Shown: positions 1 to 22,652 of the stretch, one piece after another | Layout of the letters: every line of letters starts with the position of its first letter | How positions within the stretch are numbered: position 1 is the first letter of the stretch | Source of the DNA: a virus | Length of the DNA stretch: 22,652 bases | Direction: 5' to 3' (one strand) | Virus record (IMG/VR): IMGVR_UViG_3300027777_000164 | Span: 1-22,652 of that record | Translations under genes and position numbers: made by a program | The notes under the pieces: generated by a model | Database searches by the model: none | What the model saw: only the letters and a program-made list of their open reading frames with translations | What the model was told of the DNA's origin: nothing

Positions 1-2488
1 TAGCGCCCGGCGTTGTGGTACCGATACCAACGTTTCCGGCAAAATAACCACCATTGTTTAACGATGAAAAAACACCACTACTACTAAAAGTAAAATATGA
101 ACTGCCAGCTGTACCATAAGCTTTTATGCCGACGTTTCCAGCTCCAGCGTCATAAAGATAATGACCTGAACCACCACCATTGGTACCAATTAGATAACCT
201 GTACCAGATCTTGTAATTCCATTAATGTCAAGAAGTGCAACAGTGCTAGGTGTTGTTCCTATACCAATATTTCCTAATGTATTATAAGTTATTACCGACC
301 CACCATAAACACTATCCTTTAAATATGTTATACCGCTATTACGATACAGGTATGCATAGCCTGTCGTTGCTTGATCATTGATGTAGAGTGTGCCATTGAG
401 ACCAACATTTTGTGAAGCTTGAATAGTTCCTGTAACATCAAGCGCGTAAGCAGGGTTATTTTTAAGGATACCAACATTACCGTTGAAGTAACTGGGTGCA
501 TTAGCTGTAACACCGTTGGTTGTCGTACCAGGTAATGAAGCTGTCCCTGTAGATACTGTTAAGCCGCCATTAGATACAGTAAGACCACCATTTGAAACTG
601 TTAAACCACTACTGACAGTAGCACCACCTTGTAAAGAAGCTGTACCACTTGATACCGTAAGACCACCAGCAGTAACAGTCGCACCGCTATTAACTGTAAG
701 CGAACCGAGTGTCGCTGTATCTGATGCACTTAACGTACCAGCAACAGTCAATTTTGAGTTAGGTGTCGTAGTACCGATACCAATATTACTACCACTTACA
801 ACCATTCTAACAAGTGTACCATCGTAAACGTTGAATGTACCTGCAGTGCTATCAGTATATAGGGTGTAGTTTTTTGCAGATGTTGCTAAAACAAGATTAG
901 AGTTACTACCGGCGTTAGGTGAGTTAACTGTCAAAAAGGCACCGTTAAATTGGCCGCTACCACCGAATGTAGCGCCGTTATTTGTACTAAGAGTCCCATT
1001 TATATACGCGTTAGCTATAGTACTGAGATTATTAATGTATGTTGTATTTGGGTTAGTAGCTGTAATGTTACTACCTAATACAAATGCGTTATTTGCTGTT
1101 ACATTATTAGCACTACCACCGGCAATGAATGAATAAACACCACTATTAGTATTTTTATAACCACCAACTACTATACTACCGTTATTTGATACACAATTTG
1201 CATTACCACCGAGAATACTTGCACTACCACCGCCTGTTGATATGCAATTATTCTGTCCACCGCCAATGTGTGAAAAATTACCGTAAGCAGATAAACCTAA
1301 ACCACCTACAATACTTGAATACGCATTACCGGTTTGTGTAGCATTAAAAGCACCGCCGACAATTACCGAACAGTTAGCGCTATTAACGTTATTCTTACCA
1401 CCACCAACGTTTGAATAAGTTCCAGAAGCTGTATTATTACCTTTAATAGGTATAAGACTGTTATTTGCGTTTTGCGTATAAGTGGCCGCCGAAGCTGATG
1501 TAATACTAGTCCACCCTGCACTATAGGTTTGAACTGTTGTATATGTATTATACCAAGAAGCAGAATTATTAAAAGTATTTGTATAGTTGCTATTCCAGTT
1601 ACCACTATTTGCTGTTAATGTTGTGTAGCTATTGTTCCAATTAGCACTATTTGCTGTTAATGTTGTATAGCTATTATTCCAGTTAGCTGAAGTGTTATTA
1701 ACTGATGTGTAGGTATTTTGCCAATTACCGCTAACGTTGGTTAAAGCTGTATATGTAACCCATGTACCTGAGTTTGCTGTTAGTGTACTATACGAACTAT
1801 TCCAGTTTGCAGAGGTATTATTAACAGATGTAAATACGTTGTTCCAACTCGCCGAGGTATTATTAACAGATGTAAATACGTTGTTCCAGCTCGCTGATGT
1901 ATTGTAGACTGATGTATATACATTACTCCACTGATTACTATTACCCGTACTAGCAAAAACACTATTTAAAGCTGTAATATTATTTGAAGCAAAGATATTA
2001 TTAGTACTTGAAAGGTTATTAACAAACGTAATATTTACAGCAGACTTAGCTACAATATTTGAACCTAATATAAAGGAATTATTACCGGTAAGTGTATTAT
2101 TTAAACCACCAAAAATAATTAAATTTGAACCAGAAAGTGTGTTATTTTGGCCACCAAAAATTATTGAAAAATTACTACCTGAGAGTATCGAGTTATTGAC
2201 ACTATAAACAGGGACAATTAAAGAACTATTTGAGCTATATGTTGTAAACGGAATAGCAGTTTGCGGGAAACTTAAAGTGAATAAAGCTGACGTTGCCCAT
2301 GTTGTTGTATACGGTCCATAATAGTTACCTGTAGATTTATCAACGTAGTAATCACCAGATAATACAGGATATGATGACGCTCCTGTTGTTGCTGAACCTG
2401 TCCCAGACCAGATTTGACTACCCCTTGTGCCAATACACAGTGCTGTTATTGCGGGTAGATTTAGTGAAAGGGTTGCTGCAATACTCAT
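1..2488 (-). CDS. Repeat-rich phage fibre/adhesin protein, C-terminus beyond the window
   Basis: An open minus-strand frame runs uninterrupted from ATG at 2488 to the left edge (at least 829 codons; it begins MSIAATLSLNLPAITALC). I see, in order: a unique N-terminus; a block of GGxNNTLSG repeats; a stretch of 14-residue repeats of the type WNNVFTSVNNTSAS (about residues 175-335); YadA-head-like repeats with ASGxYSxIxGG (about 350-470); a NIGIGTTTPNSKLTV motif near residue 570; a low-complexity GGLTVSNG run; and two or three further GNVGIGTTTP-type motifs. GIGTTTP-type motifs are common in tail fibres and large adhesins, often before a C-terminal chaperone domain, which would lie outside this window. 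The role is probably receptor binding or a distal virion fibre. An ATAAATA late motif lies just upstream (2501-2508). The start is supported by that spacing, as no SD is visible. Confidence 0.8.
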   Translation of the reverse strand, partial: MSIAATLSLNLPAITALCIGTRGSQIWSGTGSATTGASSYPVLSGDYYVDKSTGNYYGPYTTTWATSALFTLSFPQTAIPFTTYSSNSSLIVPVYSVNNSILSGSNFSIIFGGQNNTLSGSNLIIFGGLNNTLTGNNSFILGSNIVAKSAVNITFVNNLSSTNNIFASNNITALNSVFASTGNSNQWSNVYTSVYNTSASWNNVFTSVNNTSASWNNVFTSVNNTSANWNSSYSTLTANSGTWVTYTALTNVSGNWQNTYTSVNNTSANWNNSYTTLTANSANWNNSYTTLTANSGNWNSNYTNTFNNSASWYNTYTTVQTYSAGWTSITSASAATYTQNANNSLIPIKGNNTASGTYSNVGGGKNNVNSANCSVIVGGAFNATQTGNAYSSIVGGLGLSAYGNFSHIGGGQNNCISTGGGSASILGGNANCVSNNGSIVVGGYKNTNSGVYSFIAGGSANNVTANNAFVLGSNITATNPNTTYINNLSTIANAYINGTLSTNNGATFGGSGQFNGAFLTVNSPNAGSNSNLVLATSAKNYTLYTDSTAGTFNVYDGTLVRMVVSGSNIGIGTTTPNSKLTVAGTLSASDTATLGSLTVNSGATVTAGGLTVSSGTASLQGGATVSSGLTVSNGGLTVSNGGLTVSTGTASLPGTTTNGVTANAPSYFNGNVGILKNNPAYALDVTGTIQASQNVGLNGTLYINDQATTGYAYLYRNSGITYLKDSVYGGSVITYNTLGNIGIGTTPSTVALLDINGITRSGTGYLIGTNGGGSGHYLYDAGAGNVGIKAYGTAGSSYFTFSSSGVFSSLNNGGYFAGNVGIGTTTPGA
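1813..1896 (-). repeat. Tandem 42-nt direct repeat inside the fibre gene
   Basis: Two nearly identical 42-nt units lie head to tail here. They encode the 14-residue unit WNNVFTSVNNTSAS. More diverged copies of the same 14-residue period extend over about 1480-1960. The near identity at DNA level suggests recent duplication or gene conversion. Confidence 0.75.
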
Positions 2489-2500
2489 ATATGACAATGT

Positions 2501-2508
2501 TATTTATT
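2501..2508 (-). promoter_or_regulatory. Late-type promoter AATAAATA for the partial fibre gene
   Basis: AATAAATA reads on the minus strand at 2508-2501. Using the tmRNA-calibrated rule (start 5 nt after the motif), RNA would begin at 2495, giving a 7-nt leader before ATG 2488. Confidence 0.55.
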
Positions 2509-2543
2509 CAAAATAACAAAATTCTCAGAAGCTTTATTAAAGC

Positions 2544-3557
2544 TTAGTGCGGTGTAATAATGACGTAATTGTCACCTGACTGGTATGGTGCACCAACAGA
2601 TTGTGACTGTGATGGTGTTGGATTGACGATTACGAGCGGGTTCGTTGTAAGAGCAGGATTTGTTGTATTTGCATAAGGATTATAACCGTCGTATGTATCA
2701 ATAGCAGAGAGAGTATCACCATAACCGAATATAGGCGGTGTATTTAGATATAGGAGATTTGCACTTAATGATGCAGTATCTACAGTATAGGAATATGTAT
2801 ATGGTGAAGTTCCTGTAGAAGATGTTATAACACCATTTATATTAAAATTTTTAATTTTGAATGTTGTATTTGTAGAGAGGCCCGTTGTAAATGCTAAACC
2901 ACACCATAATGATGAAGGAAAAAAGAGCTGTTTTGCACTGAGATAAGGGTTATTTGTAATAGAATTATTGTATAATGAAACAGAGTAGTTAAGATAATTA
3001 GTAAAGTATATATCACCTATATTTTTTGCGTCGACAATAATTCTACTACCGTAATCTGTTAATCGAATTCTTACTCTTTTAAAGGTTGGTATACCAGATG
3101 ATAATTGTTGATATAAACTCCACGGCTGTACACCAGGTATATTGTTTAAGTTCGATGTTTGTGTAATAAAATTATAATTACTACCCTGATCTGCTCTCAA
3201 TGTTATTGAGTTAGGTGTTAAGCTAGTAGATCCAGCACTCAAATATAAACTACTACCATAATTCCCTGTAATATCAAATCCTATACCTAATATCCCTTGA
3301 CTGATACCTGAATAACCTGAACTACCGTCAGCTGTAAATACATTTGTTGTACCTGCATAACCTAATCCGGGTCCAGGTCCACCATTAATGATATTTTGTG
3401 CGAATGTATTGGTAAAAAATACACAAAACCCTTCGCTACCTGTTTTTGCAGGTCCGTAACAGGCATAATCAAAAGATATTACGATGTCTTTTGATGTATC
3501 AAGAAATTGCGTAAAAATAATACTACTAGCTATAGCGTTAGCAGGTAAAGTATACAT
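2544..3557 (-). CDS. L-type-lectin-like (concanavalin A-like fold) putative receptor-binding protein
   Basis: The protein is 337 aa. The first two thirds resemble an L-type lectin/ConA-like beta-sandwich: FDYACYGP, then GSEGFCVFFTN, then GPGPGLGYAG, then GISQGILGIGFD. This is the same order as the carbohydrate-binding core of legume-type lectins (DGxAFxL, PGxxLGY, NGIxxVEFD). The C-terminal third (about 250-337) is Pro/Thr/Ser-rich and looks like a linker or attachment segment. It lies between two long fibre genes on the same strand (21 nt to the 1497-aa gene), so a glycan-binding role on the virion is a reasonable inference. TATAAACA on the minus strand (3571-3564) would start RNA 1 nt before this ATG. 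The fold assignment is from motif order only; metal-binding residues were not verified. Confidence 0.65.
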   Translation of the reverse strand: MYTLPANAIASSIIFTQFLDTSKDIVISFDYACYGPAKTGSEGFCVFFTNTFAQNIINGGPGPGLGYAGTTNVFTADGSSGYSGISQGILGIGFDITGNYGSSLYLSAGSTSLTPNSITLRADQGSNYNFITQTSNLNNIPGVQPWSLYQQLSSGIPTFKRVRIRLTDYGSRIIVDAKNIGDIYFTNYLNYSVSLYNNSITNNPYLSAKQLFFPSSLWCGLAFTTGLSTNTTFKIKNFNINGVITSSTGTSPYTYSYTVDTASLSANLLYLNTPPIFGYGDTLSAIDTYDGYNPYANTTNPALTTNPLVIVNPTPSQSQSVGAPYQSGDNYVIITPH

Positions 3558-3563
3558 AGTCGT

Positions 3564-3571
3564 TGTTTATA
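3564..3571 (-). promoter_or_regulatory. Late-type promoter TATAAACA for the lectin-like gene
   Basis: TATAAACA on the minus strand (one change from TATAAATA) is followed by ACGAC and then T-ATG. The predicted start is 3558, a 1-nt leader, so the mRNA would be essentially leaderless. Confidence 0.5.
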
Positions 3572-3578
3572 CTTAACA

Positions 3579-6500
3579 TTACGCTGATACATCGCCACTT
3601 ATTACCCAACCAGCGTAAGCACCGGTATAAACAATAGTTGCTACAGAATACTGCTTAGTTGTTCTATAATAGCTGTTAGCTTGATTGATTGTTACACCAG
3701 CTGATGCACTTGAAAGTGAAACCCTTGCTGTACTAAGCTGAGTAACATATGTTCTAAATCCAGCAGGGTATGTGATACCAGACGATGGTAAAGCTGTAAG
3801 ACCAACATTACTTGTTGAAGCAATTGTACCGCTATTATCAGATAATTGAATTGTATAAGTTGTACCGCTTAATACTGTAATTGTTGTGCCACCAAAAATA
3901 TTACCACCAACGGTAAGATTACCTGTTATATTAACATTTCCTTGCGCACTTACGTTGTTTGTATATGTGTAGTTAGCAGCTGTAGCACTTAAACCAGTAC
4001 CTAAGATAAAAGTATTTGGATAAGCTGTGTAGTTTGCTGAACCACCAGCAATGAATGAATACGTGCCTGAGGATGTATTGTTGTAACCACCTACGATAGC
4101 GTTATACGAATTTGAAGCATTATTACATCTACCACCGCCGATGTAGGAATAAACACCGGAAGCTGTATTACCGAGACCACCACCGATAACCGCCCAAGCA
4201 CTTAAAGCTTGGTTACCAGAACCACCATTAATATTTGAAGCTAATCCAGTAGCAAGATTGCACTGACCACCGGCAATAACTGAATATTGACCTGAAGAAG
4301 TATTGTTACCAGAAGCAGGTACTATTGCTGTTGTAACCCCGCCAGTAGTGTATGGAAAATTCGATGTTGATGCTGCAGTGGCAAAAGACGATAGACTATT
4401 TGACAACGATATAACAGCTGTATTAATAGTATTAATACAGGTATTAATTGTATTGACACAATTATTAAATGTTGTCGATGTAGTAATATTGTTTAAATTA
4501 CTACCATCACCGAAGTACGTTGTAGCAAATACAGCACCAGGTGTTGAAAGATTGTTTACGTAAGTAAAATTGACTTGTCCAGCACATAGATTGGAACCTA
4601 AAATGAAAGTATTTCTAAATCCATTCGTTGTATTGCTACAACCACCGGCGATAAAGGAATATACGCCCGAAGCTGTATTACATAAACCACCATCGACAAT
4701 TGAATAATTACCAGAAGCTGTATTTGATCTTCCGTTATTGATTACTGAGAATTGACCACTTGCGTTATTACCGCCCTGAACTGGTTGTACAGAATATGTA
4801 CCGGGTCCAACTACATAAACTGTATTACCACCAACGTTTCTTAAATTCGAACCATCACCGTAAATTGCTGCAGCGCTAATATTACCTGTTGTTGTAATTG
4901 TTGTACCGCAAATAGATCCATTAGCTACAATTCCATTTGTGTAGGTTGTATTAGGTTGAGTTGCAACAATATTTGAACCAAGAACAAATGAATTTATAAC
5001 ATCAAAGTTGATGTAATTTGCTGAACCACCGGCTATGAATGAATTACAACCGACGATTGTATTACAACATCCACCAGCTATTGTTGAATTGGCACCTTGT
5101 ACAATATTACTAACACCACCAGCAACAACAGAACCGTTGCCTTGAACTGTGTTGTAGAAACCACCAGCTATTGTTGCGTAGACATTGCTAATAGTATTAT
5201 AATATCCGCCATTAATATTAGAAAAAGAACCAGTAGTGATATTATTGCACTGACCACCTTCAATGATATTGAATCTACCAGATACATTATTACAATTACC
5301 GCCACCAACAACAGTATATGGACCTGAGGCTGTATTACCAAATCCGCCACCAATTACTGCGCCTGTACCGGAACTATTATTACCACATCCACCATTAATT
5401 ACAGAAAATTGACTTGTAATAACGTTATTAGTACCACCCTCAACATTTGAATTACAACCAGTAACAGTATTGCTACCATACGTTGGTACAATTGAAGACA
5501 GGGCTGAGTTTGCTGTATAACCAATAGCTTTATTATAGAGATTACCAGTTGCTGAAATATCACCAACAACAGTTAACGCAACGTTTGGTGTAGTTGTTCC
5601 AATACCAATATTACCCTGACTTGTTACTCTAAAACGCTCACAAGCACTAAGTGTACCACCGGTATGGAAGAGAAGACTATTTGCCGTAGCTGTACCAATC
5701 GCTAGGTTACCGCCATTTATAAACAAATAACCGTCATTTGCAGCTGCAACACCATAGGCTGAATTACTATAAGCACTATTGTTAATACCAAGATTAACGA
5801 AATTTGATGAACTACCGCCATTATCAGCTGTTGCAACAAAATCTGTTGAAGCGTTAGTTCCAGCACATAAGTTTTGACCTGCAAATTGTAGATATGTATT
5901 AGAGCAAGTAGTGAATTGACCGACAGAATTTCCAAATGTAGGTGTTAGACCGAGAGGGTTTATAGCAAGATAGCCAGTATTAGCACTTAAAGTATTGATA
6001 CCCCCTTGTGAGGAAAGATTGTTTACTATTGTATAATTGGATACAGTTGAGGTGATGTTTGAACCAACTACAAATGCATTATTACCGGTAACATTATTAT
6101 TTTGACCACCTAGCACACTTGAGCAATTGCCAGAAACGACGTTATTATACCCACCAGTAATATTTGATGCACTACCTGAAACAGTATTAAGACATCCACC
6201 GAGTATTACCGCTTGACTTGTACTGGCGGTATTACCATAACCACCGCCAATTACTGAATAATTGCCTGAAGCTGTGTTACCATTACCACCGCCAATAAAT
6301 GAACTTGCACCGGTTGCATTATTATTACCGCCAGCTAGAATACCCGAATTGTTACCAATAGATTGATTACCGTAACCACCAGCGACTATTGAATAGTTAC
6401 CAGAAGCGTTATTACCATAACCACCTAAATCTGCCGCCCAATTACCTAAGGTGGTAATACCATAAGGATTTAATAAATTACCAATACCTGATACACTAGG

Positions 6501-8072
6501 AACTAATACAAGAACTTGTGCTGAAGCTTGTGCGTATGTTGTGTTATTATATGTCGGGTTATTTGTTGCACTTGTCGCAGCGACATAATTTGCTGCAGCA
6601 ACTGTACTATTCCAGCTAGCACTATTTGTATTAACTGTTGTATATGTATTGTTCCAAGCTGCACTGTTACTATTAACATTTGTATAAACATTATTACCAA
6701 TAGTATTAACAAGATTTGAACCATCTCCAAAGAATTTACCGTAAACAGTACCTTGTGAGCTAAGGTTATTTACATATACGAAATTAGCTTGTGAAGCACT
6801 GAGATTTGAACCAAGAATAAAGGTATTAGCAAACCCACTATCATTATTTGCAGATCCTGCTGCAATAAATGACGTATTACCTGAGACAATATTGTTGTAA
6901 CCACCGGCAATGTGTGAATAACTGCCTGCAGCTATGGAGCTTCTACCACCATCAATACTTGAATAGGTACCTGATGCTGTGTTATTCAATCCACCACCGA
7001 TAACGGCACCTGAGCCCGAGGCGATATTGCCAAGACCACCTACAACAACAGATGTATAATTAGTAGCGTAGTTTGACTGACCACCTACAACAGTCGAACA
7101 ATTTCCTGATGCAATATTTGCACACCCGCCAGCAACATTTGATGTCTGACCGGTAGCTGCATTTAATTGACCACCAGCGATATTTGAATAAAGCCCTGAT
7201 GCAATATTTTGATAACCACCGAGAACGGTATTAAAGGCTGATAGGGTCTGGTTACCATAACCACCACCAATATTGGAGTAGATACCAGATGCTAAATTAT
7301 TACAACCACCGACTATATTTGCGTAACAACCAGTTGCATTATTACCAGAGCCTGTTCCAATAAAAGTATAGCCACCGGAAGCGTTATTTGATGCACCGCC
7401 ACCTATGTTTGAATAATTTCCAGATGCAATATTACTCAAGCCACCTACAATACTTGAATAGTTATTTGTAACTTGGTTGCTATTACCGCCTAAAATTGAA
7501 TTATAATTACCAGATGCAGTGCTATTACCAAAATTTGGTGTAATCAGAGTACCGCTTAATATAAAGGTCTGACTTGATAGTTTAAGGTATGTTGTACTGA
7601 ATGAGGATGCTAGTGAGTAGGCTGTATTCCAGTTAGCAAAACCAGGCCCGTAAAGTGTTCCAAGAACACTCAAGCTACTTACGACTGTAGTATTTGTTGT
7701 AAAATCGTAAATTGGTACAGAGCCGTTTGTATATGGTGGATCTCCAAGATAGTTATTAAAGGCATCGTATTGGAGTCGAGATACAGGAATAGCGTAATTT
7801 ACACCGCTTAATTGTACAATGAGAGAATTTGTTGGTACAAAACTTGCATTCGCAGATAATACCGGCTGTGGTATGCTAATATTTGAGAGTGTATAGTAAT
7901 TTGTAAAAATTGAACCTGAGGCACTAAGATTACCTTGGATAACAAAATCTCCCTGAAACGGCTCAGCGTATGAAGCAATAGGATCTGTTGCAGAATCAGG
8001 ATAACCAGCTGTCGGGTTAGAGTGATGATTCTTTCTATGAAGCTTATTATGGAACCGGGCGTTGTCGGACAT
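3579..8072 (-). CDS. Giant repeat-built tail fibre protein with YadA-head-like beta-roll repeats
   Basis: The protein is 1497 aa. Most of it is 14-16-residue repeats of the form NNASGxYSxIxGG, arranged in about five blocks (roughly residues 180-420, 545-700, 880-1075, 1115-1195, 1290-1390). Most blocks are closed by a recurring module NTFILGSNLSA...YVNNLSSQG, often followed by FGDGSNL. A GNIGIGTTTPNVALTV motif occurs near residue 820. The last ~100 residues form a distinct non-repeat domain ending GAYAGWVISGDVSA. The repeats resemble the left-handed beta-roll of YadA-type trimeric adhesins, so a trimeric fibre is inferred. Many YSNI positions carry Cys instead (GCYANIVGGC), which is odd for an extracellular fibre. 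It shares modules with the partial fibre gene at 1-2488. A late motif lies 9 nt upstream of the ATG. Confidence 0.85.
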   Translation of the reverse strand: MSDNARFHNKLHRKNHHSNPTAGYPDSATDPIASYAEPFQGDFVIQGNLSASGSIFTNYYTLSNISIPQPVLSANASFVPTNSLIVQLSGVNYAIPVSRLQYDAFNNYLGDPPYTNGSVPIYDFTTNTTVVSSLSVLGTLYGPGFANWNTAYSLASSFSTTYLKLSSQTFILSGTLITPNFGNSTASGNYNSILGGNSNQVTNNYSSIVGGLSNIASGNYSNIGGGASNNASGGYTFIGTGSGNNATGCYANIVGGCNNLASGIYSNIGGGYGNQTLSAFNTVLGGYQNIASGLYSNIAGGQLNAATGQTSNVAGGCANIASGNCSTVVGGQSNYATNYTSVVVGGLGNIASGSGAVIGGGLNNTASGTYSSIDGGRSSIAAGSYSHIAGGYNNIVSGNTSFIAAGSANNDSGFANTFILGSNLSASQANFVYVNNLSSQGTVYGKFFGDGSNLVNTIGNNVYTNVNSNSAAWNNTYTTVNTNSASWNSTVAAANYVAATSATNNPTYNNTTYAQASAQVLVLVPSVSGIGNLLNPYGITTLGNWAADLGGYGNNASGNYSIVAGGYGNQSIGNNSGILAGGNNNATGASSFIGGGNGNTASGNYSVIGGGYGNTASTSQAVILGGCLNTVSGSASNITGGYNNVVSGNCSSVLGGQNNNVTGNNAFVVGSNITSTVSNYTIVNNLSSQGGINTLSANTGYLAINPLGLTPTFGNSVGQFTTCSNTYLQFAGQNLCAGTNASTDFVATADNGGSSSNFVNLGINNSAYSNSAYGVAAANDGYLFINGGNLAIGTATANSLLFHTGGTLSACERFRVTSQGNIGIGTTTPNVALTVVGDISATGNLYNKAIGYTANSALSSIVPTYGSNTVTGCNSNVEGGTNNVITSQFSVINGGCGNNSSGTGAVIGGGFGNTASGPYTVVGGGNCNNVSGRFNIIEGGQCNNITTGSFSNINGGYYNTISNVYATIAGGFYNTVQGNGSVVAGGVSNIVQGANSTIAGGCCNTIVGCNSFIAGGSANYINFDVINSFVLGSNIVATQPNTTYTNGIVANGSICGTTITTTGNISAAAIYGDGSNLRNVGGNTVYVVGPGTYSVQPVQGGNNASGQFSVINNGRSNTASGNYSIVDGGLCNTASGVYSFIAGGCSNTTNGFRNTFILGSNLCAGQVNFTYVNNLSTPGAVFATTYFGDGSNLNNITTSTTFNNCVNTINTCINTINTAVISLSNSLSSFATAASTSNFPYTTGGVTTAIVPASGNNTSSGQYSVIAGGQCNLATGLASNINGGSGNQALSAWAVIGGGLGNTASGVYSYIGGGRCNNASNSYNAIVGGYNNTSSGTYSFIAGGSANYTAYPNTFILGTGLSATAANYTYTNNVSAQGNVNITGNLTVGGNIFGGTTITVLSGTTYTIQLSDNSGTIASTSNVGLTALPSSGITYPAGFRTYVTQLSTARVSLSSASAGVTINQANSYYRTTKQYSVATIVYTGAYAGWVISGDVSA

Positions 8073-8081
8073 GGTTAGAAT

Positions 8082-8088
8082 TATTTAT
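8082..8088 (-). promoter_or_regulatory. Late-type promoter ATAAATA for the giant fibre gene
   Basis: Minus-strand ATAAATA is followed by ATTCT and then AACC-ATG. RNA is predicted to start at 8076, giving a 4-nt leader. The extended element ATAAATAATTCT is identical to that in front of the virion gene at 12628. Confidence 0.65.
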
Positions 8089-8135
8089 GGGTAAATCTCT
8101 AAAATAGTGATGGCTAGAATACTTAATATGTAAAG

Positions 8136-8143
8136 AATAAATA
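8136..8143 (+). promoter_or_regulatory. Late-type promoter AATAAATA, divergent from the fibre promoter
   Basis: AATAAATA then TATAC, with the predicted start at G8149. It is divergent from the minus-strand fibre promoter about 50 nt away and would serve the micro-ORF at 8168 and the gene at 8268. Confidence 0.45.
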
Positions 8144-8167
8144 TATACGTGTCCTTAAGGCACAAAT

Positions 8168-8266
8168 ATGAGAATAATCTTAGCAATTCTTGATTATATG
8201 TTTCATAATCAGATCGAGAATCTTAAAGAGGATATACGTTATATTCTGACAAAGACTAAATATTAA
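8168..8266 (+). CDS. Small unknown protein (32 aa)
   Basis: ATG to TAA encodes 32 residues beginning MRIILAILDYMFHNQIENL. It has a hydrophobic start and a charged second half. AAGG sits 7 nt before the ATG, and the stop is 1 nt before the GTG of the membrane/coiled-coil gene, which suggests translational coupling. No family is recognised. The late motif for the downstream gene lies inside its last codons, so it could also be a chance ORF. Confidence 0.4.
   Translation: MRIILAILDYMFHNQIENLKEDIRYILTKTKY
8257..8262 (+). promoter_or_regulatory. Late-type promoter CTAAATA placed for a leaderless GTG start
   Basis: AAAGACTAAATA is followed by exactly 5 nt (TTAAC) and then GTG 8268. The tmRNA-calibrated start site is the G of that GTG. 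Confidence 0.55.
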
Positions 8267-8267
8267 C

Positions 8268-9395
8268 GTGGAGATTTTTAAAAAACTATTTCAGCGTGAA
8301 GCTGTTACAGAGAATACTGTGTTACCACAGTTTCATACTATTTTTGGCTTTACAACAAATAATCAAATAGCATCAACTGCTATTGACATCGTGTATTGGT
8401 TTATAATGTTTGTAGCGTACTGCTTTGCCTTCCACGCACTGGGCGTTATTCTCATTTCATGGAACTGGTCTTTAATTGCCTTAGCTAGTATTGCTGTTGT
8501 TGGACTTCCGTATTGTGTAAAGATTATTCTTTTTGGTAGAAAAGAGTTCCCATTTAAAGCTGCTATTTTATGTCTCTTTCTGAGCTTCCTACCCACAATT
8601 TTTGATTTTGCCGGTCTTTATTCTGAAACTGGAGTACAGGATAGCTTAAAAACAAGTAAAGAAAAGATAACAGAAACTTTATCTTATTTTGAAGCTGAGA
8701 GTAAGAAGGCCGTTCAACAACAAGAACTCGATATTAATAATAATGGAAGAGACAAAAAAATAGAAATAGAAAAGAATTTAACTTTAAAATCTACAGAACT
8801 TAAACAGCAAGTTGAAGATGCAAATCAAGAAGTCCTTGATGAAAAGCAAGGAGTTAAAGGTAAAGCAGGTGACGGTCCGAGAGCTAGAGAACTACAATCT
8901 ACAGCCAGAAAACTACAAGCACAAACTGATATTCAGCTACAAAGTACAAAAGCGGAAATTAAAAAGCAAAATGATGCTGTAGATCAACAGGTCCAAGATC
9001 AATTAAAAGCACTTGAAGTATCCAATAAACTACTCGGTGATAGAATTGTAACGTGCAAGAAAGCTATTAATCAAACAACAAGCTTTAAAGAACTTGAGCT
9101 CTCTGTTATTGATGCAAATAGTCTTATCTCCTCTATTGCTTCAAATATTAATACAAAGTTTGAACCTGTTAAGATTTTAGGGACAGATAATATTATTAAA
9201 GTATCCTTTACAGCCTTAACACAGGCTGATATAACAGCTCTAGTATGCTTTCTTTTAGCTTTCCTTATGGAAATTGGTGATATTATTATTGTATATACTA
9301 TTCGGTATGAAAAGAAAGTACCTATTCCATTGATTAAGAAGGAAGACGACTTCTTACATAGAGTGAAATTTACAAAAACGTATGACGGGTACTAA
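8268..9395 (+). CDS. Membrane protein with long coiled coil, unknown function
   Basis: The protein is 375 aa and starts at GTG. Three strongly hydrophobic segments lie near the N-terminus (about residues 39-63, 67-89 and 98-118). A long Lys/Glu/Gln-rich region predicted to be coiled coil follows (about 125-290), then a fourth hydrophobic segment (about 323-346) and a basic tail. This layout suggests an inner-membrane protein with a large helical cytoplasmic or periplasmic domain, but no family is recognised. Its stop overlaps the convergent gene at 9392 by 3 bp. The start is chosen because the late motif lies exactly 5 nt upstream and no SD is present. It follows the fibre genes and uses a late promoter, so a role in assembly, lysis timing or superinfection is possible but unproven. 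Confidence 0.7.
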   Translation: MEIFKKLFQREAVTENTVLPQFHTIFGFTTNNQIASTAIDIVYWFIMFVAYCFAFHALGVILISWNWSLIALASIAVVGLPYCVKIILFGRKEFPFKAAILCLFLSFLPTIFDFAGLYSETGVQDSLKTSKEKITETLSYFEAESKKAVQQQELDINNNGRDKKIEIEKNLTLKSTELKQQVEDANQEVLDEKQGVKGKAGDGPRARELQSTARKLQAQTDIQLQSTKAEIKKQNDAVDQQVQDQLKALEVSNKLLGDRIVTCKKAINQTTSFKELELSVIDANSLISSIASNINTKFEPVKILGTDNIIKVSFTALTQADITALVCFLLAFLMEIGDIIIVYTIRYEKKVPIPLIKKEDDFLHRVKFTKTYDGY

Positions 9396-9952
9396 GCAGC
9401 TTTGTATCTCTTTGAGAACGTCTTAACTGTCGAGAGACAAAATTCTGTATACATGCAGTGATCACATACTCTATCAGAATTTAAATAGAGCTGAGGAGCA
9501 ATACATGACCCGTTCTTAGTATTTTCAATAATATACTCTTTCATACTCGAATATGAACGCGGCTCTTTTGGATTCCACTTTACTGTAATCTCTCGAGCCT
9601 CTTCTTCTGTAATTCTTTTTGAGTTTTTAGGTTTTTTAAGAAGCTTTAAACGAGCGAGAATTTGATGATCAATAGAAAATGGCTTTTTATTGTCCGGTCG
9701 AAGCTGCTTTTGAACTTCCTCAGGTGATACTCTCTGTTTGAGCAATCTCTTCGCTTCGTTACTGATATAGTGTTCAGCGAACGGTACAGGTCCACCAAAT
9801 TTCTTATTACCCTTGGCAATACCCGCCTTTGATACTCGACGCTCTAACCCTGTAACAATACAAGTCATAATTTTACTCTTAATGACATTCTCATCAACTG
9901 TAGGTAGTTTCATAGATTGTTTTGAAAGTTTTTTAACTTTAACTCGCTTCAT
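9392..9952 (-). CDS. Unknown phage protein with TCIVTG motif and C-terminal cysteine cluster
   Basis: The protein is 186 aa counting from ATG 9952. I chose this start over an in-frame ATG 36 nt upstream because a good promoter (TTGAAA-17-TAATAT) ends 7 nt before it and the upstream ATG lies inside that promoter. The N-terminus is highly basic. A TCIVTG..R...HYI....LLKQ region (about residues 28-75) closely matches the protein at 10888. The C-terminus has CxxC...C (VCDHCMYTEFC), which may bind zinc or an iron-sulfur cluster together with the upstream cysteines. The function is unknown. It converges tail-to-tail with the membrane protein and diverges from the gene at 10027. Confidence 0.7.
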   Translation of the reverse strand: MKRVKVKKLSKQSMKLPTVDENVIKSKIMTCIVTGLERRVSKAGIAKGNKKFGGPVPFAEHYISNEAKRLLKQRVSPEEVQKQLRPDNKKPFSIDHQILARLKLLKKPKNSKRITEEEAREITVKWNPKEPRSYSSMKEYIIENTKNGSCIAPQLYLNSDRVCDHCMYTEFCLSTVKTFSKRYKAA

Positions 9953-9959
9953 TGGATGT

Positions 9960-9988
9960 ATATTATGTATGCCAAATAGGAATTTCAA
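9960..9988 (-). promoter_or_regulatory. Host-type promoter TTGAAA-17-TAATAT
   Basis: On the minus strand TTGAAA (9988-9983) and TAATAT (9965-9960) are 17 nt apart. ATG 9952 follows after 7 nt, so the transcript is predicted to be leaderless. Confidence 0.65.
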
Positions 9989-9990
9989 GC

Positions 9991-10019
9991 TTGATTTTAA
10001 AAAAAATTGATTCTAGTAT
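9991..10019 (+). promoter_or_regulatory. Host-type promoter TTGATT-17-TAGTAT
   Basis: TTGATT (9991-9996) and TAGTAT (10014-10019) are 17 nt apart. ATG 10027 follows after 7 nt. It is back to back with the minus-strand promoter, the two -35 boxes being 2 nt apart. Confidence 0.55.
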
Positions 10020-10026
10020 TATTTTT

Positions 10027-10293
10027 ATGCCGTATATTAAAAAACAAGACAGGACAAGATACACGAAAGCTCTTACAGCTCTTCCTAATCTAGAGAACGC
10101 TGGTGAATTGAATTATTTTATCACCAAAGTTTGTCAACAGTATATAGATGATCATAAGCTCTGTTATAACACTCTCAATGAGATTGTAGGTGCACTAGAG
10201 TGCTGTAAGATTGAGTTCTATCGTCGAGTTGTTGCACCGTATGAAGGTGTGAAGATAGCAGAAAATTCTGATGTCTACCTAAAAACTGCTTGA
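10027..10293 (+). CDS. Conserved small phage protein (DUF6899-like)
   Basis: The protein is 88 aa from ATG 10027. A longer in-frame ORF from 9952 exists, but its first 25 codons lie in the divergent promoter region and are not protein-like. The motifs NAGELNYFIT, IVGALECCKIEFYRRVVAPYE and ENSDVY match a small protein family widely seen in phages; from memory this is DUF6899, function unknown. It is mostly helical with no membrane segment. The promoter spacing suggests leaderless expression. Confidence 0.7.
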   Translation: MPYIKKQDRTRYTKALTALPNLENAGELNYFITKVCQQYIDDHKLCYNTLNEIVGALECCKIEFYRRVVAPYEGVKIAENSDVYLKTA

Positions 10294-10329
10294 TTTATTT
10301 TTTTAATCAATATACCATCAAGGAATCAT

Positions 10330-10527
10330 ATGGGAAAGATGACACCAAATAATATTGAAAAGCTCGTTAAACAAGGAAGATTGGTTCCTGTTATTAAGAG
10401 CGAACAAAACGGTAAGCATTATCTTATCGGCTATAAGCGCAAGAGTACGAGCAGGAAGGCAAAAACAGACAGCTTCCTTCTCCCTGAACCTGAAGAGATT
10501 ACTCTTCCAGAAAATTTTAAAATTTAA
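10330..10527 (+). CDS. Small basic unknown protein with SD
   Basis: The protein is 65 aa, rich in Lys/Arg, beginning MGKMTPNNIEKLVKQGRLVP. The region with IEKLVKQGRLVPV...GKHYLIGY looks like a small helix-turn-strand DNA-binding or excisionase-like fold, but that is only an impression. AAGGA lies 5 nt before the ATG, so this gene has a Shine-Dalgarno site unlike most neighbours. A TTGATT/TATACC pair upstream has a short 15-nt spacer. Confidence 0.55.
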   Translation: MGKMTPNNIEKLVKQGRLVPVIKSEQNGKHYLIGYKRKSTSRKAKTDSFLLPEPEEITLPENFKI

Positions 10528-10570
10528 TAGTGGATTACTTAAAACTAGTATCCAATATTGAGAAAACAAA

Positions 10571-10580
10571 AAGGAGGTGA
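10571..10580 (+). promoter_or_regulatory. Perfect Shine-Dalgarno AAGGAGGTGA
   Basis: It complements the canonical 16S 3' end fully and lies 7 nt before ATG 10588. It decides that start over an ATG-less upstream extension of the frame and stands out against the mostly SD-less genes nearby. Confidence 0.85.
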
Positions 10581-10587
10581 AATAACA

Positions 10588-10782
10588 ATGATCGACTACA
10601 ATAACACAAATCTTCGTCCGAAGACGTTCTTCGTAACGATGGAGCGTAACCGTGATGGCAGCTTTACCGTCAAGAAGGCAAAGATGCTTAACCGCATTAA
10701 CCAGTTCAAGCGCACTATTCAGCGCGTTGACGCAAGGGATATTACACGTGCTATTAAGACTAATGCAATTACCGTTGCATAA
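10588..10782 (+). CDS. Small basic protein, probably strongly translated
   Basis: The protein is 64 aa beginning MIDYNNTNLRPKTFFVTMER, with many Lys/Arg and a beta-like first half (TFFVTMERNRDGSFTVKKAK). Its codon choice (AAG, CGT/CGC, GTT) differs from the AAA-rich neighbours and resembles highly expressed genes. With a perfect SD in front and a strong intrinsic terminator 20 nt after the stop, it looks like an abundant early product. The family is not recognised, and nucleic-acid binding is only suggested by charge. Confidence 0.7.
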   Translation: MIDYNNTNLRPKTFFVTMERNRDGSFTVKKAKMLNRINQFKRTIQRVDARDITRAIKTNAITVA

Positions 10783-10801
10783 TCTTATTTGAACAATGAG
10801 A

Positions 10802-10841
10802 GGGACCGGCTTCTAAGATTTAGGAGTCGGTCCTTTTTTAT
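10802..10841 (+). terminator. Strong intrinsic terminator
   Basis: A hairpin of about 14 pairs (GGACCGGCTTCTAA pairs with TTAGGAGTCGGTCC, two G-U pairs) is followed by TTTTTT. It ends the 10588 transcript. Confidence 0.9.
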
Positions 10842-10852
10842 CAACGTTTTTA

Positions 10853-10881
10853 TTGCATATTCCTAAACAATTTTATACTAT
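10853..10881 (+). promoter_or_regulatory. Host-type promoter TTGCAT-17-TACTAT
   Basis: TTGCAT 10853-10858 and TACTAT 10876-10881, spacer 17, then 6 nt to ATG 10888. No SD is visible; leaderless transcription is predicted. Confidence 0.65.
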
Positions 10882-10887
10882 AAGCAA

Positions 10888-11190
10888 ATGTTAAATGCAG
10901 AAGAAATTAATAAGAGATTTAAAAAAGCAATCGCTAAAGATCCTAATACATTGACATGTATTATAACAGGCAAGTCACGACCTACGAGTAGTGAGTACTT
11001 GGAGGAGAAGGCAAAGAAAGCAGGCTCAAAAGAGGAATTCCTCAAACACTATATTTGCAGAGATGCACTGACCCTTCTCAAGCAGGGTAAGAGCGTTGCC
11101 GATACCCGTAAAGAGCTTGGAATCACAGATATAACAATCGCTATTGGTGGTGACTTTCTCAAACGTGCTCTAGAAATAAACGGGAAATAA
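10888..11190 (+). CDS. Unknown phage protein, paralogue of the 9392-9952 protein
   Basis: The protein is 100 aa. Residues about 20-80 carry TCIITGKSRPTS, HYICRDALTLLKQGKS and a following ADTRKEL. The other protein has TCIVTGLERRVS, HYISNEAKRLLKQRVS and EEVQKQL in the same order. This version lacks the C-terminal Cys cluster and the basic N-terminus, so it could be the minimal domain. The function is unknown. It has its own host-type promoter set for leaderless expression. Confidence 0.7.
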   Translation: MLNAEEINKRFKKAIAKDPNTLTCIITGKSRPTSSEYLEEKAKKAGSKEEFLKHYICRDALTLLKQGKSVADTRKELGITDITIAIGGDFLKRALEINGK

Positions 11191-11192
11191 GC

Positions 11193-11220
11193 TTGTAGTT
11201 CCCTTTAGAGCCTCTATTAT
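11193..11220 (+). promoter_or_regulatory. Host-type promoter TTGTAG-16-TATTAT
   Basis: TTGTAG 11193-11198 and TATTAT 11215-11220; ATG 11230 follows after 9 nt, giving a predicted leader of 2-3 nt. The stretch after the -10 resembles that before the 18879 gene (TATTATAAARG..TCATG). Confidence 0.55.
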
Positions 11221-11229
11221 AAAAGAATC

Positions 11230-11502
11230 ATGAAGATACTACCTAAACAATTCGATAAGAAAGGATTTACCTATAAGCAAATTAAACGCGTAGGTGATAA
11301 GGCAATCTACGAGCAAACAAAGAAGGGACAAACAGGGAAAACCTTTGAAGTAGTAAAGATTAACCGCCATAATGGTTACGAGCTAGGGGGACAGAAGATT
11401 CCACCTGGAGAGGCATATCCTTCAACGTCACAGTGGGGTACCGCTGGATGGACTCATCGTACTCTCGGTGAAGCCGAAACAAAATTTAAAAAACTCAAAT
11501 AA
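11230..11502 (+). CDS. Conserved small phage protein, unknown function
   Basis: The protein is 90 aa. The pattern YEQTKKG...FEVVKINRHNGYELGG, then PPGEAYPSTSQWGTAGWTH and a C-terminal AETKFKKL, is one I recognise as recurrent in small phage proteins of unknown function. The fold looks like a compact alpha/beta domain with no catalytic motif. It has its own promoter with an almost absent leader. Confidence 0.65.
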   Translation: MKILPKQFDKKGFTYKQIKRVGDKAIYEQTKKGQTGKTFEVVKINRHNGYELGGQKIPPGEAYPSTSQWGTAGWTHRTLGEAETKFKKLK

Positions 11503-11507
11503 TAATC

Positions 11508-11536
11508 TTGCAGTACCATCTCAAAAAACATATACT
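11508..11536 (+). promoter_or_regulatory. Host-type promoter TTGCAG-17-TATACT
   Basis: TTGCAG 11508-11513, spacer 17, TATACT 11531-11536, then 6 nt to ATG 11543. This decides the start of the ATPase gene and predicts a leaderless mRNA. Confidence 0.7.
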
Positions 11537-11542
11537 GAGCGC

Positions 11543-12451
11543 ATGAAAATTAACCTACATAGTACATCGTTTACAGCTGTTAAAGATATTCAGATTCCTG
11601 ATATCTACAATAATCGTATTAAGTCTGGTATTCCAGAAGTCGATGACATGTTCGGTGGTGGTATTCTACCTGGATCACTAACGACGATCTCATCAAAGGC
11701 TGGCGTTGGTAAGTCTACGATGGTTCTTCAGATTCTCAATGGAATGACGAAGAACGGTTATAAGGTTGGTTTTGTCTCCGCTGAAGAATCTATTCATCAA
11801 GTCGCTTTTGCTTGTAAGCGTCTTGGTATTGAGGATGTTGGAATCTGTAATGAATCTAATGCTAAGAAGATTATTAGCTTTATGAACGACGTTGATGTTG
11901 TTGTTATCGATTCATTTCATGCTGTTGATAAGGGAAGTATGGAGGAGAAAGAGTTTATTGAGACTCTGATTAACCGAGCAAAGGAGACAGAGTGTGCTGT
12001 GTTGATTATCTGTCATCTTACTAAGGGCGGTGTTATTAAGGGAACTAATCTCCTTACCTACGCTGTTGATGTTAATATCTTTGTTGAAATTGCAGAAGAG
12101 GACCCTGCTCTTCGACGAATCTTCTTTACCAAGAACCGTTTTGGTCCTGGTATTGATTATACCTGCGCGTTTACTAGTCGTGGTTATGACTTTACTGAGG
12201 TTAAAGCAACAGGTAATAATACAAAAAATTCAAAAGCTGATAAGAAGGAAGAAGCCCGTAAACAGATTCTTGGTATTGAGGGAAAGTTTTCAGTAGCTGA
12301 TGTTTGTGCAGCCCTTAACGTTGATGCTTCTCGAGCAGGTTGGCTTCTTCGAGAGCTTACCACTGAGGGTAGGCTTGTTAAGAATAATTTTCGTGGAAAT
12401 AAGTGCCGCTGGAGGGTAAATAAAATTGAAGCAATTCTAACTAATCACTAA
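11543..12451 (+). CDS. RadA/Sms-like RecA-fold ATPase, short form with C-terminal winged helix
   Basis: The protein is 302 aa from ATG 11543; an in-frame ATG at 11468 lies in the preceding gene and upstream of the promoter. The Walker A motif is SSKAGVGKST (about 50-59) and Walker B is VVVIDSF (about 120-125). It is followed by ICHLTKGGVIKG (about 156-167) and KNRFG (197-201), the signature that RadA uses in DNA branch migration. It lacks the N-terminal zinc finger and the C-terminal Lon-like domain of bacterial RadA. Instead residues about 240-296 look like a winged helix (FSVADVCAALN...LLRELTTEGRLVK). A role in phage recombination or as a replicative DnaB/UvsX-like helper is inferred. It starts a two-gene unit with the small gene at 12453. 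Confidence 0.8.
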   Translation: MKINLHSTSFTAVKDIQIPDIYNNRIKSGIPEVDDMFGGGILPGSLTTISSKAGVGKSTMVLQILNGMTKNGYKVGFVSAEESIHQVAFACKRLGIEDVGICNESNAKKIISFMNDVDVVVIDSFHAVDKGSMEEKEFIETLINRAKETECAVLIICHLTKGGVIKGTNLLTYAVDVNIFVEIAEEDPALRRIFFTKNRFGPGIDYTCAFTSRGYDFTEVKATGNNTKNSKADKKEEARKQILGIEGKFSVADVCAALNVDASRAGWLLRELTTEGRLVKNNFRGNKCRWRVNKIEAILTNH

Positions 12452-12452
12452 T

Positions 12453-12578
12453 ATGGCAGGTAAAGGTCCAAGACAACGTCCAACAAACTTTAAAAAGTTT
12501 AAAGAAAACTATCCAAAAACATCTGGCAAGGTAGATGGATTTGTAAAAATTAAAGGGAAGCTAGTTAAAAAATACTAG
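12453..12578 (+). CDS. Micro-protein, highly basic (41 aa)
   Basis: ATG one nucleotide after the TAA of the ATPase gene, ending at TAG 12576-12578. It begins MAGKGPRQRPTNFKKFKENY and has roughly a third Lys/Arg, with a GFVKIKGKLVKKY tail. The tight spacing implies coupled translation with the RadA-like ATPase. Nucleic-acid binding is suggested by charge only; no family is recognised. Confidence 0.6.
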   Translation: MAGKGPRQRPTNFKKFKENYPKTSGKVDGFVKIKGKLVKKY

Positions 12579-12606
12579 ACGTTCTTGCAAAAGCAGCCCT
12601 GTTTCC

Positions 12607-12629
12607 ATAAATAATTCTGAATTATTTAT
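12607..12629 (+). promoter_or_regulatory. Late promoter within an 11-bp perfect palindrome over the start codon
   Basis: ATAAATAATTC (12607-12617), one T, then its exact reverse complement (12619-12629), whose last two bases are the first two of ATG 12628. The plus-strand late motif predicts a start at 12619 (9-nt leader). The minus strand carries the same motif, so it could fire in both directions. Confidence 0.65.
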
Positions 12630-14433
12630 GGCAACAACATTATCCGCTTCTCCAAACTTCCAGGCACCTCCAGCCACTCCAATCCAGGGATGGAGTAATT
12701 CATTCGTCAATATCGCAAATGATCAGGGTGTACCTCTATATGCACAAGCATCATATCTAACCAATGTTAAAGCTGATGGGTCAGTAAACATGTCCCTCAG
12801 TAAACAAACAAAGGACGTTGTTAATAGATTAAAGGTTTCTGTACATCAAAACGTTTACGAAGCCGATTTTGAATACGGCGCACAGCCTCTTCGTTGGGAG
12901 AATGTTACAACTGGGTCCGGTATAATTAAACAGATTCCACAATTAGGTGGTGTTCAGATGACTATTTCCAATCCTGGTGATGTAACTGTTCGTCAATCTC
13001 GCCCCTATCATCGTTACCAACCAGGTAAGACCATGTATATGGCCACCAACGTTAATTTTGGTGGTCCAAATGCCGGCCAAGCTCAGCGTGTTGGCTTTTT
13101 TGATGATTCAAATGGTATTTTCTTTGAACAGGGTACACCTACTACAGGTAATCCAGCAGGTATGTCTGTTGTCGTAAGAAGCGATGTCAATGGATTACCT
13201 ATCGATACAAGAATTGATTACACTCAATGGTCAGATCCTTTTGGTGTCAAGAGTAGCCTTAACTGGAGTCAAGTACAAATGTTGTGGTTAGAGTACGCTT
13301 GGTACGGTGCAGGTTGTCTTCGCTGGGGCGTTCTTATTAACGGCGAGGCATTTGTTCTTCATGAATACGGTACAGCTAATACCATAGCTGTACCTTGGGC
13401 AAGAACTGGTAACCTCCCTGTTCGTTATGAACAGCGTAATTACTCATCTAATGCAATACAGGTCTTTAATCACTACGGTGTATCGGTAATTGTTGAAGGT
13501 GGTAGAGATCCCCAACGTGGCTTTACCTATAGTTACAGTGTTTCAGCTCCTACACAGATTAATTCAACTTTCGCTAAGCCAGTTCTTTCTATTAGAAATC
13601 GTACCATGGGTACACGTGTTGTTGACACCTATCAAACTTATACCGCGAACGGCGTACCAATTCCAGGTGGATACAACTTAACATATTCCACCGGTACTAG
13701 TGCTATTACAGGTGTGAGCACAATTAACGGCCTAGGCTCACCAGTTATTCTTAACTTTGCACCTAATACCTGGCCAACATCACTTTCCGGATTATCAATT
13801 TACTTTCCAACAGTAACAGGCGTTGGTTATCCAAGTGGTGTAACAGGTCGTATTTACGCTAATACATCTTCATCTATTACTGCTGTTGATGTCGTAATGG
13901 GATTATCTGCATACGGTACAGGCTCGAGTTCAGGTGTAATACCAAATCCTCTTTCTGGTATTACCGTCAGTACACACCAAAGCGTTGTTGCCGTTACAAC
14001 AACTGGTGTAACATTTATTACTGCTTTCTCTGGTGTTCCATATCAGATTGGTCTTATCAATCGCGGTCAGATTCTTCCTCTTGACCTCCTTCTTTCAACC
14101 AATCAACAGGCTCTACTTCAGTTCTATGTCTCTACACCATATAATCCAATTATATTGAATAACCCTCAATGGAGATCAATGGCGTCGTTGAGTTCATATA
14201 ACTCATTTGCTGAGGTTGATCAGTCAGCTACAAGCTTTACTGGCGGAGAAATTGTTTATTCCTTCTACGTATCACCAGGATTTAACGTTCAAGATAAAGA
14301 CTTATCGAACTTCTTCCCGCTATATAATACCATTCGTGGTAATACACCTGATATTCTAACACTTGCCATTAATACTTTCGGTCAACCTTTGACCGCTGGT
14401 GCAAATATTATTGGTCAGGAAGCGATGTCCTAA
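12628..14433 (+). CDS. Virion structural protein of large marine-type phages
   Basis: The protein is 601 aa. The central block RVGFFDDSNGIFFE, VVVRSDVNGLPIDTRID..QW, QVQMLWLEYAWYGAGCLRWGV and NLPVRYEQRN is a signature I recognise from structural proteins of large T4-like marine phages; the exact virion position is not known to me. The N-terminus (about 1-90) resembles a helical attachment region, and the rest is Gly/Ser/Thr-rich beta structure with a lectin-like feel. A late promoter in a palindrome precedes it, which fits a structural gene. It is followed after 53 nt by a gene with a host-type promoter, so it is probably monocistronic. Confidence 0.7.
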   Translation: MATTLSASPNFQAPPATPIQGWSNSFVNIANDQGVPLYAQASYLTNVKADGSVNMSLSKQTKDVVNRLKVSVHQNVYEADFEYGAQPLRWENVTTGSGIIKQIPQLGGVQMTISNPGDVTVRQSRPYHRYQPGKTMYMATNVNFGGPNAGQAQRVGFFDDSNGIFFEQGTPTTGNPAGMSVVVRSDVNGLPIDTRIDYTQWSDPFGVKSSLNWSQVQMLWLEYAWYGAGCLRWGVLINGEAFVLHEYGTANTIAVPWARTGNLPVRYEQRNYSSNAIQVFNHYGVSVIVEGGRDPQRGFTYSYSVSAPTQINSTFAKPVLSIRNRTMGTRVVDTYQTYTANGVPIPGGYNLTYSTGTSAITGVSTINGLGSPVILNFAPNTWPTSLSGLSIYFPTVTGVGYPSGVTGRIYANTSSSITAVDVVMGLSAYGTGSSSGVIPNPLSGITVSTHQSVVAVTTTGVTFITAFSGVPYQIGLINRGQILPLDLLLSTNQQALLQFYVSTPYNPIILNNPQWRSMASLSSYNSFAEVDQSATSFTGGEIVYSFYVSPGFNVQDKDLSNFFPLYNTIRGNTPDILTLAINTFGQPLTAGANIIGQEAMS

Positions 14434-14452
14434 GCTTTATTGCTTATATTGC

Positions 14453-14480
14453 TTGATTCCGGCGTCATTAGCTATATAAT
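14453..14480 (+). promoter_or_regulatory. Host-type promoter TTGATT-16-TATAAT
   Basis: TTGATT 14453-14458 and TATAAT 14475-14480, then 6 nt (AACAGC) to ATG 14487, so the start site falls on or next to the A of ATG. The -35 overlaps the left arm of a 14-bp inverted repeat. Confidence 0.75.
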
Positions 14481-14500
14481 AACAGCATGACGCCGGAATC
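14455..14500. repeat. 14-bp perfect inverted repeat enclosing the -10 and start codon
   Basis: GATTCCGGCGTCAT (14455-14468) and its exact reverse complement ATGACGCCGGAATC (14487-14500) are separated by 18 nt. The right arm begins with the ATG of the next gene and the left arm overlaps the -35. It could be an operator, or an RNA hairpin that hides the start codon only in read-through transcripts. Confidence 0.85.
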
Positions 14501-15095
14501 GTTTAAAGCTCGTAATCACGCTCTTAAGCCTTTATCTATTATTGGCAAGGTCCGATGGAGATTTAAATTTTTAGGAGAGTTTGATATCTGGGATGTATTG
14601 CCATATAGCTGGCGACACCATTGGTATGATCGAGTTAGGCCAATTTTTAAGCCACAAAATACACGTTTACGAAAAATTATCCCAAAAACATGGATTGATG
14701 TGTCTAGTCTTATTGAAAAGGTAAACTTTGAATTTGTTAAAAAGTTTTACGAGGAGGAATATATTAACGGTATTGTTGATTGGGAGCAATCAGGAGAACA
14801 TCATGTAGAGTTCGCACGTTGGCTAGAGAGCACATATCAGTACATAACAGTTGAGCGTCCAGAGCTTGAAAAGCAAATGGATAATGCCTATCCTCCATTG
14901 CCTTCATTTGATGAGTGGCTTACTCCATGTGAATATAAAGAAGACGGTACTGTTAAGAGCTATAAAATGGCAGATCGTGGTCAATCTTACGAAGAGCTTT
15001 ACGGTGAGGTGAATCGTCTTGAGCAAATTATTACAGATAAAGATACAGAGGTACTGGTTGAAATTGTTAAGCGTAGACAGTATTTTTGGACATAA
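14487..15095 (+). CDS. Conserved phage protein of unknown function
   Basis: The protein is 202 aa. It has an aromatic, Trp-rich N-terminal half (RWRFKFLGEFDIWDVLPYSWRHHWYDRVRPIF). The C-terminus GEVNRLEQIITDKDTEVLVEIVKRRQYFWT matches a pattern I recall from many phage hypothetical proteins (a helix ending R..yxWT). There are no catalytic motifs or membrane segments. The first five codons are the right arm of the 14-bp inverted repeat, so codon choice there is constrained by the DNA element. Its promoter spacing predicts leaderless translation, and the inverted repeat could block translation from upstream read-through. Confidence 0.65.
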   Translation: MTPESFKARNHALKPLSIIGKVRWRFKFLGEFDIWDVLPYSWRHHWYDRVRPIFKPQNTRLRKIIPKTWIDVSSLIEKVNFEFVKKFYEEEYINGIVDWEQSGEHHVEFARWLESTYQYITVERPELEKQMDNAYPPLPSFDEWLTPCEYKEDGTVKSYKMADRGQSYEELYGEVNRLEQIITDKDTEVLVEIVKRRQYFWT

Positions 15096-15104
15096 AATTT
15101 AATC

Positions 15105-15191
15105 GGGTCATTATACTATTAAAGACATAGCTCGGACTGTAAATCCGATGTTCATTGAACTGGCTAGGAGCGTTACCTAGATGGCCCACCA
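15105..15191 (+). tRNA. tRNA-Tyr (GTA) with non-canonical elbow
   Basis: Acceptor GGGTCAT/ATGGCCC, anticodon arm TCGGA-CTGTAAA-TCCGA, long variable arm GTTC-ATT-GAAC, T-stem CTAGG/CCTAG, discriminator A and encoded CCA. The T-loop is AGCGTTA instead of TTCRANN. The D-loop (TAAAGAC) has no GG, and four rather than two bases join acceptor and D-stem. It shares the T-loop type with the tRNA-Ile at 17641. Confidence 0.75.
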
Positions 15192-15326
15192 TTTTTAAGA
15201 GTAGTAAATTGCAACAGTCAAAAAAACTACCGCATTTACCATAATTGCGATGCTCTATTACCTACATTTGCTGGTAAAAATAAAGGCAGAGGGAGAAAAA
15301 GTCGTGGACTTAAAAGTTACGAATAA
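15192..15326 (+). pseudogene. Degraded C-terminal remnant of an HNH endonuclease
   Basis: The frame ending at TAA 15324-15326 reads ...PTFAGKNKGRGRKSRGLKSYE. This is the tail type of the intact HNH protein at 20159 (DTFGAKNKGNGRKARGLPLHY). Upstream, the expected CPNCHS core appears only as broken pieces in two frames (NC, CSIT), and there is no start codon. It sits directly after tRNA-Tyr, as HNH genes in tRNA clusters often do. The alternative is a 27-aa ORF from ATG 15250 in another frame, which I consider chance. Confidence 0.55.
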
Positions 15327-15328
15327 AG

Positions 15329-15336
15329 ACTAAATA
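15329..15336 (+). promoter_or_regulatory. Late-type promoter ACTAAATA
   Basis: AAAGACTAAATA, identical over 12 nt to the element before 8268, then ATTTA. The predicted start is 15342, 4 nt before ATG 15346. Confidence 0.5.
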
Positions 15337-15345
15337 ATTTATGTA

Positions 15346-15585
15346 ATGACAATGCTCGATACACAACCACCGCACGATACAGCACCAGAAATTGATCGTA
15401 ATATTATTAAATGGAGTGGGTATTTTGCTACGTCTGAACAAGCTCAAGAACATTTAGAACAAAAAGCAAAACGATTTGCCGTTGCAGAGGATAAACTTAT
15501 TGTAAGTGCAAAAAAAGATTTTGTTAATAGACATTTTAAAGGATATTTTCTTTATAGATTTACTTTAGTAGTAGCGTCAAAATGA
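15346..15585 (+). CDS. Unknown small phage protein
   Basis: The protein is 79 aa beginning MTMLDTQPPHDTAPEIDRNI; a second ATG two codons on is equally plausible. The middle (FATSEQAQEHLEQKAKRFAVAEDKLIVSAKKDF) looks alpha-helical, and the end (GYFLYRFTLVVASK) is beta-like. No family is recognised. Its stop overlaps the next start (ATGA), so it is the first gene of a coupled three-gene unit led by a late-type promoter. Confidence 0.6.
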   Translation: MTMLDTQPPHDTAPEIDRNIIKWSGYFATSEQAQEHLEQKAKRFAVAEDKLIVSAKKDFVNRHFKGYFLYRFTLVVASK

Positions 15586-15788
15586 TCTTTAAATTCTTAT
15601 TTGAAAAGACAAAAGCTAAGCACTCAAAAGCTGAGGCAGATTATGTTGGTCATACCGTTAAGGGTCAGAGATGTGATCAATGTACAATGTGGCGTCCGCC
15701 GAATAAATGCTCTGCTGTAGCTGGTGATATTAAACCAAATGCATGGTGTAAATGGTGGAAGAAATCTCATAGAAAGGATTTAAAATAA
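15582..15788 (+). CDS. Small four-cysteine protein, HiPIP-like motif
   Basis: The protein is 68 aa. After a basic N-terminus, the core GQRCDQCTMWRPPNKCSAV followed by GDIKPNAWCKWW has the spacing CxxC-x8-C-xx..G.I..xxWC seen in high-potential iron-sulfur proteins and in short phage proteins that carry the same pattern. An [4Fe-4S] or zinc site is inferred; an electron-transfer role is not established. ATG overlaps the previous stop by 4 nt, and its own stop shares a base with the next ATG, so translation is coupled on both sides. Confidence 0.6.
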   Translation: MIFKFLFEKTKAKHSKAEADYVGHTVKGQRCDQCTMWRPPNKCSAVAGDIKPNAWCKWWKKSHRKDLK

Positions 15789-16420
15789 TGAAGGTGTTCT
15801 TAGATATGGATGGGTTACTTGCTAACCTTTTTGATACTGTTGCTATGGGAATGATTGGTAAACACTATAAAGCACTTACTAAAGAAGAAAAAGAAAAAAC
15901 ACGTCAAATTTGGATTGACAAAGAAGGTAAGGCTAAAGAATTTTTTCAAAAACAAGGTGGTGTAGAAAAGTTTTTTGCTAACCTTCCTACATTTGGTCCT
16001 CTAACAAAAGCTATTATTGATACCGTAGTTAAAGAGGTCGGTGGTTATAGTATTTGCTCTTGCCCGGCAGGTATTGATACGAAGGCTTCAGAAGCTGGAA
16101 AGAGAATCTGGATTCATAAACACCTCAACCCGCTTCCCGATGAGATGTCCTTTGTAAGGAATAAAACTATAAACGCTATTAATAAAGAAACCGGAAAGCC
16201 AAATGTTCTTATTGATGATTTTCCTTCTTATATTAAAGCTTGGAGAGACGCAGGCGGTGTTGCTATAGAGATGCGTACAGATAGTTTTAACACAGTAGGA
16301 CAAGTTGTAGAATTTCTTACAAAAGAGCTTAACGCTGCAAGAGAGCAAATAGATGGAAATCAGGTCAAAGAATCTTTTAACGATTATGTAAATCGTGTTC
16401 TATCAAATCTTAGTGCTTGA
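15788..16420 (+). CDS. HAD-superfamily 5'(3')-deoxyribonucleotidase-like phosphatase
   Basis: The protein is 210 aa. HAD motif I is FLDMDGLLANL (nucleophile D6, acid D8), motif II is around S91 (YSICSCP), motif III is K126 (RNKTINA) and motif IV is LIDDFPSY (D143, D144). The order and size fit cytosolic 5'-deoxyribonucleotidases that dephosphorylate dNMPs, enzymes phages use to tune nucleotide pools. A C-terminal extension (about 170-210) is helical and not part of the core. It is the last gene of the coupled unit begun at 15346. The substrate is inferred from family likeness only. Confidence 0.75.
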   Translation: MKVFLDMDGLLANLFDTVAMGMIGKHYKALTKEEKEKTRQIWIDKEGKAKEFFQKQGGVEKFFANLPTFGPLTKAIIDTVVKEVGGYSICSCPAGIDTKASEAGKRIWIHKHLNPLPDEMSFVRNKTINAINKETGKPNVLIDDFPSYIKAWRDAGGVAIEMRTDSFNTVGQVVEFLTKELNAAREQIDGNQVKESFNDYVNRVLSNLSA

Positions 16421-16444
16421 TTATTAATAGATATACTCTATTAT
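16417..16444 (+). promoter_or_regulatory. Host-type promoter TTGATT-16-TATTAT
   Basis: TTGATT 16417-16422 overlaps the stop of the HAD gene. TATTAT lies at 16439-16444, and after 6 nt comes ATG 16451, a leaderless configuration. Confidence 0.65.
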
Positions 16445-16450
16445 AGATAT

Positions 16451-17035
16451 ATGCAAACTATAGATCATATTCTACCAGTCGCGGATTTCTATAATTTTCA
16501 GCATTATATCATGTCATTTGACTTTCCATGGAATTATGGGAGAAAAGCAACTAGAGAAGTTGATGATAAGGAAAACCCGTTCCTTGTAGGATGGCAATGT
16601 ATTGCGTTCAATCACGGAAAGTGGTTGTATGATCCTCATCGCTTTATTGAAAACACTGTCAATAAAGTTCTTACTAATGCTAATGAAAAAGTTAGTACGC
16701 TTCTTAGAGTACGTTTAATTCTCAATACAGTGTCTGACGGTCCTTATGAAAACGGTGTTCATATTGATGAGAGCGTTCCACATAAAACAGCTCTTCTTTA
16801 TCTTAATGACTCTGATGGTGAAACAATTATCTATAATGAAAAGTATGATCATACATCGAACTTTGTACCTGATACGTACTTTAAAGCTAATGTACAACAG
16901 CCAACTGTTCTTGAGAAAATAACGGCTAAGGCAAATAAGCTTTGCATTTTTGACGGTTTACATTATCATACAGGTACTCTTCCAACAAAAACAGCAAGAA
17001 GAGTTGTAATGAATATTAATTATATTTCTGCTTGA
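16451..17035 (+). CDS. 2-oxoglutarate/Fe(II)-dependent oxygenase
   Basis: The protein is 194 aa. The iron triad is HID (H104, D106) and a distal His in LHYHTGTLP (H171 or H173), followed by the 2OG-binding Arg (R183/R184) in TARRVVMNIN. The strand pattern between them (KTALLYLNDSDGETIIY) is typical of the double-stranded beta-helix of P4H-like and phage 2OG-Fe(II) oxygenases. The substrate is unknown; phage members may act on nucleic acid bases or on proteins. It is preceded by its own promoter with no room for an SD. The next element is the promoter of the tmRNA, so it appears to be a single-gene unit. Confidence 0.8.
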   Translation: MQTIDHILPVADFYNFQHYIMSFDFPWNYGRKATREVDDKENPFLVGWQCIAFNHGKWLYDPHRFIENTVNKVLTNANEKVSTLLRVRLILNTVSDGPYENGVHIDESVPHKTALLYLNDSDGETIIYNEKYDHTSNFVPDTYFKANVQQPTVLEKITAKANKLCIFDGLHYHTGTLPTKTARRVVMNINYISA

Positions 17036-17059
17036 CTCTAATCAAAAAGACTATATATT
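17032..17059 (+). promoter_or_regulatory. Host-type promoter TTGACT-16-TATATT upstream of the tmRNA
   Basis: TTGACT 17032-17037 lies over the oxygenase stop and TATATT at 17054-17059. RNA would start near 17066 and carry a ~43-nt leader containing a TGTCC/GGACA hairpin and the 15-nt element shared with the large RNA. Confidence 0.6.
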
Positions 17060-17082
17060 AATAGAATGTCCAATAGGACAAA

Positions 17083-17097
17083 TGATCTTTGATAGTA
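17083..17097 (+). repeat. 15-nt element shared by the tmRNA and large-RNA leaders, copy 1
   Basis: TGATCTTTGATAGTA is identical to 18075-18089. Each copy follows a TTGnnn/TATATT promoter and ends about 12 nt (here) or 6 nt (copy 2) before the RNA body. Confidence 0.7.
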
Positions 17098-17103
17098 TAA
17101 ATA
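17096..17103 (+). promoter_or_regulatory. Consensus late promoter TATAAATA of the tmRNA
   Basis: A perfect match to the T4-type late -10. It is followed by ATTTT and then G17109, the first base of the tmRNA acceptor stem. The 5-nt spacing equals that of T4 late promoters and calibrates the start site used for the other late motifs here. Confidence 0.75.
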
Positions 17104-17108
17104 ATTTT

Positions 17109-17554
17109 GGGGGCGTACTGGTTTCGACTTATACTCGGAGTTTGTACAGCATGCAGTAGTTAATCTGTGGCTACTTAAAAACGGATTAAAACATAAATGC
17201 AAAGACTCAAGTCAGCGCAATCCTTGCTAAGTTCAAGAAGGCAGTAAACACAATTACAGAGTTTTGTCTCTGTGATGAGGTTGCTCCTTTAGCACTCGCA
17301 GCCTAAGGAACCAGAAGCAAATCCTATTAAGCTTTTGGAAAAATAATAGGTTAAAGAAGGTCTTGTGATTCTCAAAAAATAAGTGCAAGGAGTTATGCAG
17401 AGCTCTTCCATCTGCATAGGTAGGACTATAAACATAGATAGGTTGATAACGCCTTGTTACCTAGAGTCAACGAAAGTACGAAGCTTATCTAAGCATGTAG
17501 AAGTATAAATAAAAAAGTATAAACACAGGGGTTCGACTCCCCTCGCCTCCACCA
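17109..17554 (+). ncRNA. ssrA: tmRNA (transfer-messenger RNA) with a 35-residue tag
   Basis: The RNA is 446 nt. The 5' GGGGGCG pairs with the 3' CGCCTCC, followed by ACCA. A TTTCGAC element lies near the 5' end, and the T-arm is GGGG-TTCGACT-CCCC. PK1 is GTAG/CTAC with TTAATC/GATTAA, and PK2 is CCAGAAGC/GCTTTTGG with CCTATT/AATAGG. The resume codon is GCA at 17199 (position 91; position 90 in E. coli). The tag frame starts AKTQVSAILAKF, ends DEVAPLALAA and stops at TAA 17304-17306, which lies in a TCCTT/AAGGA hairpin (H5). The tag is 35 aa against the usual ~10, with an extra ACAGAG/CTCTGT hairpin within its frame and a Cys-Leu-Cys. It rescues stalled ribosomes; whether the phage tag directs proteolysis is unknown, though the ALAA end suggests it does. 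Confidence 0.93.
17504..17511 (+). promoter_or_regulatory. Internal TATAAATA inside the tmRNA 3' part
   Basis: A perfect late motif followed by AAAAA then G17517, with TATAAACA close behind (17518-17525). It could start RNA for the downstream tRNAs, or may be only part of the tmRNA H2 region. Confidence 0.35.
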
Positions 17555-17561
17555 ATTTAAT

Positions 17562-17635
17562 GCCCGGTTAGTTTAATGGTAAAACGGTTGATTTGTAATC
17601 ATCAAACAAGAGTTCGATTCTCTTACTGGGCTCCA
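17562..17635 (+). tRNA. tRNA-Thr (TGT)
   Basis: Acceptor GCCCGGT/ACTGGGC, D-arm GTTT/AAAC with a GG loop, anticodon loop TTTGTAA, T-arm AAGAG-TTCGATT-CTCTT, CCA encoded. The anticodon stem GTTGA/TCATC has a U-U mismatch at its second pair. It lies 7 nt after the tmRNA. Confidence 0.9.
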
Positions 17636-17640
17636 ATTTT

Positions 17641-17714
17641 CCTCTGATAGTTTATTAGCAAAACCAGCGATTGATAATCGCTAGAGCGAGGAGCGTAACC
17701 TCGTCAGAGGACCA
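17641..17714 (+). tRNA. tRNA-Ile (GAT) with non-canonical elbow
   Basis: A full cloverleaf: acceptor CCTCTGA/TCAGAGG, D-stem GTTT/AAAC, anticodon arm AGCGA-TTGATAA-TCGCT, T-stem CGAGG/CCTCG, ACCA encoded. The T-loop is AGCGTAA (no TTC) and the D-loop ATTAGCA has no GG. The T-loop matches that of the tRNA-Tyr at 15105 although the stems differ, which argues for conservation rather than decay. Confidence 0.8.
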
Positions 17715-17721
17715 TTTTTAG

Positions 17722-17798
17722 GCGTGGTAATGTTCCAAGGATAGGCGAATTGGACTCCAAATCCGATTGGGAAGGTTCGATTCCTTCACCACGTGCCA
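17722..17798 (+). tRNA. tRNA-Trp (CCA)
   Basis: Acceptor GCGTGGT/ACCACGT (G-U first pair), anticodon arm TTGGA-CTCCAAA-TCCGA, T-arm GAAGG-TTCGATT-CCTTC, discriminator G, CCA encoded. The D-stem is weak (TTCC/GG-GAA with a bulge). Confidence 0.88.
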
Positions 17799-17804
17799 TA
17801 AATA
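17797..17804 (+). promoter_or_regulatory. Late-type motif CATAAATA overlapping the tRNA-Trp 3' CCA
   Basis: The last two bases of the encoded CCA are the first bases of CATAAATA. Start is predicted near 17810, just before the structured segment. Confidence 0.4.
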
Positions 17805-17810
17805 AATTTT

Positions 17811-17941
17811 ATAGAAGTCGGCAAATTCCTCTCCATAATTGATCACGAGAAATTATGTGATGAAACCGGCTCATCGTAAGTCATAACAAAACTGATACAT
17901 AATGAGGGACGCTTCAAGTTGTCAGGACAAAAAGACTTACA
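17811..17941 (+). ncRNA. Candidate small structured RNA (~130 nt)
   Basis: This gap between tRNA-Trp and tRNA-Met has no ORF but forms two helical domains. AGTCGG (17816-17821) pairs with CCGGCT (17866-17871) and encloses CATAATT/AATTATG. GTAAGTC (17876-17882) pairs with GACTTAC (17934-17940) and encloses a TTGT-CAGG-ACAA hairpin. It is not a tRNA cloverleaf. The class is unknown; a processing leader is also possible. Confidence 0.45.
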
Positions 17942-17950
17942 TTAATTTAA

Positions 17951-18023
17951 CGCAGGATGGACAAACGGTTAAGTCGTTGCGCTCATAACGCAAAGATTGC
18001 GGGTTCGATTCCCGCTCCTGCCA
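17951..18023 (+). tRNA. tRNA-Met (CAT), initiator-like acceptor
   Basis: Stem pairs 2-7 are GCAGGA/TCCTGC; position 1 is C facing C72, an unpaired 1-72 as in initiator tRNAs. Anticodon arm TTGCG-CTCATAA-CGCAA, T-arm GCGGG-TTCGATT-CCCGC. The anticodon stem lacks the three G-C pairs of initiators, so it could be elongator Met or a lysidine-modified Ile tRNA. The 3' CCA triplet coincides with positions 71-73, not with an added tail. Confidence 0.85.
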
Positions 18024-18031
18024 TTTTCTAG

Positions 18032-18060
18032 TTGCCACTTCCTTATTCAGGCATTATATT
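18032..18060 (+). promoter_or_regulatory. Host-type promoter TTGCCA-17-TATATT of the large RNA
   Basis: TTGCCA 18032-18037 and TATATT 18055-18060, start predicted near 18067. It has the same -10 as the tmRNA promoter and a similar run after it. Confidence 0.6.
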
Positions 18061-18074
18061 AAAAGAATAAGAAT

Positions 18075-18089
18075 TGATCTTTGATAGTA
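18075..18089 (+). repeat. 15-nt element shared by the tmRNA and large-RNA leaders, copy 2
   Basis: TGATCTTTGATAGTA, identical to 17083-17097; here it is followed by CAATTTGACTAG, which begins the closing helix of domain 1. It may mark a 5' processing site or an unusual promoter element. Confidence 0.7.
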
Positions 18090-18647
18090 CAATTTGACTA
18101 GGCGCAGGTCTTGAAAGCTAAAAGACTCCCGCGATAGGTGATAGCGAAGCATTCGGCCGAGTGAACGTGTAGCCTGTAAGATAAACCTCCGCGAAAGCGA
18201 ATGAGATTTTCTAGTCATACAAATTTGATTACTGCGTATAGTTCTCGGTAGTAGCAATACTAGTCCGAAGCCGCGGGTAAGAGCGAAAGCTCTAAACTTC
18301 CTAGCTCCGATAGGCCAGTAATCATTACAATTAAGTTCCCGCGTTGTAGGTATAATCTGCGGGAGAGATACGTTGAGTTGTCTGCTGGTAAGTTAGTAGA
18401 CGTATCTTAAGAGGGGGAGCCAAAAACTTACATACAGCTTTGATCCCTTGCTTTATTAAACACAGACTGGACGGCGCGCTGGCTCCATGCCGGTACCCGT
18501 TGAGGAAAGAACAAAATCCGGAACAAAAGCTTTTCAACTACCACAAATTTCTTTAGTAATGCTACCAGTTGCCGGTCTCAAGTCCGGAAAGGAATCGCTA
18601 TCCCTAAAATGCAGAGAGCAAAGAAAAGAAAGCAGAGTTCGAACTCA

Positions 18648-18680
18648 CCCCTATTATCCTGATCAGGTAGTAGGGGTTTT
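18648..18680 (+). terminator. Intrinsic terminator of the large RNA
   Basis: CCCCTA/TAGGGG outer pairs and CCTGA/TCAGG inner pairs, with a small bulge, followed by TTTT. Confidence 0.8.
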
Positions 18681-18697
18681 CTGTGTTTAAAAACGAT

Positions 18698-18703
18698 TAA
18701 ATA
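18698..18703 (+). promoter_or_regulatory. Late-type promoter TTAAATA placed for a leaderless ATG
   Basis: TAAATA, then exactly 5 nt (ATTAT), then ATG 18709. There is no room for an SD between this and the preceding terminator. Confidence 0.55.
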
Positions 18704-18708
18704 ATTAT

Positions 18709-18837
18709 ATGCTCGATCCACTTGAAGCTGCTATGGTGGGAGTATTTACTTTAGGCTTTGTAACAGCTTATGGTGTAATGTATTTTACAAAATTTGTAGA
18801 TATTGCTTCAAAGTATTTTAAGGGAATTAAAAAATAA
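18709..18837 (+). CDS. Micro membrane protein (42 aa)
   Basis: ATG to TAA 18835-18837. It begins MLDPLEAAMVGVFTLGFVTA, with one hydrophobic segment (about residues 9-30) and a basic tail (SKYFKGIKK). A single-pass inner-membrane peptide with the C-terminus in the cytoplasm is inferred. Candidates are a holin-like, spanin-like or host-modulating peptide, none supported by a specific motif. It has a late-type promoter exactly 5 nt from its ATG and is separated from the large RNA by a terminator. Confidence 0.6.
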   Translation: MLDPLEAAMVGVFTLGFVTAYGVMYFTKFVDIASKYFKGIKK

Positions 18838-18840
18838 TTC

Positions 18841-18869
18841 TTGAATTCCGTTTCGAGTGCCCTTATTAT
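18841..18869 (+). promoter_or_regulatory. Host-type promoter TTGAAT-17-TATTAT
   Basis: TTGAAT 18841-18846, TATTAT 18864-18869, then 9 nt (AAAGGGGTC) to ATG 18879. The G-run is too close to ATG to act as a normal SD. Confidence 0.65.
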
Positions 18870-18878
18870 AAAGGGGTC

Positions 18879-19979
18879 ATGAGTACAACAACACTAGATA
18901 AGTTCGTCGCTAAGAGCAACGATATTCGTCAGACGCTGCAAGGTTATACCCTCGCTCCTCTGGATATTGATAACATCGAAAAGAGTGGTAACACTTTTTC
19001 GTATAATGGTAATCGTTTGGCTGGTCCCTCTCTCAAGAGTCTCCTTGGAGTTCTTGGCGTTAAGGATCAGCTGGTCAATGAGATTAAGGATGATAGTTCT
19101 CAGTGGTCTCCTCTTCATAATGCTCTTACGAACATTAAGCAGAACAAGCGCGTTACAGCGGTTGTCAATAACCATAACCAGGAGATTGTTAATCTCTTTG
19201 ATACTCCTATTAAGGAAGAGCGTCAAATTGATCTCTCTAACGGTCTTCGTTATACTGAGGCATTCTTGAAGGATACAGAGAATAATCTCGAGCTTAGGGA
19301 CTTTAACTTCGATCCTGTCAATATTAGTATTGGGATTAATTTCAAGAATCCTGATTCCGATATCGATGTCTTCGGAGATGGTAAGGATATGTGGAAGGGT
19401 GGTTTTGGTATGAACTTCTCGATGAATAAGTCGCAGTTCTACCCTTATCTTCTTCGCCTAGTCTGCTCTAACGGAATGACTGCAGTTCATCGCATGGCCC
19501 AGCGCTTTATTGATAGTGCTGACTTCAGTCAGAAGACGTTTGACACTCAGGTTCGTAAGTTCTTGACTGGTGATGCACTTCGTCAGGAGATCTCTGTTAG
19601 CGCTACCCGTCTTCGTGACAATAACGCCTCTCTCCGGGAGTTCAATGCAGCTCGTAGTCTTGTTATGAAGTATGATAAGGAGCTTGCTGTAAGTGCTTTC
19701 TCCGATCACGAGATTAGGAATCGTTACAAGTCTGTGGGTATTGACCTTAATAAGTCAAAAGGGACTCGTTGGATGTCTACGGCTAACTCTAACGTCAACG
19801 CATACGATCTCTTTAATAGGATCACTAACGTTGCCACGCATAGTGTTACTGATGAGAACATTGCTTTTAGGATGGAGCTTAACAGGCTTGCGTCGGAGAT
19901 GTTCTTCAAGGGACCGGATTTCTCAGCAATTGCACCGGATCCATTCCGTGAGGTTGCATCAGCTAATCTCGAGGCCTAA
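18879..19979 (+). CDS. DUF932-like phage/plasmid protein
   Basis: The protein is 366 aa. The central part (FGDGKDMWKGGFGMNFSMNKSQFYPYLLRLVCSNGM, split here as GKDMWKGGFGMN and LRLVCSNGM) resembles the DUF932 family of phage and plasmid proteins, where a conserved (V)CsNG motif precedes a helical C-terminal half. The function of that family is unresolved. Codon choice is CGT/CTT/AAG-rich and more GC-rich than the surrounding genes, like the 10588 and 11543 genes, which suggests high expression early in infection. Its promoter is host-type and gives only a very short leader. A CCCTCGG/CCGAGGG hairpin lies after the stop. Confidence 0.55.
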   Translation: MSTTTLDKFVAKSNDIRQTLQGYTLAPLDIDNIEKSGNTFSYNGNRLAGPSLKSLLGVLGVKDQLVNEIKDDSSQWSPLHNALTNIKQNKRVTAVVNNHNQEIVNLFDTPIKEERQIDLSNGLRYTEAFLKDTENNLELRDFNFDPVNISIGINFKNPDSDIDVFGDGKDMWKGGFGMNFSMNKSQFYPYLLRLVCSNGMTAVHRMAQRFIDSADFSQKTFDTQVRKFLTGDALRQEISVSATRLRDNNASLREFNAARSLVMKYDKELAVSAFSDHEIRNRYKSVGIDLNKSKGTRWMSTANSNVNAYDLFNRITNVATHSVTDENIAFRMELNRLASEMFFKGPDFSAIAPDPFREVASANLEA

Positions 19980-19997
19980 GTAATTAAAGACAGTAAG

Positions 19998-20033
19998 CCC
20001 TCGGTGCCTCCTAACAATGCATACTTCCGAGGG
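19998..20033 (+). terminator. Hairpin CCCTCGG/CCGAGGG, possible terminator
   Basis: Seven perfect pairs with a 22-nt loop, followed by TGTTCTTTG, a weak T-tract, just before tRNA-Gly. It could instead be an RNA-processing stem. Confidence 0.5.
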
Positions 20034-20041
20034 TGTTCTTT

Positions 20042-20117
20042 GCGGGTGTAGCTCAGTTGGTAGAGCACAACTTTGCCAAAGTTGACGTCGCCAGTTCGAA
20101 CCTGGTCACCCGCTCCA
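20042..20117 (+). tRNA. tRNA-Gly (GCC)
   Basis: Acceptor GCGGGTG/CACCCGC, D-arm GCTC/GAGC with GG, anticodon arm CAACT-TTGCCAA-AGTTG, T-arm GCCAG-TTCGAAC-CTGGT, TCCA end encoded. A canonical tRNA. Confidence 0.96.
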
Positions 20118-20147
20118 ATAAAGTAGTAAATACACTTTCGATTAGAC

Positions 20148-20153
20148 TAAATA
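20148..20153 (+). promoter_or_regulatory. Late-type promoter CTAAATA placed for a leaderless GTG
   Basis: TTAGACTAAATA, exactly 5 nt (ATAGT), then GTG 20159. This settles the start of the HNH gene. Confidence 0.55.
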
Positions 20154-20158
20154 ATAGT

Positions 20159-20677
20159 GTGAATTTAATCGATAAAATATGCCCTGTATGCAATACAATA
20201 TATCAGGTTAACCGCAATCATAAATATCAAAAAACTGTTTGCTCAAAAAGTTGTTCACATAGTTTTTATGTAAGACGAAAAACAGTTAGAGTAAAGACAT
20301 TTATATGTCAAACATGCGGTAAAGAAGATAAGAGATTATACGGTAGCAGTAACAAGTTTTGCAGTGTAGCTTGCAAAACCACCTATAACCAACAAGATGT
20401 AATTAATCGTTTTTATCGTGGTGAGATACATGATAGACACACGCTACGTAGAGCGTTAAAGGCTGAACGGGGTTATAATTGTAGCCAATGTAGTATATCT
20501 GATTGGAATAAAAAACCTATAACGTTACAAGTAAATCATATAGATGGTAACTGCACGAATAATATGCCTGAAAATTTAGAATTGATTTGCCCTAACTGTC
20601 ACTCGCAAACAGATACGTTCGGTGCTAAAAATAAAGGCAACGGCCGTAAAGCAAGAGGCTTGCCACTTCATTATTGA
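20159..20677 (+). CDS. HNH endonuclease with N-terminal zinc-finger pairs
   Basis: The protein is 172 aa from GTG 20159. The open frame extends upstream into tRNA-Gly, giving a misleading AGVAQLVEH-type N-terminus, so that extension is rejected. Two Cys4 units come first (C8/C11/C28/C32 and C50/C53/C68/C72), then CxxC (108/111) and the HNH core: NHIDGN (H127), ENLELICPNCHSQT (N139, C144, C147, H148). The tail GAKNKGNGRKARG is basic. HNH proteins of this type are common mobile homing-like endonucleases in phage tRNA clusters; here it lies between tRNA-Gly and tRNA-Pro. A broken relative lies after tRNA-Tyr at 15192. Confidence 0.85.
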   Translation: MNLIDKICPVCNTIYQVNRNHKYQKTVCSKSCSHSFYVRRKTVRVKTFICQTCGKEDKRLYGSSNKFCSVACKTTYNQQDVINRFYRGEIHDRHTLRRALKAERGYNCSQCSISDWNKKPITLQVNHIDGNCTNNMPENLELICPNCHSQTDTFGAKNKGNGRKARGLPLHY

Positions 20678-20696
20678 GCATATATATTATTAACAA

Positions 20697-20769
20697 CGTG
20701 ATGTCGCCTAGCGGCTATGGCACTTGCTTTGGGAGCAAGGAACCGAGAGTTCGAGTCTCTCCATCACGA
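20697..20769 (+). tRNA. tRNA-Pro (TGG)
   Basis: Acceptor CGTGATG/CATCACG (C1-G72, typical of Pro), D-stem GCC/GGC, anticodon arm CTTGC-TTTGGGA-GCAAG, T-arm GAGAG-TTCGAGT-CTCTC. CCA is not encoded. Confidence 0.93.
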
Positions 20770-20783
20770 AATTAATTTTAAAT

Positions 20784-20856
20784 GGCCCTATAGTGTAGTG
20801 GTTTCGCACGGAGGATTTTCAATCCTTAAGGCTGGTTTCAAATACCAGTAGGGCTG
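20784..20856 (+). tRNA. tRNA-Glu (TTC)
   Basis: Acceptor GGCCCTA/TAGGGCT, D-arm GTGT/GCAC, anticodon arm GAGGA-TTTTCAA-TCCTT, T-arm CTGGT-TTCAAAT-ACCAG. CCA is not encoded. Confidence 0.92.
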
Positions 20857-20893
20857 TTATATAGTTTATAAATCCCCTTGGGAATGCCATTTG

Positions 20894-20901
20894 AATAAAT
20901 A
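20894..20901 (+). promoter_or_regulatory. Late-type promoter AATAAATA
   Basis: AATAAATA followed by 4 nt (TGAA) and ATG 20906. It favours that ATG over an in-frame TTG at 20891 that would place the promoter inside the coding region. Confidence 0.5.
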
Positions 20902-20905
20902 TGAA

Positions 20906-21580
20906 ATGAAGATCAAGTACAAATTAAAAAAATTATACCCAGGAATTTATTTTTGTGAGATAGAGAATATGTACGACCTAACGATGACGTTCTGCAGGGT
21001 ACAAGAGTTTTACGAATCACCGTATAAAGAAATTCGCGGTAAACGTTTTAATCTTTTAGAGTTTATGGCTCTTTACTCCAGAAAGAATGAAGGTTCGTTT
21101 ACCTATCCTCTAGACTGGGGAGGTTTTAATGTACCTGGTCCAGTAGTGACCGAACTTTATGATACCTTTATAGAAGACTTTAATTTCTATGACGATATCA
21201 TTACAACTATACATGATCGAATTGTCAGTGAGATAAAGAGTAATCACTATTATTTGATTGGATCAAATAGCGATACAACGACAATTGAGCATGAGTGCTG
21301 TCATGCTCTCTATTTTCTAGATAACGAATATAAGAAGAAAGCTGATACCGCTATTAAAAGACTTCATGGTTCACTCCGTAAAAAAGCCGAGGATGCTCTC
21401 TACGGTCTTGGTTATTGTAAGCTAGTTATGAACGACGAACTTCAAGCTTACATAACAACAGATTTTAATTTACTTAAAGCCAACAAAAAGCTTAACAAAA
21501 AGGAACAAGCAAATTACGATAGTGTATCAAAAGAGCTTAAAGAAAATTTTAAAAATTACAAAGAAAAAATAAAAATTTAA
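20906..21580 (+). CDS. Putative zinc metallopeptidase-like protein (HExxH)
   Basis: The protein is 224 aa from ATG 20906. HECCHALYFLDNEY (about residues 129-142) carries HExxH, and a downstream NDELQAYITT (about 180) supplies a Glu that could be the third ligand, as in gluzincin-type folds. The two Cys inside HExxH are unusual. The protein is otherwise Lys/Tyr-rich, with a helical charged C-terminus. No membrane segment is seen. Catalysis is unproven; it could be a non-catalytic phage family that only resembles zincins. It is preceded by tRNA-Glu and followed by hsp20. Confidence 0.55.
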   Translation: MKIKYKLKKLYPGIYFCEIENMYDLTMTFCRVQEFYESPYKEIRGKRFNLLEFMALYSRKNEGSFTYPLDWGGFNVPGPVVTELYDTFIEDFNFYDDIITTIHDRIVSEIKSNHYYLIGSNSDTTTIEHECCHALYFLDNEYKKKADTAIKRLHGSLRKKAEDALYGLGYCKLVMNDELQAYITTDFNLLKANKKLNKKEQANYDSVSKELKENFKNYKEKIKI

Positions 21581-21602
21581 TTGCTATCTTAAAAATAGCC
21601 TC

Positions 21603-21610
21603 TATAAATA
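21603..21610 (+). promoter_or_regulatory. Consensus late promoter TATAAATA of hsp20
   Basis: A perfect TATAAATA, 5 nt (ATATT), predicted start G21616. Unlike the others it yields a 62-nt leader with an SD (AAAGGAG) before ATG 21678. Confidence 0.65.
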
Positions 21611-21677
21611 ATATTGCTCGGGTGCTCACCAGAGACTAAAGCAAACATATTAACTCGCTTAACAAAGGAGAACACAT

Positions 21678-22163
21678 ATGACAAACACAATAACACCATA
21701 CACGATTGGCAGGGTCATTCCTGCTACAGCGACGGGATTCAGCCATCTCCCAGCGTTGTTTAACGATAAGTGGCTAACCGATGTCATTAAGGACTTCGAT
21801 AAAGCATTTGATATTCCAAATGCAGTCTATCCTTATAACATCGTATCAGAAACCGATTCAGACGGAAATCCAGTCACCTACTACATCGAAGTAGCATTGG
21901 CTGGAGTAGGAAAGGATAATATCAACGTATCGGTCAAGGAGGGTAAGCTCGTGATCGCTGTTGATAAGGAAGAGGTCGAATATGATGAGACAGTAGTCTT
22001 CCATCGTAAAGGCATTAGTCGTAGAAAGGGACAATTGTCCTTCTCTCTTAATGACAATACGGACGTTAAGAACATCTCATCAACATACACAGACGGGTTA
22101 CTACGAGTTAAGGTCCCGACAGTGAAACCGGAGGTACACAATATCAGTATCGAGGTTAAATAA
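21678..22163 (+). CDS. hsp20: Small heat-shock protein Hsp20/IbpA family
   Basis: The protein is 161 aa. An N-terminal arm (1-50, with YPYNIV at its end) leads to the alpha-crystallin domain: YYIEVALAGVGKDNINVSV, GKLVIAVDKEE, VVFHRKGISRR, LSFSLNDNTDVKNISSTYTDGLLRVKVP. This matches the IbpA-like pattern (IEVALAG, RGIA.R.F, GLL.V). A C-terminal IxI-type anchor may be ISIEV. It acts as an ATP-independent chaperone. Hsp20 genes are a hallmark of T4-like marine phages, where they may protect virion proteins during assembly. It has a consensus late promoter, a 62-nt leader and SD AAAGGAG 7 nt before the ATG. Confidence 0.92.
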   Translation: MTNTITPYTIGRVIPATATGFSHLPALFNDKWLTDVIKDFDKAFDIPNAVYPYNIVSETDSDGNPVTYYIEVALAGVGKDNINVSVKEGKLVIAVDKEEVEYDETVVFHRKGISRRKGQLSFSLNDNTDVKNISSTYTDGLLRVKVPTVKPEVHNISIEVK

Positions 22164-22219
22164 AGTTTAATTTAGTGCTGGATTGAGCACCTGGAGCACT
22201 ATATAATACATAAATCAAC

Positions 22220-22306
22220 GGAAGTTTGGCAGAGCGGTCTAATGCAGCGGTTTACTAAACCGCAGAGGCTTCATCGCCTCCGAGGGTTCGAATCCCTCAG
22301 CTTCCT
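22220..22306 (+). tRNA. tRNA-Ser with anticodon ACT
   Basis: Acceptor GGAAGTT/AGCTTCC, D-arm GCA/TGC, anticodon arm GCGGT-TTACTAA-ACCGC, long variable arm GAGGC/GCCTC, T-arm GAGGG-TTCGAAT-CCCTC. The anticodon is ACT (reads AGU), where bacteria normally use GCT. Discriminator T; CCA not encoded. Confidence 0.88.
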
Positions 22307-22318
22307 AAATAATATAAT

Positions 22319-22408
22319 GGAAGTGTGGCAGAGCGGTTTAATGCATCGCACTTGAAATGCGAAGTACCTTTATCGGTACCGTGGGTTCAAATCCTACCAC
22401 TTCCTCCA
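22319..22408 (+). tRNA. tRNA-Ser (TGA)
   Basis: Acceptor GGAAGTG/CACTTCC, D-arm GCA/TGC, anticodon arm TCGCA-CTTGAAA-TGCGA, long variable arm GTACC/GGTAC, T-arm GTGGG-TTCAAAT-CCTAC, CCA encoded. Confidence 0.95.
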
Positions 22409-22416
22409 ATTTTAAC

Positions 22417-22494
22417 GCGTAGATGGCTGAGTGGTCAAAGGCAATCCTCTGCAAAAGGATAAAATCGCCAGTTCAAATCTGGCTCTACGCTCCA
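22417..22494 (+). tRNA. tRNA-Cys (GCA)
   Basis: Acceptor GCGTAGA/TCTACGC, anticodon arm ATCCT-CTGCAAA-AGGAT, T-arm GCCAG-TTCAAAT-CTGGC, CCA encoded. The D-stem is short (GCT/GGC) and the variable loop is 6 nt. Confidence 0.92.
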
Positions 22495-22500
22495 CTTTAT

Positions 22501-22575
22501 GGAGACTATAGTTTAATGGTAGAACTCTAGTTTGTGGCACTGGTCGTTCGGGTTCGATCCCCGATAGTCTCCCCA
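22501..22575 (+). tRNA. tRNA-His (GTG)
   Basis: Acceptor GAGACTA/TAGTCTC plus the extra G-1 facing C73, the tRNA-His identity pair. Anticodon arm CTAGT-TTGTGGC-ACTGG, T-arm TCGGG-TTCGATC-CCCGA, CCA encoded. The terminal A is also the first base of the ATAAATA motif for the next gene. Confidence 0.95.
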
Positions 22576-22581
22576 TAAATA
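22575..22581 (+). promoter_or_regulatory. Late-type promoter ATAAATA for the last gene
   Basis: CATAAATA, exactly 5 nt (CTCTT), then ATG 22587: a leaderless configuration. The motif overlaps the encoded CCA of tRNA-His. Confidence 0.6.
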
Positions 22582-22586
22582 CTCTT

Positions 22587-22652
22587 ATGACATTTAAAGA
22601 GTATGTTTTAGAGAAGAGTGTAGATGAACCACGTCATCCTGGTATTCTCAAG
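22587..22652 (+). CDS. 5' end of a further phage gene (22 codons visible)
   Basis: ATG followed by an open frame to the right edge, MTFKEYVLEK then SVDEPRHPGILK. It is too short to assign. It is called because of the start codon placed exactly 5 nt after a late promoter motif and the open frame. Confidence 0.55.
   Translation, partial: MTFKEYVLEKSVDEPRHPGILK

Follow-up and report, generated by a model that had tools for sequence, protein, structure and literature searches.

Three elbow contacts of tRNA, G18-Psi55, G19-C56 and T54-A58, pass for near-universal, and tRNA finders, covariance models and the teaching of tRNA structure all assume them. Suppressor tRNAs with altered D and T regions were reportedly selected by Steinberg and colleagues, and the laboratory may already have produced some alternative elbows. 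The nearest known exceptions to the swapped elbow described here are tRNA-Pyl (PMC6337575) and the A54-A58 of the eukaryotic initiator tRNA (PMC7912444). Both tRNA-Pyl and the ZtRNA scaffolds are working tRNAs with D/T-loop contacts other than G18-Psi55 and G19-C56 (PMC6337575). However, neither interloop pair is present in tRNA-Pyl, whose anticodon stem has 6 bp and which retains U54-A58, whereas in swapped-elbow tRNAs the pairs are exchanged, many isotypes are involved and the anticodon stem has 5 bp. The initiator A54-A58 is a natural exception at 54-58 (PMC7912444) in a single isotype, and differs from the A-U and G-G found at 54-58 together with a changed 18-55 in swapped-elbow tRNAs.

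Two further groups of tRNAs are relevant as a comparison. Phage tRNAs that resist tRNA-targeting defences are altered relative to those of the host, and tRNA-Tyr is a known target of such defences (PMC11555353, PMC13096335, PMC10264068); the retron-Eco7 and Septu nucleases cut it in the variable loop (PMC11555353, PMC13096335). In the known cases it is the anticodon loop, the variable loop or the dose that is altered, and a change in the elbow is not mentioned. Dense tRNA clusters known as tRNA array units occur on phages and in bacterial genomes (PMC5966550, PMC6409571), and no mention of altered elbows in connection with the T-loop or D-loop was found in the two papers. Among open-licence papers, we found no description of A18/G55 elbows.

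Results

The window, a stretch of 22,652 nucleotides comprising positions 1 to 22,652 of IMG/VR virus record IMGVR_UViG_3300027777_000164, contains a tRNA-Tyr gene (Table 1) that starts 9 nt after the stop codon of the upstream CDS. Its first half reads GGGTCAT-TATA-CTAT-TAAAGAC-ATAG-C-TCGGA-CTGTAAA-TCCGA and its second half TGTTCATTGAACTGG-CTAGG-AGCGTTA-CCTAG-ATGGCCC-ACCA. Direct reading confirmed the intact stems, long variable arm, GTA anticodon and ACCA end given in a preliminary description of this DNA. The seven acceptor pairs include one G.U, and the 7/5/5 stems, the GUA in a 7-nt loop with U33, the long variable arm and the CCA are those of a bacterial-type tRNA-Tyr.

Table 1. Features of the window discussed in the text, in positions of the window
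Feature	Position	Strand	Remarks
Upstream CDS, 202 aa	14487..15095	+	Marks syntenic site; relatives in IMG/VR
tRNA-Tyr (GUA), swapped elbow	15105..15191	+	87 nt, encoded CCA; read directly and by structural scan
Acceptor stem, 5' strand GGGTCAT	15105..15111	+	Pairs with 15181-15187; compensated across family
4-nt linker TATA, acceptor to D-stem	15112..15115	+	Begins U8 A9; structural scan
D-arm, stem CTAT/ATAG, loop TAAAGAC	15116..15130	+	Predicted A18 G19, no GG
Anticodon arm TCGGA-CTGTAAA-TCCGA	15132..15148	+	Anticodon GTA; stem pairs compensated in relatives
Long variable arm TGTTCATTGAACTGG	15149..15163	+	Class II, as in bacterial tRNA-Tyr
T-arm CTAGG-AGCGTTA-CCTAG	15164..15180	+	A54 G55 C56 G57 U58 U59 A60
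A73 discriminator and encoded CCA	15188..15191	+	Direct reading
tRNA-Ile(GAU), second swapped elbow	17641..17714	+	T-loop AGCGTAA, D-loop ATTAGCA (A18 G19)

The GUA anticodon, A73, long variable arm and encoded CCA are shared with canonical bacterial class II tRNA-Tyr. By contrast, the window tRNA has A54, G55, U58, A60 and A18 where the canonical tRNA has T54, Psi55, A58, Y60 and G18, and it has a 4-nt linker before the D-stem and a 7-nt D-loop. The usual linker between acceptor and D-stem in tRNA is 2 nt, so the UAUA linker is an additional oddity, one that the preliminary description had not included. With UAAAGAC and AGCGUUA as its loops, the gene lacks the canonical combination of GG in the D-loop and UUC in the T-loop. 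The earlier claim that the T-loop TTC is replaced holds for positions 54 and 55, and 58 and 60 differ as well, but C56 and purine 57 are unchanged. Similarly, the D-loop has no GG and G18 has become A, but an AG is present there, so that G19 is very probably retained. The outer pair G19-C56 may persist: C56 is present, the AG fits A18 G19, and class-wide covariation (below) agrees. The 5-bp anticodon stem and 15-nt variable arm do not fit a tRNA-Pyl scaffold, where the stem has 6 bp and the extra domain 3 nt.

This tRNA-Tyr did not reach the detection threshold of RF00005 or ARAGORN and was reported neither by ARAGORN nor by Rfam in permissive mode (E up to 1). In the same window ARAGORN reported 11 other tRNAs and Rfam most of those plus a tmRNA; the tRNA-Ile(GAU) with a swapped elbow was detected by both. 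The folding energy of the tRNA-Tyr (z = -1.44) is by itself a weak and indecisive indicator. ARAGORN recovered 987/993 canonical class I tRNAs, 95/173 class I tRNAs with G55/C56, 19/46 class II tRNAs with G55 and 5/17 of the swapped Tyr type. Because ARAGORN recovers so few G55 tRNAs, detection bias is a likely cause of the obscurity of swapped elbows. With about half of G55 tRNAs recovered by this program, counts of phage tRNAs are too low. When the locus was compared with named phages by blastn, no match appeared at the default limit; a 121-base query matched a Felixounavirus tRNA-Tyr (77% over part), the T-loop of which is canonical in the record.

To place the gene among its relatives, we scanned IMG/VR with a pattern of anticodon loop, AGCGTTA and ACCA. 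This matched 88 stretches, and in 61 of the 88, 15 or more of the 17 stem pairs form. In a second IMG/VR pattern the shortest gap allowed was one base too long for the window tRNA; its matches are still included. After later searches were added there were 42 distinct relatives, with pairs compensated in all four stems. At pair 5 of the anticodon stem, for instance, A-U occurs in 20, U-A in 15, C-G in 6 and G-C in 1. G1-C72, a further feature in common with canonical bacterial tRNA-Tyr, is found in 36/42 and a 4-letter linker starting with TA in 41/42. The search patterns fix the T-loop, A73 and CCA, and two of them also fix TAAAGA and GG/CC; this limits the reading of A73 (42/42), of G52-C62 and G53-C61 (42/42) and of the D-loop TAAAGA (40/42). 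With the D-loop motif near-invariant and the T-loop fixed by pattern, no coupling of 18 and 55 can be read within this family. We looked for relatives with progressive loss of the stems in the tRNA-Tyr family and found none. Core positions 14 and 15-48 also depart from the norm, and a model of a re-paired elbow may therefore understate how far the D-domain differs. The family's D-loop starts with U rather than A. Acceptor pair 7-66 is U-A in the window, but 19 of the 42 relatives have G.A there and 4 have A.G.

The upstream CDS has no PHROG match. In locus L009 it is 88% identical in amino acids, and the flanks are 82.5% identical in nucleotides over 3.7 kb (a difference of ~17%); the tRNA-Tyr copy in L009 and L366 is identical to that of the window (87/87). 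L366, the contig of this close relative, also carries at 4748 and 4827 a tRNA-Lys(UUU) with AGCGTTA and a tRNA-Arg(UCU) that combines TTTGAAT with GA in the D-loop. A canonical tRNA-Tyr, with a T-loop of UUCGAGU or UUCGAAU, occupies the same site after the CDS in L010 (CDS 77%) and L011 (CDS 71%), which places the window gene in synteny with accepted tRNA-Tyr genes. In L105 (CDS 55%) there is no tRNA directly 3' of the CDS. Near-identical swapped tRNA-Tyr genes in L027 and L081 lie next to a ThiS/MoaD-like reading frame and not the 202-aa CDS. Because these copies adjoin different genes, the swapped tRNA-Tyr is, judged by its neighbourhoods, a gene that moves horizontally between phages, and at the site in the window it was probably imported and did not evolve in place.

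The AGCGTTA T-loop occurs with many anticodons, and we examined how the two loops vary together by scanning every fetched locus for cloverleaves under relaxed rules, with complete acceptor, anticodon and T stems required and G.U allowed. Many loci were fetched since they hold swapped tRNAs; seeds were left out of the covariation counts, and prevalence figures are rough. The scan gave 1,503 tRNAs outside seeds in 3.2 Mb, and no cloverleaf was matched when all the loci were Markov-shuffled. U55/C56 occurred with GG in 0.99 (n = 1257) and G55/C56 with AG in 0.99 (n = 191); GG was present in 8% of the latter, mostly as AGG in a smaller set inspected singly. AG was absent from only 1/220 G55/C56 tRNAs. 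In the minor classes U55/U56 occurred with GA in 0.89 (n = 19; A19 partner), U55/A56 with GU in 0.90 (n = 10; U19 partner), U55/G56 with GC in 0.60 (n = 5), G55/G56 with AC in 0.75 (n = 4), G55/U56 with AA in 2/2, G55/A56 with AU in 2/2 and C55/C56 with GG in 11/11. The minor classes were as predicted in 47/54, compared with a permutation mean of 21.8 and a maximum of 34 in 2000. Positions 19 and 56 therefore covary in the Watson-Crick manner, and 18-55 is either G.U (or G-C) or A.G.

Within the T-loop, 54-58 was U-A in 1313 tRNAs, A-U in 90, G-G in 58, A-A in 17 and C-A in 13. Position 60 tracks this pair: A-U and G-G occur with A60, and U-A with a pyrimidine. The elbow contacts vary independently, since ATCGTTA retains GG and TGCRANT retains U54-A58. 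Near-identical G55 and U55 partners, compared over stems and anticodon only, differ in both loops. Thr(GGU) of L322 and L308 (94% identical) has TAAAAGTAT/AGCGTTA versus TAAAGGCAT/ATCGTTA, and Phe(GAA) of L155 and L351 (79% identical) has AATCTAGTGAA/AGCGTAA versus AATCTGGTGAA/ATCGTAA. Two Val genes in one cluster of Brevundimonas phage Kikimora have AAGTAGAAA/TGCGATT versus AAGTGGTAA/TTCGATT. At the level of sequence, such joint switching of 18 and 55 is a signature of compensation and not of decay.

Swapped-elbow tRNAs represent 19 amino acids, and as predicted structures they recur in phages and certain bacterial tRNA clusters with almost the whole range of amino acids. Named carriers are Streptomyces phage Jay2Jay (tRNA-His), phage Kikimora (tRNA-Val, tRNA-Leu) and phage T5. 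In T5 tRNA-Ile1 (L153 13211-13287), the T-loop TTTAAAT and D-loop GA give A19-U56 in place of G19-C56, and the record's annotation states that anticodon replacement makes it an amber suppressor. The least biased estimate of prevalence comes from 93 phage loci picked for canonical tRNA-Tyr, where G55 occurs in 16/642 other tRNAs.

Among the genome contigs scanned, 17 assemblies of bacteria or archaea carry the swapped Tyr type, most of them from Verrucomicrobiota and Clostridia. The Verrucomicrobiota array loci are L368/L369 (a Chthoniobacter flavus contig), G005:C4, G006:C712 and G016:C61. In Chthoniobacter flavus, Brevifollis, an Akkermansiaceae MAG and a Verrucomicrobiaceae MAG, a TROVE/Ro60 gene is no more than 8 kb from the swapped tRNA-Tyr, and RtcB lies within about 18 kb in the first three; the Chthoniobacter flavus locus also encodes RlaP together with an SPFH protein and an AAA ATPase. 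The neighbouring genes gave no evident sign that the Chthoniobacter array came from a prophage. RtcB on the same contig as Clostridia arrays is 22-75 kb away and was not counted as linked. The exact Tyr pattern was absent from 386 other Verrucomicrobiota genomes sampled, so the swapped Tyr type is accessory there and no trait of the lineage. Ro60 was present on only 2/15 phage contigs with swapped-elbow tRNAs; the link to RNA repair is therefore not general.

Discussion

The cloverleaf, the family, the coupling of the D- and T-loops, their joint switching and the spread over isotypes can be read in these sequences. We accept the gene as a tRNA-Tyr because of its canonical counterparts at the same site in L010 and L011, the identical copy in L009, the 61/88 stretches with stems and the zero matches in shuffled DNA. 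Most probably it is a genuine phage elongator tRNA-Tyr with the usual L fold and a re-paired elbow. D/T-loop coupling and joint switches at 18 and 55 point to the pairs A18.G55, G19-C56 and A54.U58. A18.G55 would take the place of G18.Psi55, and A54.U58, with A60, that of T54.A58; purine 57 is unchanged, and at the surface the outer pair G19-C56 would persist. With this surface pair in place, a normal corner would still be presented to the ribosome, RNase P and TyrRS. TrmA acts on U54 and TruB on U55, and these enzymes would find no such base to modify. The window tRNA would be one of a class of swapped-elbow tRNAs in tRNA-rich phages and some bacterial arrays. The geometry of the pairs and the charging of these tRNAs are predicted. 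Their use in translation is favoured because of the isotype coverage, the intact anticodons, the CCA and the T5 annotation.

The preliminary description had proposed a different elbow in place of random decay, from the loss of both partners together. The first part is borne out, since across 1,503 tRNAs a change in one loop goes closely with a change in the other, and both occur jointly in near-identical sister tRNAs; as to the loss, the inner partners did change together, but they are exchanged and not lost, and the outer G19-C56 is probably retained. A decaying pseudogene, left after the phage no longer needed tRNA-Tyr, is highly improbable. Such a gene might be overlooked by ARAGORN and Rfam, as this one is, and some phage tRNAs found by similarity have been deposited as pseudo-tRNAs; however, the stems are perfect, the gene is identical over 87/87 positions despite ~17% divergence of its flanks, and the 42 relatives maintain their stems by compensatory change while the loop changes are coupled. 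The complementarity of UAA in the D-loop and UUA in the T-loop (58-60), seen in the window tRNA and its family, could mean that a short kissing helix replaces the interdigitated elbow. We consider this quite unlikely and rank it below the exchange of pairs: the classes TGCRANU, GGCAGCA and CGCGAUA share the D-loop AG without that complementarity, whereas the coupling of 55/56 to 18/19 accounts for all classes at once.

Swapped-elbow tRNAs could also act mainly as decoys or sacrificial substrates for tRNA-targeting defences and not in translation. Retron-Eco7 and Septu are both known to be countered by phage tRNA-Tyr (PMC11555353, PMC13096335), and Ro60 is close to the arrays of four Verrucomicrobiota genomes, with RtcB nearby as well in three. 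Yet nearly all isotypes are involved, beyond Tyr or Lys, and a decoy need not retain the anticodons, discriminator and CCA that are retained here, nor the surface G19-C56 that probably is. In addition, T5 tRNA-Ile1, with its swapped 19-56, is reported to be active in translation after an anticodon change, a functional hint that belongs to the A19-U56 class and not to A18.G55. A decoy role therefore seems unlikely to us.

With the re-paired elbow as the preferred reading, one can speculate that the swap provides a back-up set of tRNAs better shielded from host enzymes or nucleases recognising the standard elbow. The proximity of arrays to the RNA-repair genes Ro60/RtcB in four Verrucomicrobiota genomes fits a back-up set for use upon tRNA damage and hints at one. 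By analogy with defence-resisting phage tRNAs, an elbow change might give resistance to nucleases. It is a tentative proposal, which we hold doubtful, that phages and arrays carry a parallel, near-complete set of recoded-elbow tRNAs, in some bacteria beside Ro60-RtcB, that uses the ordinary ribosome, escapes the host's Psi55/T54 modifications and is less exposed to enzymes that recognise the usual elbow.

These data indicate that the elbow, presented in teaching as universal, is open to change and that standard gene finders often miss such tRNAs. Hundreds of natural partner-swapped tRNAs amount to a covariation experiment on the elbow that is impossible with cellular tRNAs, because elbow positions hardly vary there. 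If swapped tRNAs translate, they allow direct tests of what Psi55 and T54 do, of how RNase P and synthetases recognise the elbow and of whether tRNA-targeting defences are evaded, and Jay2Jay and Kikimora are culturable phages for such tests.

Other features of the window

On the minus strand, 3579-8072 encodes a 1497-aa protein of ASGxYSxIxGG-like repeats, akin to adhesin head or tail-fibre repeats. The PHROG match of 16451-17035 is endonuclease V; its His/Asp spacing looks like that of a 2OG-Fe(II) oxygenase. A twister-P1 ribozyme match at 18553-18622 is below threshold (31 bits versus a cut-off of 67). An HNH-like reading frame at 20033-20677 overlaps a tRNA-Gly at 20042-20117, and a tRNA-Ser at 22220-22306 has the anticodon ACT (A34), which is unusual among bacterial-type serine tRNAs.

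Follow-up and report, generated by a model that had tools for sequence, protein, structure and literature searches.

The locus and its tRNA genes

The window, i.e. the whole stretch of DNA analysed here, is a 22.7-kb IMG/VR record and is tailed-phage-like, as judged from a structural protein of the virion with relatives in cyanophages. The following features of its tRNA genes are referred to below:

15105..15191, plus strand: tRNA-Tyr(GTA) with a long variable arm (not called by ARAGORN)
17109..17554, plus strand: tmRNA (109.7 bits), upstream of the tRNA-Ile in the same cluster
17562..17635, plus strand: tRNA-Thr(TGT) with a canonical elbow, beside the tRNA-Ile and a contrast to it on the same contig
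17641..17714, plus strand: tRNA-Ile(GAT) with an alternative elbow and encoded CCA (ARAGORN, loop-blind cloverleaf finder, Rfam)
17654..17660, plus strand: D-loop ATTAGCA of the tRNA-Ile, positions 14, 15, 16, 18, 19, 20 and 21 in the register of a 7-nt D-loop (cloverleaf finder)
17673..17675, plus strand: anticodon GAT of the tRNA-Ile (ARAGORN, cloverleaf finder)
17692..17698, plus strand: T-loop AGCGTAA of the tRNA-Ile, positions 54-60 (cloverleaf finder)

The contacts G18.U55, G19-C56 and U54.A58 at the elbow are treated as hallmarks of tRNAs and are built into tRNA finders. The tRNA-Ile was the top-scoring cloverleaf of the window when loops were ignored, with 21 of 21 stem pairs formed. 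From the acceptor to the anticodon arm it reads CCTCTGA TA GTTT ATTAGCA AAAC C AGCGA TTGATAA TCGCT, and from the variable loop to the 3' end AGAG CGAGG AGCGTAA CCTCG TCAGAGG A CCA. Stems of 7, 4, 5 and 5 bp and the CCA end agree with the Rfam tRNA model RF00005. Both canonical loop signatures were absent from this gene: instead of U54 U55 C56 R57 A58 the T-loop has A54 G55 C56 G57 U58 A59 A60, and instead of G18 G19 the D-loop has A18 G19. Since the changed T-loop goes together with A18, a canonical elbow is excluded and the status as a tRNA is kept. The gene belongs to a class defined here by an AGCRUWA T-loop with A18 G19, the alternative elbow. A truncated mitochondrial tRNA, with the D- or T-arm reduced or missing, was rejected because both arms are complete.

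The tRNA-Tyr has D-loop TAAAGAC and T-loop AGCGTTA, with a spacer of 4 nt between acceptor and D-stem that places the D-stem two bases further in than usual. A preliminary description of this DNA had reported the cloverleaf of the tRNA-Ile with its anticodon and both loops, which ARAGORN and the loop-blind finder confirmed, and also a match of its T-loop to that of the tRNA-Tyr at six of seven positions across differing T-stems (CGAGG/CCTCG against CTAGG/CCTAG), which is as described. The ten other tRNAs found by ARAGORN have UUC T-loops and are canonical, so that two among the 12 tRNAs of the window have non-canonical elbows. For the motif GGAGCGTWACC 0.01 occurrences would be expected in the window, and three were counted, two of them in the tRNA-Ile and the tRNA-Tyr. 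The third (10641) was rejected as a tRNA, as it lacks a T-stem and falls within an open reading frame.

Three states were found for the syntenic tRNA-Tyr: canonical in locus L125, UGCAAAU with AG in L123, and AGCGUUA with AG in L122, L124 and the window. A stepwise order of these states is weakened by a tree in which L124, carrying both exchanges, falls outside the group of L123 and the window, although its placement is unsure. The flanking P0007 gene points to other affinities. The order of the three states is unproven, and replacement by transfer is possible.

Further features of the window were recorded. The noncoding stretch 18094-18690 contains two closed hairpin domains (18094-18217 and 18225-18327). 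At 18553-18622 it has a type-P1 twister-like match that stays below threshold, with 31.1 bits against a gathering score of 67.2. The promoter-like repeat gatctttgatagta precedes both this stretch and the tmRNA, and positions 18343-18680 are conserved in L122 at 79.5%; the stretch is possibly an undescribed phage RNA. A repetitive protein of 1497 residues (3579-8072, minus strand) has no PHROGs match and is probably a fibre or adhesin. A phage-borne Hsp20 gene lies at 21678-22163.

Distribution of the alternative elbow in viruses

IMG/VR was searched with a pattern composed of the anticodon loop, the T-arm and CCA, which matched at least 120 stretches; a full cloverleaf was present at 95 of the 120 matches listed. 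A control pattern in which the T-loop was permuted to GACGTWA matched 49 stretches, none of which held a cloverleaf. A stricter pattern that included the D-loop matched 98 stretches of bacterial genome contigs, with an alternative-elbow cloverleaf in 96 of the 98 loci. Cloverleafs were also collected with a finder that considers stems and CCA only and ignores the loops (score of at least 36, duplicates dropped). It returned 943 cloverleafs in loci L002-L299, a set enriched for AGCGTWA. Dinucleotide-shuffled sequence, 2.79 Mb in total, yielded no cloverleaf.

For a sample drawn independently of the elbow, an Ile(GAT) pattern was used in which both elbow loops were free. It matched at least 120 stretches, of which 116 were examined, and 112 cloverleafs (102 distinct) were obtained in 116 of the matches listed. 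Among these, 61 of the 102 were canonical and 41 non-canonical, mostly AUCGUWA with GG, in a sample that covers one isotype and one D-stem half, is no census and has crude D-loop classes (any GG or AG anywhere in the loop). The preliminary description had proposed a family of such tRNAs and a pattern search over phage genomes. The search returned further examples, so that the outcome of no further examples is excluded, and the family exists and extends further than was claimed. Its members cover many amino-acid specificities. Canonical and non-canonical tRNAs were mixed in 70 of the 102 virus loci with cloverleafs.

The cultured Salicola phage SCTP-2 (L354, MF360958.1) has four non-canonical, covarying elbows among 20 distinct cloverleafs, including U56 with G18 A19; the AGC pattern had no match in this phage, which has other elbow classes. 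Because the T-loop served to select the first set, an artefact of pattern searching or of assembly was considered. The permuted and shuffled controls refute this, and the non-canonical share of the loop-free Ile sample among the matches listed and the four covarying examples in a cultured phage speak against it as well, so that we regard such an artefact as practically negligible.

Stretches of 20-30 kb from the cultured phages S-PM2, S-CREM1, PG216 and Alone3 had UUC T-loops except for one CTCGATT in PG216, and the trait is therefore not general among phages. BLAST searches of alternative-elbow tRNAs or of an array region against plasmids and phages returned no full-length relatives. The alternative elbow occurs in many viruses and some bacteria. 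No account of this tRNA family was found in the literature searched, which left preprints and most subscription journals outside its scope, and earlier notice may exist in the literature not covered.

Covariation at the elbow contacts

The canonical elbow is held by the contacts U54-A58, U55-G18 and C56-G19 (PMC7912444). In the 943 loop-blind cloverleafs the D-loop changed together with the T-loop, a linkage that the preliminary description had missed. Of 485 UUCRA T-loops 481 were accompanied by a D-loop with GG, and of 134 AGCRU T-loops 121 by a D-loop with AG and without GG, AG being also present in the 12 listed with GG. The pairs 18.55 and 19-56 were counted in the 307 cloverleafs with a 7-base D-loop, in which the register is clear. 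Pair 18.55 was A.G in 170, G.U in 128, G.G in four, G.C in two, C.G in two, U.U in one and A.U in none, and pair 19-56 was G-C in 297, A-U in five and another combination in five. Pair 54.58 (n = 943) was UA in 674, AU in 165, GG in 52, CA in 24, AA in 14, CC in 13 and GU in one. When AGCGTWA T-loops were dropped to remove the enrichment bias, 221 cloverleafs were left with 84 A.G, 128 G.U, four G.G and no A.U at pair 18.55; with one row per locus the counts were 52/4/0/34 (Fisher p 1e-20). Mutual information, computed for 21 positions of the loops and core, was highest for 54-58, followed by 18-55 (AGCGTWA included). T-loops with U56 mostly had G18 A19, with exceptions, and classes with a single exchange exist (UGCRA with AG, AUCGUWA with GG). 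On this evidence a supposedly fixed part of the tRNA is swappable. The exchanges are located exactly on the canonical contacts and are therefore read as another route to the same fold.

Alternative-elbow and canonical tRNAs (RF00005) have in common the cloverleaf, CCA, the anticodon loop, identity positions, G19-C56, R57 and G53-C61. They differ in A18, G55, A54, U58 and A60 as against G18, U55, U54, A58 and Y60, and a 4-nt variable loop is common in alternative-elbow tRNAs, unlike canonical ones. Kissing of D-loop TTA with T-loop TAA was dropped, because the standard contacts account for the covariation and the register is lost in the tRNA-Tyr. A core exchange of U8-A14 to A8-U14 (L004, L016, L023, L099) was seen in 11 of 188 non-canonical and three of 100 canonical cloverleafs.

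Non-UA pairs at 54-58 have a working precedent in the A54-A58 of the eukaryotic initiator tRNA (PMC7912444), a pair present in 14 of the 943 cloverleafs; no G18.U55 exchange is described for the initiator in the part of that source used here. Positions 18, 54, 55 and 58, the four that changed, are the elbow modification sites (PMC7912444). The alternative elbow could thus have been adapted to modification enzymes that are missing or different, as a tRNA with A18, A54, G55 and U58 needs no Gm18, m5U54, Psi55 or m1A58 and could mature at once anywhere, from which phages with a wide or unpredictable host range would profit. We consider this rather unlikely; U54/A58 or U55 is retained in the single-exchange classes, and a SAR11 genome described below presumably modifies canonical elbows.

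Neutral drift would place no benefit in the exchanges: host modification enzymes would constrain phage and array tRNAs less, and the elbow would wander among equally stable pairs. Many combinations coexist, often beside canonical tRNAs in one contig, intermediates occur (G18.G55 in 4/307, A54.A58 in 14/943), and variation extends to the outer core pairs 8-14 and 15-48. Some drift at least is suggested by the mixture of elbows in the window and in most virus loci. As an account of the whole, drift is a reading that we take seriously without leaning towards it, given the bacterial observations presented below.

Recovery by tRNA finders

The preliminary description held that such tRNAs would be missed by standard finders, which proved true in part. 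In the window ARAGORN missed the tRNA-Tyr and found the tRNA-Ile; Rfam did not report the tRNA-Ile under default filters and with lax filters scored it at 45.3 bits (RF00005, gathering score 29). Across the related loci ARAGORN recovered 479 of the 481 cloverleafs with a canonical elbow and 285 of the 462 without one. Its recall was 56 of 134 for the AGC class with A54.U58 and 2 of 43 for the class with G54.G58 and G55. The SAR11-type tRNA-Thr(GGT) was missed in five of eight Alphaproteobacterial loci tried.

SAR11 and related bacteria

Of 53 genomes assigned to the SAR11 family, 31 carried an alternative-elbow tRNA-Thr(GGT). A canonical Thr(GGT) was found in none of the 53 with a pattern that matched 113 of 142 genomes of the class, a few of these 113 possibly by chance; genomes of the SAR11 and HIMB59 groups are often single-cell or metagenome assemblies, so that absences are weak. 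In the order of a HIMB59-type genome 19 of 32 genomes carried the alternative form. Either SAR11 Thr(GGT) is dispensable (22 of 53 without a match), or those assemblies are incomplete. In 26 SAR11 genomes the gene was identical at 74 of 74 bases, a constancy that argues against drift. The 28 other tRNAs found in the 1.2-Mb SAR11 genome G003 were all canonical, so that modification of canonical elbows is presumably present there, contrary to what an adaptation to missing enzymes would lead one to expect. SAR11 Thr(GGT) is the strongest case for working alternative-elbow tRNAs.

The neighbours of this gene differ between genomes and its surroundings are ordinary genes. Nearby partial copies of tRNA-Thr(GGT) positions 1-38 occur with cargo such as a DNA methylase and helicase, from which the gene is read as an integration site; integration there offers a route of transfer. 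In L577 and L578 (genomes G042 and G038) the 1-38 half copy lies upstream of the tRNA, with T5orf172/DUF4116 genes or an Eco57I-type methylase and PLD/helicase as cargo.

tRNA arrays and RNA-repair neighbours

Dense tRNA arrays of Verrucomicrobia had Pfam neighbours HNH_4, Band_7 and RtcB (L262), RtcB (L203), TROVE (L248), RlaP (L226) and HNH_4 (L204), and the Cyclobacteriaceae contig L264 had Band_7, in a scan of ten proteins picked by eye from 12 loci that is no survey. RtcB, TROVE, RlaP and Band_7 were absent from 10 window proteins searched against Pfam and 10 against PHROGs, the window being a fragment. The Verrucomicrobial genome G226 has two arrays. Outside them 40 tRNA matches were found, 39 canonical and one for which ARAGORN gave no call; inside them none of the 13 cloverleafs returned by the finder was canonical, a count that leaves aside further ARAGORN calls in the arrays. 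In three further Verrucomicrobial genomes the 30 best-scoring tRNA loci were all canonical (34 cloverleafs), a choice that favours canonical tRNAs, so that the array contrast is that of G226.

Drift in a shared cell would not readily give the split seen in G226, and this contrast, like the presence of RNA-repair genes nearby, favours a difference under selection. Both would fit an escape from nucleases or an altered maturation, possibilities that had been suggested in the preliminary description.

The TROVE or RtcB genes near arrays on some Verrucomicrobial contigs could also be taken to indicate tRNA-like RNAs outside translation, such as decoys, Ro60-bound RNAs or processing marks. This appears very unlikely, considering the encoded CCA, the anticodon loops and Ile identity positions kept, the many amino-acid specificities and, in SAR11, the role as the only Thr(GGT) found.

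A comparable arrangement is the silent 26-tRNA operon of Anabaena, which is repressed by TrcR and switched on by translational stress; RtcB, a slipin and an HNH gene are further targets of TrcR repression (PMC10272220). The stress operon of Anabaena PCC 7120 resembles the arrays as an extra tRNA array, and the RtcB, slipin and HNH genes of its regulon match Pfam families near some alternative-elbow arrays. Elbow bases are absent from the part of the account used here (PMC10272220).

Function and meaning of the alternative elbow

The gene, the family and the covariation can be read from the sequences themselves, and on them we base the proposal that the tRNA-Ile is probably a working elongator tRNA in which exchanged base pairs hold the elbow together. 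A18.G55 would replace G18.Psi55 and A54.U58 would replace m5U54.A58, G19-C56 staying as it is. As cloverleaf, CCA end and the positions for Ile identity are unaltered, charging and use by the ribosome would proceed as usual. The positions which we take to specify Ile identity (GAT, A37, A38, A73, C4-G69, U12-A23 and C29-G41) are all present in the tRNA-Ile of the window (six tested in addition to GAT). In 31 distinct AGC-elbow Ile tRNAs, A37, A38 and A73 were present in 31, U12-A23 in 30, C4-G69 in 24 and C29-G41 in 20; the corresponding counts in 105 non-Ile AGC-elbow tRNAs were 90, 95, 63, 39, 35 and 11 for A37, A38, A73, U12-A23, C4-G69 and C29-G41. Given that the identity positions are retained, and given the SAR11 case, the alternative-elbow tRNA-Ile is very probably charged and used in translation. 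The Steinberg group is said to have obtained E. coli suppressor tRNAs from randomised D and T loops in which other elbow combinations can work; those tRNAs came from laboratory selection, whereas the present ones are natural genes.

The exchanges would remove the bases for host Gm18, m5U54, Psi55 and, where present, m1A58, and would alter the surface met by elbow-reading proteins. A second tRNA set could thereby sustain translation when host tRNAs are attacked or limiting. That the benefit consists in independence from, or protection against, factors reading the canonical elbow is conceivable, although we would not yet call it probable; escape from nucleases is plausible. A simple escape model fails to predict the mixed loci and the two non-canonical tRNAs among the 12 of the window.

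Jumbo-phage tRNAs are likewise phage-borne and thought to offset host attack on tRNAs, with the difference that their escape is ascribed to supply (PMC7824862); the terms T-loop and D-loop are absent from the main text of that paper. Work on phage T5 reportedly indicates that phage tRNAs replace cleaved host tRNAs and escape through anticodon-loop changes.

More broadly, we tentatively suggest that the elbow may be a code of three exchangeable base-pair positions, of which phages and stress arrays would use a second version spared by tRNA-destroying defences or toxins for which the canonical elbow is the cue, and that SAR11 and HIMB59-type bacteria may have adopted such a tRNA as their only Thr(GGT). 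Compensated natural exchanges at all three contacts separate the shape of the elbow from its sequence, and alternative elbows account for tRNAs that seem to be lacking in SAR11 and in annotated viruses. They provide ready-made tRNA pairs for testing whether a given nuclease, modification enzyme or translation factor reads elbow bases, and tRNAs with an independent elbow may serve orthogonal translation.

Follow-up and report, generated by a model that had tools for sequence, protein, structure and literature searches.

Phages make very large assemblies of RNA only, as illustrated by the cage-forming GOLLD and ROOL RNAs, and to our knowledge nobody can say what such assemblies are for or how many times they originated. 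ROOL (RF03087) is a large ornate RNA of phages and plasmids, found near tRNA islands, which assembles from RNA alone by means of kissing loops and contains no ribozyme. GOLLD (RF02032), which has a variable 5' and a constant 3' part, is located in phage or prophage tRNA islands. It can carry tRNAs and adjoins HNH genes and tRNA clusters (PMC12286853, PMC6582537); in the case of GOLLD env-38, a Met-tRNA is encoded upstream (PMC12286853). OLE RNA (RF01071) forms its homodimer through a symmetric kissing loop whose palindrome switches, and such switching has served as evidence for homomeric kissing loops in both OLE L9.3 and GOLLD L21a (PMC12286853).

We analyzed a window of 22,652 nt (positions 1 to 22,652 of the IMG/VR virus record IMGVR_UViG_3300027777_000164) from an uncultured phage of freshwater type, in which a first-pass annotation had placed, at 18067-18680, a noncoding RNA of ~600 nt that it took for either a divergent ROOL/GOLLD-type RNA or a new class. 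With GOLLD, this RNA shares its place in a phage tRNA island, a tRNA adjacent to it or, in some relatives, inside it (tRNA-Met, as for env-38), a variable 5' half followed by a constant 3' part, a palindrome-switching loop (PMC12286853) and a nearby HNH gene (here at 20033-20677; PMC6582537). Such traits speak for a strongly diverged GOLLD or ROOL member, a reading that we nevertheless regard as extremely improbable in view of the model searches. The GOLLD model gave no match in the window up to an E-value of 10 and no more than chance-level scores in relatives (at best 7.5 bits, against 150), with a positive control for ROOL only. The ROOL model matched 0 of 14 records, while recovering the ROOL of plasmid pMP118 (E-value 1e-29, 130 bits), and a covariance model of the present core (R1) in turn found no match in the pMP118 ROOL. 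Furthermore, the core is different and shorter (about 200 nt, vs. model lengths of 416 and 574), the twister ribozyme at the 3' end of the RNA is in neither model, and the boxA-like leader and the wholesale exchange of domains also distinguish the RNA from GOLLD. Covariance models of other Rfam families detected nothing beyond tRNA and twister-P1; OLE, in particular, has no Rfam match in this RNA. The option of a divergent ROOL or GOLLD is thus abandoned, while the likeness of setting holds; as to a new class, no known family fits the RNA as a whole, except that its 3' end matches twister-P1.

Setting and Limits of the Transcript

The RNA lies between a tRNA-Met (17951-18023) and a protein gene starting at 18879, in an island that contains a tmRNA (17109-17554) and eleven tRNAs identified by ARAGORN. 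The promoter and the terminator of the first-pass annotation were both recovered (table 1). Because promoter matches of equal quality are no more common than in shuffled sequences (5 observed, 4.6 expected), the case for this promoter is its conservation in homologues. No open reading frame above 68 amino acids occurs within 18067-18680 and, unlike in a protein-coding gene, no frame remains open throughout the core homologues, which agrees with the noncoding status proposed earlier. When folded as a single sequence, the region is only mildly more stable than 20 shuffles (z = -1.9), and helices can therefore not be trusted from one sequence. The perfect helices with GAAA loops listed initially fare accordingly: the conserved helices are real by comparison, whereas single-fold support is weak and the GAAA tetraloops, such as GCGAAAGC in domains C and D, are present but peripheral and without conservation.

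A boxA-like element follows the promoter in the leaders of both the noncoding RNA and the tmRNA in many contigs. In the tmRNA leader it is preceded by a hairpin whose sequence varies but which is kept in several relatives, a layout that resembles the boxB-boxA order of rRNA leaders (PMC10250234, PMC4807359). As in rrn leaders, the element (GATCTTTRA) stands 3' of the promoter and, for the tmRNA, behind a short hairpin; unlike them, it fronts a phage tmRNA and a noncoding RNA, for which its role is a prediction. By analogy with rrn and nut boxA (PMC10250234), it may act in antitermination: host Nus factors recruited at boxA would let the polymerase read through a long untranslated RNA. A stretch recalling 23S rRNA, UUUAUUAAACACAG, had no match in E. 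coli genomes and was discarded.

Table 1. Features of the Noncoding RNA and Its Surroundings (Window Coordinates)
Feature	Position	Strand	Remarks
boxA-like element, tmRNA leader	17083-17092	+	TGATCTTTGA, after promoter; 5-bp hairpin TGTCCaataGGACA (17067-17080) before it
Module S	17815-17943	+	Conserved second structured RNA of the form ACAAAA-stem-ACAAAA; flanked by tRNA-Trp and tRNA-Met; z = -3.2
Sigma-70-like promoter	18032-18060	+	TTGCCA-17-TATATT; sequence kept in homologues; transcription probably starts near 18067
boxA-like element, RNA leader	18075-18084	+	TGATCTTTGA (GATCTTTAACA in L108 and L031), just 3' of promoter
Domain C	18094-18217	+	Closed by UUGAC(UAG)...(CUA)GUCA; closing helix switched to GACCG/CGGUC in homologues
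GGCC hairpin loop in domain C	18155-18158	+	A-GUGCAC-A palindrome instead in L108, L031 and L156 (suggestive only)
Domain D, optional	18224-18325	+	Closing strands GAUUACUG/CAGUAAUC
Core domain E	18336-18536	+	~200 nt; 21 distinct homologues
H1 of core	18336-43/18358-65	+	
PK1 of core	18345-50/18427-32	+	
H2 of core	18366-74/18399-407	+	
PL of core	18380-85/18462-67	+	Long-range, pseudoknot with H2
H3 of core	18412-15/18445-48	+	
H5 of core	18471-74/18497-500	+	
H6 of core	18504-09/18530-35	+	
Palindrome in H6 loop	18517-18522	+	UCCGGA, ACAAAA on each side; proposed homomeric kissing loop
Variant type-P1 twister ribozyme	18548-18626	+	RF03160 match and homologues
Twister P1	18548-54/18620-26	+	
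Predicted twister cleavage	between U18557 and A18558	+	
Twister P4	18572-74/18585-87	+	
Twister L4	18575-84	+	
Twister T1	18577-79/18616-18	+	
Intrinsic terminator	18647-18680	+	12-pair stem 18647-18677 and T run; unrelated terminators instead in some homologues (L025, L046, L088)

A Core Structure Conserved among Uncultured Phages

By using the neighboring protein (18879-19979), we identified IMG/VR contigs containing the same region, and further homologues were obtained with DNA patterns derived from conserved pieces and with model R1. These searches yielded 21 distinct core versions, many of the homologues being closely related, with one copy per contig even at about 200 kb. No relative was detected among 50,697 phage records, nor was a convincing one found in 84,980 prokaryote species (one genome each, two patterns); all known copies are therefore from uncultured viruses (IMG/VR). 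The first bacterial pattern gave no match, and the Burkholderiales contig retrieved by the second, which is GC rich and has neither a core-model match nor a tRNA, was attributed to chance. Matches of L108 in cultured phages corresponded to its tRNA-Met and to weak chance similarities, and a weak R1 match in L014 falls in an apparent coding region.

The alignment of 19 distinct core sequences was scored against a structure of eight helices, two pseudoknots among them, with 42 pairs in total. Pairing is observed in 92.5% of cells, compared with 80.1% after column shuffling and 31-47% with partners slid; in 22 of the 42 pairs, both partners have changed. Covariation, on which the first-pass annotation had made its claim depend, reaches a score of 0.440 vs. 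0.227 for shuffles, values that are not probabilities, as the shuffles ignore relatedness; the structure, moreover, was chosen on the same 19 sequences. Our argument rests on the slid control and on the variety of strand pairs, which amounts to 9 distinct pairs for H1, 13 for H2, 12 for H3 and 11 for H6. Helices read by hand are 94-100% paired, vs. 58-87% when partners are exchanged. A GGAGCC/GGCUCC pairing within the core was rejected, as it fails in clade B. Two cores found later with the model (L034 and L092) both agree with the structure. L092, the most divergent, keeps PL, H5, H6 and the palindrome and has lost the H3 hairpin together with the strand in the loop of H1, a joint loss that is expected if these two elements pair as PK1. 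Together with the lack of a coding frame, these comparative helices bear out the proposal of a large structured noncoding RNA in a phage tRNA/tmRNA island.

A Variant Twister Ribozyme at the 3' End

The RF03160 (type-P1 twister) model matches 18553-18622 with 31.1 bits (E-value 1.7e-4 over all Rfam and 8e-7 over the contig), which is below the gathering cut-off of 67.2, an operational and not a structural limit for a model that has no pseudoknots. Of 10 relatives tested, 8 also have the match, as do L108 and L046, below the cut-off throughout. A twister pattern returned 115 matches, many of them chance-like, and we retained only the matches in which AAA..GC.GAG stood at the right place in the 3' strand. 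In all 21 twisters, whose position is constant, P1, P2, P4, the conserved L4 and the U-A (or C-A) cleavage site are present; P1 and P4 are complementary throughout, in 14 and 13 distinct versions, respectively. In twisters, T1 and T2 link L4 to L1 and L2, and cleavage takes place at U-A (PMC6154101). T1 is fully paired (3/3) in 21 of 21 sequences, as GAG:CUC or GGG:CUC, GAG:CUC having matching substitutions on its two strands relative to the GGG:CCC of the Rfam consensus, whereas the T2 strands, which resemble AC:GU instead of the consensus GC:GC, are invariant within this set. In agreement with the T1 change, L4 is GUCUCAAGUC and L1 GAGAG, compared with GUCCCAAGCC and GAGGG in type-P1 twister. 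The low scores may come from changes in the pseudoknots, interactions that the model leaves out of its scoring. The variant has the P1, P2, P4, L4 CAAG, U-A site, T1 and optional P3/P5 inserts of RF03160, and differs from it by its altered L4 and L1, its sub-threshold score and its place in a large structured RNA, of which it forms the 3' domain. This variant, also below threshold in Rfam, is found in unrelated phage contexts as well (L034, L066, L078, L096, L107 and L129), where P1 and P4 are again complementary, and the group with L4 GUCUCAAGUC deserves its own model.

Cleavage at the predicted site would release an RNA of ~490 nt, ending with a 2',3'-cyclic phosphate and freed from the terminator hairpin. 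Because the predicted ribozyme lies at the 3' end, the mature RNA probably spans 18067-18557, which revises the ~600 nt first proposed. A match to a known small-RNA class, which had been named as an argument against the original reading, is thus limited to this 3'-terminal domain. Two other recurrent elements were noticed nearby: the structured element CCCTGTG...CTCGACGG...GCAGGGAC recurs 3' of the twister in L108 (about 1210-1330), L031, L103, L107 and L078, and the L108 copy had no Rfam match; GACTCGT..GATACC..GGTGAG..ACGT(TA)AA is found between twister and terminator in L025, L034, L046, L088, L092 and L096, with no convincing Rfam match for the copies of L046 and L092.

Exchange of Modules between Leader and Ribozyme

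In the window, the order is leader, domain C, domain D, core E, twister and terminator. Among relatives, tRNA-Met, domains C and D, a hairpin module X and the ~200-nt core are swapped, all between boxA and twister. We found, for example, leader, C, D, E and twister (L103); leader, C, E and twister (L135); leader, tRNA-Met, X, E and twister (L088); leader, tRNA-Met, C and twister (L031); leader, X and twister (L089); C and E with no twister (L034); and E alone, between tRNAs (L012, L139 and L142). The tRNA-Met is inside the transcript in L016, L046, L108, L031 and L088. In domain C, 8 of 16 predicted pairs are altered on both sides. Domain D is missing in L002-L009 and near-identical in L025, L039, L046 and L103. 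Core and twister are mutually dispensable, because each is found without the other: the core lacks both twister and boxA in clade B (L012, L139, L142, L143, L150 and L151) and in L034, and the twister occurs without a core in L031, L089 and L107. Module S, which has no Rfam match, follows the core in clade B phages and directly precedes the twister in L075. In L010 (4668-4890), the 5' half of module S is joined to the 3' half of core H6 at their shared ACAAAA and followed by a twister, an arrangement that looks like recombination between modules.

Since modules occur in almost any combination (L031, L089, S plus twister in L075, L034, L012), the locus might be polycistronic, each module (tRNA-Met, S, C, D, E and X) being a small RNA in its own right. 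In that case boxA and twister would simply mark where a tRNA-type operon begins and ends, the twister insulating its cargo from the terminator. We consider this somewhat unlikely: the short AAAUUU-type linkers that connect the modules show no processing sites, and domain D, in the six contigs found to carry it, always lies between C and E.

A Self-Complementary Loop

All 21 cores have a perfect palindrome at the center of the H6 loop, for which the expectation by chance is about 0.016 per hexamer; its versions are UCCGGA, ACUAGU, CCUAGG, UCUAGA or CUCUAGAG. Its two central letters switch together between CG and UA; being adjacent, they cannot pair with each other in one molecule. No constant second copy of the hexamer exists within the transcript among homologues, so that pairing in cis is unlikely; the UCCGGA of the twister in the window, considered as a cis partner, is missing from most homologues. 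These observations suggest that copies of the RNA self-associate through the H6 loop. In module S, the same ACAAAA flanks enclose an ordinary stem formed within the molecule, which suggests that the core may build in trans the motif that module S builds in cis.

The palindrome could also act at the DNA level, as a site for a dimeric protein or an endonuclease that, for example, drives module exchange. UCCGGA, CCUAGG, UCUAGA and ACUAGU all fit N-C-(CG/TA)-G-N, module swapping is evident and the island contains HNH genes. The palindrome is, however, always centered in a covarying RNA hairpin, where the single-stranded ACAAAA on either side of it is conserved, and module junctions are elsewhere, the L010 chimera excepted, which makes a DNA site very unlikely.

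Phage tRNA/tmRNA islands are commonly interpreted as a response to the cleavage of tRNAs in the host. With a tmRNA and many tRNAs in the same island, the RNA might accordingly be a decoy or antidefense RNA that, for instance, titrates nucleases or translation-stress factors of the infected host, dimerization being incidental. This appears rather improbable, given that we identified nothing similar to a known nuclease target and that the RNA has no known protein partner.

Probable Nature of the RNA

We favor, with a probability of about 0.7, a phage-encoded, modular, self-trimming structured RNA in which the UCCGGA loops of two cores would pair, giving a homodimer or the building block of a larger RNA assembly. 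Arguments to the contrary are the twister score, which stays below the cut-off, and the occurrence of core and twister without each other. On present sequence evidence, it is best read as a new class of phage RNA, outside GOLLD and ROOL, self-trimming and probably self-associating, which probably works in the manner of the self-associating ornate RNAs. Its most likely role would be architectural, as a multimer produced in large amounts while infection proceeds, like GOLLD and ROOL yet without kinship to them. Whether as a cage or as a scaffold, and with which cargo, is a matter of speculation. More tentatively, and at less than even odds, the RNA may represent a third, unrelated class of phage RNAs that form RNA-only multimers, mature themselves by a built-in twister, exchange domains with one another and in some cases carry a tRNA as their cargo. 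If true, a nonhomologous RNA with the same palindrome switching in the same type of island would be an independent case, by which the meaning of the setting that they share (tRNAs, tmRNA, HNH gene) could be tested. Twister ribozymes would, moreover, acquire a concrete natural job, the 3'-end excision of a structured phage RNA. Both claims are directly testable, because the sequence predicts the exact residues, U18557 and A18558 for cleavage and the UCCGGA hexamer for association. The twister, the boxA-like leader, the module swapping and the palindromic loop had all been overlooked in the first-pass annotation.

Elsewhere in the window, the minus strand of 2-8072 contains open reading frames of 832+, 337 and 1497 amino acids, none of which matches Pfam, the 1497-amino acid frame having no PHROG match either, and a gene for an Hsp20-type small heat-shock protein is located at 21678-22163, inside the tRNA island.
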